A stretch of 42,288 nucleotides of DNA from Candidatus Saccharimonadota bacterium (GTDB taxonomy: Bacteria; Patescibacteriota; Saccharimonadia; Saccharimonadales; Saccharimonadaceae): contig JAPUEH010000023.1 of assembly GCA_027492635.1 (NCBI GenBank), positions 1 through 42,288 on the forward strand, in the 5' to 3' direction. The translations under genes and the position numbers were made by a program. Positions 1 through 42,288 of the stretch are shown in pieces. Each line of letters opens with the position of its first letter. Within the stretch, counting starts at the first letter, position 1. The notes under the pieces are model-generated. The model had not been told where the DNA came from, did not search any database, and saw only the letters and a program-made list of their open reading frames with translations.

Positions 1-462
1 AAGTATCTACAAAACACCGTGCCGTTGAAGCTTGCTGGCCCAGCGCTTGAAACAGGCACATCTGCGGGTGTAATTGACGCCAAAGTCTTCAGCGCTACGG
101 ACGAAAACAAAGCTGAAGAACTCAATGGAGTACAAACCTTCGCTACTTTTGCCGAAATGCTTGACGCTAGTGGTGCCGATACAGATGCAGAGCGTTTTCT
201 AGTTGCTGCATACTGGCTTCAGGTGATTAACGGTCAGCAAGATTGGAAGTCATTTGAAATTAATAAGCTGCTTAAGGACACGGGCAAAGAGATAACCAGG
301 ATTAGCAATGCGTTGCGCGACGTGTCTAAGAAAACGAAGACCAAGCCGGCGCTCATTGTCCAGGTGTCAAAAAATGCCAGTAGCAGCGGCAGGGGTAGTA
401 AAGTCTTGAAACTCACAAGTGAGGGCGTTAAGAAAGTGAAGACAATGCTAGGGTTGGTGTAA
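1..462 (+). CDS. Partial protein with C-terminal winged-helix-like region
   Basis: The frame is open from the first base of the window, so the 5' end is missing; the GTG at 19 is probably internal. The visible part is about 150 residues. Its second half alternates short helices with a basic strand and wing-like segment (roughly residues 55-147), ending in a Thr-Ser-Glu-Gly-Val-Lys helix like the recognition part of winged-helix DNA-binding domains. The stop overlaps the ATG of the next gene (TAATG at 459-463), so the two are translationally coupled and probably work together. I do not recognise the family. With the PLD-fold protein and the serine recombinase downstream, it looks like cargo of an integrative element. 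A DNA-binding role is inferred only from the fold impression. Confidence 0.6.
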   Translation, partial: KYLQNTVPLKLAGPALETGTSAGVIDAKVFSATDENKAEELNGVQTFATFAEMLDASGADTDAERFLVAAYWLQVINGQQDWKSFEINKLLKDTGKEITRISNALRDVSKKTKTKPALIVQVSKNASSSGRGSKVLKLTSEGVKKVKTMLGLV

Positions 463-1223
463 TGCGCAAAGAAGAATTGCAAGGTACACTGCGCGGGAGC
501 TACGCAAAAAACTTTCACAGTCGGCAATTAACGCATGCAGAAAAGGTTTTATTTGTTGTGGCATTTCTCGGTCGAGGAATCGTAGGACAAATCGTGTCAA
601 CGAGTGCTGTTAAACAGGCGTGGCCAAAATCCTTACTTGGAGTTGTCTTTCACTCTAAGTACGTTCTCGAAAGTGAAGATCAGGGCTGGATAGGGCGTAT
701 TCGGTCCGGTCAACTTATACTCACTGATGATGGTTTGGCTCATCTTGAGGAAATGATAAGCGCTGAAGAAAGCTTGCCGCTTTCGGATAAAACTGAGTTG
801 CTAGTGTTTTCGGCCAAGAAAGCACATGACTTTGACAGTCTGCTTCGGCAAGCCTTCTCCTCCGCTAAGTCGTATGTATTAATTGCAGATTCGTACGTTG
901 ATGAGACCATCTTTGATACGCTGCTGGGGTTTATCCCAGCAGATGTGCAGATTGACTTAATGTACAATCACGACAGTGGAAATACTTTTCATCAAGTGGC
1001 AAAACGATTCAAAGTTCAGTTTCCTAATTTCCACTACGGACACTACCCAAAGCTCCATGACCGCTACTTGGTTATCGACGGTATAGGTTTTGTTATAGGT
1101 CCATCACTTAAGGATGCTACCGTCAACGCACCTGCAATAATAGTCCGTCTTGATGCTAAGCAGTCGGCGAAGTTAACGACTCTTTTCGCTAACATCTACA
1201 AGAACGTTAAAAAGAACGCTTGA
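462..1223 (+). CDS. PLD-fold protein with HDR-type active site, possible nucleic-acid nuclease
   Basis: A 253-residue protein. Residues 1-100 look like a winged-helix domain. Residues 115-250 alternate strands and helices and carry Lys-Leu-His199-Asp-Arg-Tyr followed by a strand ending Asp-Gly and then Gly-Pro-Ser-Leu-Lys-Asp. This matches the His-Asp-Arg variant of the phospholipase D HKD motif seen in small PLD-like domains, for example the C-terminal domain of MIT-domain proteins, where only one motif is present. Members act as nucleases, as phospholipid-binding modules, or have lost catalysis, so the activity here is open. It is coupled to the preceding gene by start/stop overlap and lies 67 nt before a recombinase, which fits an accessory or defence cargo role. 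No membrane segment is seen. Confidence 0.6.
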   Translation: MRKEELQGTLRGSYAKNFHSRQLTHAEKVLFVVAFLGRGIVGQIVSTSAVKQAWPKSLLGVVFHSKYVLESEDQGWIGRIRSGQLILTDDGLAHLEEMISAEESLPLSDKTELLVFSAKKAHDFDSLLRQAFSSAKSYVLIADSYVDETIFDTLLGFIPADVQIDLMYNHDSGNTFHQVAKRFKVQFPNFHYGHYPKLHDRYLVIDGIGFVIGPSLKDATVNAPAIIVRLDAKQSAKLTTLFANIYKNVKKNA

Positions 1224-1289
1224 CCTAAACTTGCCCACCCTTTATTGTCAATAGTCTGTTCTATTGTAAGGATACAAAGGAGGTAGTTT

Positions 1290-2861
1290 ATGAACGCACT
1301 ACTATATATCCGTGTATCAACGGTGGATCAAGCAATTCGAGGAGGGCAGCCGGAAGGATTTTCAATTCCGGCGCAACGAGAAGCTTGTAGAAATAAAGCA
1401 AAGAATTTGAGAGCAACCGTCGTCGACGAATACGTCGATCGTGGTGAATCTGCTCGCTCGGCAGACCGACCTGAGCTACAACGCTTACTTACTGATCTGG
1501 CATCTCGTAAGGACATCGATTACATTATCGTCCACAAACTCGATCGTCTCGCTCGGAGTCTTCATGATGATGTGACAATCGCGCTCGCTATCCAAAAAGC
1601 GGGCGCGAAACTTATATCCGTTATGGAAAACATTGACGAAACACCATCGGGTCAACTACTACATGGCATTATGGCAACGATCGCTGAATTCTATAGTCGC
1701 AACCTTGCTGCCGAGGCACTGAAAGGGGCAACCCAAAAAGCGAAGCGTGGCGGCACACCGTTTCGTGCCCCGATTGGATACGTGAATATTGTGCAATATA
1801 TCGATGGTCGAGAAACACGAACGGTTGCTGTTGATGAAGATCGAGCACCGCATATTAAGTGGTTATTCGAACGATATGCATCTGGTGAGTGGAACGGGAA
1901 AATGTTAGCCCGCGAACTTGCTAGACGAGGATTTAAGAGTCGTCGAACAGGGAGCTCAGTTGCTAAGGTAATCTCTCCGTCGACTGTCTACAAGATATTG
2001 CATAATCGCTACTACGCAGGATACGTCACGTATTGTGGCATTGAATATAAGGGTAGACATCGGGCTATTGTGAACCCTGCACTTTTCGCAGCGGTTCAAG
2101 CACTCCTAGATAGTGCTCGCAAGCGCAACGTTCGTCGTCGCAAACATGATCATTACCTCAGTGCGACACTCAGTTGTGGTCAGTGTGGTAAAACACTGAT
2201 TTTTGCGCAAGCAAAGCAGCGGTATCATTATTTCTTCTGTCCGAGCAGACAACAAGGTGCTCATTGTCGACAACCATTCATCCCAATTAGCCTTATCGAA
2301 GAAGCGATTAGCAACAACCTGAATCGCTTGATCTTGAACCAGAGGCAGCGTGAAGAACTCCGCAAAGAAACGCGCATGCTCTTAAGAGATGAGCTGAGGT
2401 ACGCCAAGATCGAAACGGGTATTCAGGAAAAACGCCTCAGCAAGCTTCTTTCTGAGAAAGACCGACTACTCCAAGCCTATTATGAGGATATCGTGACGCC
2501 TTCTACCTTAAAGCGTGAGCACAAGCGAATCGATAAAGAACTTGAGGATGTACGAGAATTACTGAGTGAATCGCAGGCAACCGTCTCGGCGGTCAATCTT
2601 CGATGTGATCATATTTCTGCTCTAGTGGATACATTACAGCTCAAAGAATCCTACCTTGCCGCAAGCCCGCAGATACGACGTTTTTTCAACCATGCTCTTT
2701 TTGAGACTATCGTGATTAATGATCAGAAACCTCTTAGTCATTCCACTTATAGACATGATGTAACGATTGAACTCGTACGTCTCCGGCAGGATATTGACTA
2801 TAGGAAGCTCGCGTTGGCGATAGCGGGTCTGACGTATACTGATACTGAACATGTTAACTAA
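1290..2861 (+). CDS. Large serine recombinase (site-specific integrase)
   Basis: A 523-residue protein of the large serine integrase/transposon resolvase family, which cuts att sites through a 5'-phosphoserine link and integrates or excises mobile elements. The N-terminal catalytic domain has the nucleophile Ser10 in Tyr-Ile-Arg-Val-Ser, and the Arg-Leu-Ala-Arg and Gly-Gln-Leu-Leu-His-Gly segments typical of the resolvase fold. A recombinase domain follows (about residues 160-280), then a zinc ribbon (Cys-Gly-Gln-Cys-Gly near 295 and Cys-Pro...Cys-Arg near 315-325), then a long coiled coil (about 350-450) and a C-terminal tail. The length fits intact family members. AAGGAGG sits 6 nt before the ATG at 1290. 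A strong terminator follows. It probably mobilised the two preceding genes. Confidence 0.93.
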   Translation: MNALLYIRVSTVDQAIRGGQPEGFSIPAQREACRNKAKNLRATVVDEYVDRGESARSADRPELQRLLTDLASRKDIDYIIVHKLDRLARSLHDDVTIALAIQKAGAKLISVMENIDETPSGQLLHGIMATIAEFYSRNLAAEALKGATQKAKRGGTPFRAPIGYVNIVQYIDGRETRTVAVDEDRAPHIKWLFERYASGEWNGKMLARELARRGFKSRRTGSSVAKVISPSTVYKILHNRYYAGYVTYCGIEYKGRHRAIVNPALFAAVQALLDSARKRNVRRRKHDHYLSATLSCGQCGKTLIFAQAKQRYHYFFCPSRQQGAHCRQPFIPISLIEEAISNNLNRLILNQRQREELRKETRMLLRDELRYAKIETGIQEKRLSKLLSEKDRLLQAYYEDIVTPSTLKREHKRIDKELEDVRELLSESQATVSAVNLRCDHISALVDTLQLKESYLAASPQIRRFFNHALFETIVINDQKPLSHSTYRHDVTIELVRLRQDIDYRKLALAIAGLTYTDTEHVN

Positions 2862-2954
2862 TGATCCTCTCCTTCGTCATTGACTTCTGTCTCAAGAATG
2901 CCTAGCGTATCCAAGCCGACTAAAGTTATGTAATCGTTCTTAACGCCCAGCCAA

Positions 2955-2993
2955 GAAAACAAGATAGACTTTTTGTCTATCTTGTTTTCCTTT
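2955..2993 (+). terminator. Terminator of the recombinase unit
   Basis: A perfect 15-bp inverted repeat (2955-2969 and 2975-2989) with a TTTTT loop; the 3' arm itself ends in TTTT. The 5' arm contains AAAA, so it could also work on the minus strand. Confidence 0.75.
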
Positions 2994-3296
2994 CTGCGAC
3001 TTAAGTAATCCGAGGCCTCAAGATTCCGCCCATAGAATCCGTCGGAGGATTCAGCGAAGTAAAAGAAAGCGGGGGGTGGAGTGAGGTAAAGCGATACCTC
3101 TCATTGTATTAAATCCACATGTCTTTTGGACTGTACAGCACATGTCAATCTGGACTCGTAAAAATCAACCACGAATTTCACTGTGTTGTTATACATTTGA
3201 CTTATAATATGTTATTATATTATTTATGCTAAAATAACACATGGGCCTAGAACTGGCCCTCTACGAACATCCTACAATACGAATGAGGTGATGTTG
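2994..3296 (+). promoter_or_regulatory. Intergenic region with promoter and leader hairpin of the WbqC-like gene
   Basis: No gene is seen from 2862 to 3296. After the terminator there is a short GAATCC/GGATTC hairpin (3035-3052). An AT-rich stretch has TTGACT near 3198 and an extended -10-like TGCTAAAAT near 3227-3235. The presumed transcript starts about 3243 and has a small GGGCC...GGCCC hairpin (3243-3259) before the ribosome-binding site. One side of the recombinase attachment site may lie in this stretch, but no direct repeat is visible within the window to mark it. Confidence 0.45.
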
Positions 3297-4082
3297 ATGC
3301 CTGAAGTGTCTAAACGGACGCTTACGTTCGGCCACCATGCGCCGGGCTACCATCGATACTGCGGCTACTTCTACAAGATGTCGCTATGTGACGTGTTCAT
3401 CTCCCAGGATACCGTTCAGTACGCTAAGCTTGAATGGCAGAATAGACAAAGGTTCTACCATGCCGGCCGAGAGACGTGGCTGACGGTTCCTGTGAATAAG
3501 GGCATCGAACCGATCATGCTCAAACGGGTCATGAATCCACGAACTGTCAAGGCTCACTGGAGGTACATCCGAGAAACGTACGGAAAAACACCGTTCTTCA
3601 AGGATTACTCCGAGCCACTGGCAGAGATCTATTCTCGGCAGTGGATTCATCTCAACGACTTGTGTGATGCCCTCACCCTGTACGCCAAATCTGTCCTGAA
3701 TATTGATGCACGATACCTCAGGGACAGCGAAAACAGCTGGATTGACCGTGGCCTCAAGAAGGGTGAGCTCATTGCAGATTCGATCCATCGGGCAATTTCG
3801 GTGGCAGACTACAATGAGGTCGTCTATCTAGCCTACGCTCGTCCGATGAGAGAAGGTTACTACATCGACCAGGTACTCGATGGTAGCGGTTTGACTGAGG
3901 GTGAAAAGATCGTGCAGGCGGGTATTACCGTAAGCTCGTACGACTTTCGGCACCCAGTTTATCGTCAGCACCAGCTGGAACAGGATGAGCCGTTTGTGCC
4001 CAATCTCGGCATCTTTGATCTCATCTTCAACTGTGGAGATGCTTCGAGAGAAGTGCTTGACTCGGCCGGTAGAGGCGACTAA
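3297..4082 (+). CDS. WbqC-like family protein
   Basis: A 261-residue protein matching the WbqC family. Signs are the N-terminal Gly-His-His-Ala-Pro-Gly-Tyr...Gly-Tyr-Phe-Tyr-Lys block, a Val-Phe-Ile...Asp-Thr-Val-Gln-Tyr segment, Trp-Gln-Asn-Arg-Gln-Arg, and Trp-Leu-Thr-Val-Pro-Val near residue 65. The family is common in O-antigen and surface-glycan clusters, where it is linked to activated-sugar or thioester-linked modification; its exact chemistry is not settled. The ATG at 3297 is chosen because GAGGTG (3285-3290) lies 6 nt upstream; a GTG in frame at 3288 would leave no spacing. Base composition and codon use are more GC-rich than the peptidase gene after it. No glycan genes are next to it, so its role here is unknown. 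Confidence 0.82.
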   Translation: MPEVSKRTLTFGHHAPGYHRYCGYFYKMSLCDVFISQDTVQYAKLEWQNRQRFYHAGRETWLTVPVNKGIEPIMLKRVMNPRTVKAHWRYIRETYGKTPFFKDYSEPLAEIYSRQWIHLNDLCDALTLYAKSVLNIDARYLRDSENSWIDRGLKKGELIADSIHRAISVADYNEVVYLAYARPMREGYYIDQVLDGSGLTEGEKIVQAGITVSSYDFRHPVYRQHQLEQDEPFVPNLGIFDLIFNCGDASREVLDSAGRGD

Positions 4083-4151
4083 TCCGACAAGCTATAGAAC
4101 TGTCGGATGATCATGCGAGTGGCGATCGGCAATGGGTCAAATGAGGATATG

Positions 4152-4200
4152 GGTGAGCGGGCTGGCGACGTCTTGCATGACAGACATCAGCCCGCTCACC
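4152..4200 (+). other. Long GC-rich stem-loop after the WbqC-like gene
   Basis: A perfect 13-bp stem (4152-4164 with 4188-4200) closes a loop that can form a further GTCT/AGAC helix. There is no T tract. It lies between the gene and the terminator that follows and belongs to a class of long GC-rich hairpins found behind the GC-rich genes of this window. Confidence 0.6.
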
Positions 4201-4217
4201 TGGAAATTCTTAGCCCT

Positions 4218-4245
4218 CCCCGTGAAGTCGCCTTCACGGGGCTTT
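4218..4245 (+). terminator. Terminator after the WbqC-like gene
   Basis: CCCCGTGAAG (4218-4227), a TCGC loop and CTTCACGGGG (4232-4241) form a perfect 10-bp stem followed by CTTT. Confidence 0.75.
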
Positions 4246-4287
4246 ACTATATAGGCTGTACGGAAATTAGAATTTTCCTTTCATTGT

Positions 4288-4296
4288 TGATACTAT
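4288..4296 (+). promoter_or_regulatory. Extended -10 promoter, leaderless start of the S51 peptidase
   Basis: TGATACTAT (TG, one base, TACTAT) ends 6 nt before the ATG at 4303, so the transcript should begin at or next to the start codon. No Shine-Dalgarno is present. Confidence 0.55.
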
Positions 4297-4302
4297 AAGA
4301 AA

Positions 4303-4926
4303 ATGAAACTGTATCTATCTTCGAAGCCCATACCATCACCTAGCGACCTCGCCGCACTAATCGGTAAGCCAATAAATACTATTTCCGTTGCATTACTTCC
4401 AAATTCCAAAGACTTTTTTGCCGAACACGCTCGAAACTATCTAGTAAATGACTTCGTAGCATATATGGAGCAACTAGGCCTAGCCGTGGAAGTTGTCGAT
4501 CTTCGCGACTATAGCGATGGTGATGCTTTGAAACAAAAACTCACTAGCTGCGATCTGATATGGGCAATGGGCGGAAACACATTTAACCTTCGCTATGAGA
4601 TGAAAAGGAGTGGGTTTGAAAAAATCATTCGCGAATTACTCGATCAAGGGATTGTTTATGGAGGTGACAGCGCTGGGGCTCTCGTAGCTGGAATATCCAT
4701 AGCTGGCATAGAATCAGCCGACAAACCCCAGTTTGCGGAAGAAGTAGTCGACGAAGGTCTAAACCTCATACCTTTCTTTTTTCTGCCGCATGTCGATAGC
4801 CCTGGATATGCCCATGTGCTACCAGTCTTTAAAAGACTGCATCAGGGGAGCGGAGATATAATCGAGCTTAAGGATTCGCAAGTCTTTATATTTGACAACA
4901 ATTCACATCGAATTATAACTGCATAG
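4303..4926 (+). CDS. Peptidase S51 family (dipeptidase E-like)
   Basis: A 207-residue serine peptidase of family S51 (dipeptidase E/cyanophycinase fold), which hydrolyses Asp-containing dipeptides or related substrates in the cytoplasm. The sequence shows the Met-Gly-Gly-Asn-Thr-Phe turn near residue 89 and the nucleophile elbow Gly-Gly-Asp-Ser123-Ala-Gly-Ala. A Pro-His-Val-Asp segment near 162 probably supplies the catalytic His. The length is close to the usual 200-230. It has no signal peptide. It is a single gene with its own promoter and no operon partner. In a parasite or epibiont it would serve amino-acid salvage from imported peptides, which is inference. Confidence 0.85.
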   Translation: MKLYLSSKPIPSPSDLAALIGKPINTISVALLPNSKDFFAEHARNYLVNDFVAYMEQLGLAVEVVDLRDYSDGDALKQKLTSCDLIWAMGGNTFNLRYEMKRSGFEKIIRELLDQGIVYGGDSAGALVAGISIAGIESADKPQFAEEVVDEGLNLIPFFFLPHVDSPGYAHVLPVFKRLHQGSGDIIELKDSQVFIFDNNSHRIITA

Positions 4927-4979
4927 TCCAGGCTACACACCCAATGGTCGCGCCAATATATTCGCCATTCCGCTTATTG

Positions 4980-4985
4980 TATAAT
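4980..4985 (+). promoter_or_regulatory. -10 box of the beta-lactamase-fold gene
   Basis: A consensus TATAAT ends 8 nt before the ATG at 4994, and no ribosome-binding site follows, so a leaderless or nearly leaderless mRNA is expected. Confidence 0.55.
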
Positions 4986-4993
4986 AAGTAAGT

Positions 4994-5965
4994 ATGCCAA
5001 ATCGCTATAGCTATCGTTCAACAGCACCGCTCCCGCCTCCACGCAGGCGAGCATCGCCGCTAGCTAGACAAAGCGATACTCAGTCTTTTGAAAAACAACC
5101 TCGTCGCAAATATTTATACGTCATTGCAGTCACAACTATGCTACTAGTCTTGTTTGTTATTGGTACAAAAAGCTATATACACCATGCCGAAATAGCCCGC
5201 AGAGATGCGCTCGTAGAAGCAGACTCCCAGCAACTCCAAAAGATCGCCAATAACATGCGGGCTGATTACGGAGACAATACCGCTATAACCCTTATCGACC
5301 TTACAAATGGCGCGCAGGCAAACAGCAACTCGCGCGAACAGTTTATAAGTGCGAGCATCTACAAACTATATGTGGCGTATGGTGTTTATCAGATGATAGA
5401 TCAGCACAAGTTGTCGCTCCCTACGACAATTCATGCGCGAAATGTCCATGCAACTGTCGACCAATGCCTGGATAAAATGCTCACATTATCCGACAACGAC
5501 TGCGCGGTCGTACTCGCCGAGCGATACGGGTGGGCCAATCTTGATCGTATGCTGCATAAAAGTGGCTACAGTCACACCTTTCTCGATAACTACAACAAAG
5601 ACGGCGAGGTTAAGGGAGATAAAAAAACCACCACGGAAGACACTGCCAAGCTACTCAAAAACCTCCATCACAACAAGCTACTCAGCCAATCCTCTACACA
5701 GTCATTTCTTGGCTACCTCAAAGCAGATGAAATCAATTACATGCTGCCGGCTGGGTTTGCGGCAGAAACAACAATTGCGCATAAAGTTGGATTTATGGAT
5801 GAGTATCAAAACGATGCAGGCATTATATACGGAAAACAAAGAAACCTTGTAGCTGTAATGTTTACAAGAGGCTGGCGTAATTCACCACCAAAAGAAGCGT
5901 CTGCCGCGTTTACCTACCTAGGTCAACAGCTGTCCGCCTACCAAACTCGTCCAGTTGCTCAATAA
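4994..5965 (+). CDS. Membrane-anchored beta-lactamase-fold serine hydrolase
   Basis: A 323-residue protein. It has a Pro/Arg-rich cytoplasmic head (1-38), one transmembrane helix (about 39-58) and an extracytoplasmic domain of the class A beta-lactamase/penicillin-binding fold. The three family motifs are visible: Ser121-Ile-Tyr-Lys124, Ser166-Asp-Asn168 and Lys264-Val-Gly266 in place of KTG. The Glu-x-x-Leu-Asn motif that carries the deacylating Glu166 of true class A lactamases is not recognisable; the region after the SDN motif reads Asp-Asn-Tyr-Asn-Lys-Asp-Gly. It may therefore act on peptidoglycan peptides or be a slow acyl-enzyme rather than give drug resistance. It is monocistronic; the next transcript starts with its own promoter right after the stop. 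Confidence 0.82.
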   Translation: MPNRYSYRSTAPLPPPRRRASPLARQSDTQSFEKQPRRKYLYVIAVTTMLLVLFVIGTKSYIHHAEIARRDALVEADSQQLQKIANNMRADYGDNTAITLIDLTNGAQANSNSREQFISASIYKLYVAYGVYQMIDQHKLSLPTTIHARNVHATVDQCLDKMLTLSDNDCAVVLAERYGWANLDRMLHKSGYSHTFLDNYNKDGEVKGDKKTTTEDTAKLLKNLHHNKLLSQSSTQSFLGYLKADEINYMLPAGFAAETTIAHKVGFMDEYQNDAGIIYGKQRNLVAVMFTRGWRNSPPKEASAAFTYLGQQLSAYQTRPVAQ

Positions 5966-5973
5966 AAATCTCC

Positions 5974-6002
5974 TTGACCAAGATACCCCTAGGGGGTATA
6001 CT
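5974..6002 (+). promoter_or_regulatory. csoR promoter with CsoR-type operator in the spacer
   Basis: TTGACC (5974-5979), a 17-bp spacer and TATACT (5997-6002). The ATG at 6009 is 6 nt after the -10, so the mRNA should be leaderless. The spacer and -10 contain ATACCCCTAGGGGGTAT (5983-5999), a near-palindrome of C-run/G-run type flanked by ATA/TAT, as described for CsoR operators. A bound repressor would cover the -10, giving copper-controlled autoregulation of the csoR-cupredoxin-copA operon. Confidence 0.85.
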
Positions 6003-6008
6003 ATCTAT

Positions 6009-6278
6009 ATGACCCAAACCATACAATCACGAGCTATTCGCCGTCTCAAGATAGTCGAAGGACAAGTTCGCGGCCTACAAAAAATGATAGAAGAAGACAA
6101 ATACTGTATTGACATCATCGCCCAAGCTTCAGCAGCAAAAGAAGCGCTTTCTGGGATTGAAGACCTTTTACTTGAAAACCATCTCAAAACTCACGTTATT
6201 CATCAGGTGAAAAATGGTCGCGAAGAGCAAGCTGTCGAAGAAATACTCAAAGTCTACAAACTGAAGCGGAGAAAATAA
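6009..6278 (+). CDS. csoR: CsoR/RcnR-family metal-sensing repressor
   Basis: An 89-residue all-helical DNA-binding repressor of the CsoR/RcnR family, which leaves its operator when it binds Cu(I) or another metal. It begins with the conserved Arg-Arg-Leu-Lys-Ile-Val-Glu-Gly-Gln-Val-Arg-Gly segment. The metal positions are Cys33, His58 and His62, spaced as in the Cys-His-Cys site of classical CsoR but with His in the last place. Cys-His-His is known from Thermus thermophilus CsoR and is part of the RcnR set, so the metal cannot be fixed by residues alone. The neighbours (cupredoxin, CPC-type ATPase) and the C-run/G-run operator favour copper. The ATG at 6009 is chosen over an upstream in-frame alternative because it fits the leaderless promoter. 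Confidence 0.9.
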   Translation: MTQTIQSRAIRRLKIVEGQVRGLQKMIEEDKYCIDIIAQASAAKEALSGIEDLLLENHLKTHVIHQVKNGREEQAVEEILKVYKLKRRK

Positions 6279-6280
6279 TA

Positions 6281-6655
6281 ATGGATAAAATTTTGCTACT
6301 TATCGGTGCAATTTCGCTGATTGGATTTATCATATGGTGGTTTTTTGGCAAATCTAGCAATAAACAGACAGTGGCAGTTGCAACAAGTGCCGATCATCAA
6401 GAAGTTGAGGTACTTGTAAATGGAGGCTACACGCCAAACACAGTCGTCTTACAGCAAGGCACACCAGCAACTATTGTATTTGAACGTAAAGACCCGTCAG
6501 GATGTTTCAATGAAGTCGTCTTTCCCGACTTTGGCATCCACGAGACACTCCCAGTACGCAAAAAACACGCTGTAAATATTGACACCGCCACAAAAGGTGA
6601 ATTCCGCTACTCATGCGGCATGAATATGTTTCATGGCAAGGTAATCATCAAATAA
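6281..6655 (+). CDS. Membrane-anchored cupredoxin-like copper-binding protein
   Basis: A 124-residue protein with an N-terminal membrane helix (residues 4-22) and an extracytoplasmic cupredoxin-type beta domain (about 38-124). Likely ligands are Cys75, His87 and the C-terminal loop Ser-Cys112-Gly-Met114-Asn-Met116-Phe-His118-Gly, a Cys/Met/His-rich cluster common in cupredoxin_1 domains that sit beside or are fused to Cu-ATPases. It starts 2 nt after csoR and overlaps copA (TAATG), so all three form one operon. It probably hands copper to or receives it from CopA at the outer face of the membrane. The downstream ATPase has no N-terminal metal-binding domain, so this protein may be its partner. 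Confidence 0.85.
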   Translation: MDKILLLIGAISLIGFIIWWFFGKSSNKQTVAVATSADHQEVEVLVNGGYTPNTVVLQQGTPATIVFERKDPSGCFNEVVFPDFGIHETLPVRKKHAVNIDTATKGEFRYSCGMNMFHGKVIIK

Positions 6656-8565
6656 TGACCACCAAAAACCGTTTTGTTATTTCTCTTGTGCTATCGCTGC
6701 CAATGCTCATTGAGATGATTGCACGCCCATTGACCGGTTGGATGCTTCCCGGACACTCCTGGACCATGTTTGCGCTCACAACAGGCGTCATGGCCGTATC
6801 CGCCTGGCCATTTATGCGCACAGCTTGGGTAGCATTTCGCAATCACAACGCCAACATGGATACGCTCATCGCTATCGGCACCAGCACTGCCTATATCTAT
6901 AGTATATATGCTATGCTATACCACCAGCCAGTCTTTTTTGAAGTCGCAGCATTTGTCGTCACGTTCATCCTACTTGGGCAGACCCTTGAGGAAAAGATGA
7001 AGGCCCAGACGAGTAGCGCGATTGAGAAATTACTTGGCTTACAGGCGAAAGATGCCGAAGTTGCAAGAGACGGACAGATTATTCGTATGCCATTGTCTGA
7101 GATTGTTGTCGGTGACATCGTGCACGTCAAGCCAGGGCAAAAGATTGCCGTAGACGGTAGAGTTATCGAAGGCTCATCAACCGTCAACGAAGCAATGGTA
7201 ACAGGCGAAAGTATGCCAGTAGTCAAAAAACCGGGCGACACCGTGATTGGCGCAACAATCAACCAGACAGGGATGCTCATGCTCGAAGCGACGAAGGTTG
7301 GAAGCAATACATTACTCTCGCAAATTATCGCCATGGTACAACACGCTCAGTCGAGCCGAGCACCGATTCAGAAAACAGTCGATGCGATATCAAACATCTT
7401 TGTACCAACGGTACTTATTGTCGCAATAATAACGTTTGTCGTATGGTATGCGATTATTGACGTAAGTACCGCAACCGCACTACTGTACTCTGTTGCCGTT
7501 ATCATTATCGCATGCCCTTGTGCACTTGGTCTCGCCACGCCGACTGCCCTTATGGTTGGCGTGGGCAGGGGAGCGAAACTCGGTATTCTCATCAAAAATG
7601 GTGAGGTATTGGAGGCCGCAAGCAACATTCAAACAGTCGTTTTCGACAAAACAGGGACAATTACAAATGGCAACCCTATTGTGACAGACATCATAGGCGA
7701 CGAAAAGGCCGTGCTGACTATCGCTGCAACACTTGAACATTCATCGGAACATCCGATCGCTACTGCCATCTTGAAAAAAGCTACGACCCTTGGAATAAAA
7801 ACAGGGGACAGCAGGGATTTTCATGCGATTGAAGGCAAGGGTGTCGCCGCTACTATTGCTGGTAAGCCCTCATTCGCAGGCAACATAAAGCTACTCACAG
7901 ATCACAAACTTGAGATTCAGCTAGAGCAAGAGATGAGGCGCCTACAAGACGAAGCAAAAACTGTCGTAATCGTTGGATCCGATCACAAAGCTATCGGTCT
8001 AATCGCCATCCAAGACACCCCAAAGGAAACTGCTGAATCCGCGATCGCGCAGCTTAAAGCTCAAAACTACCGTACCGTCATGATGACGGGCGACAATCAC
8101 GGTGTGGCACAGGCGATTGCAGATGCCGTAGGGATTGATGAAGTGCTGGCCGATATAGCGCCAAGCGACAAGGCCGATCATGTCAAACAGCTGCAACAAC
8201 ACAGCAAAGTAGCATTCGTAGGCGATGGTATCAACGACGCTCCAGCTCTCGCAGCCGCCAATCTTGGCATCGCCATGGGCAGTGGTACGGATATTGCAAT
8301 CGAATCAGGCGGAATCGTATTAGTAAAAAATGATGTTCGTGATGTCGTGACGGCACTCGCGCTTAGTCAAAAAACCTTTGGCCGCATCAAACTTAATCTT
8401 TTTTGGGCATTTATCTATAATATTATTGGCATTCCTGTCGCAGCGGGTGTTTTTACAGGCTTTGGCATCACACTCAGCCCAGAGCTTGCAGGTCTCGCCA
8501 TGGCGCTCAGCTCGCTGTCAGTTGTCATAAGTTCGCTACTGCTCAGTCGTACAAAGCTAAACTAG
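6655..8565 (+). CDS. copA: Cu(I)-exporting P1B-type ATPase
   Basis: A 636-residue P1B-1 ATPase that exports Cu(I) using ATP. Motifs in order: Thr-Gly-Glu-Ser (183-186) in the actuator domain, Cys287-Pro-Cys289 in the membrane ion path, the phosphorylated Asp331-Lys-Thr-Gly-Thr, Ser-Glu-His-Pro (366-367) for nucleotide binding, and Gly-Asp-Gly-Ile-Asn-Asp (523-528). Tyr-Asn in the penultimate and Met-x-x-Ser-Ser in the last membrane helix complete the Cu(I) signature. There is no N-terminal heavy-metal-associated domain; the protein opens directly with a membrane helix. The ATG at 6655 is chosen over an in-frame upstream ATG at 6613, which would lie deep inside the cupredoxin gene. It is translationally coupled to that gene. 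Confidence 0.96.
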   Translation: MTTKNRFVISLVLSLPMLIEMIARPLTGWMLPGHSWTMFALTTGVMAVSAWPFMRTAWVAFRNHNANMDTLIAIGTSTAYIYSIYAMLYHQPVFFEVAAFVVTFILLGQTLEEKMKAQTSSAIEKLLGLQAKDAEVARDGQIIRMPLSEIVVGDIVHVKPGQKIAVDGRVIEGSSTVNEAMVTGESMPVVKKPGDTVIGATINQTGMLMLEATKVGSNTLLSQIIAMVQHAQSSRAPIQKTVDAISNIFVPTVLIVAIITFVVWYAIIDVSTATALLYSVAVIIIACPCALGLATPTALMVGVGRGAKLGILIKNGEVLEAASNIQTVVFDKTGTITNGNPIVTDIIGDEKAVLTIAATLEHSSEHPIATAILKKATTLGIKTGDSRDFHAIEGKGVAATIAGKPSFAGNIKLLTDHKLEIQLEQEMRRLQDEAKTVVIVGSDHKAIGLIAIQDTPKETAESAIAQLKAQNYRTVMMTGDNHGVAQAIADAVGIDEVLADIAPSDKADHVKQLQQHSKVAFVGDGINDAPALAAANLGIAMGSGTDIAIESGGIVLVKNDVRDVVTALALSQKTFGRIKLNLFWAFIYNIIGIPVAAGVFTGFGITLSPELAGLAMALSSLSVVISSLLLSRTKLN

Positions 8566-8595
8566 CCAAACAGCAATCATCCTAATCTCCAAGCT

Positions 8596-8635
8596 TTATT
8601 TTATATTGTGCTCATATCATCACAATATAAAATAA
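8596..8635. promoter_or_regulatory. Perfect 15-bp AT-rich inverted repeat upstream of the ABC permease
   Basis: A left arm (8596-8610) and right arm (8621-8635) are perfectly complementary around a 10-nt spacer. There is no T tract after it. It sits 31 nt after copA and 10 nt before the permease ribosome-binding site, so it is either a dimeric operator or an mRNA hairpin between the two units. Confidence 0.6.
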
Positions 8636-8655
8636 CTAAGCACAAAGGAGATTAC

Positions 8656-10068
8656 ATGAACATGTTTTCGCGCGGTATACGCAATGCATTCCGCAATACT
8701 GTTCGAACTGGATCGATTGTCGTGATTCTGGGTATCAGTATAGGCCTCGCTCTTGCTATGCTCGTGGCACGTCAAGCGGTCACCTCAAAAATAGAAACTG
8801 TCAAATCATCGGTGGGTAACACCGTCACCGTAGCACCCGCAGGTGCCCGAGGGTTTGAGGGGGGCGGTGAGCCACTTACCACAGAGCAAGCCAAAAAACT
8901 CGCCGCGACGGCTCACGTCTCACGCACAATCCAATCTGTCACCGATAGACTCACAACCGATAACACTACTTTACAATCAGGCATTGATGCAGGTTCACTT
9001 GGTAGGCGTAATGCCGCACGCTCGGGCGTCGGCTTCGAACAAGCACCGCCAAGTATGCCAGCGGGCGGCATGCGAGATATGGAGTCTAGCGCATCATCAA
9101 GCACACAAGGTGAAATTACTCGCACATTCACGCCGCCCGTCACCCTTATTGGTACAAATGATGCCATGGCGTCTCTTTCGGCCAATGGAGAAACGGTCTC
9201 GATAACTTCTGGCCAGACATTTAAAAGTGACGATGTAGACAACGTTGCAGTTGTTGGCAAGGCTATCGCAGAAAAAAACAACCTATCGGTCGGCTCAACG
9301 TTTACGGCTTATAGTACGACTATTAAAGTTGCCGGTATATACGACAGCGGCACCGATTTTGGCAACAATCAAGTGGTCATGCCACTGTCGGTCGTACAAA
9401 AATTAAGCGAGCAGGAAGGCCAGCTTACAAGTATCACACTGCATGTTGACAGTATCGATAACATAGCGGCCGTGAGCAGTAGTGCAAAAACCATCATTGG
9501 TACGAGCGGAGATGTTACCGATTCCGAAAGCCAAGTCGCATCGGCAGTCGAGCCTCTCGAAAACATTCAAACCATCTCACTCTATAGCCTTATCGGTGCG
9601 GTGATCGCTGGCGCAGTGATTATTTTACTCACCATGATCATGATCGTACGAGAACGACGCAGGGAAATAGGTGTTGTCAAAGCAATTGGTGGCAGCAACC
9701 TGACAATCATGGGCCAATTTGTCATCGAAGCAATGACCCTAACACTTCTTGGTGCTATTGTCGGTATAGGGTTTGGTGTCGCTGCGGCAGCACCCATTAC
9801 CAATGCGCTTGTAAGCTCATCGACAAGCGTTCAGACGCAAGCCGGACCGGGCGCTAGTGGAATGATGCCGGGCGGTCCTGGCAGAATGATGGGACGTGGC
9901 GGCAGCCAGACGCTACGTCAAAGTGTGGAAAATATCCAGACAAACATTGGCTGGGATATCATCTTCTATGGTATTGGCGCAGCACTCATTATCGCGATCA
10001 TCGGCAGTGCGCTAGCATCAATCTTTATATCAAAAGTACGCCCCGCAGAAGTTATGCGGGCAGAATAG
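8656..10068 (+). CDS. MacB/FtsX-type ABC transporter permease with Met/Gly-rich loop
   Basis: A 470-residue permease of the MacB/FtsX type. It has one membrane helix (about 18-37), a large extracytoplasmic MacB_PCD-like domain (about 40-310) and three more helices (about 315-337, 363-388, 440-462). The short cytoplasmic loop Arg-Arg-Arg-Glu-Ile-Gly-Val-Val-Lys-Ala is the typical contact with the ATPase. The last extracytoplasmic loop (about 400-425) is unusually rich in Met and Gly, with two Met-Met pairs, and the ectodomain has a Pro-Ser-Met-Pro-Ala-Gly-Gly-Met patch. Beside copA this hints at copper contact, which is inference. The ATG at 8656 follows AAGGAG with 5 nt spacing. The ATPase partner starts 9 nt after the stop. 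Confidence 0.88.
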   Translation: MNMFSRGIRNAFRNTVRTGSIVVILGISIGLALAMLVARQAVTSKIETVKSSVGNTVTVAPAGARGFEGGGEPLTTEQAKKLAATAHVSRTIQSVTDRLTTDNTTLQSGIDAGSLGRRNAARSGVGFEQAPPSMPAGGMRDMESSASSSTQGEITRTFTPPVTLIGTNDAMASLSANGETVSITSGQTFKSDDVDNVAVVGKAIAEKNNLSVGSTFTAYSTTIKVAGIYDSGTDFGNNQVVMPLSVVQKLSEQEGQLTSITLHVDSIDNIAAVSSSAKTIIGTSGDVTDSESQVASAVEPLENIQTISLYSLIGAVIAGAVIILLTMIMIVRERRREIGVVKAIGGSNLTIMGQFVIEAMTLTLLGAIVGIGFGVAAAAPITNALVSSSTSVQTQAGPGASGMMPGGPGRMMGRGGSQTLRQSVENIQTNIGWDIIFYGIGAALIIAIIGSALASIFISKVRPAEVMRAE

Positions 10069-10077
10069 GGGAATACC

Positions 10078-10758
10078 ATGTTAGTTGTAGAACATCTTAC
10101 ACGTACATTCAAATCCGGAGACGATGAAGTTCACGCGGTCAACGATATGGACTTTTCAGTCGACAAAGGTGAATTTGTCTCCATCATCGGCAAAAGCGGC
10201 AGTGGCAAAAGTACGTTACTCAGCCTACTTGGTGCGCTCGACAAACCGACGGGCGGCTCTATCAAAGTTGACGGCCAAGACATCACACGTATCGGCGACC
10301 ACCGTCTGATTAGTTATCGTTGCAGCAAAATTGGCTTCGTATTTCAAAACTATAACTTAATCCCAAACCTCACGGCCATAGAAAATGTCATGTTGCCTAT
10401 GGAGTTTGCGGGTGTCTCTCCTCGCGAACGAAAAGACCGCGCTACCGCGCTACTTGAAGAAGTTGGCATAGAGACCGATCAAATGAGCCGTAAACCAGGA
10501 AAACTGAGCGGAGGACAGCAACAGCGCGTTTCTATTGCACGTGCACTTGCCAACAAACCAAGTGTCATCCTGGCTGATGAGCCCACCGGTAATCTCGACG
10601 AACAGACCGGCAAAATGGTATTTGCTCTTTTGCACAGGCTTGCACGCCAAGAGCACACGACAATTATCGTCGTAACTCATGACCTCGATATCGCAGGCAA
10701 GACTGATCGGACGTTTCGTCTCAGCGATGGCACACTAAAAGAAGTCAAGAAAAAATAG
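10078..10758 (+). CDS. MacB/LolD-type ABC transporter ATPase
   Basis: A 226-residue ATPase that drives the adjacent permease. Walker A is Gly-Lys-Ser-Gly-Ser-Gly-Lys-Ser-Thr (38-46), the Q-loop reads Phe-Gln-Asn-Tyr-Asn-Leu-Ile-Pro, the signature is Leu-Ser-Gly-Gly-Gln-Gln-Gln-Arg, Walker B ends Leu-Ala-Asp-Glu-Pro-Thr-Gly-Asn-Leu-Asp, and the switch His lies in Val-Thr-His-Asp. The length and the Pro-Thr-Gly-Asn-Leu-Asp segment are typical of the MacB/LolD/FtsE group, which perform mechanical work on envelope substrates rather than classic import. Together with the permease it forms a two-gene exporter closed by a terminator and followed by a two-component system that may control it. Confidence 0.95.
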   Translation: MLVVEHLTRTFKSGDDEVHAVNDMDFSVDKGEFVSIIGKSGSGKSTLLSLLGALDKPTGGSIKVDGQDITRIGDHRLISYRCSKIGFVFQNYNLIPNLTAIENVMLPMEFAGVSPRERKDRATALLEEVGIETDQMSRKPGKLSGGQQQRVSIARALANKPSVILADEPTGNLDEQTGKMVFALLHRLARQEHTTIIVVTHDLDIAGKTDRTFRLSDGTLKEVKKK

Positions 10759-10775
10759 CTACGCAAAAACTCAAG

Positions 10776-10804
10776 AAGCCACTTCAAACAAGGAGTGGCT
10801 TTTC
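10776..10804 (+). terminator. Terminator of the ABC transporter unit
   Basis: AAGCCACT (10776-10783) pairs with AGTGGCTT (10794-10801) across a 10-nt loop; the T-run TTTT overlaps the end of the stem. Confidence 0.75.
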
Positions 10805-10838
10805 GATAGTATTTAAGGTTTGACTAAGAAATATAGGC

Positions 10839-10844
10839 TATAAT
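10839..10844 (+). promoter_or_regulatory. -10 box of the two-component system
   Basis: A consensus TATAAT lies 7 nt before the ATG at 10852. A TTGACT at 10820 is only 13 bp away and is too close to be its -35. A leaderless mRNA is expected. Confidence 0.55.
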
Positions 10845-10851
10845 CTTTATC

Positions 10852-11532
10852 ATGAAGATACTTATAGTGGAAGACGAACATAGAATTGCTCGGGCCCTAC
10901 GCGAAGGGCTGATGGATGAAGGATATGCAGTTGACGTGGAATACGACGGCGAAGCGGGTTATTTGACAGCCAGTGCCGATGAATACGACTTAATACTGCT
11001 TGATGTCATGCTACCAAAACTCGATGGAGTGGCTGTTTGCAAAAAGCTACGCAAAGAAGACAACCACACACCCATCATTTTGCTCACCGCAAAAAACCAG
11101 ACAAATGATGTTGTCAACGGTCTGGACAGTGGTGCGGACGACTATATTGCAAAACCTTTTTCGTTTGAAGTGCTACTTGCAAGGGTACGTGCTATTTTGC
11201 GACGGCCTCACGAAAAGCTAGGCGAAGTACTTACAGCTCGCGATCTTGAGCTTGACACCATCAAGCGAACGGTCTCTCGTTCAGGACGCAGCATATCACT
11301 CACCGCCAAAGAATTCTCGATCTTAGAATATCTACTACGCAACAAAAATCGTGTCATCAATAAACATAGCATTATGACTCATGTATGGGATTTTGACGCC
11401 GATGTACTACCCAATAATGTCGAAGTCTTTGTCAACTACATTCGCAAAAAAGTTGACAAGCCATTTGACGAGCCGCCGATCATCCAGACAATGCGCGGCT
11501 TTGGTTATATCATCAAGGACTCGGAGGAGTGA
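10852..11532 (+). CDS. OmpR/PhoB-family response regulator
   Basis: A 226-residue response regulator. The receiver domain (1-118) has the acidic pair Glu7-Asp8, the phosphoacceptor Asp51 in Leu-Leu-Asp-Val-Met-Leu-Pro, Thr in Leu-Leu-Thr-Ala-Lys and the switch Lys in Ala-Lys-Pro-Phe. A winged-helix Trans_reg_C domain (about 128-222) binds DNA. The last codons overlap the GTG start of the kinase. It lies next to the ABC exporter, with a terminator in between; regulation of the exporter or the copper genes is likely by context but no repeated binding box was found to prove it. Confidence 0.95.
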   Translation: MKILIVEDEHRIARALREGLMDEGYAVDVEYDGEAGYLTASADEYDLILLDVMLPKLDGVAVCKKLRKEDNHTPIILLTAKNQTNDVVNGLDSGADDYIAKPFSFEVLLARVRAILRRPHEKLGEVLTARDLELDTIKRTVSRSGRSISLTAKEFSILEYLLRNKNRVINKHSIMTHVWDFDADVLPNNVEVFVNYIRKKVDKPFDEPPIIQTMRGFGYIIKDSEE

Positions 11533-12557
11533 GCAGCTTCGTCGCGCAACTGCAATCCTTTTTTCGGACAGACACAGCGCGGCTCATGTGTACATACCTT
11601 GCCATTATCATGGCTATGAGTGGTGCGTTTAGTATTGTTTTATATGGCACCTCCACGGGACAGCTAGAGCGTCAGCGTCCACCCCGTCTTGGCGTCAGTG
11701 ACGAGTTTCCACTTCGCGCAAGTCCAGAGTTTCGATCATTTATTGCGAATCGTATCGAAGAGGGTAAGCAAAAAATCGCGTTCAACCTCATAGTTACAAA
11801 TATTTTTGTACTCTTAGGAGGTGCTTTGTTGAGCTACTACTTGGCTCGTCGCACACTAGAACCAATAGAAGCAGCTATGGAAGCGCAGGTGCAGTTCGTG
11901 AGCGACGCAAGTCATGAACTCCGGACTCCGCTCACGGCGCTCCGTGCAGGCAACGAAGTGGCGCTTCGCCGCAAAAACCTCACACTCCAAGAAGCCAAGC
12001 AAACAATTCAAGACAATATAGAAACAACTGAACGCCTACAGCAGCTGACCGACGGCCTCCTTGGCCTGGCAGCAAACGACGCTATTACACCTACACAAGA
12101 GATTAGCCTTCAGGAAGTTGTAGCAGCAGCACTCATGAACGTCTCCGCCAAAGCACTCGAAAAAGACATTTCAGTTGATGACAGGATCGAGCCCATCACC
12201 CTTAGAGCCGACAAAAGTGCGTTGATTCAACTTCTCACCATCCTACTCGACAATGCCGTCAAATATAGTCCGCCAGAATCGACGATCACCCTCAGCAATA
12301 CCTTAAAACAAAAAAATCACGTCGTTTCAATCCACGTCACAGACCAAGGTATCGGTATCGATGAAAAAGACGCGCCGCACATTTTCTCGCGATTCTATCG
12401 TGCGGATTCATCACGCTCTGTTACGCCGGGGCATGGACTAGGATTACCTATTGCCCACAAAATCGCCAAAGCACACAATGGCGTACTTAGTGTTGAAAGT
12501 ATCCCCGGAGAAGGTAGCACCTTTACCATTGATCTGCCTATCAATTCCAAAAGCTAG
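11529..12557 (+). CDS. Membrane sensor histidine kinase
   Basis: A 342-residue EnvZ/BaeS-type sensor kinase. Two membrane helices (about 20-40 and 84-105) enclose a short extracytoplasmic segment of about 45 residues, too small for a folded sensor domain of usual size. The DHp domain carries the phosphorylated His129 in Ser-His-Glu-Leu-Arg-Thr-Pro-Leu. The ATP-binding domain shows the N box Leu-Leu-Asp-Asn-Ala-Val-Lys-Tyr, the G1 box Asp-Gln-Gly-Ile-Gly-Ile and the G2 box Gly-His-Gly-Leu-Gly-Leu. No clear HAMP domain is seen between the second helix and DHp. The GTG start overlaps the regulator stop (GTGA); the next Met is at residue 20. Its stop overlaps that of the convergent branching enzyme within CTAG. 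Confidence 0.93.
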   Translation: MSSFVAQLQSFFRTDTARLMCTYLAIIMAMSGAFSIVLYGTSTGQLERQRPPRLGVSDEFPLRASPEFRSFIANRIEEGKQKIAFNLIVTNIFVLLGGALLSYYLARRTLEPIEAAMEAQVQFVSDASHELRTPLTALRAGNEVALRRKNLTLQEAKQTIQDNIETTERLQQLTDGLLGLAANDAITPTQEISLQEVVAAALMNVSAKALEKDISVDDRIEPITLRADKSALIQLLTILLDNAVKYSPPESTITLSNTLKQKNHVVSIHVTDQGIGIDEKDAPHIFSRFYRADSSRSVTPGHGLGLPIAHKIAKAHNGVLSVESIPGEGSTFTIDLPINSKS

Positions 12558-14509
12558 TCACGGGCGAGCACAATAGCCGTACGCGCTGGTAGATAAATCA
12601 TTAGCTGACTACCCCGTACCGCATACACTTCCTGCAGAGAGACTCGATCGCTGCCCCCAAAGCGACCTTCGTCAGTCGACAGCACGACAGAATACGAGCC
12701 ACCAGGAGCGGGCAGCCCGTAGTTTTCGTATGATGAATTTGGCGAAAAATTATAGACAAACAAATACTTGCCTCTTGCGTATGACAACACACCATCACTC
12801 TGATGGACATACTGGTACCCAACATCTCCGCCTATATCTGGCAGTAGGTGAGTCATTGCCGCATCAAACGCAGCCAGCTGATTGTATTTTAGCGACGTAT
12901 CATCCGCAAGGCTCCATTGCCTTCGCGCATATGTATACGACCAGCCATTACCTGCGCGCGGAAAATCAATCCACTCCGGGTGCCCAAACTCATTGCCCAT
13001 AAAATTAAGATAGCCGCCGCCATGTGTACTCGCCGTCAGGAGACGAATCATTTTATGCAGACTTATCGCGCGCGCTATCACCAGATTATCATCCTCGACC
13101 TGCATATGATCATACATCTCCTTGTCTGCCAAGCGAAAAATTACCGTTTTATCGCCCACGAGCGCCTGATCGTGGCTTTCCGTATAGCTAATTACACGCT
13201 CCTCGGGCCGGTGTATGGTAAGCTCGTGGAGTAACCCAGCTAAATCCCACTCCTCGTCTTTTTTGTGCTTGAGTGTCTTGATCCAGAGATCGGGCGCGCC
13301 CATGCTCAGGCGATAATCAAAGCCGATGCCGTCATTTTCAACAGAAGCGGCGATACCGGGCAAAGCGCTCATATCTTCGGCAATTGTTATAGCGTTCGGT
13401 TTCACACTATGCGCCACGGCACCCGCGAGTGTCAGATAGGTGAGCGCGTCAAGGTCAACATCATCGGTAAAATAATCATCATAGCTCGCAAACGACTTCT
13501 CCAGCCCGTGACTGTGATACAGCATACTTGTCACACCATCAAACCGATAGCCATCAAAATGAAATTCATCAAGCCAATAACGTACATTGCTGAGCAAAAA
13601 ATGAGCAACCTCTGGCTTGCCATAGTCAAACGTACGCGAATCCCACTGCCTATGGTGTCCTCGCTCACCAGGATGAAAGTACTGATCATACGATCCATCT
13701 TGGCGACCAAGACCCTCTTCTTCGTTTTTGACAGAGTGTGAATGTACAATATCCATAATGACGCGCAGCCCCATACTATGCGCAGTATCAACAAGCTTTT
13801 TGAGATCGTCTGGAGTACCGAAGCGTGAACTTGGAGCAAAATAATTGGCTACGTGATAGCCAAAACTACCGTAATATGGATGCTCGGCAATAGCCATTAG
13901 CTGCACGGTATTGTAGCCAGCTTTTTTGATGCGGGACAGGATATTTTTTGTAAAATAAGCATAGCTTGCAACTTCTTCTTGTTCGGAACTCATACCTACA
14001 TGAGCTTCATAAATCAGTGGTATGCCCGTTGAAGGAGTAAAGTCCGCATCTGTCCATGCAAATTCTTTTTCTGGCGCCCATACTTGTGCGGCAAATAGCT
14101 TGGTGTCCAAATCCTGCACTGCATAGCGCACGTAGGCGGGCAAGCGATAACCACTGCCACCATCCCAATACACATGCAGTTTGTAGTTGTCACCATGCTG
14201 CAATACATCCTCCGGGACCTCAAGCAGCCAATTATCGCCCTCGCGCGTAAACGCATACTCATCACTATCTTGCCAGTCACAAAAATCACCCACAAGTACA
14301 ACGTTTGTGGCGTTTGGTAGCCATTCTCGTAGTACCCAGCCGTCCTGGGTACGATGCAAACCAAAATACAGGTAGCCGAGCGCAAACTCACTGGCAGATT
14401 TGCCACCCAGTATCCGACGGGAATTTTCGAGAATATGCCAATGACGCGCCTTGAGCTTATCTTCATAGGGCTGCAGCCATGGATCGATCTGGGTAAGTTT
14501 TTTAACCAT
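12554..14509 (-). CDS. 1,4-alpha-glucan branching enzyme, eukaryote-type (GH13_8)
   Basis: A 651-residue glycogen branching enzyme that makes alpha-1,6 branches. An N-terminal CBM48-like beta domain (about 50-150) precedes the GH13 barrel. Visible are Ile-Tyr-Glu-Ala-His-Val-Gly-Met, the nucleophile region Asp-Gly-Tyr-Arg-Phe-Asp-Gly-Val, the acid/base region Ile-Ala-Glu-Asp-Met and Glu-Ser-His-Asp, then an all-beta C-terminal domain. The wording of these blocks (Ala-His-Val-Gly-Met-Ser-Ser, Arg-Phe-Asp-Gly-Val-Thr-Ser-Met-Leu-Tyr) is that of the eukaryotic GBE1/starch-branching subfamily rather than bacterial GlgB. The ATG at 14509 is chosen because TACAAT ends 7 nt upstream. No glycogen synthase or phosphorylase is in the window. 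Confidence 0.92.
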   Translation of the reverse strand: MVKKLTQIDPWLQPYEDKLKARHWHILENSRRILGGKSASEFALGYLYFGLHRTQDGWVLREWLPNATNVVLVGDFCDWQDSDEYAFTREGDNWLLEVPEDVLQHGDNYKLHVYWDGGSGYRLPAYVRYAVQDLDTKLFAAQVWAPEKEFAWTDADFTPSTGIPLIYEAHVGMSSEQEEVASYAYFTKNILSRIKKAGYNTVQLMAIAEHPYYGSFGYHVANYFAPSSRFGTPDDLKKLVDTAHSMGLRVIMDIVHSHSVKNEEEGLGRQDGSYDQYFHPGERGHHRQWDSRTFDYGKPEVAHFLLSNVRYWLDEFHFDGYRFDGVTSMLYHSHGLEKSFASYDDYFTDDVDLDALTYLTLAGAVAHSVKPNAITIAEDMSALPGIAASVENDGIGFDYRLSMGAPDLWIKTLKHKKDEEWDLAGLLHELTIHRPEERVISYTESHDQALVGDKTVIFRLADKEMYDHMQVEDDNLVIARAISLHKMIRLLTASTHGGGYLNFMGNEFGHPEWIDFPRAGNGWSYTYARRQWSLADDTSLKYNQLAAFDAAMTHLLPDIGGDVGYQYVHQSDGVLSYARGKYLFVYNFSPNSSYENYGLPAPGGSYSVVLSTDEGRFGGSDRVSLQEVYAVRGSQLMIYLPARTAIVLARD

Positions 14510-14516
14510 TAGCACC

Positions 14517-14522
14517 ATTGTA
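14517..14522 (-). promoter_or_regulatory. -10 box of the branching enzyme gene
   Basis: On the minus strand TACAAT ends 7 nt before the ATG at 14509; TTGTCA lies about 19 bp further upstream. A leaderless mRNA is expected. Confidence 0.45.
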
Positions 14523-14574
14523 CTACGAAGTGAGAGCCGTATGACAAAAACCCCAAGCATACCAACCTCTAGCC

Positions 14575-14603
14575 TTGACGTATTACCATAAAAAAGGTAC
14601 TAT
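14575..14603 (+). promoter_or_regulatory. Promoter of the structured RNA/tRNA-like unit
   Basis: TTGACG (14575-14580), exactly 17 bp, then TACTAT (14598-14603). Transcription should start near 14610, about 200 nt before the first tRNA-like element. Confidence 0.65.
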
Positions 14604-14609
14604 GTAGGT

Positions 14610-14812
14610 TGTGCAGATGTGTGCACGGCGAGTTTTGCATGAAAAAGTTTCGTGCCTGACTCGCTGTGCGCTTACCTGGCACGTTCTTTAACAGACAAAG
14701 ATAGTGTCGTGCGAAGGTCGTGTGTTTCCGACCAGCGTGCAGACCGGTGTCGATAAGGGTATAGCCAAGGGGCGAGATGAACCGTAAAACGTTTGTCTCG
14801 CCCCTCACCAAG
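14610..14812 (+). ncRNA. Structured leader RNA with boxA-like element
   Basis: No gene is seen here. The stretch has several complementary arms: GCACGGCGAG with CTCGCTGTGC (around 14623-14669), GGTCG with CGACC (around 14719-14736) and GGGGCGAGA with TCTCGCCCC (around 14769-14804). CGTTCTTTAACA at 14682-14693 resembles the boxA antitermination element of rRNA leaders. I recognise no known family; RNase P, tmRNA, SRP RNA and 5S rRNA hallmarks are absent. It is probably a transcribed leader processed when the tRNA-like RNA is matured. Confidence 0.4.
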
Positions 14813-14887
14813 CGGGATATGGCGCAGCCTGGTAGCGCATCGTTTTTACAAAAGCGAAGGTCGCAGGTTCGAATCCTGTTATCCCGA
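14813..14887 (+). tRNA. tRNA-like gene 1 with 18-nt anticodon arm
   Basis: The cloverleaf is clear. The acceptor CGGGATA (14813-14819) pairs with TATCCCG (14880-14886), the D arm is GCGC/GCGC with an AGCCTGGTA loop, and the T arm is GCAGG-TTCGAAT-CCTGT with a 5-nt variable loop. The anticodon arm between them is 18 nt instead of 17, giving an 8-nt loop TTTACAAA. If the first loop base after the standard U33 counts, the anticodon would be TAC (Val). The same arm can fold as a 7-bp stem with a TACA tetraloop. CCA is not encoded. It may be a functional odd tRNA, a degenerate copy or a tRNA-like RNA. Confidence 0.6.
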
Positions 14888-14892
14888 CGATG

Positions 14893-14914
14893 AGCCTGCA
14901 ATTCCGTAGGCTCA
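14893..14914 (+). other. Short hairpin between tRNA-like gene 1 and the small ORF
   Basis: GAGCCT and AGGCTC enclose about 10 nt, just after the tRNA-like 3' end and just before the ribosome-binding site of the small ORF. It may protect the processed end. Confidence 0.4.
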
Positions 14915-14937
14915 CACTTCAAGAGGAAGGGTCAATC

Positions 14938-15081
14938 ATGGCCACCAAGGAGCAGTACGTCAACGCGGCGAAGGCGAACCCCAACGACCGCACGGCCGAG
15001 CAGCAACGGCTCGTCGACAAGGGGAAGAATCTCCAGGAGGTGAAGAACGCCGATTTCGAAGCCCGAGGCCGCAAGAACTAG
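14938..15081 (+). CDS. 47-residue charged protein between two tRNA-like genes
   Basis: A 47-residue hydrophilic, Lys/Glu/Asn-rich protein, probably helical, with no Cys, no membrane segment and no known motif. The ATG at 14938 follows AGAGGAAGG with about 7 nt spacing. Codon use is strongly biased to C or G at the third position, unlike the neighbouring branching enzyme and Dus genes. A 7-bp hairpin (15063-15069 with 15084-15090) spans the stop codon and ends just before tRNA-like gene 2. Both tRNA-like genes and this ORF appear to share one transcript from 14575. I do not recognise the family. It could be recently acquired. Confidence 0.6.
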   Translation: MATKEQYVNAAKANPNDRTAEQQRLVDKGKNLQEVKNADFEARGRKN

Positions 15082-15093
15082 CCGCCTCGGCAG

Positions 15094-15168
15094 GGGAGTA
15101 TAGCTCAGTTGGTAGAGCACTCGTCATTCGTGACGAGAGGTCGCAGGTTCGAATCCTGTTACTACCCG
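15094..15168 (+). tRNA. tRNA-like gene 2 with 18-nt anticodon arm and mispaired acceptor
   Basis: D arm GCTC/GAGC and T arm GCAGG-TTCGAAT-CCTGT are standard. The acceptor GGGAGTA faces TACTACCC, so either one A is bulged or, counting the G at 15093, an 8-bp acceptor with one G/A mismatch forms. The anticodon arm CTCGTCATTCGTGACGAG is 18 nt and forms a perfect 7-bp stem with a TTCG tetraloop; with a 5-bp stem the loop has 8 nt and no clear U33-anticodon register. CCA is not encoded. A translating tRNA seems doubtful; a tRNA-like or decayed gene is possible. Confidence 0.5.
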
Positions 15169-15416
15169 CAAGGAGCGATTACCCCTTCAAGTATCCTGCG
15201 TGCGTTTATCCAATGCGCATCCACGGATCTCACTCCCAGCAAAACGGCTTCGTTGCCGCGATTCCGTTTTGCGTGGCGAGTAGCCGCGTCACTGTACCTC
15301 CCCCCGGCAGTTGACGCGGCTACTCAGCCGTCCTACCCAAGATGCTATCTTTGTCTGCATCTACCAATACCCATATTTTGCATAAAATGTGAGTTTTGTT
15401 AGACGAAAGGAATAGT
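15169..15416 (+). other. Intergenic region with two strong stem-loops
   Basis: No gene is seen. One stem pairs GCAAAACGG (15239-15247) with CCGTTTTGC (15264-15272). A second is a perfect 14-bp stem, 15278-15291 with 15312-15325. Neither has a T tract. They could end the tRNA-like transcript in a Rho-dependent or processing-linked way, or be a separate RNA. A TAAAAT at 15383-15388 may be the -10 of the next gene. Confidence 0.45.
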
Positions 15417-15629
15417 ATGTTAGAATTTCAACCCACAAACACAACAGATTATGACCCGCCCGCAGAGCTCTCTTTAGCTGAAGCTGAGGCATTTTTGAGA
15501 GGCACCACAGAAGATACGCCTACAGACACTCGCGAATTCAATGTTCGCGATATTAGCGACACCACGATCAAGTCCATACAAACCGCGCTCGATCATCTAC
15601 GAGCAATGCCAGAGAAGCCGACGGAGTAG
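15417..15629 (+). CDS. Small acidic protein upstream of Dus
   Basis: A 70-residue acidic protein rich in Thr, Glu and Asp, with two predicted helices (about 20-32 and 50-64) and no membrane segment or metal motif. The ATG at 15417 is chosen because GAAAGGA lies 5-6 nt upstream; the earlier in-frame start at 15396 has no such site. It ends 2 nt before the GTG of the Dus gene, so the two are in one operon. I do not recognise it. It does not end in Gly-Gly-Gln or Gly-Gly-Glu, so it is not an obvious Pup. Confidence 0.65.
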   Translation: MLEFQPTNTTDYDPPAELSLAEAEAFLRGTTEDTPTDTREFNVRDISDTTIKSIQTALDHLRAMPEKPTE

Positions 15630-15631
15630 CA

Positions 15632-16582
15632 GTGCAAAATTTCTGGGTGGATCTACCAAAACCGTTTTATATTCTCGCACCTATGGAAGCCGTGACAGAT
15701 GTAGTATTTCGCCATATCATCGCCGAAGCAGCCGCTCCAGACGTATGGTTTACTGAATTTACCAACGCCACAGGCTGGGCAGCAGCAGGCGATAAAGCAA
15801 TCGGCGGGCGACTCGTCAAAACAGACGACGAGCAGCCAATTGTCGCCCAGCTCTGGGGTAGCGTACCCGAGGCTATGGAAAAACTCGCCGCTCGCTGCGC
15901 CGAACTTGGCTACCATGGTATCGACATCAATATGGGATGCCCCGACAAATCCGCCACCAAAAGCGGTGGTGGTAGCGCGATGATCTGTAATCCAGAAAAT
16001 GCTGCGGCCATCATCGCGGCCGCCAAAACCAGCGGACTCCCCGTGAGTGTCAAAACTCGCCTCGGCTACTCTCGAATCGACGAATGGCAGGGCTGGCTCA
16101 CACATATCTTGCAGCAAGATATCGTCAACTTGACGATTCACCTGCGTACCAAAAAAGAAATGAGCAAAGTACCTGCTCACTTTGAGCTTATTCCAGAGAT
16201 AAAAGCCTTGCGTGATACAGTTGCACCCCAAACACTCCTGACAATCAATGGCGATATCCAGAATCGTACACATGGCGACGCACTTGTTGCCGAGACGGGT
16301 GTCGACGGTGTGATGATCGGCCGCGGCGTGTTTCATAATCCATTTGCATTTGAAAAAACACCAGGCACGCACAGTAGAGAAGAGCTGCTATCGCTCCTGC
16401 GGCTTCAGCTGAGCCTCTATGACGAGTACTCATCGCGCACCAACCGTCCCTATGACACGCTCAAACGATTCTACAAGATTTACGTTCGAGACTTTGAGGG
16501 CGCGGCCGAGCTCCGCGACCGACTGATGCACACAAAAACCACCGACGAAGTGCGCCATATACTTTTGCAGTATACATCGTAG
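15632..16582 (+). CDS. tRNA-dihydrouridine synthase
   Basis: A 316-residue FMN-dependent enzyme that reduces uridine in the tRNA D-loop. The TIM barrel opens with Leu-Ala-Pro-Met-Glu-Ala-Val-Thr-Asp, the catalytic Cys103 sits in Asn-Met-Gly-Cys-Pro followed by a Lys-Ser-Gly-Gly-Gly-Ser-Ala phosphate loop, and Val-Lys-Thr-Arg-Leu-Gly and Met-Ile-Gly-Arg-Gly complete the FMN site. A small helical C-terminal domain follows. Length is usual for the family. GTG is the start; the preceding small gene ends 2 nt upstream. The subfamily (A, B or C) is not assigned. A housekeeping role in tRNA modification is expected. Confidence 0.95.
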   Translation: MQNFWVDLPKPFYILAPMEAVTDVVFRHIIAEAAAPDVWFTEFTNATGWAAAGDKAIGGRLVKTDDEQPIVAQLWGSVPEAMEKLAARCAELGYHGIDINMGCPDKSATKSGGGSAMICNPENAAAIIAAAKTSGLPVSVKTRLGYSRIDEWQGWLTHILQQDIVNLTIHLRTKKEMSKVPAHFELIPEIKALRDTVAPQTLLTINGDIQNRTHGDALVAETGVDGVMIGRGVFHNPFAFEKTPGTHSREELLSLLRLQLSLYDEYSSRTNRPYDTLKRFYKIYVRDFEGAAELRDRLMHTKTTDEVRHILLQYTS

Positions 16583-16589
16583 ATGCTTA

Positions 16590-16598
16590 TGTTATACT
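16590..16598 (+). promoter_or_regulatory. Extended -10 promoter of the prepilin gene
   Basis: TGTTATACT (extended -10) ends 6 nt before the ATG at 16605; no Shine-Dalgarno lies between. A leaderless mRNA is expected. Confidence 0.65.
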
Positions 16599-16604
16599 AG
16601 CGAT

Positions 16605-17222
16605 ATGAAAATCGCTTCTCAGCGTGGTTTTACGATAGTAGAATTACTCATCGTCATCGTCGTCATTGGCATACTAGCTGGCATTACAATTGTCGCCTAT
16701 GGCGGCATTCAGCAACGCGCCAACAATACCGCCAAATATCAAGCTGCTGCGAGCTACGAAAAGTCCATCCAGCTTTACATCGCAGAAAACAACAATGCGC
16801 CACCTATGGGTGCAGGAAGTGTCTGTCTTGGTCATGGGTATTCGATACGAGGCAGTGACACCGTCGGCTCTTGTGGCGGATCAGATTACACTACAAAAGA
16901 AGATCCGGCTTTTGATACCGCAATCAAAACGATATTATCTCGCGTGCCCGATGCAAGCAATAAAGTTGTCACCAAAGAAAACGGCGTTACCTACGTTGGC
17001 ATTACTCTCACGAATTGGGATGGGTTTCGTGTTGACGGCCAGCCAAACCCCTATATCATGCAGTTTGTACTCGAAGGTAGAGACCAAGACTGCAAAGTAC
17101 CTGGTGTCGTACAAATGATTAATGGAGAGTGGGGGAACTTTACCTACGCCACAACACAGAGAAATACATTTTATGACAATGTAAGCACAACGTGTGCCAT
17201 TGCACTGCCAAGCGGATCATAG
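16605..17222 (+). CDS. Type IV pilin-like prepilin
   Basis: A 205-residue prepilin. A short basic leader ends in Gly8, followed by Phe-Thr-Ile-Val-Glu-Leu-Leu-Ile and a long hydrophobic helix, the standard PilD-type cleavage and assembly signal with the conserved Glu5 of the mature protein. The globular part (about 45-205) has several Cys (near 73, 87, 165 and 198), which may form disulphides outside the cell. Type IV pili serve host contact and twitching in Saccharibacteria, so this may be a major or minor subunit; no assembly ATPase or peptidase gene is in the window. It is monocistronic by its own promoter. Confidence 0.92.
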   Translation: MKIASQRGFTIVELLIVIVVIGILAGITIVAYGGIQQRANNTAKYQAAASYEKSIQLYIAENNNAPPMGAGSVCLGHGYSIRGSDTVGSCGGSDYTTKEDPAFDTAIKTILSRVPDASNKVVTKENGVTYVGITLTNWDGFRVDGQPNPYIMQFVLEGRDQDCKVPGVVQMINGEWGNFTYATTQRNTFYDNVSTTCAIALPSGS

Positions 17223-17254
17223 CCTCTTTCCTGGCACAATTTGTAATTTTATTA

Positions 17255-17283
17255 TTGACAATTATATACTTTTGTGATAAAAT
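17255..17283 (+). promoter_or_regulatory. Consensus promoter of the small secreted protein
   Basis: TTGACA (17255-17260), a 17-bp spacer and TAAAAT (17278-17283). Transcription should start near 17290. Confidence 0.75.
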
Positions 17284-17332
17284 GCAGTTCATGGACTATC
17301 CTGTCCTGTTTCCGAGAGAAAGAAGCTTCACA

Positions 17333-17857
17333 ATGATCGCTCAGCAAGAGCCCAAGAAACTGCAGCACCGAGTGTTGATCACCATCATGTTCGTGGCGAC
17401 CACGGCAGTGCTGTCCGCGCTCGTCATGATCGCGAGCTCGCAGTCCCGCGCCGATGCACATCCCTACGACGCACCGCAGATCGGTGACGTACAAGGCTTC
17501 GCGTACACGCCGGCCGACTGCACCGTGCCGTTCACCAGTGTGACCGGCCGCAACATCAGCGGCCGCACCGCAGTGTTCGCACTGGAGCGCCGTCAGCCCG
17601 ACGGCTCGTGGGCGCTGGCGTCGCAGGACAACGACGGTGTCGTGGCCTACATCGCCGGCGTGCGCTACCTCGGTCGCGCAGCGGTCATCGTCCCGAACAG
17701 CAAGTCGTTCGAGATTGATCACTACCAGCCGCGCGGCGATGTCGGCGAGTACCGCTGGATGTCGATGTGGACCGGCGGTCCCACCGATCGCGGCCCGCTC
17801 GCCAGCTGGACGTCGCACCGTCCGACCGAGGCAGAGTGCCTGCACGCTGTCGCCTGA
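17333..17857 (+). CDS. Small secreted protein of unknown function, GC-rich
   Basis: A 174-residue protein with an N-terminal signal peptide or anchor: basic Lys-Lys-Leu-Gln-His-Arg, a hydrophobic core (about 14-32) and a likely cut at Ala-Asp-Ala-His near 40. The mature part is beta-rich, with two Cys far apart (a possible disulphide) and many Trp/Tyr/Arg. I recognise no family. Start choice is uncertain: ATG 17333 has a weak purine-rich site upstream, while an in-frame ATG at 17291 lies right at the predicted transcription start and would add 14 residues. GC content at third positions is far higher than in the prepilin gene before it, which suggests transfer from a GC-rich donor. Confidence 0.65.
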   Translation: MIAQQEPKKLQHRVLITIMFVATTAVLSALVMIASSQSRADAHPYDAPQIGDVQGFAYTPADCTVPFTSVTGRNISGRTAVFALERRQPDGSWALASQDNDGVVAYIAGVRYLGRAAVIVPNSKSFEIDHYQPRGDVGEYRWMSMWTGGPTDRGPLASWTSHRPTEAECLHAVA

Positions 17858-17870
17858 AGCCTCTCAACAA

Positions 17871-17910
17871 CGCCTCGTGGTATCCGTATTCGTATGGATG
17901 CCACGAGGCG
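17871..17910 (+). other. GC-rich stem-loop after the secreted protein gene
   Basis: CGCCTCGTGG (17871-17880) pairs perfectly with CCACGAGGCG (17901-17910); inner ATCC/GGAT extends it. It lies 13 nt after the stop codon, ahead of the shared terminator. Confidence 0.6.
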
Positions 17911-17931
17911 GCTTCAATTTCGACCCAATAA

Positions 17932-17966
17932 AAAAACACCTCTCGCAAATCACGAGAGGTGTTTTT
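17932..17966. terminator. Bidirectional terminator between secreted protein gene and atpC
   Basis: A perfect 14-bp stem, with A-run at its 5' end and T-run at its 3' end, serves both converging units. Confidence 0.88.
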
Positions 17967-17980
17967 AACATTCGCATAGC

Positions 17981-18403
17981 CTAGCGTCGATGTCGCCGAC
18001 GCAAATCCGCAACTTTCAGGCGCACTGCATGACGGTCAACCATCGCAGAGGCCTTTTCTAAGTCAACCTGATTTTTTGCTTCGGCTTTCATCTTGAGCGC
18101 ACGATCAAGTGCAGCCTTGGACTCAGCTTCTACGATGTCGTCGCCACTGTCGGCTTCGTCGACAAGCACCTTGAGAGACGTAGGAGTGACTTCTATCACG
18201 CCACCGCTGATGGCAAAAAAATCTAACTTGTCATTGGCATCAGCTTTGTTGTGACGCACGGCGATCGCACCGGGCGCCGCGATACTCACCAGCGGCTCGT
18301 GGCCTGGAAATACGGCAATTTCGCCATCGGCCGTTGGCAAGATGACCTCATAGACATCGGCTTCAACTTTGACTCCCAGTAATGTAACTAACTGAAAATT
18401 CAT
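17981..18403 (-). CDS. atpC: ATP synthase F1 subunit epsilon
   Basis: A 140-residue epsilon subunit. It links the central stalk to the c-ring and can inhibit hydrolysis. The N-terminal beta-sandwich has Glu-Ala-Asp-Val-Tyr...Gly-Glu-Ile-Ala-Val-Phe-Pro-Gly-His-Glu-Pro, the family hallmark, and the C-terminal part is two helices (about 88-140) with a basic tail. Length is usual. It starts directly after the atpD stop with no gap and is the last gene of the minus-strand operon, followed by a bidirectional terminator. Confidence 0.95.
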   Translation of the reverse strand: MNFQLVTLLGVKVEADVYEVILPTADGEIAVFPGHEPLVSIAAPGAIAVRHNKADANDKLDFFAISGGVIEVTPTSLKVLVDEADSGDDIVEAESKAALDRALKMKAEAKNQVDLEKASAMVDRHAVRLKVADLRRRHRR

Positions 18404-19810
<1,407 letters not shown>

Positions 19811-20683
19811 TTAATCATTCAGGGCTTCCACGCCGCCGCTTATTTCTGCTAGTTCTTGGGTAATTGCCGCTTGGCGCGCCTTGTTCATCGCGAGTGTCAG
19901 GTCATCAATCAGATCTGTCGCGTTGTCGGTGGCGTTTTTCATGGCCATCATGCGCATAATGTATTCGCTGGCGCGGGCGGTGAGCAGCGCGTGATACACC
20001 TGCGACTCGATGAGCCGATAGGTGACTGCCTGCAACACTTCTTCTTCGCTTGGCTCAAATACAGCTTCGCGCACATCATCGCTTACTTCAACCGATTCGT
20101 AGCCCGCCGGTAGCACTCGTTGCATGCGTGCCTCTTGGCGCACACTGCTGATGTATTCGGTAAACACCACGTCGACAGCATCGACTTCGCCCGCTTCAAA
20201 CTTAGCGATGGCCATATCGACAATCGCGCGCAATTGGCTGCCCGACGGGTCGTCTGGCAAATCCTGATACGCCGCCGCAACTTCTGTATCGCGCAGCTTC
20301 GACACGAAGCGATTGGCACGGCGACCGATAGCGATCGTCTGATTGTGTGTGCCTTCGCTGTCGTCGGCGATAAGCTGTTTAGCGTAGAGCTTGAGCACAT
20401 TGGCATCGTACGCTCCAGCCAAGCCTTTATCTGTCGCGATGACGATAAGCAGGCGAGATTTCACCTGGGCACGTTTTTCGTACAGTGGGTGATTATCCGT
20501 CACGCCCTGACTGGCCAAGTGTGTCAAAATCTCGTTGGCCGCACGAGTGTACGGTGCAGATGCTTCTTCAGCTTCTTGAGCCTTGCGCATCTTGCTCGCC
20601 GCGACTAGTTGCATAGCTTTGGTAATCTGCTTGGTACTTTTGACCGAGCGGATACGCGTTTTGAGAGCGCGTGTATTAGACAC
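19811..20683 (-). CDS. atpG: ATP synthase F1 subunit gamma
   Basis: A 290-residue central-stalk subunit. The N-terminal coiled coil starts Arg-Ile-Arg-Ser-Val-Lys-Ser-Thr-Lys-Gln-Ile-Thr-Lys-Ala-Met and the C-terminal helix contains Met-Lys-Asn-Ala-Thr-Asp-Asn-Ala, both conserved contacts. A GTG start is preceded by GAGGAG. The gap to the atpA stop is 3 nt, so translation is likely coupled. Confidence 0.97.
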   Translation of the reverse strand: MSNTRALKTRIRSVKSTKQITKAMQLVAASKMRKAQEAEEASAPYTRAANEILTHLASQGVTDNHPLYEKRAQVKSRLLIVIATDKGLAGAYDANVLKLYAKQLIADDSEGTHNQTIAIGRRANRFVSKLRDTEVAAAYQDLPDDPSGSQLRAIVDMAIAKFEAGEVDAVDVVFTEYISSVRQEARMQRVLPAGYESVEVSDDVREAVFEPSEEEVLQAVTYRLIESQVYHALLTARASEYIMRMMAMKNATDNATDLIDDLTLAMNKARQAAITQELAEISGGVEALND

Positions 20684-20686
20684 GAT

Positions 20687-22225
20687 TTACTCCTCAAATC
20701 CCTTCGCCACAGACCCGGCCGTCTTGAGAATTAGCTTGGCGTACTTGTTGTCACCAGCGATTTTCTCATCACCTTTGGTGAGTTCCTGCATGTCTTTTTT
20801 GTGGTCGGTCCACAGGCGAGTCAGCAGGGCTTGCTGCGCATCTTTGATTTTGCTCACAGGTACTTTGTCGAACGCACCTTCGGATACCGCATAGATACTG
20901 GCAACCTGCTCCCAGACGCTGGCGGGCTGGTATTGGTGTTGCTTGAGCAGCTCCGTCAGGCGCTGACCTTTTTCAATCTGATTCTTCGTCGCTTCGTCGA
21001 GATCGCTACCAAACTGGGCAAAGCTGGCAAGTTCGCGGAACTGGCTCAAACCAAGCTTGAGATGTGAGCCGACAGATTTGACGGCTTTTGTCTGCGCGTC
21101 GCCACCGACACGAGACACCGAGAGACCTGCCGAGATAGCTGGGCGGATACCTTGGTTGAACAAGTCTGTCTCGAGGAAGATCTGACCATCGGTAATCGAG
21201 ATGACGTTGGTCGGGACGTAGGCAGAGATGTCGCCAGCTTGCGTCTCGATGATAGGCAGGGCAGTCAGGGAGCCTGCGCCGAGTTCGTCGGTGAGTTTGG
21301 CGCTGCGCTCCAGCAAGCGAGAGTGCAAGTAGAACACGTCGCCTGGGAACGCCTCGCGTCCTGGTGGACGGCGAAGGAGGAGTGACATCTGACGATACGC
21401 GACGGCATGCTTGGTGAGATCATCGTAAATGATGAGTGCGTGCTCTTTGTTGTCGCGGAAGTATTCACCCATGGCAGTCGCTGAGTATGGAGCCAAGTAG
21501 AGTAGTGACGCAGGATCGCTCGGGCCAGTTGCCACGATAATCGTCTGATCCATGACGCCTTCTTCTTTGAGGCGTTCGACCAAGCGAGCAATCTTGGATA
21601 ATTTCTGGCCAATCGCCACATAGACGTTAATGACGCCTGTTTTTTGGCGACCTTGGTTGATCATGGTGTCGATAGCAATCGCTGTCTTGCCCGTCTGGCG
21701 GTCGCCGATAATAAGCTCACGCTGGCCACGACCGATAGGGAACATGGCGTCGATGCTCATAATACCTGTCATCATTGGCTCGTGAACGTGCTTACGGCCA
21801 ATCACACCAATCGCTTCGCGCTCGACAAGACCACGTTGTTTGGTTTTGATTGCTGGGCCGCCATCAAGCGGATTGCCAAGCGGGTCAACCACGCGGCCGA
21901 GTAGCTCTGGACCAACTGGTACATCAAGCACCGTGCCTTTGAGCGTCACTTTGGCGCCCGCCGCAACCGCTTCGTCGCTACCCAGCAGTACCGCACCAAT
22001 TTCGTCTTCGTTCAGGTTGAGCGCAAAGGCTTCGACAGTCTCGCCGTTTGCACCTTCGATAAGTAGCACTTCGCTGTAGCCAGCCGAGCGCAATCCATGC
22101 ACCCATGCCACACCATCGCCCACGCGAGTCACGATACCGACGGTTTCGAGGTCTCCGGAGACATCGAGTTTGGCAATCGCATCGCGGAGGTCTTGGGACA
22201 GTTCTGTCACTGATAATTCTGCCAT
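20687..22225 (-). CDS. atpA: ATP synthase F1 subunit alpha
   Basis: A 512-residue non-catalytic nucleotide-binding subunit. The Walker A motif is Gly-Asp-Arg-Gln-Thr-Gly-Lys-Thr, and [12 protein letters not shown] and [14 protein letters not shown] carry the usual contacts, including the arginine finger. Length is normal. The start follows GGAGA. Confidence 0.98.
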
Positions 22226-22233
22226 AATTCTCC

Positions 22234-22617
22234 TTATATCTTGCTTGCTTTTAATTTATTCAGTCGTGCGCGGAGCGTCGTATCAAGCTGCTCGTCCGCA
22301 GTGTTGACACGCACGCCGCCGAGCAAATCGGCGTCGATCTCTGTGCGAAGTTCTATACGCTTAGCACCACGAGCGACAGCTAGGAACTTTTCGATAGCCG
22401 TACGTGCATCGGCACTGAGTTCATGCGCACTGGCGACATCTGCCACGGTAACACCACGGGCAGCCAAGGCCGACTCAGTATCGCGCACAATAAGCTCGGC
22501 TTCGCTGGTGCGACGCTCTTCTACCAGATACGCCGCTACTTGGTCGGTGATATCGCGCCCTGCGATGAGCTCATTTGCCCATACAGCAGCAATCTTACGA
22601 CGACTGAGTTTTGCCAT
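22234..22617 (-). CDS. atpH: ATP synthase F1 subunit delta, shortened
   Basis: A 127-residue delta subunit, about 50 residues shorter than the usual 175-180. The C-terminal part is well conserved: helix Leu-Ser-Ala-Asp-Ala-Arg, strand Arg-Ile-Glu-Leu-Arg-Thr-Glu-Ile-Asp and Asp-Leu-Leu-Gly-Gly-Val-Arg-Val, then Arg-Ala-Arg-Leu-Asn-Lys-Leu. The N-terminal six-helix domain that caps the alpha subunits is reduced to about 50-60 residues. Flanking frames and start are intact (3-nt gap to atpF), so this is a real short form rather than a truncation by error. Identity also rests on its place between atpF and atpA. Confidence 0.88.
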
Positions 22618-22620
22618 GAC

Positions 22621-23172
22621 CTATTTGGCCTCCTTGACAGCAGATTCAACAATCTTGCGGTCGAGCTTGGCGTCGGCCACGCCTGCCAGTACTTTTTCTG
22701 TAGCCTGCGCGACAAGTTCGATAGTATCGTTATGGAGCGCTTTGCGTGCTGCTACGATATCCTTTTCGAGCTGGTCATGCGCGTCTTTGACGATTTTATC
22801 AGCACGAGATTTAGCCTTGGCATCGCTCGCTTCAAGCATAGCCGTGGCTTCGTCTTTGGCAGTTGTCACAATCTCTTTGGCTTCTTTGCGAGCCTCTTTG
22901 AGCAATGCCTCGATGCCGTCCTGTGCAGCTTCGGCATTCTTCTCAGCTACCTCTGCTGCTTTGACGCTGGCTTCAATCTTTTGCTCGCGCTCATCGATGA
23001 TGCGCATGAAAACTGGGTAGACAAATTTACCCAACAGCCATACGAGCAGCAAAAATGCGACAATTTGCAGACCAAGTAACGTCCAGTCAATACCAAGCGC
23101 ACCCAAGATACCGCCGTCTGTGGAGGCGGCTTCGGCAGAAGCGATTATAGTTAGTGGTGCAAAATATTCCAT
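22621..23172 (-). CDS. atpF: ATP synthase Fo subunit b
   Basis: A 183-residue peripheral-stalk subunit: a short N-terminal extracytoplasmic segment, one membrane helix (about 30-50), then a long Ala/Glu/Lys-rich coiled coil (about 55-165) that dimerises. Gly-Lys-Phe-Val-Tyr-Pro at the end of the membrane helix is typical. It overlaps no gene and sits 13 nt after atpE. Confidence 0.95.
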   Translation of the reverse strand: MEYFAPLTIIASAEAASTDGGILGALGIDWTLLGLQIVAFLLLVWLLGKFVYPVFMRIIDEREQKIEASVKAAEVAEKNAEAAQDGIEALLKEARKEAKEIVTTAKDEATAMLEASDAKAKSRADKIVKDAHDQLEKDIVAARKALHNDTIELVAQATEKVLAGVADAKLDRKIVESAVKEAK

Positions 23173-23185
23173 TGTTGCCTCTGGA

Positions 23186-23398
23186 TTACGATGCTCGTGC
23201 GATAAATGCTACGACAATACCAATAATCGCGAGGGCGTCGGTAAAGACGATAGCGGTAATCATGAGTGTACGGATATCGCTAAGCTTTTCTGGGTTGCGA
23301 CCAAGCGCGTTGAGCGCTGCGGCACCAATGAGGCCAATACCGAATGCTGCGCCAAGTGCAGGTAGTGCGTAAGCCAGTACGAATGCTAATTGTTCCAT
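23186..23398 (-). CDS. atpE: ATP synthase Fo subunit c
   Basis: A 70-residue rotor-ring subunit with two membrane helices joined by the polar loop Ala-Leu-Gly-Arg-Asn-Pro-Glu. The ion-binding carboxylate is Asp54 in Val-Phe-Thr-Asp-Ala-Leu, as in E. coli, and helix 1 is Gly/Ala-rich without the Gln that marks sodium-type rings, so proton coupling is likely. A ribosome-binding site AAGGAG is present and an extra promoter lies upstream. Confidence 0.96.
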   Translation of the reverse strand: MEQLAFVLAYALPALGAAFGIGLIGAAALNALGRNPEKLSDIRTLMITAIVFTDALAIIGIVVAFIARAS

Positions 23399-23431
23399 GT
23401 TAGTTGTAACTCCTTTTAATTATTACCTAAA

Positions 23432-23440
23432 TTATAACAT
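23432..23440 (-). promoter_or_regulatory. Internal promoter ahead of atpE
   Basis: On the minus strand TGTTATAAT (extended -10) lies about 34 nt before the atpE start, within the 134-nt gap between atpB and atpE. It would give extra mRNA for the c subunit, needed in many copies. Confidence 0.5.
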
Positions 23441-23496
23441 CGACGAGCCGAATAACGCGAAAACTTGTTTTCATGTTCGAGGCGACTCGATGTTTC

Positions 23497-23517
23497 ATTA
23501 AAATAATTTATTTTAAT
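23497..23517 (-). other. AT-rich inverted repeat in the atpB-atpE gap
   Basis: A perfect 10-bp repeat (23497-23506 with 23508-23517) around one base, immediately after the atpB stop. It may be an attenuator or an RNA processing site that uncouples a-subunit from c-subunit levels. Confidence 0.45.
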
Positions 23518-23532
23518 ATATATCACTCTCTG

Positions 23533-24348
23533 TTATTCTGCCACTGCAGCCTTCTTAGAAGTATCAGCAGGGGAGTGATCGAGAGAAGTGACATTGTGCT
23601 CGTCGTGAGCACCGTGGGATTGAACGGCCAGCGACGTGAAGATGACAGTAAGGACGAAGAACACGTACGCCTGAATAAACCCAATAAACAATTCAAATAC
23701 CATCACGAGCGGCAGTGCAAATGCAGCGGCAAAACCAGTGAGGAGTAGCACCACAAGTAGCAGAATCTCACCAGCAAACGCGTTGCCGAAGAGACGGAAA
23801 CTGAGTGCAATATGGCGCGAGAATTCGCCAATGAACTCTAGCACACCCTCAAACGCACCGACAGGGTCTTTGAATGGATTGCGCAGATAGCGCCCCACAT
23901 TACCGCCCCAGCCATGTGCGCGGATAGCGTAGATTTGACCCGTTACCATCGTAATAATCGCGAGGGCAAACGTGAAGTTGAGGTCGGCCGGCAACCCGCG
24001 AAATAGCGGCTGACCATGCCATGTGAGTACGCCCACACCAGGGATAACGGCGATCCAGTAGGTGGCGAGTACGACGAAAAACATCGTGATCGCAAGCGGA
24101 AACAGACGGCGCGCCGTCTGTTTGTCACCAATAATTTCTTCTGCTTGGCCAAGAAAACCTTCAAACGCCCACTGTACGAGACCAACAAGGAAATTAGTCT
24201 GACCTTTTTTGAGTTTTGAAGCAACGTATACCAAAATTGCGATGATGAGCAGCGAACCCATCGCGCCGAGTAGCATTGAATTCGTAATAGCCACAGGACC
24301 AATGTGAAAAAGTGTTTCTGCCGCAAGACTAGTGTGTAATTTATCCAT
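23533..24348 (-). CDS. atpB: ATP synthase Fo subunit a
   Basis: A 271-residue integral membrane subunit forming the proton half-channels. Five to six membrane helices are visible. The essential Arg lies in Leu-Ser-Phe-Arg-Leu-Phe-Gly-Asn-Ala-Phe-Ala-Gly, and Gly-Phe-Ile-Gln-Ala-Tyr-Val-Phe is the conserved last helix. A hydrophilic C-terminal tail of about 30 residues, rich in His, Asp and Lys, is longer than usual. The start is 10 nt after the atpI-like gene. Confidence 0.97.
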   Translation of the reverse strand: MDKLHTSLAAETLFHIGPVAITNSMLLGAMGSLLIIAILVYVASKLKKGQTNFLVGLVQWAFEGFLGQAEEIIGDKQTARRLFPLAITMFFVVLATYWIAVIPGVGVLTWHGQPLFRGLPADLNFTFALAIITMVTGQIYAIRAHGWGGNVGRYLRNPFKDPVGAFEGVLEFIGEFSRHIALSFRLFGNAFAGEILLLVVLLLTGFAAAFALPLVMVFELFIGFIQAYVFFVLTVIFTSLAVQSHGAHDEHNVTSLDHSPADTSKKAAVAE

Positions 24349-24358
24349 ATTCTAGTGA

Positions 24359-24607
24359 TTAAACCTTCTGCAATTGTTTTTTAATGAGAAATCCTGCAAT
24401 GAAAGAGCCGAGCGCAACTCCTGTAACCAAACCCCAAGGATTGGTGCCAAATGTACTGTCTATATACACTCCCAACAGCAGTAGCCCTATCGTCGGAACA
24501 AACATGCGCCATGTGGTGTCGCCCAAATCACTGAGCAATAAAATGACCGCTGATCGTTCTGGCGGCGTAGGCTTGTCATCACGAGGTTTTTCGGGTGATG
24601 TACTCAT
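24359..24607 (-). CDS. AtpI/AtpZ-like small membrane protein
   Basis: An 82-residue protein with a charged, Pro-rich N-terminus and two membrane helices (about 33-50 and 56-75) separated by Asp-Ser-Thr-Phe-Gly-Thr-Asn-Pro. This is the layout of the AtpI/AtpZ family that begins many ATP synthase operons and helps c-ring assembly or cation handling. It is the first gene of the operon; TATAAA on the minus strand ends 5 nt before the start codon. Confidence 0.8.
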   Translation of the reverse strand: MSTSPEKPRDDKPTPPERSAVILLLSDLGDTTWRMFVPTIGLLLLGVYIDSTFGTNPWGLVTGVALGSFIAGFLIKKQLQKV

Positions 24608-24612
24608 CTACG

Positions 24613-24667
24613 TTTATACTGTAGCAGAGAATTGACGATTCGCCAAGAGTAGAACGCTGCGTATAAT
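24613..24667. promoter_or_regulatory. Divergent -10 boxes between the atp operon and a small gene
   Basis: Minus strand TATAAA (24613-24618) serves the atp operon at 24607; plus strand TATAAT (24662-24667) ends 7 nt before the ATG at 24675. Both imply very short or absent leaders in a 67-nt intergenic gap. Confidence 0.5.
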
Positions 24668-24674
24668 AGAGAGT

Positions 24675-24869
24675 ATGCCCCGACGAAACAAAACACCTCA
24701 GCATACGCCTTTTGCTCCCGCACACACAGAAGCAAGCAAGCGTCGCTTTGCCACCAAACACCAAGCAGAACAGGCGGCAGCCGAGCGTATGCTACTCACG
24801 CCAGACCTAGAGCTCACCACCTACAAAGGACTCGACGGCGGGTGGTATCTCACAAGCAAGAAAAAATAG
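24675..24869 (+). CDS. Small basic conserved-looking protein
   Basis: A 64-residue basic protein. It opens with Arg/Lys-rich residues, has one helix rich in Ala, Glu and Lys (about 20-40) and ends Gly-Leu-Asp-Gly-Gly-Trp-Tyr-Leu-Thr-Ser-Lys. No known domain is recognised. A consensus -10 box sits just before the start, as in other single genes here, which supports it as real. A role in nucleic-acid or ribosome binding is possible from the charge but not shown. Confidence 0.65.
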   Translation: MPRRNKTPQHTPFAPAHTEASKRRFATKHQAEQAAAERMLLTPDLELTTYKGLDGGWYLTSKKK

Positions 24870-24886
24870 CCCCGAGGAAAGCAAAC

Positions 24887-24930
24887 AGCCTCGCCTGCCG
24901 CTACCTGGATGGTAGCGAGCAGACGAGGCT
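24887..24930 (-). terminator. Long GC-rich stem-loop ending the first PE-PPE gene
   Basis: The arms 24887-24905 and 24911-24930 pair almost fully (one mismatch, one bulge) around TGGAT, 16 nt after the stop. A clear T tract is lacking, so it may act in mRNA protection as well as termination. Confidence 0.6.
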
Positions 24931-24945
24931 ATAAGCGATATGAAG

Positions 24946-26346
24946 TTATTCCTGAGCCGTCGGCTCGGACGAAACCGACGAATCCGTCGCATCGGTTGCC
25001 GACGAATCGTCAGCATCCGATGTGTCTGGAGTTTCCGGAGTCACCTGGCCGGGCGACTCCGGATTCGACGAATCCACATCCGAGTCCGACACCGCAAGCG
25101 GGTCGTTCGTGACGACCGGACTAGGTTCGGGCTCAGGTTCCGTGACGTTGTTCTCCGAATCGGAGATCGCAGTCGTGTCGGGCGCAGGTTCCACCGGAGT
25201 TGCCGTCACAGGCACCTCCGGAAGCACCGTGGGCGTGGCTGCGGCCGGCTCTTGACCAGTAGCCACCTCGCTCGGCATCGTCACCGAGTACGAACTCGAC
25301 GAAACGGGCACAGTCGACAGACCGTGAATCGGCACCGCAGCATTGCCGGGTGTCGGCTCGGAGATCTTGTAGAACTTCTGCCACGCAGCGTCCCACTCAG
25401 CCAGATCGTCCGCTGTGTACTCGATGCCGAGCGAGTCGTACAGCGCAGCCGTCGCCAACGCGAACGGGTGCGCTGTCTTGAACACCGAGTACATCGTGGC
25501 ACCGTCATCACTCAGATACGTGGTCGACGGACCCAGCGAGGTGATGGTGCCATAGTGCTGTGGACCCCGACCGCTGTGAACGGTCAAGAATCCAGCCGCA
25601 TTGACGGCGAGCGACGAAATCGGCCGCAGCGGCTGCCACTGCCAATTCGCCACCGGATCACCCGTCAGGATGACGGAGGTGACCGCCGTGTCGCCAGTAG
25701 CGCCCGGATCACGAGCACCATCCGACTTGACGCCGATCACACCCAGGAGTTCGGGCAGAAGCGGCTGGCTAGCCACCCACTGCTTGACACCCCACGGACC
25801 ACGAGGATCCGACATGAGCACCACGAGCACGCCAGGAGGAATCACACCCTCCGCGTATGCCTCTTCCACGGCGTTGCCGAGCGCATCCGCACCCTGCGAG
25901 TAGCCGTTGAAGATCACCAGCACACCGGGCGGATTGTCGTTCAGTGCACGGAAGACGGCCAGGTTGCCCTGAACCGCCTTTTCCTTGGACTTGTCGTAGC
26001 TCGGTGCGAAGAAGGGCAGCAACGCACCCGACTTGCCCGAGATGATCGGACCAACCGACTCCGGATACTGCACCACATACGTGGTGCGCGTACCCGAGAG
26101 GCCGGCCGTACGGTCGAGCAACGACGTGTCGTCGGTACCCGGCGTGATGATCACGATCGCCGGCAGACCAGGATACCAATCCTGGGTGTTGTCGGGACGC
26201 GTGCCATCGGAGATGACACCCGAATCGATCAGACCCTGGATGTTCGGCGGCACGGCCGCCGATGCAGTCACTGGCACAGCCAGCAGGGCGGCAGTAGCCG
26301 CCATACCAGCGCCGAGGGTGGACATGGACGTGAGAGAGCGAGCCAC
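24946..26346 (-). CDS. Secreted PE-PPE-domain serine hydrolase
   Basis: A 466-residue secreted protein. A signal peptide (1-30, ending Ala-Ser-Ala-Ala) leads an alpha/beta-hydrolase domain of PE-PPE type (about 60-330): Ile-Thr-Pro-Gly-Thr-Asp-Asp, the nucleophile elbow Gly-Tyr-Ser150-Gln-Gly-Ala-Asp, and Leu-Thr-Gly-Asp-Pro-Val-Ala-Asn. A Ser/Thr/Pro/Glu/Asp-rich low-complexity tail (about 355-466) looks like a wall-spanning linker. The family is known from Mycobacteriales as esterases or hydrolases of cell-envelope lipids. A GTG start follows AAAGGAG with 6 nt spacing. Third-position GC is very high compared with the atp genes. By inference it was acquired from an actinobacterial host and acts on that host's envelope. 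Confidence 0.85.
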   Translation of the reverse strand: MARSLTSMSTLGAGMAATAALLAVPVTASAAVPPNIQGLIDSGVISDGTRPDNTQDWYPGLPAIVIITPGTDDTSLLDRTAGLSGTRTTYVVQYPESVGPIISGKSGALLPFFAPSYDKSKEKAVQGNLAVFRALNDNPPGVLVIFNGYSQGADALGNAVEEAYAEGVIPPGVLVVLMSDPRGPWGVKQWVASQPLLPELLGVIGVKSDGARDPGATGDTAVTSVILTGDPVANWQWQPLRPISSLAVNAAGFLTVHSGRGPQHYGTITSLGPSTTYLSDDGATMYSVFKTAHPFALATAALYDSLGIEYTADDLAEWDAAWQKFYKISEPTPGNAAVPIHGLSTVPVSSSSYSVTMPSEVATGQEPAAATPTVLPEVPVTATPVEPAPDTTAISDSENNVTEPEPEPSPVVTNDPLAVSDSDVDSSNPESPGQVTPETPDTSDADDSSATDATDSSVSSEPTAQE

Positions 26347-26479
26347 GAGTGGCTCCTTTCTTTGTGTTGTTAACTTCGAAGCTTCTGCCTAGGCGGGCTT
26401 GCCTGAGAGAAGAGTATCGCTATCCACTTAACCTTGCCATGCAGCAAATTAGGTAAGTGAACCGTGAGTGATTATAGCA
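26347..26479 (-). promoter_or_regulatory. Promoter and leader of the first PE-PPE gene
   Basis: Minus strand TGCTATAAT (26471-26479) is an extended -10 like those of the AT-richer genes. The leader to the GTG is about 120 nt and contains a CACTTA.../...TAAGTG hairpin with one bulge. An apparently foreign gene is thus driven by a local-style promoter. Confidence 0.5.
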
Positions 26480-26513
26480 CAAAATATATAAAAAATCAAC
26501 CACAAAAAGAAGA

Positions 26514-26550
26514 GCCCCCGACTCGCATGTCGTACATGCAAGTCGGGGGC
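26514..26550 (-). terminator. Terminator of the second PE-PPE gene
   Basis: A 17-bp stem with one mismatch (26514-26530 with 26534-26550) and a 3-nt loop; on the minus strand it is followed by CTCTTCTTTTTG. Confidence 0.82.
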
Positions 26551-26568
26551 AGAGACATAGTAGAATCT

Positions 26569-27528
26569 CTAGCTCGCGGCTGCCAATGGCGGCAGGACGG
26601 GCTTCTCCTCTTCGAGGGCGATCTCGACAACCTCGGGCAGTGCTTCGACCATAACAGGTCGAGTAGCTACTATCCAGTTGCGCCGAATCGCGACGATGCT
26701 GACTGACTTTTCGCCCGGTACGGTGACGGGTGCAAGCATCGCAAGCACCCGCATGAGCCCTTCGTCACATCGAACGCCCTTTGTCCGCAGAAACTGTCCG
26801 ACAGGATGGGCTGCATTCAAGACCACGTGGGTCGTCGAACTGTCAGCCGACTGCCGAACACTCCGCAGGCTGAGCGTTCCCACTCGTGACGCACTTTCGC
26901 GCCCAAGTCCAGCATGAGTCATGAAAAACCCAAAGATCGTGTTCAGTACGAACCCAATCGGATTTTTCCACCACACCTCAAACGCCGTCACAGGATCACC
27001 CACGATAGCAATTGAGGTCACGCGGATGTCACCCATCAGCTGTTCGTCAGCAGCACCATTGCGAGCAGCGCCACAAAATCGCTCCAGCAGCCACGCTACC
27101 AAGGGATGATGACGCCCCAGATGCGGCTTGAAACCGGTCGAACTACGGGGATGACCCCACACAATCAGCTCGATTTCTGCATCTGGCTTGATGCCGAGCT
27201 TACGCAGGCCAGCGACCGCCAGCCATGCTGCTTCGGCACCTTGCGAGTAGCCGACGATGACAACCTTGCCCGAGATACCTCGAACGGCCTCGGTCGTCGC
27301 GGCAATTGCCTTAGCGCACGACGTGTCATAGCGATCGGCTCGAAGGCCTCCGACGACCGGTCCGACAGTGGCAGGGTAGTCGATGACCACGAGCCTTGAA
27401 AACAGCTCAACAAACCACTTCAACCAGCAGAGGAGGTTTTTACCCCCTCTGTCATCTGTTCCCGGTACGACAACAAGTGTCGCACCCTGAGAGGCAAGCC
27501 CCTTAATGTACTCATTCGCATACTGCAT
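26569..27528 (-). CDS. PE-PPE-domain serine hydrolase, no signal peptide
   Basis: A 319-residue paralogue of the neighbouring hydrolase. It shows Val-Val-Pro-Gly-Thr-Asp-Asp near the N-terminus, Tyr-Pro-Ala-Thr-Val-Gly-Pro, the elbow Gly-Tyr-Ser95-Gln-Gly-Ala-Glu and Ile-Val-Gly-Asp-Pro-Val-Thr. It lacks both the signal peptide and the Ser/Thr-rich tail, so it is cytoplasmic or exported by another route; a middle hydrophobic stretch (Pro-Ile-Gly-Phe-Val-Leu-Asn-Thr-Ile-Phe-Gly-Phe) may touch membrane. ATG 27528 is preferred because GGAG is 9 nt upstream. Third-position GC is high. The pair may be a duplication after or before transfer. Confidence 0.82.
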   Translation of the reverse strand: MQYANEYIKGLASQGATLVVVPGTDDRGGKNLLCWLKWFVELFSRLVVIDYPATVGPVVGGLRADRYDTSCAKAIAATTEAVRGISGKVVIVGYSQGAEAAWLAVAGLRKLGIKPDAEIELIVWGHPRSSTGFKPHLGRHHPLVAWLLERFCGAARNGAADEQLMGDIRVTSIAIVGDPVTAFEVWWKNPIGFVLNTIFGFFMTHAGLGRESASRVGTLSLRSVRQSADSSTTHVVLNAAHPVGQFLRTKGVRCDEGLMRVLAMLAPVTVPGEKSVSIVAIRRNWIVATRPVMVEALPEVVEIALEEEKPVLPPLAAAS

Positions 27529-27613
27529 GCGAATCAACTCCTTGTTGTCGGTGGGAGAATGTATAAGATTCTACCAGTACTAAATTCACCTTGCAGCGGA
27601 TGCCACGAGGGAC

Positions 27614-27648
27614 TAATTTGACAGCCTCAGATACGAGGAGCCAAATTA
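27614..27648. other. Hairpin upstream of the second PE-PPE gene
   Basis: TAATTTG (27614-27620) pairs with CAAATTA (27642-27648), with an inner CCTC/GAGG helix. It lies in the 237-nt gap between divergent genes, which otherwise holds only AT-rich promoter-like sequence. Confidence 0.4.
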
Positions 27649-27765
27649 CCTTGGATTATATCACATATTCTTGTAAAAATCAATATATGGGTATTCCTAC
27701 TTGTCTTTGCCCTTGGACAAGAGTACTCTTAAGAGAATACTAGTAATTCTACGTGGAGGTGACCC

Positions 27766-28320
27766 GTGGACACTGTAAAATCAATTGAAGCGCAATTAGT
27801 AGATCTCAACAAAACTCTGCCGAAACTACCCGCAGGCCTGACAAAATGGCTCGCAGACTATGGCTGGCTCTTAGTACTCATCTCTGTCATCTTATCAATC
27901 ATGACGCTTGTCACGCTTGTGCCACTCCTGCTTCTTGCCTTTGGTGTCTCTACAGCCGTGGGTGTTGGCAATCTTTTTGCAGGTTATGGCTTCAACCCGG
28001 CAATCGCGCCTCTGGCATGGTTGAGTATATCTATCTCATTTGTCACCCTGCTGTTTGCGATTGTAGTAGAAGCTATGGCCATCACCCCACTCAAAAACAA
28101 GCAGCACCGCGGCTGGCAGCTCATTTTCATCGTCATGCTTGTCAGCACGGCACTAAGTATCGTAGCAAGTATCGTCACACTACAACCCGGCTCTCTCGTA
28201 ATCAACCTCGTGGTCTATGCGATAGGCTTCTATGTCTTATTTCAACTCCGCCCACATTTTATGCCACAAGCCACCACAAGCAAAAAAGCACCTGCCTATA
28301 AACCTGCGCAGAAAGAATAG
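27766..28320 (+). CDS. Four-helix integral membrane protein, unknown
   Basis: A 184-residue membrane protein with a short amphipathic N-terminus, four membrane helices (about 30-60, 75-100, 115-135 and 143-160) and a basic Lys/Pro-rich cytoplasmic tail. No catalytic motif is visible. The second loop has a Lys-Asn-Lys-Gln-His-Arg-Gly cytoplasmic turn. It resembles small uncharacterised CPR membrane proteins in style, but I cannot name a family. GTG is the start, with GGAGGTGA 3 nt upstream. It has its own terminator, shared with the convergent helicase gene. Confidence 0.75.
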   Translation: MDTVKSIEAQLVDLNKTLPKLPAGLTKWLADYGWLLVLISVILSIMTLVTLVPLLLLAFGVSTAVGVGNLFAGYGFNPAIAPLAWLSISISFVTLLFAIVVEAMAITPLKNKQHRGWQLIFIVMLVSTALSIVASIVTLQPGSLVINLVVYAIGFYVLFQLRPHFMPQATTSKKAPAYKPAQKE

Positions 28321-28323
28321 TCA

Positions 28324-28353
28324 AAAAACCTCCGCATCTACGCGGAGGTTTTT
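28324..28353. terminator. Bidirectional terminator between the membrane protein and the helicase
   Basis: A perfect 12-bp stem, A-run and T-run at the two ends, 6-nt loop. Confidence 0.88.
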
Positions 28354-28367
28354 GATATACGGCAGCA

Positions 28368-29594
28368 TTATTGCTGATCAATAAACGTATGTGCTCGTCC
28401 GCGTGCGCCGCCGCGGCCAGTACGGCCGATACGATGGACATAGTCGGAATAGGTCTGCGGCGTATCAAAATTGATCACGTGTGTCACGTTAGGAATATCG
28501 AGTCCGCGTGCCGCGACATCTGTCGCCACCATCACCTTGACCTTTTCATCCTTGAACTGCTTCAGTGCACGTTGGCGCTGCGACTGGTTTTTGTTGCCAT
28601 GAATCGCAACTGACGGGTGGCCAAGATTGCTCAAATGATCGCTGAGGCGCTGCACACCAAACTTAGTTTCGCCAAACACCAGCACTTTTTGGTATTCGTC
28701 CTGCGCGAGCAAGTCGGCGAGGAGCTCAACCTTGTGCGATTTGTCGCGAGCCTCGATGATATCTTGTTCGACATGATCGCTCGTTTCATTGGTGCGTACA
28801 GAAATCGTGATAGGATCGTTCAAAAAATCATGCACCAAAGCTTCGATATCCGGCGTGATAGTCGCCGAGAAAAACAATGTCTGGCGTTCACGCGGCATTT
28901 GCCCCACGATCGCACGGATATCTGGCAAAAAGCCCATATCGAGCATGCGGTCGGCTTCGTCAAGCACAAGCACACCCATATTTTTCATCTGGAGCTGGCG
29001 CTTTTCGATTAAATCTTTGAGACGACCAGGGGTACCGATGATAAAGTGCGGACGACGCTTGAGATCGCGTAACTGACGGTCGACATTGACGCCGCCGACA
29101 ATGAGGGCAGAGTAGAGCCCCATACCGCGAGCAAACGCACGAAACTCTTCGTCGATCTGCTGAGCCAGCTCACGCGTTGGCGCCACGATGAGCACGCTTG
29201 GGCGCAGCATGATGCCACTCATACGCTCGATAATTGGCAAGAGGAACGCGGCGGTTTTGCCGGTGCCAGTATTTGCCAGACCGATGACATCTTTGCCAGC
29301 AATAATCTCTGGGATGGCCTGATCTTGAATCGCGCTTGGACGCTCAAAGCCCTTGGCGCGTACATTGGCGCGCAGCTCGGCGCCAAAAGGAAAGTCGTCG
29401 AAGACGTGTTTTGGCTCGTACGGCTGCTCAGCTTCTTTGGCGACAGCTTTATTGACGAATTTTGACGGGTGAATATATTGCTTCTGCGGACCTTTTTTGC
29501 GTGCGCCGCCGCTGCGGCCACCGCTCGGGCGACCACGTCGAAAACTACTGGCGCTCCGCTGTGGGCGCCCTGAACCATGGGTTTTGTAAGCCAT
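28368..29594 (-). CDS. DEAD-box ATP-dependent RNA helicase
   Basis: A 408-residue DEAD-box helicase that unwinds short RNA duplexes in mRNA decay, ribosome assembly or cold adaptation. A basic Arg/Gly/Ser-rich head (1-45) precedes the core. Visible are the Q motif (Pro-Ser-Ala-Ile-Gln), Ala-Asn-Thr-Gly-Thr-Gly-Lys-Thr, Pro-Thr-Arg-Glu-Leu-Ala, Val-Leu-Asp-Glu-Ala-Asp, Ser-Ala-Thr and His-Arg-Ile-Gly-Arg-Thr-Gly-Arg. The protein ends about 15 residues after the last motif, so it has no C-terminal extension. ATG 29594 is chosen for its upstream GAGGT. The long leader (see promoter entry) suggests post-transcriptional control. Confidence 0.95.
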   Translation of the reverse strand: MAYKTHGSGRPQRSASSFRRGRPSGGRSGGARKKGPQKQYIHPSKFVNKAVAKEAEQPYEPKHVFDDFPFGAELRANVRAKGFERPSAIQDQAIPEIIAGKDVIGLANTGTGKTAAFLLPIIERMSGIMLRPSVLIVAPTRELAQQIDEEFRAFARGMGLYSALIVGGVNVDRQLRDLKRRPHFIIGTPGRLKDLIEKRQLQMKNMGVLVLDEADRMLDMGFLPDIRAIVGQMPRERQTLFFSATITPDIEALVHDFLNDPITISVRTNETSDHVEQDIIEARDKSHKVELLADLLAQDEYQKVLVFGETKFGVQRLSDHLSNLGHPSVAIHGNKNQSQRQRALKQFKDEKVKVMVATDVAARGLDIPNVTHVINFDTPQTYSDYVHRIGRTGRGGARGRAHTFIDQQ

Positions 29595-29871
29595 GTAAAA
29601 TACCTCTTTCTGAGGACGAACTATGCCTCTCGGCACAGGCTGACCGTTTCACCTGCGGCGCTCGCGCGTCGTATCTTTCATACGCCTTGCTCCACTCCTC
29701 GGCGAAAACAGCCAGCCTGTACTCGAGATACATAGCTGTCATAAATTATATATCTGTATTGCAGAGATAAGTACGAGAGAACATTCGGGTGAGAAAGCGC
29801 CTAGATGAAGCAAATAGCTGTTTGCGCATTCGTCTTAGAACAACCCTAGCATTACTAAATGCAATACTTTT
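29595..29871 (-). other. Long untranslated leader of the helicase gene
   Basis: About 270 nt separate the predicted transcription start from the start codon, with no convincing gene on either strand. It contains a GCATT/AATGC hairpin near its 5' end. Long leaders are usual for cold-shock DEAD-box and cspA-type genes, but I recognise no specific RNA family here. Confidence 0.4.
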
Positions 29872-29900
29872 AGTATAGCAAAGTAGACGTCGTTTGTCAA
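29872..29900 (-). promoter_or_regulatory. Consensus promoter of the helicase gene
   Basis: On the minus strand: TTGACA (29895-29900), 17 bp, TATACT (29872-29877) preceded by TGC, an extended -10. Confidence 0.75.
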
Positions 29901-29940
29901 TAGTGGTATAGTATACACCACACCGACCCATGGAGGAAGG

Positions 29941-30543
29941 ATGCACCCTGTAATACTGGCCACTCGGTCTATCAACAGCGCGACAGGAGTCCTCGGACTC
30001 CAGAAGGCAGCAATCGACATCCAACACCAGACCGTCCAGCTCACTGAAGAAGGGGAGAAGGTCTATCGCAGGATCAACACCATGGCGCCACGTGTCGTGG
30101 AGATGCGACGCTGCTATCCAGATCGTAACATTCGACGATCGAGCGACTGCGACCCAGACAGAAAAAACTGCCTTGCAAGACAATGTAGTTGTACATATGC
30201 GGACTTTCGCGATTTTGTCGCGCTGCGTCACACCTTGCAGTCACTCAACGCAAGATTCGATGCAATCGCTCGAGCATGCCGTGATTTGCGCCAACTCTAC
30301 GCACACGTCATAGAGCCCAAAACTGGGGCTCTGCTCGAACAAATCGACACATTGCGTTGGCTCGCTCAAATACTAGAGCTCACGGGAGACCTGTCGAGTA
30401 GCCAAGCGCTGCTAATGGATATGCCAGGGTATTTTTCTTACTCTGGTTCGCCATTGGTGCTGCGACTGACTTTTGGTCGTGAACCACAGGAAGAGGTGAC
30501 GCTTCGGCCGTTACCTCGCAGCAACCACACCCCAAGAAGGTGA
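29941..30543 (+). CDS. Hypothetical helical protein, possible internal frame disturbance
   Basis: A 200-residue protein, mostly helical, with no recognised domain. The first 55 residues and the part after about residue 90 look natural (Leu-rich amphipathic helices). The middle (about 57-88) is unusual, rich in Cys, Arg and Asp, while the +1 frame in the same stretch (about 30105-30205) reads as an ordinary beta/helix segment, Ile-Gln-Ile-Val-Thr-Phe-Asp-Asp. Two compensating indels, in nature or in assembly, would explain this. The start has GGAGG 5-6 nt upstream. The gene is GC-richer than its right neighbour and is followed by a GC-rich hairpin like other acquired-looking genes. No function can be given. 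Confidence 0.5.
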   Translation: MHPVILATRSINSATGVLGLQKAAIDIQHQTVQLTEEGEKVYRRINTMAPRVVEMRRCYPDRNIRRSSDCDPDRKNCLARQCSCTYADFRDFVALRHTLQSLNARFDAIARACRDLRQLYAHVIEPKTGALLEQIDTLRWLAQILELTGDLSSSQALLMDMPGYFSYSGSPLVLRLTFGREPQEEVTLRPLPRSNHTPRR

Positions 30544-30564
30544 AGAGTGGGTAACCATAACGCC

Positions 30565-30588
30565 GCCCGAGAGCGTTCAATCTCGGGC
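30565..30588 (+). other. GC-rich hairpin after the hypothetical gene
   Basis: GCCCGAGA (30565-30572) pairs with TCTCGGGC (30581-30588), 21 nt after the stop; no T tract. Confidence 0.55.
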
Positions 30589-30623
30589 ATTAACCTGGAA
30601 ATAATCGCACTGCTACGAAATAC

Positions 30624-30632
30624 TGATATACT
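30624..30632 (+). promoter_or_regulatory. Extended -10 promoter, leaderless start of a membrane protein
   Basis: TGATATACT ends 7 nt before the ATG at 30640. An ATG at 30634 is only 1 nt after the -10 and could not lie in the transcript. Confidence 0.6.
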
Positions 30633-30639
30633 TATGAGT

Positions 30640-30960
30640 ATGTTTAACTGGATCTTTGATCTTATTAGTGGGTTTGAAAATCTCATCTACAAATCCGACA
30701 GAAGCACGCAGCTTTTTATCGCTGTAATCGCCGCAGGCGTAGCGCTCTACAATGCATGGAGTATTTTTGGAATGTTCACCGATATCGACACAGGTTTCGC
30801 ATCCACGGATATTGTCTTGACCGGGGCTATCGCTATCACAGCGGGCTATATTGCTATTATTAGCGTGGTCGGCTTCTCGCAAAACAGCTACCGTCGTCAC
30901 CATGATGAAATCGTAGCACGTGAACGCGCGATACATGACAGGAAAAATGACAAGTTGTAG
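30640..30960 (+). CDS. Small membrane protein, unknown
   Basis: A 106-residue protein with an amphipathic head and two membrane helices (about 25-45 and 56-80), followed by a charged His/Arg/Lys tail on the likely cytoplasmic side. I know no family. ATG 30640 is chosen by promoter position; earlier in-frame starts lie upstream of the predicted transcription start. It ends in a bidirectional terminator. Confidence 0.65.
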   Translation: MFNWIFDLISGFENLIYKSDRSTQLFIAVIAAGVALYNAWSIFGMFTDIDTGFASTDIVLTGAIAITAGYIAIISVVGFSQNSYRRHHDEIVARERAIHDRKNDKL

Positions 30961-30989
30961 ACTGCTAAACTTCAGTACTTTAGATAAGT

Positions 30990-31023
30990 CAAAAATCACC
31001 CCGGATAGTCGGGGTGATTTTTG
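30990..31023. terminator. Bidirectional terminator before the RRM gene
   Basis: A perfect 13-bp stem with A5 and T5 runs and an 8-nt loop. Confidence 0.9.
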
Positions 31024-31043
31024 ATTAGTGCGTTACACCAAAA

Positions 31044-31397
31044 TTACCAGCTACGCTGACGGAACGAATTACCGCCACCGTTGCCACCGCGATCATCGCG
31101 ACGACCGCCGCCGTTTGAGCCGCCGAAATCACGGCGTGGGCGCTCTTCACGTGGGCGAGCTTCGCTCACGTTGATAGCACGACCATCAAGCTCTTTGCCG
31201 TCGAGTTCTGCTACAGCTTTTGCGTTGTCATCTTCGTTTACAAACGTAACGAAGCCAAAACCGCGGCTGCGACCAGTATCTCGATCAGTCATCACCTTGG
31301 CAGATTCAACTTCACCGATTTGTGAAAAAAACTCTGCGAGGCTTTCGTCGGTAGTAGCATACGCCAGGCTACCGATGAACAAATTTTTCTTGGACAT
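31044..31397 (-). CDS. RRM-domain RNA-binding protein with Gly/Arg tail
   Basis: A 117-residue single-RRM protein, like the small RNA-binding proteins of cyanobacteria. RNP2 is Leu-Phe-Ile-Gly-Ser-Leu and RNP1 is Arg-Gly-Phe-Gly-Phe-Val-Thr-Phe, with aromatic residues that stack on RNA. The tail (about 82-117) is rich in Gly, Arg and Asn, as in glycine-rich RNA chaperones. It may help mRNA handling in the cold together with the DEAD-box helicase nearby; the leader of about 115 nt supports post-transcriptional control. Confidence 0.93.
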   Translation of the reverse strand: MSKKNLFIGSLAYATTDESLAEFFSQIGEVESAKVMTDRDTGRSRGFGFVTFVNEDDNAKAVAELDGKELDGRAINVSEARPREERPRRDFGGSNGGGRRDDRGGNGGGNSFRQRSW

Positions 31398-31518
31398 GTA
31401 TATTGAATACCTTCATCTTATTTACTGTCAATTCGACCTGTTAGACGATTCTTGGCATTCTATGTCCTACAAAAGAGGAGAGAATAGAGAACACGTACTT
31501 TCTACTTTGACACTTTGC

Positions 31519-31547
31519 ATTATAAAAGAACGGACTAGGTTTCGCAA
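31519..31547 (-). promoter_or_regulatory. Promoter of the RRM gene
   Basis: On the minus strand: TTGCGA (31542-31547), 17 bp, TATAAT (31519-31524). The predicted leader is about 115 nt. Confidence 0.7.
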
Positions 31548-31548
31548 G

Positions 31549-32181
31549 CTATAGCTCGATAGTTTCACCATTTTTTATCCGAGTATAGACATCGGAATCA
31601 TCAAGCAGGTTAGAAACGACACGATCAACCAGCGATTTTCCTTTGGCCGACAGTATAGCATCATGCGTAGGAAATGCGTGTGCGGGTGCTGCTGCGCGGA
31701 GGAAATCTACCGTCTCGCTGATTTTGAGCCACGGTGCTGCCACTGGTACCGCAATATAGTTCATCTGGCGCGGCGGGGGAGTGAACGAATCGCCAGGATA
31801 ATACAGCTGATCGCGGTTGACAACGATACCCACATTGCCAACCGGCTCCAGCCCCGAGTGAATTGTCGCGTGCGCGCCACCAACAAACTCTATGTGGAAC
31901 GTACCAATATCCAGCTCATCACCAGCCTGCACGGCCGAGACAGCCATACCTGCGACCTGGGTCACTTCGCCGAGGCCATACACCGTCGCTTGCGGATTGG
32001 CGCCAATGATAGCGCGCAGCTTGCCTGGATCACAATGATCGGCATGCTGATGGGTGATAAGCACCGCAAGTACATTGTCGGGCACCTCAAAATCATCGCT
32101 AAAGTTACCCGGGTCGATGACGATAGCCTGCTTGTGTTGCTCGAGTACAAGGCAGGCGTGGGCGTATTTCGTGAGCTTCAT
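31549..32181 (-). CDS. Metallo-beta-lactamase-fold hydrolase (UlaG/UPF0173-like)
   Basis: A 210-residue MBL-fold protein. The metal motif Thr-His-Gln-His-Ala-Asp-His lies near residue 43, Gly-Gly-Ala-His follows near 95, Tyr-Tyr-Pro-Gly-Asp near 130 and Phe-Pro-Thr-His-Asp near 175, as in UlaG/UPF0173 enzymes (phosphodiesterase- or lactonase-like, substrate often unknown). Length fits this short group. ATG 32181 is chosen because a -10 box ends 6 nt upstream; the in-frame extension to 32232 would precede the transcription start. Confidence 0.88.
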   Translation of the reverse strand: MKLTKYAHACLVLEQHKQAIVIDPGNFSDDFEVPDNVLAVLITHQHADHCDPGKLRAIIGANPQATVYGLGEVTQVAGMAVSAVQAGDELDIGTFHIEFVGGAHATIHSGLEPVGNVGIVVNRDQLYYPGDSFTPPPRQMNYIAVPVAAPWLKISETVDFLRAAAPAHAFPTHDAILSAKGKSLVDRVVSNLLDDSDVYTRIKNGETIEL

Positions 32182-32187
32182 ATACTT

Positions 32188-32193
32188 AGTATA
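32188..32193 (-). promoter_or_regulatory. -10 box of the metallo-hydrolase gene
   Basis: Minus strand TATACT, preceded directly by TG, ends 6 nt before the ATG at 32181. A leaderless mRNA is expected. Confidence 0.6.
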
Positions 32194-32270
32194 CACTGTG
32201 CGTCGTGGGGTGATATATAGACATGGCGACACTAGATATAGTATGATAAGGGGAGCGAAAAGGAGGTTTT

Positions 32271-32528
32271 ATGAGCAAAGTAACTATCTACAGCACTACA
32301 TGGTGTGCGTTTTGCGGCACAGAAAAACAATGGCTCGATAAGCTTGGCGTGGAATACGATGCAAAAGACATCGAAGAAGATAAGGCAGCCTATGAAGAGC
32401 TGATGGGCAAAATCGGTGGCAACTTCCAAGGTGTACCAGTGACCGATATCGACGGTGACATCGTACTTGGATTTGACAGGCCGAAACTACAGCAAGCACT
32501 CAAAGACAAAAAACTGCTCGCCGCCTAA
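32271..32528 (+). CDS. Glutaredoxin-like protein
   Basis: An 85-residue thioredoxin-fold protein with the redox pair Cys12-Ala-Phe-Cys15, the cis-Pro in Gly-Val-Pro-Val-Thr and a Gly-Phe-Asp near the C-terminus, as in mycoredoxin/NrdH-type glutaredoxins. It reduces disulphides, with electrons from glutathione, mycothiol or a thioredoxin reductase; which one is not visible. AAGGAGG lies 4-5 nt before the ATG. Confidence 0.92.
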   Translation: MSKVTIYSTTWCAFCGTEKQWLDKLGVEYDAKDIEEDKAAYEELMGKIGGNFQGVPVTDIDGDIVLGFDRPKLQQALKDKKLLAA

Positions 32529-32603
32529 CTCTAGCGCTCCGCATGTGGCGTTTTTTCTAGCTACGTCTTTTTATATATAGCTTTTGTAAATACACGAATA
32601 TTA

Positions 32604-32612
32604 TGGTATTAT
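32604..32612 (+). promoter_or_regulatory. Extended -10 promoter of the Pup-ligase-like gene
   Basis: TGGTATTAT ends 6 nt before the ATG at 32619; no Shine-Dalgarno. A leaderless mRNA is expected. Confidence 0.5.
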
Positions 32613-32618
32613 TTGCAT

Positions 32619-33992
32619 ATGATACCATCTTTTCGGCGCCTAAACGAATTTGCGCATGACACTCCGCCGCGCTGCTTCGGGAGTGAAACAGAGTATACCG
32701 CAGCACTACCGTACGACACGGGCAGTATGCCGCATCTCGCGGCTATCACGCCAGATCGCTATGTACTAGCGGATTTGCGATGTCCCACCGAGATCATCAC
32801 AACCAACGGCGGTAAGTTATACGTCGACGAAGGTCAGGTGCTAGAGTACGCCACGCCTGAATGCGTCAGCCCAGAACAGGTGGCGCTATACGAACAAGCA
32901 GGTGAAGTGATTGCACGAGAAACACTCAAACGAATTTCACAAGAGTATGCGACATCCTCAAAAGTTTACAAGCGCAGTGGCATGCTGGAAGTAGTAGGGC
33001 AAACCGGAGAAATATTGCTAGAGTCCATCAGTGCAGGCCACCACGAAAATTATTCATCCGATCTGGGCGGTGTAGACATTACAGTGGACGATGCTTACGA
33101 CGCACAGGCACTCAAATCAATATTGTGTACACGCGGCAGCTGGGCGGGTGCGGGTATTGTGACACCGACTGGCTATGCAACAAGCCAAAAAGATTTCTTT
33201 ACCAATTATGACATGATGGGCAAGATGAGTGGCGATGGGCTAAAAACCGCATGGAATACATTTGCGCCTCACAGATTAGAAATCCGCTCCGGTGATGGCA
33301 ACATGTCACCCTGGGCGATCCATCACAAATACGCGCTTACCTCACTGGCGCTACGCCTCATCGAACATGATATTTTTCCCGCACACCTCTATGTAGCCAG
33401 TACCGTGCAGGCAGCAGAAAATCCCGACAACGTACAGCTCGCAAACGGCCGCACCATCACCGCACTCGACCATCAAAAGGCTATCTACGATGCTGCATAC
33501 GACGCTTTTGCCGCCTATGACTTACCTCTGTATGAAGAAAAAGCCGTGTATGAGTTTGATCGCCTCTATCAGGATTTCCAGCGTTGCAGCACCCAAGATG
33601 GTGATGTCGCTGCAGTCGCCGATAGGATAGATTGGGCAGCCAAGCTTGAGCACTTATACGGCCAAGGCTTCGCTCCCGCCGACATCTCTTCGCGCAACAT
33701 TGATGCGGTCATGCATGACCTGAAGTGGGAAGATTTATCAGAAAACGGGAGTGCACGGCGCTGGTATCGTCGTGTTGGCCAGCAGGCTGCTACTGCCAGC
33801 GAACTTGCACTGGCGACAACACTGCCACCACAAAACACTCGTGCAAAGGCTCGTGTCCATGCCATTCAACATACGCCACACCGACTTGCAACCATGTCAT
33901 GGGATAGTTTACATCTTGATATTGAGCCGCAAGTCACCATAGAACTCGGTGACGCGTTTGATGCCAAAACTTATACTATTTCCGGCCAATAG
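32619..33992 (+). CDS. PafA/Dop-family (Pup ligase/deamidase-like) protein
   Basis: A 457-residue member of the Pup ligase/Dop family of the carboxylate-amine ligase superfamily. In Actinobacteria PafA joins the small protein Pup to lysines using ATP and Dop deamidates or removes it. Seen here in family order: Phe-Gly-Ser-Glu-Thr-Glu-Tyr near residue 20, Thr-Asn-Gly-Gly-Lys-Leu-Tyr-Val-Asp, Leu-Glu-Tyr-Ala-Thr-Pro-Glu-Cys, Gly-His-His-Glu-Asn-Tyr, Arg-Ser-Gly-Asp-Gly-Asn-Met-Ser, Asp-Trp-Ala-Ala-Lys-Leu, and a C-terminal Asn-Thr-Arg-Ala...Ser-Trp-Asp-Ser like the Dop/PafA C-terminal domain. The acidic Mg-ATP ligands appear intact. The gap between the first two motifs is short, more PafA-like. 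No Pup, Mpa or proteasome gene is nearby. It overlaps the convergent ABC-F gene by 17 nt. Confidence 0.85.
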   Translation: MIPSFRRLNEFAHDTPPRCFGSETEYTAALPYDTGSMPHLAAITPDRYVLADLRCPTEIITTNGGKLYVDEGQVLEYATPECVSPEQVALYEQAGEVIARETLKRISQEYATSSKVYKRSGMLEVVGQTGEILLESISAGHHENYSSDLGGVDITVDDAYDAQALKSILCTRGSWAGAGIVTPTGYATSQKDFFTNYDMMGKMSGDGLKTAWNTFAPHRLEIRSGDGNMSPWAIHHKYALTSLALRLIEHDIFPAHLYVASTVQAAENPDNVQLANGRTITALDHQKAIYDAAYDAFAAYDLPLYEEKAVYEFDRLYQDFQRCSTQDGDVAAVADRIDWAAKLEHLYGQGFAPADISSRNIDAVMHDLKWEDLSENGSARRWYRRVGQQAATASELALATTLPPQNTRAKARVHAIQHTPHRLATMSWDSLHLDIEPQVTIELGDAFDAKTYTISGQ

Positions 33993-35619
33993 TCAGCGTC
34001 TCGCCACCGAGTGCCTCACGAAAATAGCCGTCGTGACTCACGTAGAGCACCGCACCCGAGTAACGTCCGAGCGCCGTCTCTATTTCTTCGATACTTGGCA
34101 AATCCAGGTGGTTAGTTGGTTCGTCAAGAATCAGCAACTGCGGGTCATTGGCTAGCATAGAGATAAGCTGAAAACGAGCTTTTTGGCCACCACTTAGGCG
34201 AGCAAGCGGTATCACTCGGTCGGCTTCCGTAAAAAGATAGTCGCTCATAAGTCCGCGAATTTTTGTCGTGCTAATAGGAAGATCACGGTCGAGATAGAGC
34301 CGTTCGATCGCTTCTTCGAGCGGATAGGAAAGGTATTTTTCGTCGATTTCCTGCTCGTACACACCGATGCGCGCGTGGGTGTCGAGTTCGAGACTACCGC
34401 TCAAAATATCCGGCGCGCCCGTTTGCCCGAGAAGTGCTTTGAGAAGCGACGTCTTACCCGCGCCGTTGCGGCCGCGTAGTTCCAGCGCCTCGCCTTCGCG
34501 CAGGTCGATATTAATACCTTCAAACAGAATATTGTCGCCATAGGCAAGAGCCAAATCCACCGCTTTGACAAGCACATGTTTACTACGCGAGTCATCGTTT
34601 TTGATATTCATACGGATGTTTTTTGATTTGAATTTATCGTAGCGCGAGGCTGCCTTGTAATCAAGCTGCGCGGCAGATTCTTTGTCGATCCAAAATGTTG
34701 GCTTTTCCTTCGCCTGCAGCTCGGCAAGCTCGGTGCGCGAGTCGTTTTCGAGCTTTTTGAACTTTTGAATCGTGCCGGGATTACGCGATTTCTCTTTGAG
34801 ACGCTGGTAGTCGAGTACTTTTTGCTTGAGGTTGACGATGCGTTTTTCGATTTGCTCAAACTCGTTCATACCCGCCGAGGTGCTGGTGGCATTTTGCTTG
34901 AGATACGCGTCGTAGTTACCTTTGTAGCTCACGCTGCCGCCATCTTTGAGCTCGACAATCCGATCGACTTCATGCAACACGTCGCGGTCGTGGGTGATGA
35001 CAAGCATCGCCTCCTGTGCACTTTTCATCCAATCAATAAACTGCTGTTTGGCCACATAGTCCATGTGATTAGTTGGCTCGTCGATGAGGGCTAGGTGCGC
35101 ATCGCTATGCATGATTTTGACGATTTCTATCAGGCGCTTTTGGCCGCCAGAGAGCGATGCCATGGCGCGATGCGCCGTGCCGCTGAGTTGAAAATTATCC
35201 AGCTCGCGCTCTATCTTTTCCTCTATCTGATAAAATCCTTTGTCGTCGAAACGCTGCAACGCCTGCGTGTATTCATCGATTAGTTTCATATTGTCGCCCA
35301 TAGTATCGGGATATGTCTCAATAATATGACTCAATGCGGGATACTCGGGTAAGCCCGCCAGCACGTATTGCAGCACCGTTGCGTCGCCAAGATTATGGTG
35401 CTCCTGCGCCGTACTCGCTACAGTGATGCCGCGCCGATAAGTGACTTCACCTGTATAATCCTCATCTGTACCAGCCAAGATCCCAAAAAGCGTCGACTTG
35501 CCGACGCCATTACGGCCAACGACGCCGATTTTTTCGCCGTCGTCTATCGCAAATTTGACGCTACTCATGAGCGTTTTGTCGCCAAATGATTTTTCGGTGA
35601 TGTTGATATCGGCAATCAT
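33976..35619 (-). CDS. ABC-F family ATPase
   Basis: A 547-residue protein with two ABC domains and no membrane part. Walker A motifs are Gly-Arg-Asn-Gly-Val-Gly-Lys-Ser-Thr (about 35-43) and Gly-Arg-Asn-Gly-Ala-Gly-Lys-Thr-Ser (about 383); both have Leu-Ser-Gly-Gly-Gln signatures and Asp-Glu-Pro-Thr-Asn-His Walker B ends. The linker between them (about 235-315) is a charged helical arm, as in the P-site tRNA interaction motif of ribosome-bound ABC-F factors (EttA, Uup or antibiotic-protection types). Which subtype it is cannot be told. Its promoter is an extended -10 just before the start. Confidence 0.95.
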   Translation of the reverse strand: MIADINITEKSFGDKTLMSSVKFAIDDGEKIGVVGRNGVGKSTLFGILAGTDEDYTGEVTYRRGITVASTAQEHHNLGDATVLQYVLAGLPEYPALSHIIETYPDTMGDNMKLIDEYTQALQRFDDKGFYQIEEKIERELDNFQLSGTAHRAMASLSGGQKRLIEIVKIMHSDAHLALIDEPTNHMDYVAKQQFIDWMKSAQEAMLVITHDRDVLHEVDRIVELKDGGSVSYKGNYDAYLKQNATSTSAGMNEFEQIEKRIVNLKQKVLDYQRLKEKSRNPGTIQKFKKLENDSRTELAELQAKEKPTFWIDKESAAQLDYKAASRYDKFKSKNIRMNIKNDDSRSKHVLVKAVDLALAYGDNILFEGINIDLREGEALELRGRNGAGKTSLLKALLGQTGAPDILSGSLELDTHARIGVYEQEIDEKYLSYPLEEAIERLYLDRDLPISTTKIRGLMSDYLFTEADRVIPLARLSGGQKARFQLISMLANDPQLLILDEPTNHLDLPSIEEIETALGRYSGAVLYVSHDGYFREALGGETLTIGRK

Positions 35620-35627
35620 AAGTCTTT

Positions 35628-35636
35628 AGTATAGCA
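35628..35636 (-). promoter_or_regulatory. Extended -10 promoter of the ABC-F gene
   Basis: Minus strand TGCTATACT ends 8 nt before the ATG at 35619. Confidence 0.6.
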
Positions 35637-35735
35637 TATGCCGAGTATACCCTAACAACATGTAGTATTTGCAAAAGGAATTCGCGAATTGCCCTTGAGT
35701 GTGCCTAGATCGACCCTAGTTAGCTGTATTGGCTA

Positions 35736-36437
35736 TTAATTAAGCCTGTCGTAGATAAATTTCGCCGCAACACGACCATCGGTAGCGGGTAATATTGGCA
35801 TGCCAAGTGAGTCCTCGATGTCACCACCTAAGCTGTGCGCAAGCTCGTACGCACTGCTTGCGGCGCCGCCGGTCGAGGCGATTGGCGCAAAATAAATAGG
35901 TTCTTGTGCGTCAGGCAGCTCTCGGGAGCGATCGCGAGCTCTTTTAACATTCGTCTTCATGATAGTTGAGACTTCAGTTAACGTACCGTAACTTCCTCCG
36001 ATTACCGTGGCGCCGTCGAGCATATTAACAAACGCGGGCGTCTCTGTTCCAAACGTACTGTCTCCGATATCTGGAGGGGATGTCTCGATAGCAAGGTCTA
36101 GCTGACTAAGTAATGCGTACTTTGCGCCTTGTTTTGGAAAAACGCCGATTGTCGGTATACCTAGTCGTTTCGCTGTTTCGACACCCATTTGCGGGACGCC
36201 CCCTTCAGTGCCACCTGTTAATATGGCATAGTCACCTCCGATAAAGTGCGTAGCAAATTCCTCGATAATATCTTGCGTGAGTGCCTGCTTATCTGGGTCT
36301 GCGTCTCCCGACATACCAATCACGCGCCGCACCGCTAAACTTGCAAGCACATCGTTGATACGTTGACGCATTTCTTGGCGATATTCTGCTACCGCAGGAC
36401 TATTGCATTCGATAGGGTTAGTGTGAGGATTTGCCAT
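35736..36437 (-). CDS. LOG/SLOG-family Rossmann protein
   Basis: A 233-residue protein of the LOG/SLOG Rossmann group. Ile-Leu-Thr-Gly-Gly-Thr-Glu-Gly-Gly-Val-Pro and Gly-Gly-Ser-Tyr-Gly-Thr-Leu-Thr-Glu replace the usual Gly-Gly-Gly and Pro-Gly-Gly-x-Gly-Thr-x-x-Glu nucleotide-binding motifs. Relatives cleave the N-glycosidic bond of nucleoside 5'-monophosphates (cytokinin activation) or sense nucleotides in defence systems. The Pro of the second motif is replaced, so the activity is uncertain. The ATG at 36437 follows an extended -10 and faces the hisI gene divergently. A nucleotide link with the histidine-pathway enzymes is possible but unproven. Confidence 0.75.
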   Translation of the reverse strand: MANPHTNPIECNSPAVAEYRQEMRQRINDVLASLAVRRVIGMSGDADPDKQALTQDIIEEFATHFIGGDYAILTGGTEGGVPQMGVETAKRLGIPTIGVFPKQGAKYALLSQLDLAIETSPPDIGDSTFGTETPAFVNMLDGATVIGGSYGTLTEVSTIMKTNVKRARDRSRELPDAQEPIYFAPIASTGGAASSAYELAHSLGGDIEDSLGMPILPATDGRVAAKFIYDRLN

Positions 36438-36446
36438 AGTTACCAA

Positions 36447-36455
36447 ATTATAACA
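36447..36455 (-). promoter_or_regulatory. Extended -10 promoter of the LOG-like gene
   Basis: Minus strand TGTTATAAT ends 9 nt before the ATG at 36437. Confidence 0.6.
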
Positions 36456-36492
36456 TGATTACTTGTAAAAAACAACAAAACGTATACCTCTG

Positions 36493-36501
36493 TGTTACAC
36501 T
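36493..36501 (+). promoter_or_regulatory. Extended -10 promoter, leaderless start of hisI
   Basis: TGTTACACT ends 7 nt before the ATG at 36509; no ribosome-binding site. Confidence 0.6.
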
Positions 36502-36508
36502 AAACAGT

Positions 36509-36838
36509 ATGGAATTAGATTTCAAGAAGCTAGACGGGCTTATACCGGCCATTATACAAAACGATCATGATAAGACAGTGCTTATGGTTGGCTTTATGAA
36601 TAAAGACGCATACAAGAAAACTCAAGAAAGTGGCTATGTGTATTTTTGGAGTAGGACGCGGCAATCTTTATGGATGAAGGGTGAGACATCGGGCAACAGA
36701 CTAAAAGTTATTTCTCTTGCTATAGACTGCGATAACGATACACTGCTCGCTAACGTCAAGATCGAAGGTGACGGCGTATGCTGTCACACAGGACGCAAGA
36801 GCTGCTTCTTCAGGAAAATGGAATTTAGTGATCTTTAA
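36509..36838 (+). CDS. hisI: Phosphoribosyl-AMP cyclohydrolase
   Basis: A 109-residue enzyme for the third step of histidine synthesis, opening the adenine ring of phosphoribosyl-AMP. It shows Val-Leu-Met-Val-Gly-Phe-Met-Asn, Tyr-Phe-Trp-Ser-Arg-Thr-Arg-Gln-Ser-Leu-Trp-Met-Lys-Gly-Glu-Thr-Ser-Gly-Asn, Asp-Cys-Asp-Asn-Asp-Thr with the Asp metal ligands, and the zinc ligands Cys-Cys-His-Thr-Gly-Arg-Lys-Ser-Cys. It is the single-domain form, with hisE as a separate gene 2.3 kb away. ATG 36509 is chosen by the leaderless promoter; the longer frame to 36455 runs through promoter sequence. It overlaps the convergent unknown gene by 14 nt. Confidence 0.94.
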   Translation: MELDFKKLDGLIPAIIQNDHDKTVLMVGFMNKDAYKKTQESGYVYFWSRTRQSLWMKGETSGNRLKVISLAIDCDNDTLLANVKIEGDGVCCHTGRKSCFFRKMEFSDL

Positions 36839-37904
36839 TATAGTCGGGCAAATCACCGGTTTTCAGATAGTGGCTAAAGTCGTCGTATGTGATTGACAGT
36901 TGTCCATTTGTTTCTATTCGCCGAGCAAGGTCGTTGAATTCCTCGAGAGATAAAACGGTTTGCGCCATGCGCCTTGCTCTATCGCTTGCTGCCATATTTA
37001 TTGTTTCTGATCTTCGTGCAAATTGATATAATGCAACGGCGCCATATGTTCTAAGACTTAATCGTTGTTTTGGATCGATTAACTTGGATTGCTCGAAAAG
37101 AAAATCTTCGTAAAGGTAGGGATTTCCACTTCGCGCCCTGTATTCGTGTGCGAAATCACCCCTTGATACACCGCTCGACACGGCGTTGCGCGGAGCGAGC
37201 ACTAGGTTGCCAACTAGATAACTGACGAGCTTTTCTTTGACGCCATCACTTACTTCAGTGCGATATTGAGTTAATTCAGTAGGGCTGACAGGGCTAGAAG
37301 AGGCGTTACGCAGATTGAGCGGCGACTGTAGCGGATAAAACTCCCCTGACTCTAGTCGAAAGCTTGGTATCGAAAGCTCGTCTATAAACTCATTTGTTTG
37401 CTGAGACGGAAAATCAGTCGGATCTTGTGTGTCGTTTTCGTCCGTACAGTAGTATACGCCCGCTATAGTGTTCGCCCTCACGTTGACTTCATTATAAAGC
37501 GCACGAGAGTGTATCGCGCTCGACATTTGTTCTTCTGGATTTATGTTCTCAAGTCTATCTAGAAAAATGGAGATTACGTCATCGTCAACTACGGAGGTCG
37601 TAGCGTCATACGGAAATGCCTGCTCAACTGATCCTGTTCCGATAATCACACCCCATTTTCCGTAGAGGTTTTCGCTAGCGTCTCCAGGGGATACTGTCGA
37701 AGAACAGAGAATCTGATCCTGGCGTAATAAGACGTCAAATAACCGAACGCCACGAAAATCAACGTTACGTCGCGGTCGAAAGGGACCGAGGTTTCCATAA
37801 GGTCGAACAGCACTAACAACGTTTACTCCGTAATCTTCTGCGATAGATTCTACGTCAAACGCTCGACAATGTCTGTCATCTCCTTGGTTCGCTATTTCGC
37901 TCAC
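36825..37904 (-). CDS. Unknown 359-residue protein between hisI and hisG
   Basis: A 359-residue soluble, acidic protein without signal peptide, membrane helix or recognisable catalytic motif. The first half is beta-rich (segments such as Lys-Trp-Gly-Val-Ile-Ile-Gly-Thr-Gly); the second half is helical with many Arg and Glu. GTG 37904 is preferred because GGAG lies 6 nt upstream, whereas a TTG two codons earlier touches it. The gene is read away from hisG and its 5' region faces the T-box promoter. Codon use resembles hisG. It may be lineage-specific; I recognise no family. Confidence 0.7.
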   Translation of the reverse strand: MSEIANQGDDRHCRAFDVESIAEDYGVNVVSAVRPYGNLGPFRPRRNVDFRGVRLFDVLLRQDQILCSSTVSPGDASENLYGKWGVIIGTGSVEQAFPYDATTSVVDDDVISIFLDRLENINPEEQMSSAIHSRALYNEVNVRANTIAGVYYCTDENDTQDPTDFPSQQTNEFIDELSIPSFRLESGEFYPLQSPLNLRNASSSPVSPTELTQYRTEVSDGVKEKLVSYLVGNLVLAPRNAVSSGVSRGDFAHEYRARSGNPYLYEDFLFEQSKLIDPKQRLSLRTYGAVALYQFARRSETINMAASDRARRMAQTVLSLEEFNDLARRIETNGQLSITYDDFSHYLKTGDLPDYIKDH

Positions 37905-37978
37905 ACTCAACTCCCGAGATTTAAGCTTTTACGTATTTTATGCCATAATATACTTTTTGTCAATATGCTCGATTGCTC

Positions 37979-38008
37979 TTGACGATCTTTGCCCTCGTCT
38001 GATATAGT
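37979..38008 (+). promoter_or_regulatory. Promoter of the T-box-hisG operon
   Basis: TTGACG (37979-37984), 18 bp, TATAGT (38003-38008); transcription should start near 38015. Confidence 0.65.
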
Positions 38009-38014
38009 AAATGT

Positions 38015-38194
38015 TGGTTATAAAGCGCTAGAGTTCCAGTCACGCCGGAACGAGCTGGGTGCCAAAATGCACCACGGGAGTGAAGCCGTAAAGTCACACA
38101 ACCGAAATCGCGATCCATCGTAGAGCCGGTACTGAGCGCCAGATTCAGTAATGATTCTTGGAATAAGGATGGGACCGCGGGAGGTCTCTTTTTG
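38015..38194 (+). promoter_or_regulatory. T-box leader, probably sensing tRNA-His
   Basis: A structured 180-nt leader upstream of hisG. Its 3' part holds AAGGATGGGACCGCGG (38165-38180), a good match to the T-box sequence, which base-pairs with the CCA end of uncharged tRNA. GGGACC (38171-38176) and GGTCTC (38183-38188) then form a terminator stem followed by TTTTT (38189-38193), mutually exclusive with the antiterminator. The bulge reads UGGG, so the variable base G pairs with a C discriminator; bacterial tRNA-His carries C73. A basal stem pairs GCGCT (38025-38029) with AGCGC (38135-38139). Several His codons (CAC, CAT) lie between the arms, but I could not settle the specifier loop. Confidence 0.78.
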
Positions 38195-38256
38195 TTTGCC
38201 TCTCGTTCCTTAGAAGATAAAATATCTATTATTTGTCGTACCTAAGGAGGTTCCAT

Positions 38257-39135
38257 ATGGACAAAAGACTAAAAGATGAAAACTTAAAGATAGCAATTCA
38301 GAAGGATGGTCGCCTAACTGAAGAATCATTCAAGGCGCTTCGATTGATGGGGCTTGAATTTGAAGTTTACAACCGAAGGCTTTTTGCGACTTCACGTAAT
38401 TTTCCCGTTGAGGTACTCTTCTGCCGAGATGATGACATCCCTGGCTACATCGAAGATGGTGTCGCAGACATTGGTATTGTCGGGCAAAATATCATTCGCG
38501 AATCAGGTGCGAACGTCACGGAAATCACGAAGCCTGGCTTCGGCTTTTGTAAGCTTGTTATTGCGGTACCGAAAGAATCACAGATTAGCTCCATTGAAGA
38601 CCTAGAGGGCAAAAAGATTGCTACGTCGTTTCCTAATACAACGAAGCAATACTTTGATGATCAAGGGGTAAACATTAAAACGACTACGATTGCTGGTGCG
38701 GTTGAAATCACACCCGCACTAGGAGTTGCTGATGCGATAGCTGATATTACAGCTAGTGGCAGCACGCTGGCGCTTAACGATCTGCGACAGATTGAAACGA
38801 TAATGGAGACAGAAGCGGTATTTATACGGAGCGATAAAAAACTACCCAAGTCCAAGGAGGTTCTTCTGTCTCAGATGATGACTCGTCTCGAAGCCGCGCT
38901 GACTGCAAAAAATCTCAAGTATATCATGATGAATGCGCCCTCAGAGAGTCTCGATGAGATAAAAACTATTGCGCCCGGACTTGATGCCCCCACTGTCATG
39001 GAATTAACGAAGCCTGGTTGGCTTGCTGTGCACGCTGTTATGGATGAGAATACATTTTGGAGTATTGCAAACGACCTAAAAACACTTGGCGCACGTGGGA
39101 TACTAGTACTGCCGATTGAAAAGATGATAGCGTAA
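38257..39135 (+). CDS. hisG: ATP phosphoribosyltransferase, long form
   Basis: A 292-residue first enzyme of histidine synthesis, joining ATP and PRPP. It is the long, self-contained form. The catalytic part (1-about 215) has Ile-Ala-Ile-Gln-Lys-Asp-Gly-Arg-Leu, Asp-Ile-Gly-Ile-Val-Gly, and the PRPP loop region Gly-Ala-Val-Glu-Ile-Thr-Pro-Ala-Leu-Gly-Val-Ala-Asp. The C-terminal domain (about 216-292), with Ala-Pro-Thr-Val-Met-Glu-Leu and Gly-Ala-Arg-Gly-Ile-Leu-Val-Leu-Pro-Ile-Glu-Lys, is the ACT-like domain that binds histidine for feedback inhibition, so no HisZ is needed. ATG 38257 follows AAGGAGG with 7 nt spacing. It leads an operon with hisE and a VanX-like gene and is under a T-box. 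Confidence 0.96.
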   Translation: MDKRLKDENLKIAIQKDGRLTEESFKALRLMGLEFEVYNRRLFATSRNFPVEVLFCRDDDIPGYIEDGVADIGIVGQNIIRESGANVTEITKPGFGFCKLVIAVPKESQISSIEDLEGKKIATSFPNTTKQYFDDQGVNIKTTTIAGAVEITPALGVADAIADITASGSTLALNDLRQIETIMETEAVFIRSDKKLPKSKEVLLSQMMTRLEAALTAKNLKYIMMNAPSESLDEIKTIAPGLDAPTVMELTKPGWLAVHAVMDENTFWSIANDLKTLGARGILVLPIEKMIA

Positions 39136-39147
39136 GGAGAGAATAAT

Positions 39148-39462
39148 ATGACTATTCGTGAATTATACAAAATTATAGAAGATAAAAAGAATAACGCCAC
39201 GGACGACGACTCCTATACGCACTCTCTTTTTACCGAAGGTCTTGATCGAATAATTCAAAAAGTTGGAGAGGAGTCTATCGAGGTAGTGATAGCCGCGAAA
39301 AATAACGATGATCAAGAGTTTGTCGGTGAGGTCGCCGATCTTATCTATCATCTTTCTGTTCTACTTGTAGCCAAGAGTGTCGCTATGGACGATATTGAGC
39401 AAAAACTACAGAACCGACACGAGGACAAAGTTGGGTTGCGGAGCGGGAGTAAACAATTATGA
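39148..39462 (+). CDS. hisE: Phosphoribosyl-ATP pyrophosphohydrolase
   Basis: A 104-residue MazG-fold enzyme of the second histidine step. Visible are Ser-Tyr-Thr-His-Ser-Leu-Phe, Lys-Val-Gly-Glu-Glu-Ser-Ile-Glu-Val-Val-Ile-Ala-Ala-Lys and Glu-Val-Ala-Asp-Leu-Ile-Tyr-His-Leu-Ser-Val-Leu, which hold the Glu/Asp metal ligands. It starts 12 nt after hisG with AAGGAGA upstream and overlaps the next gene (ATGA). It is a stand-alone hisE and pairs with the separate hisI. Confidence 0.95.
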   Translation: MTIRELYKIIEDKKNNATDDDSYTHSLFTEGLDRIIQKVGEESIEVVIAAKNNDDQEFVGEVADLIYHLSVLLVAKSVAMDDIEQKLQNRHEDKVGLRSGSKQL

Positions 39463-40139
39463 ATGACAAAGGTAAATTAAAAGCCATATTGAGTTACGAC
39501 GACGTGGCTCAATATGGCGCCGGATCGAGTAGCGAACCTCTTGTTGCAGTCACTCGTTATGATTCTTCGATTGTCGCTAAGTACAATAAAAAGGACATGG
39601 TTCCAATTACTGGTGACATGATATACGTCAGAGACTCTGTTGCGCAAAAACTAGCTCGCATTGAGACGGATCTTAAAAATAAAGGATATCGCCTTCGTGT
39701 TGCTTATGGCTATCGTCACCCAGACGTACAGCTAGACTATTTTACAAAACGACGTGAGATAGTGTCAAAACAGAGACCCGACCTTAAAGGTAAGAGCCTT
39801 GATAAGTATGTGTACAATTTTGTTGCTACGCTGGATGTTGCAGGACATCCCGCAGGAGCAGCTGTTGACCTAACGTTAGTGACGTTAGACGGTGATGATG
39901 TCGACATGGGCACCGAGATTGCCGACTATAGCAATGAAGAAAAGATTAAAACATACGCATTAGGACTGACGGATGAACAGATTGAAAATCGCAAAATACT
40001 TCACGATGCAATGACCAAGGAAGACTTTGCTCCGTTCTATGGAGAGTGGTGGCACTTCTCGTATGGCGATCGCGAGTGGGCAGCTTTCTACAAAAAGAAA
40101 ACTCTCTATGATGCGATCGATTTTAGAGTAAAAAAATAA
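39459..40139 (+). CDS. VanX-like D-alanyl-D-alanine dipeptidase (peptidase M15D)
   Basis: A 226-residue zinc peptidase of family M15D, which cleaves D-Ala-D-Ala and related dipeptides. The zinc and catalytic residues are His130-x6-Asp137 (Gly-His-Pro-Ala-Gly-Ala-Ala-Val-Asp) and Glu196-Trp-Trp-His199, with Arg86 in Gly-Tyr-Arg-His-Pro, all at VanX-like spacing. There is no signal peptide, so it works in the cytoplasm on imported or recycled wall peptides. It is the last gene of the hisG operon with a 4-nt overlap, an unexpected partner for histidine enzymes. There is no vanA or vanH nearby, so resistance is unlikely. Confidence 0.92.
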   Translation: MNDKGKLKAILSYDDVAQYGAGSSSEPLVAVTRYDSSIVAKYNKKDMVPITGDMIYVRDSVAQKLARIETDLKNKGYRLRVAYGYRHPDVQLDYFTKRREIVSKQRPDLKGKSLDKYVYNFVATLDVAGHPAGAAVDLTLVTLDGDDVDMGTEIADYSNEEKIKTYALGLTDEQIENRKILHDAMTKEDFAPFYGEWWHFSYGDREWAAFYKKKTLYDAIDFRVKK

Positions 40140-40146
40140 TCCTATT

Positions 40147-40199
40147 ACAAAGATTCGTGTGGGTGGAGGCCGTATTTCTACAGCCTCCACCCACTTTGT
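40147..40199. terminator. Bidirectional terminator between the VanX-like and GNAT genes
   Basis: A perfect 12-bp GC-rich stem (40159-40170 with 40183-40194), with ACAAAG and CTTTGT as outer arms. It belongs to the long GC-rich hairpin class seen at the GC-rich genes. Confidence 0.7.
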
Positions 40200-40258
40200 C
40201 GAATTTTGACCTCATCGACATTGGCCAGGTATCTTTTGGCGAGATACCTCTGATTGAG

Positions 40259-40903
40259 TTAGGCGTCGCGAAAGAGCGGGTATCCCTTTTCACGTTGGAT
40301 CGTCTCGATCCTCGCCACCGCCTCCGCGCAGTCGCCCCAGAGGTAAACCCTCTGCAACGACTGGGTGTGATTTTCGGTAGCCTGTTCGATAGACGAAACG
40401 TCCTGGAACTGGTCGAGGGGAATCGCCCCAGACTTCGCGTACATCGGCATCGAATTTGATCCGACCCGTGCTGTACGCATGAAGTACTGGTGGCTTCCTT
40501 GCGCAATGGCCTGAACCATACGCTGTCGCACCAACTCCCAAGCAACGCCCTTGCCGCGATAGGAGTTGCGCACTCCCAGTTCAGACATGTACCAAGCATT
40601 TCGGTGATCGAAAGCATCGGGCAAGTCCTTGTTGCGGTGAAGATACTCCAAAAATTCTTGGACATCTTCGGGTGAGCTCTTGAATGGAACAGCGCATCCG
40701 AAACCGATCAGCTTGTCGCTATCGGTAGCGTATACCACCATGCCATCCTCCATGTGAGGGGTGATGATCTCCTCACGAACTTCGTCATCAGAGTACTCTT
40801 CGAAGTACGGAGGCCCGCCAAAGGCCTCCTTGTACGTCTCGATGAACTCTGATTCGTTGAGCACTTGTGGTGCGGCCAAGCCGCACCAGAGTTTGTTCGT
40901 CAA
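40259..40903 (-). CDS. GNAT-family N-acetyltransferase
   Basis: A 214-residue GNAT fold protein. The acetyl-CoA pyrophosphate loop is Arg-Gly-Lys-Gly-Val-Ala in Val-Arg-Asn-Ser-Tyr-Arg-Gly-Lys-Gly, following the strand Trp-Tyr-Met-Ser-Glu-Leu-Gly. The N-terminal part carries an extra acidic helix. Substrate unknown. It overlaps the racemase-like gene by 4 nt and is translated after it, so it may acetylate the racemase product or a related amino acid; this is inference. Codon use is GC-rich like its partner. Confidence 0.85.
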   Translation of the reverse strand: MTNKLWCGLAAPQVLNESEFIETYKEAFGGPPYFEEYSDDEVREEIITPHMEDGMVVYATDSDKLIGFGCAVPFKSSPEDVQEFLEYLHRNKDLPDAFDHRNAWYMSELGVRNSYRGKGVAWELVRQRMVQAIAQGSHQYFMRTARVGSNSMPMYAKSGAIPLDQFQDVSSIEQATENHTQSLQRVYLWGDCAEAVARIETIQREKGYPLFRDA

Positions 40904-41658
40904 CGAACGACCTCCATCTCACTCGAGAGGATCACGCGATCCTCTGTGACTTCCGCCGAGATAACTTTCCCGGTCGGCTGAATTATAGAAGAGGTGGCTG
41001 TCACCTTTCCGACTGCGATAGTCCCTGAGCCGCAAGACGACTCGTAGTAGAACGTATCCACTGCTCGCACCCACACAACGGGATGGATTACGATTGCGTC
41101 CTGTTCCCTCTGGAACCACACGACACCAACGGCATCACGTTCGCCCAGATTGAACTGCTCGACAATCTGCCGATGCTTGAGGGTATACACCTCTTTATCT
41201 TCAGGGAAGGCCCCTTCGATAACAACGTGCACAATCCCTCCCAGGTCAACGATCGAAGCGGGTGTACCGTCTTCGAGCGTAACCTCCTTCGTATCGACCA
41301 TCATTCCAGGGAATGCGACTTCAACGAAGAACGTTGTGTCAGTCAAAGACTTTACCGAGGCATGAACAGCTCCGGTGAAACCAGAAACCGTGAAGGACAA
41401 GTCATCCTTATCGTATTCCTGATAGAGTAGAACTGCCGCAGAGCGTGTTGCGTTACCGCAGAACTCTCCGCCAGCCATCTCGAAGTGATTCTCGTCCAAG
41501 ACGAGGAATCCTGCCTGTTCGGCGCCAAGATTCTCGAAATCACTCTCGAGAATCTTGCCACGGGATTCGTAATCGCCGCGAGCGAGAGCTCGGTTAATGA
41601 TCTCGATTGCCGTTCCGTTTCCGCCAGCGGCGGTAACGAGCTTCTGTTTGGTCTTCAC
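40900..41658 (-). CDS. DapF-fold amino-acid racemase, CntK (histidine racemase)-like
   Basis: A 252-residue two-lobed epimerase of the diaminopimelate epimerase fold. The two catalytic Cys are Cys67 in Gly-Gly-Glu-Phe-Cys-Gly-Asn-Ala-Thr-Arg-Ser and Cys209 in Glu-Ser-Ser-Cys-Gly-Ser-Gly-Thr, so a cofactor-free two-base mechanism is expected. The Glu-Phe-Cys-Gly-Asn-Ala-Thr wording is that of CntK-type histidine racemases of staphylopine synthesis rather than DapF (Cys-Gly-Asn-Gly-x-Arg). No CntL/CntM genes are in the window. The location next to hisS and the hisG operon also points to histidine. A GTG start follows AGGAGG with 4 nt spacing. DapF or another amino acid remains possible. Confidence 0.78.
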   Translation of the reverse strand: MKTKQKLVTAAGGNGTAIEIINRALARGDYESRGKILESDFENLGAEQAGFLVLDENHFEMAGGEFCGNATRSAAVLLYQEYDKDDLSFTVSGFTGAVHASVKSLTDTTFFVEVAFPGMMVDTKEVTLEDGTPASIVDLGGIVHVVIEGAFPEDKEVYTLKHRQIVEQFNLGERDAVGVVWFQREQDAIVIHPVVWVRAVDTFYYESSCGSGTIAVGKVTATSSIIQPTGKVISAEVTEDRVILSSEMEVVR

Positions 41659-41924
41659 TATTCCTCCTAGGTTGTCTCCAGCTTTTGACCAATTTTACAA
41701 TAGCAGTTGATATGATATTTGTCAACTACTCGAAATGCGCACCTTACTAGGGTATAATCAAGAATTGAATATGAGTGATTTTTTGTACAGCACTATAGTT
41801 GCGTGCTTTACAAAATATTGACTGTATAGTATAAATATAATTATAGCAAAAGAACGCTTGGTTTGGGTATCCTCACCTTAACCACGATCTCGTTCTTTGC
41901 TGGCAGATTAAGAGAGGACTAAAC
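41659..41924 (+). promoter_or_regulatory. hisS promoter region and leader hairpin
   Basis: Between the divergent genes a TATAAT at 41752-41757 and a TTGACT at about 41818 with AT-rich sequence after it mark likely promoters. The leader has a stem-loop: AAAGAACG (41849-41856) pairs with CGTTCTTT (41891-41898), with an inner GGTT/AACC and GGGT/ACC helix. The ribosome-binding site AGAGAGGA lies downstream of it. No T-box sequence is present. The hairpin may allow autoregulation by HisRS. A 16-codon ORF at 41771-41821 has no His codons and is probably not a leader peptide. Confidence 0.5.
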
Positions 41925-42288
41925 ATGCTAGTCAAACCCCGAACTCCGAGTGGGTTCCCCGAGTACCTGCCTGGCGAGCAGATTGAGTTCAATCGCTTGC
42001 TCGGTATCATCCGCAACACCTACGAGCGCTACGGCTTCTCTCCGTTGGACACCCCTGACATTGAATTGTCGGAAGTGCTTCTTGCGAAGAGCGGTGGCGA
42101 CACCGCAAAGCAGGTCTACCGCTTCAACAAGGGCGAGACCGACCTTAGCCTGCGATTCGATCTGACTGTCCCGCTTGCGCGCTATGTAGCGCAGCACGAG
42201 GGTCAGCTGGTTTTCCCGTTCCGACGTTACCACATCGGCAAGGTTCACCGCGGTGAACGTGCTCAGGCCGGTCGTTTTCGCGAGTTCT
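41925..42288 (+). CDS. hisS: Histidyl-tRNA synthetase, 5' part
   Basis: The first 121 residues of a class II aminoacyl-tRNA synthetase that charges tRNA-His; the 3' end is beyond the window. It starts with [13 protein letters not shown] and has motif 1 (Phe-Ser-Pro-Leu-Asp-Thr-Pro), [13 protein letters not shown] and the motif 2 start Arg-Arg-Tyr-His-Ile-Gly-Lys-Val...[10 protein letters not shown]. These are standard for the long bacterial type. It belongs to the GC-richer class in codon use and has a Shine-Dalgarno leader, unlike the leaderless neighbours. Confidence 0.96.

Follow-up and report, generated by a model that had tools for sequence, protein, structure and literature searches.

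A putative rRNA-operon-like expression unit of Saccharimonadales combines tRNA folds lacking decoding features with an exchanged small ORF

What are two tRNA folds doing on either side of a 47-codon open reading frame (ORF) when neither has an assignable anticodon? The question is raised by the window, as we call the whole 42,288-nucleotide stretch of Saccharibacteria DNA analysed here, whose source genome comprises 1.01 Mb in 24 contigs and is 96% complete. Both elements lie on the forward strand, tRNA-like 1 at 14813–14887 and tRNA-like 2 at 15094–15167. The acceptor, D and T arms of a tRNA are present in each, and the scores of 58.5 and 55.1 bits with the Rfam model RF00005 confirm as real tRNA folds the two tRNA-like genes that a sequence-only reading had noted. 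ARAGORN also detects both and returns 'tRNA-???', with no anticodon assignable. The 18-nt anticodon arms are as that reading had described them: arm 1 (TCGTTTTTACAAAAGCGA) can be drawn as 5 bp with an 8-nt loop or as 7 bp capped by TACA, arm 2 (CTCGTCATTCGTGACGAG) forms 7 bp capped by UUCG, and a 5-bp stem with a 7-nt anticodon loop containing U33 is absent from both. Its description of a bulged or 8-bp acceptor in the second element also holds, the acceptor having an internal G-A mismatch (15096/15164) or, alternatively, 8 bp. All 37 other tRNAs of the genome, which serve as a control, have an encoded CCA and an ordinary anticodon; tRNA-like 1 and tRNA-like 2 have neither.

The window sequence and its relatives delimit a single unit at approximately 14575–15400, all on the forward strand, whose existence is well supported by sequence comparison. 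It begins with a promoter (TTGACG-17-TACTAT, 14575–14603) read in the sequence and aligned across four species of the genus, in agreement with the good promoter claimed earlier, and TTGACA/TATAAT-like boxes occupy the same position in other genera. The structured, boxA-bearing leader noted in the sequence-only reading is likewise present. Leader folding and alignment place a hairpin (CGGCGAGT...ACTCGCTG) at 14626–14667, within a segment (14611–14691) of folding z −7.1, and the boxA-like motif CGTTCTTTAACA (14682–14693) matches TGCTCTTTAACA at 10 of 12 positions and runs into the 5' arm of a long-range outer stem (14692–14720, with its 17-bp core at 14692–14708). A hairpin (AGGGGCGAGATGAAC/GTTTGTCTCGCCCCT, 14768–14805) leads to tRNA-like 1, which is followed by another hairpin (GAGCCT...AGGCTC, 14892–14913) read in the sequence and by folding; the surrounding segment (14888–14937) has a z of −2.9, and an equivalent hairpin stands at the same place in three sister species. 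The Shine-Dalgarno sequence AGAGGAAGGG (14922–14931), read in the sequence, precedes the ORF (14938–15081), as Shine-Dalgarno sequences also do in front of the ORFs of other loci. Downstream of tRNA-like 2, the tail (15170–15328; z −7.2) contains two hairpins (15239–15325), at 15239–15272 and at 15278–15325, the latter with a 14-bp perfect stem. The 3' arm of the outer stem (15329–15357, core 15341–15357) and a last hairpin (15365–15398), supported by alignment and by a covariance model from other genera, complete the unit. In many other genera this last hairpin is terminator-like with a T tract, which is absent in the window's genus.

The unit as a whole folds strongly around an open ORF, a feature that, like the outer inverted repeat and the absence of CCA, goes beyond the sequence-only reading. 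The piece between the arms has a z of −11.6, and the ORF alone is unstructured (z +0.5). At 15 further loci, the units have z values of −5.5 to −15.9 with strongly folded non-coding cargo, and the ORFs of the window and these loci lie between −2.8 and +0.5, i.e., are at most weakly folded.

The surroundings of the unit also differ among relatives. By eye, the gene upstream in the window (12554–14560, reverse strand) is glycogen-branching-enzyme-like, and in the three other genomes of the genus (G001–G003) and most relatives this place is taken by the end of a nuclease/helicase-like gene, indicating a local rearrangement on the 5' side of the window's unit. At many loci, the unit is separated from dus, the gene for tRNA-dihydrouridine synthase, by additional small and unrelated ORFs (L063/L091; window 15417–15629, where the 70-aa ORF has no Pfam match). 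Elsewhere in the window, a large serine recombinase (Resolvase, Recombinase and Zn_ribbon_recom domains) is encoded near the contig start at 1290–2861 (forward strand), and an integrated element may be truncated by the contig end. Two hydrolase genes of the PE-PPE/cutinase-like type known from mycobacteria (24946–26346 and 26569–27537, both on the reverse strand; GC3 0.72 and 0.59) were possibly acquired from actinobacterial hosts.

The ends of the predicted RNA would be held together by an inverted repeat of 29 nt, whose arms lie 608 nt apart on either side of the tRNA-likes and the ORF; one of 400 shuffles matched its uninterrupted core of 17 bp. The core signature is present in the arms at 35 of 60 collected loci, counting one locus under two names (L090 and L130) and including a few weak cases. 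At 23 of these loci, 99.6% of the cells of a 12-bp core are paired (34–54% in slid controls) and 11 of the 12 pairs show both-sided changes, with 58 such cells compared to 12 in shuffles and none of 500 shuffles reaching this level, although selection of the loci for complementary arms raises the paired share and partly the covariation. The arms also have a common sequence core and a fixed place between boxA and the 3' hairpin, neither of which played a part in that choice. Upstream of the arm, the closest match to TGCTCTTTAACA has a mean of 8.0 of 12 positions over 37 loci (5.4 in shuffled sequence; maximum of 1000 shuffles, 6.1); the motif is perfect in G002 but weak in G003 and certain other loci. 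In the window's own genome, the rrn leader carries TGTTCATTAACA and differs from the unit leader. A boxA-like motif and a long-range stem, both rRNA-type features, are present in a window that contains no rRNA match.

The unit is common to many Saccharibacteria across Saccharimonadales. The three remaining genomes of the genus all have it at an equivalent position, and a search by way of the adjacent dus gene reached a further 60 genomes of the family, many with the unit immediately upstream. Outside the genus, a tail-only model (R1) hit coding DNA by chance, and a second covariance model (R2), comprising the 3' arm and the following hairpin, was therefore built from other genera. Of the 392 genomes of the class, 41 have an R2 match, distributed over 17 genera and three families, at about one match per genome; these counts are lower bounds because R2 misses the window's own genus. 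Among 379 Patescibacteria genomes, R2 found matches in its own order, Saccharimonadales, and none outside it. Two tandem units within a single genome were observed at L045 (genome G026) and on contig C67 of genome G072.

The tRNA-like elements of relatives have lost the ordinary anticodon arm in differing ways. We listed 29 elements, 23 of them distinct, to which ARAGORN adds those of L066 and L129. All lie on the transcript strand and keep the acceptor and T arms, and nearly all keep the D arm. The anticodon arm ranges from 12 nt (CCTA-GCAA-TAGG, L040) to over 80 nt (L032), with about 49 nt in the first element of G002 and more than 40 nt in the second of G003; three tRNA-likes are present in G001. 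UUCG or GCAA tetraloops close several of the arms, among them an 18-nt arm of 7 bp with GCAA in L064 that repeats the window's design. By eye, a 7-nt loop with U33 is found only in the second element of G002 and in L083 among approximately 25 elements, and CCA follows the element only in L061. The earlier preference for a shared design over two independent decays is borne out by these approximately 25 distinct abnormal elements in the same unit, at about 20 loci in many genera. Roughly half of the loci have no detectable tRNA-like, so the element is dispensable for the unit.

The ORF between the tRNA-likes encodes a MATK-type miniprotein and, on codon-position identities of 0.57/0.65/0.37 in an 11-species alignment, is coding and under purifying selection. 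Its model is a three-helix miniprotein (pLDDT 88.5) with no Foldseek match in the PDB, and the protein has no match in Pfam, PHROGs or NCBIfam. Of 392 genomes, 11 carry the MATK family, each with a single copy and each time inside the unit, and among 84,980 species it is limited to Saccharibacteria/Patescibacteria records. Cargo between the arms is swapped even inside one genus, whereas the promoter, the arms and the 3' hairpin are retained. In the window's genus, G001 has an ORF homologous to that of the window (54% over 35 aa), and G002 and G003 carry a different, CxxC-type ORF. Across loci, the cargo includes MATK-type proteins, CxxCxGxG-type peptides and others, and the interior structure of the unit is not conserved between species. 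By eye, the cargo of L045 and L088 starts with an apparent signal peptide (MLRLRLFVLFMVVSMAMA and MRVFRLALMLAVVMVAMA), so some cargo proteins may be secreted. At L130 (~1950–2110 of the reverse complement, genome G307), a CxxC-rich cargo ORF is apparently frameshifted, with the second half of the family pattern continuing in another frame, which is either an assembly error or a real frameshift.

Codon use sets the cargo apart. The window's ORF is GC-rich with unusual codons, as had been claimed, with a GC3 of 0.89 (41 of 46 codons) compared to at most 0.61 in 29 other window genes (p 2e-5 even when tested against 0.61). High expression does not account for this value, as ribosomal-protein genes have a GC3 of 0.36–0.54, nor does structure, because synonymously shuffled versions fold no less well than the real, unstructured ORF. 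In 37 of 38 loci, the cargo ORF, chosen by Shine-Dalgarno sequence and position and not by GC3, exceeds dus in GC3 (means 0.70 vs 0.46). Origin, or translation in a host of high GC content, could explain the GC-rich codons.

With the unit, its conservation, the covariation of its stem, coding by its ORF, the exchange of its cargo and the absence of decoding features demonstrated at the level of sequence, the explanation we favour, at a probability of about 0.6, is an antiterminated, end-paired RNA that expresses a small, swapped protein and in which the tRNA-likes would be modules for structure or processing that do not decode. The function of the unit, including antitermination, processing, stability and the role of the protein, is what we infer here. 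The unit would be a Saccharimonadales-specific expression unit with the architecture of a miniature rRNA operon, in which a strong promoter and a boxA leader would permit antiterminated transcription through dense structure. A long stem formed by the two ends of the RNA would allow RNase III processing or give protection, and the sole open segment would act as a mini-mRNA with a good Shine-Dalgarno sequence for a protein of 40–70 aa. A tRNA body that is kept, with its anticodon arm capped or replaced, would stay out of translation, and the tRNA-likes could serve as stable fold units and/or as cut sites for RNase P or tRNA maturation flanking the mini-mRNA, even though, without an encoded CCA, they may be poor RNase P substrates. 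Roles in processing or regulation, as the sequence-only reading proposed for these elements, may thus apply. Cargo, meaning structure and ORF together, would plausibly be replaced through natural transformation, which is described in Saccharibacteria (PMC10633639), and recombination in the flanks. Conserved flanks around replaced cargo suggest a protein that faces a varied partner, for example the host, phages or competitors.

Several other readings of the same evidence were weighed. The RNA itself could be the product, i.e., a large structured non-coding RNA acting as scaffold, sponge or regulator, in which the ORF tunes stability or folding. The very strong folding of the non-coding parts at every tested locus is consistent with this, as are the conserved ends, the covarying stem and the tRNA-like modules. 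However, the interior structure varies between species, unlike that of known functional non-coding RNAs, the amino acids of MATK are kept over genera as third positions vary, and the ORFs have good Shine-Dalgarno sequences and unstructured bodies, so we consider a purely RNA product rather unlikely. It is less likely still that the unit is a mobile or cassette element whose terminal inverted repeats resemble an RNA stem by chance. Its arms are inverted repeats, its cargo is exchanged and L045 has tandem units, but it occurs at nearly one copy per genome and mostly at one fixed place, its arms contain G-U pairs (window, L033, L037 and L045), and the promoter, boxA and hairpin outside the arms are conserved together with them. 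A transposase or integrase is absent from the unit, which is too short for a recombinase of its own.

The GC-rich codons bear on two further ideas, both of which we hold to be improbable. In the first, slightly the more credible, the unit would be an export-grade messenger, a nuclease-resistant RNA whose ORF would use GC-rich codons for translation in the GC-rich actinobacterial host on which Saccharibacteria live, with the paired ends, tRNA caps and dense structure as the source of resistance. If this were true, the epibiont would deliver small effector proteins as RNA, and cargo exchange would follow host changes. In the second, the cargo would be phage- or host-derived, captured and decaying; the excess of cargo GC3 over dus points this way, as do the likewise high values of the PE-PPE/cutinase-like genes and a weak likeness of the Cys-rich peptides to small phage families (phrog_8897, E 6e-4). 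Against it, the ORFs of the window and G002 had no tblastn match among 50,697 phage records, the MATK family is absent from viral contigs and has the narrow taxonomic range given above, and purifying selection on MATK does not fit decay.

The position and form of the tRNA-likes raise the remaining readings. The mimics might sit in a leader through which dus is autoregulated, with Dus binding their elbow, since D and T arms are kept and dus is directly downstream in nearly all loci of the family. In two other families, however, the unit does not adjoin dus (L129, before an ABC transporter, and L130), and dus is therefore a neighbour rather than a partner; autoregulation is made very unlikely, too, by the terminator-like hairpin and separate promoter that precede dus at many loci and by the share of loci without a tRNA-like. 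Working tRNAs with an enlarged anticodon loop, including the frameshift decoding once suggested for these elements, are still harder to sustain. An 8-nt loop (UUUACAAA) is one possible drawing of arm 1, yet arm length and loop are unconserved, UUCG and GCAA caps and the lack of encoded CCA do not fit decoding, many loci have no tRNA-like at all, and the other 37 tRNAs resemble an ordinary set. Finally, ordinary tRNAs damaged by sequencing error or decay can be practically dismissed: relatives have no ordinary tRNAs at these places, and homopolymer error in arm 1 is an insufficient explanation because independent genomes carry the same abnormal class in the same unit.

The locus would represent an rRNA-style class of RNA locus whose description we did not find in the open literature and which, judged by sequence, appears to be neither a working tRNA, nor a tmRNA, nor a known Rfam family. 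No description of the unit was found in open-access literature, Rfam, Pfam, PHROGs or NCBIfam, and Rfam 15 gave no family above the gathering cut-off except tRNA. Open-access papers on tRNA-like, small and non-coding RNAs in Saccharibacteria, with few preprints among them, contained nothing on the locus, and the texts of PMC10633639 and PMC11665869, searched by word, yielded nothing either. Within a large epibiotic group of bacteria, this conserved class of locus brings together a leader of rRNA type, a stem that pairs the ends, tRNA folds without decoding features and a small protein that is rapidly exchanged, and it would offer a natural example of tRNA bodies serving as building blocks of RNA. 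Its cargo proteins could bear on the partnership with the host, and the unit offers a clear knock-out target in those Saccharibacteria that are now transformable.

Parts of this architecture are known from other systems. Like tmRNA (ssrA, RF00023), the unit places a tRNA-like fold and a short ORF on one transcript; however, its tRNA folds are complete, separate and not formed by two ends, and its ORF has its own start and Shine-Dalgarno sequence. RF00023 has no match in the window, and the genome's canonical tmRNA is at C9:13610–14011. In eukaryotes, MALAT1/mascRNA and mitochondrial tRNA punctuation are cases in which tRNA-like folds and tRNA-processing enzymes set the end of an RNA. The unit's tRNA-like fold could likewise set the end of a longer RNA, although it is bacterial and lacks an encoded CCA (NEAT1 and MALAT1 are covered in PMC12941219). 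The GOLLD, ROOL and OLE RNAs (PMC12286853) are similarly large and very structured bacterial RNAs, from which the unit differs in having no Rfam match, carrying an ORF and exchanging its interior. The tRNAOther of Bacillus cereus (PMC3399842) is also a bacterial tRNA fold unused in translation, but it is a single RNA beside a genomic island, whereas the unit's folds are modules with capped anticodon arms in a conserved transcript unit. Similar in layout are the leaders and processing stems of rRNA operons, with boxA/NusB, RNase III stems and spacer tRNAs, which share the promoter, leader, boxA, long-range stem and tRNA folds; in the unit, the leader is unlike that of its own rrn, the tRNA folds appear to be non-decoding, and the place of the rRNA is taken by a small ORF.

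Follow-up and report, generated by a model that had tools for sequence, protein, structure and literature searches.

A histidine T-box leader upstream of hisG in Saccharibacteria with two putative successive gates

The hisG gene of a Saccharibacterium (Candidatus Saccharimonadota bacterium, assembly GCA_027492635.1) is preceded by a full-length T-box leader, from 38019 to about 38256 of the window, by which we mean the whole stretch of DNA analysed (42,288 nt of contig JAPUEH010000023.1). We regard this leader as a genuine T-box switch that appears to read uncharged tRNA-His. Its layout is best explained by a T-box riboswitch specific for histidine that has two gates in succession, a reading to which we assign a probability of about 0.85; tRNA binding and switching are inferred. 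Against it stand the lack of any experiment and an Rfam score far below the cut-off.

Leader architecture and tRNA specificity

The RNA architecture, the histidine specificity and the conservation of the leader can be demonstrated from its sequence. A previous sequence-only reading had placed a T-box within 38015-38194, upstream of hisG, and had proposed a covariance search with the Rfam model RF00230 and an alignment of homologous hisG leaders as checks. Both bear the T-box out. RF00230 matches 38019-38213 end to end (model positions 1 to 219) at 26.1 bits, with an E-value of 7.7e-4 in 600 nt and of 3e-4 in a search of the whole genome (1.01 Mb); in homologous leaders the structure pairs far beyond chance (see below). 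The score is far below the RF00230 gathering score of 93 bits, and an Rfam scan at the gathering threshold reports no T-box in the window; this threshold is set by the database and is no biological property. The sequence-only reading located the motif, hairpin, U-tract and hisG correctly. Its span stopped short at the 3' end, leaving out the 3' strand of the antiterminator (38199-38212) as well as the Shine-Dalgarno region (38242-38256). The parts of the leader are:

37979..38008, plus strand: predicted sigma-70-type promoter TTGACG-18-TATAGT, directly 5' of Stem I (consensus scan, 10/12 matches, TG before the second hexamer)
38024..38056, plus strand: ultrashort Stem I, with base AGC/GCU, kink-turn-like internal loop GCUAGA / GA, arm GUUCC/GGAAC and apical loop AGUCACGCC
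38033-38037/38047-38051, plus strand: Stem I arm GUUCC/GGAAC, 100% formed, double-sided changes in 4/4 counted pairs
38041..38043, plus strand: specifier codon CAC (His) in the Stem I apical loop, CAC in 15/15 aligned leaders (columns 23-25 of alignment A2)
38058..38073, plus strand: Stem II hairpin GGUGC/GCACC, double-sided changes in 4/4 counted pairs
38074..38097, plus strand: Stem IIA/B pseudoknot ACGG/CCGU, loop GUGA (38080-38083) pairing with UCAC (38094-38097)
38101..38130, plus strand: additional stem ACCG/CGGU between IIA/B and Stem III, 96.7% paired, double-sided changes in 4/4 pairs
38134..38163, plus strand: Stem III with purine strings, GAGCG-stem-AA, fitting the RRRxG...AA motif by sequence
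38164..38212, plus strand: antiterminator/antisequestrator, with helix A1 UAAGGA/UCCUUA, 7-nt bulge UGGGACC (38170-38176) and helix A2 GCGGGAGG/CCUCUCGU, which opens with G-U
38171..38193, plus strand: T1, a nested terminator-like hairpin GGGACC/GGUCUC followed by UUUUU, its 5' arm within the T-box bulge (dG -8.4 kcal/mol)
38206..38249, plus strand: sequestrator, UUCCUUAG (38206-38213) with CUAAGGAG (38242-38249), covering the hisG Shine-Dalgarno
38244..38251, plus strand: hisG Shine-Dalgarno AAGGAGGU, by sequence
38169..38256, plus strand: possible second OFF helix, AUGGGACC (38169-38176) with GGUUCCAU (38249-38256), from the minimum-energy fold of the leader

The T-box motif AGGAUGGGACCGCG (38166-38179), with its UGGG bulge, departs once from the T-box sequence AGGGUGGNACCGCG. 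At about 33 nt, Stem I does not meet the class I criterion of a long Stem I with a distal double T-loop; a UGA/GA sequence in most leaders would fit a kink-turn, as judged from sequence alone. Stem I had been described as outside the classical layout, which holds in that it is ultrashort and carries the specifier in its apical loop; the CAC specifier itself had been overlooked. An S-turn was sought in the short Stem II hairpin and no clear one was found. The additional stem at 38101-38130 is mostly an insertion relative to RF00230 in the alignment. The antiterminator comprises 14 pairs, with A1 paired in 98.9% and A2 in 95.8% of cells (15 sequences). The discriminator domain has the parts described in PMC7583486, namely the 7-nt bulge, the G-U opening A2 and the arrangement RRRxG-Stem III-AA, a motif flanking Stem III that is listed in Table 1 of that paper. 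In T-boxes the terminal G-U pair of A2 senses the aminoacyl group (PMC7583486); here this pair is G-U in 15/15 leaders.

The ligand is suggested at both ends of the tRNA. Anticodon GUG of the genome's tRNA-His matches the CAC specifier, and among 37 CCA-bearing tRNAs recovered by ARAGORN, C73 occurs only in tRNA-His. UGGG therefore fits one tRNA, within the limits of a recovery that is incomplete (no Phe in the list). That the variable T-box base G would pair with the C discriminator of tRNA-His had been predicted from the sequence, and the C73 of the genome's own tRNA-His agrees; together with the invariant specifier, this supports the proposed histidine specificity. Unlike the 37 other recovered tRNAs, two tRNA-like genes in the window (14813-14887 and 15094-15167) lack both an encoded CCA and a 7-nt anticodon loop; a GC-rich short reading frame separates the two.

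Homologous leaders and T-boxes across the class

HisG relatives are rare, found in 8 of the 393 class genomes, and four class genomes besides that of the window carry the leader 5' of hisG (L035, L036, L038 and L040). A DNA search with the hisG leader in 60 relatives gave no match. An exact search for ATAAGGATGGGACCGCGG in the GTDB genome collection (84,980 species) gave 24 places, 20 of which are leaders like that of hisG, in Saccharibacteria and in genomes of other candidate phyla; most of the latter are of the Microgenomates type (Daviesbacteria, Blackburnbacteria, Woesebacteria, Amesbacteria, Gottesmanbacteria, Shapirobacteria, Levyibacteriota and one labelled Paceibacterota). The layout of one of these leaders, L051, is divergent. 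The four remaining places, in Bacteroidales (L045, L052, L060 and L061), match the T-box pattern but have none of the other leader features and are alike in sequence context; they were excluded. A record labelled Actinomycetes (L062) shares its leader with L053. The record of TM7 HOT-348, an oral saccharibacterium, also has the leader. Genome G161, from the family of the window's genome, has a leader identical to that on DDEW01000019.1 ('Candidatus Saccharibacteria bacterium UBA1944'), which identifies the window's organism as a saccharibacterium.

Covariation was assessed on 15 leaders from Saccharibacteria and Microgenomates-type genomes (alignment A2). The named structure pairs in 97.3% of cells, against at most 47% when partners are slid, and 21 of 35 pairs have double-sided changes. 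Such changes fill 89 cells, compared with 25 +/- 4.5 in shuffles (0/500). Complementarity of the IIA/B loop and its partner is likewise high (140.5 vs 96.7 +/- 7.4 for swapped partners; 0/2000). The minimum-energy fold of the whole leader reaches only z -1.66 vs shuffles.

A covariance model built from the His-type leaders (R1) matches 38 of 380 phylum genomes and 16 of 393 class genomes at E-values up to 0.001. It also detects T-boxes of other specificities, at argG (CGC), trpS (UGG), proS, thrS, glyS and argH. RF00230 itself has matches at E-values up to 0.05 in 102 of 393 class genomes, none of which (0/393) is above the gathering cut-off. The window's genome contains a second T-box (35.7 bits) directly 5' of ileS, identified as isoleucyl-tRNA synthetase from its sequence. 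T-boxes on ileS are common in the class (L001, at G000:C2:27193-27358, and L005-L032), with an ultrashort Stem I, an AUC specifier in the apical loop of the short hairpin GCAG-CUAUCAA-CUGC, UGGU and ordinary terminators. There are also aspS T-boxes with GAC and UGGC, valS T-boxes with GUC and UGGU, and others including proS, all below the Rfam cut-off. Loop triplet and N shift with the amino acid: AUC/U at ileS, GAC/C at aspS, GUC/U at valS, CGC/U at argG and UGG/C at trpS. Because of the ileS, aspS and valS leaders read there, we consider a T-box system in which loop triplet, N of UGGN and gene mutually agree well established in this class, on sequence grounds. The hisG leader belongs to a large T-box family in Saccharibacteria and related groups that escapes standard database cut-offs.

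Two putative gates and their alternatives

A consensus scan places the T1 stem-loop at 38171-38188 (GGGACC-GCGGGA-GGUCUC), followed by U5; the 400-nt region holds 2 terminator-like sites, compared with 0.3 expected in shuffles. The overlapping terminator and T5 tract reported earlier are thus a real and conserved hairpin; it sits within the antiterminator loop and differs from the usual T-box terminator. T1, a short hairpin of 6 pairs, is present in 24 of 31 His leaders (mean -7.8 vs -1.1 in shuffles). It occurs in two pairing registers, GGACC/GGUCC and GACCGC/GCGGUC, the latter in L043, L047 and L071 with the U-tract retained; in L059 the U-tract behind the hairpin is imperfect. The test missed T1 in 7 of 31 leaders, and it is absent in L044 and L048 (both from Saccharibacteria), L051 and L073 among others. 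T1 is therefore not essential. The 3' strand of the antiterminator is transcribed later than T1, so that only the tRNA end or upstream structure could counteract T1; this is unproven. In two leaders (L043:3682-4022 and L058:3175-3523), similar-looking inserts of >100 nt separate T1 from the 3' strand within the antiterminator loop; neither matches an Rfam family at E-values up to 0.5.

Downstream, UUCCUUAG can pair either with the T-box strand or, alternatively, with the ribosome-binding site of hisG, which meets the translational (class II) criterion. In 10 Saccharibacteria leaders the sequestrator duplex has a mean of -12.7, compared with -10.6 +/- 0.5 for swapped partners (0/1000). The second OFF helix remains a possibility only and is weaker in relatives by eye. 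The class I criterion, a terminator on the antiterminator 3' strand, is not met in the window and is met in Microgenomates-type relatives. In most of these the same 3' strand lies in a near-perfect terminator with a U-tract (-26 to -33 kcal/mol), and the inner hairpin T1 is retained together with this strong second terminator, often directly 5' of a tRNA-His gene. We conclude that there are two gates in series, of which T1 is the less certain.

In the proposed mechanism, uncharged tRNA-His would pair through its anticodon with the CAC loop and through its CCCA end with UGGG. The tRNA end would block T1, whose 5' arm is bulge sequence GGGACC, and RNA polymerase would read on. The tRNA would also favour the UAAGGA/UCCUUA antisequestrator, keeping UCCUUA off the ribosome-binding site and allowing translation of hisG. 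Charged His-tRNA could not use the bulge; T1 would then end some transcripts and the sequestrator would silence the remainder. Binding of tRNA, sensing of aminoacylation, termination at T1 and translational control are inferred here from what is known of the T-box family.

A bolder version, on which we are evenly divided, is that a single tRNA works both gates. The bulge itself is the 5' arm of the early terminator, so the CCCA end of tRNA-His would itself serve as the antiterminator, at a stage when no antiterminator helix has yet formed. The second gate, a Shine-Dalgarno sequestrator here and a second terminator in Microgenomates-type relatives, would then decide again, and in several Microgenomates-type genomes the switch would drive the gene of its own ligand, tRNA-His.

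The alternative that survives best is a purely translational T-box, in which hisG is controlled by the Shine-Dalgarno sequestrator alone and T1 is either a pause site or part of the alternative fold. The covarying sequestrator, kept without T1 in L044 and L048, speaks for this reading, and we cannot dismiss it; we doubt it, given that T1 and its U-tract persist in 24 of 31 leaders and that T1 re-pairs in the second register with the U-tract kept. A classical transcriptional T-box with the overlapping hairpin as its only gate, as originally proposed from the sequence, is improbable. The hairpin and U5 do overlap the T-box, and ordinary terminators are found in the ileS T-boxes of the same class, but here the hairpin lies inside the antiterminator loop without sharing the 3' strand, and a covarying sequestrator follows. 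Attenuation by a histidine-rich leader peptide was rejected as very improbable: the short frame at 38067 (MHHGSEAVKSHNRNRDPS) has 3 His in 18 residues, but neither its start codon nor its His codons are conserved, homologues reading AAAAUGCGC, AAAAUACAC or AAAAUCGGG. A functionless look-alike, decayed or arisen by chance, would account for the score under the Rfam cut-off and is practically ruled out by strong covariation across distant genomes and by the second T-box, on ileS, in the same genome.

Associated genes and comparison with known systems

Three genes follow the leader, the first confirmed as hisG, as had been supposed:

38257..39135, plus strand: hisG, ATP phosphoribosyltransferase (TIGR00070, E 5.6e-60)
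39148..39462, plus strand: hisE, phosphoribosyl-ATP diphosphatase (TIGR03188, E 1.4e-28)
39459..40139, plus strand: M15 (VanX-like) peptidase (PF01427, E 3.3e-16)

In the window's genome, which is 96% complete, hisG, hisE and hisI are present (window region 36455-39462 and genome), and family searches of it found no HisA/F, HisB or HisD. On this evidence it cannot complete histidine synthesis by the standard route, and a truncated histidine pathway is under a His switch. The first steps may have some other purpose, or else an intermediate may be exchanged with a host.

Elsewhere, His T-boxes precede a range of genes, some named from sequence only. VanX-like M15 peptidase genes have their own His T-box in L044, L048, L064 and L098; genome G377 has two, on hisG and on the M15 peptidase gene (L098 and L110). 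The hisS gene is under a His T-box in L073 and L077, and as second gene in L042. Other downstream genes encode M20 peptidases (L054 and L072), a histidine ammonia-lyase family protein (L070) and histidine-racemase-like proteins of the DapF fold (L071, and second gene in L064); matches of the racemase-like proteins are far below the NCBI cut-off, so only the family is claimed. In Microgenomates-type genomes, a His T-box lies directly 5' of a tRNA-His gene in L043, L047, L049, L055, L057, L058, L059 and L072, apparently a switch controlling its own ligand. The window has a similar gene set around hisG, with hisE, the M15 peptidase and a convergent GNAT and racemase-like pair. M15 peptidase, GNAT and racemase-like genes recur under or near His T-boxes (window 39459-41658, L064:3635-5903 and L071:1750-2580), in L064 as one run directly behind the T-box. 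As the switch reports histidine, a histidine-related role is suggested for the linked M15 peptidase and racemase-like proteins.

Apart from the leader, the window encodes on its minus strand two proteins (24946-26346 and 26569-27537) that we take to resemble the mycobacterial PE-PPE hydrolase domain; they were possibly acquired from an actinobacterial host. By sequence, 1290-2861 encodes a large serine recombinase, a possible mobile element near the window start.

T-boxes are known mainly from Gram-positive bacteria. We found no literature on a T-box in Saccharibacteria, Patescibacteria, Microgenomates, Parcubacteria or the candidate phyla radiation, in line with the earlier suggestion that one in a Saccharibacterium would be new or poorly described; subscription papers were not covered, so priority is unproven. 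In TBDB the translational model was applied to Actinobacteria and, apart from these, to sequences that came from the class I model (PMC7778990), which would explain why T-boxes of candidate phyla were missed. T-boxes are now placed across Saccharibacteria and other candidate phyla, and their apparent specificities include His, Ile, Asp, Val, Arg, Trp and Pro. They provide a handle on starvation sensing in these amino-acid-poor bacteria, suggest that one tRNA can work two gates in series, and occur before tRNA genes.

The hisG leader resembles the translational (class II) ileS T-boxes of Actinobacteria in a short Stem I whose hairpin loop carries the specifier (PMC3896937), in its IIA/B pseudoknot and in an antisequestrator that frees the Shine-Dalgarno (PMC7583486, PMC10651847). 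It differs in its His specificity, the extra stem between IIA/B and Stem III, T1 in the antisequestrator loop and its Saccharibacteria host. With the transcriptional His T-boxes of Firmicutes (RF00230; PMC9413887) it shares tRNA-His specificity, control of a his gene and the T-box motif; those are found by the standard RF00230 model, whereas the hisG leader scores 26.1 vs 93 and has an ultrashort Stem I and a translational downstream gate. Transcriptional T-boxes generally require a long Stem I (PMC7583486). The terminating relatives of the hisG leader, with their ultrashort Stem I, go against this requirement and are an exception to the rule. The leader is also like that of Corynebacterium glutamicum hisD, a proposed His-tRNA switch hiding the Shine-Dalgarno (PMC3896937), for which the same paper leaves undecided whether it is a T-box. 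The hisD leader has UGGA and is without Stems II and III, whereas the hisG leader has all domains and UGGG.
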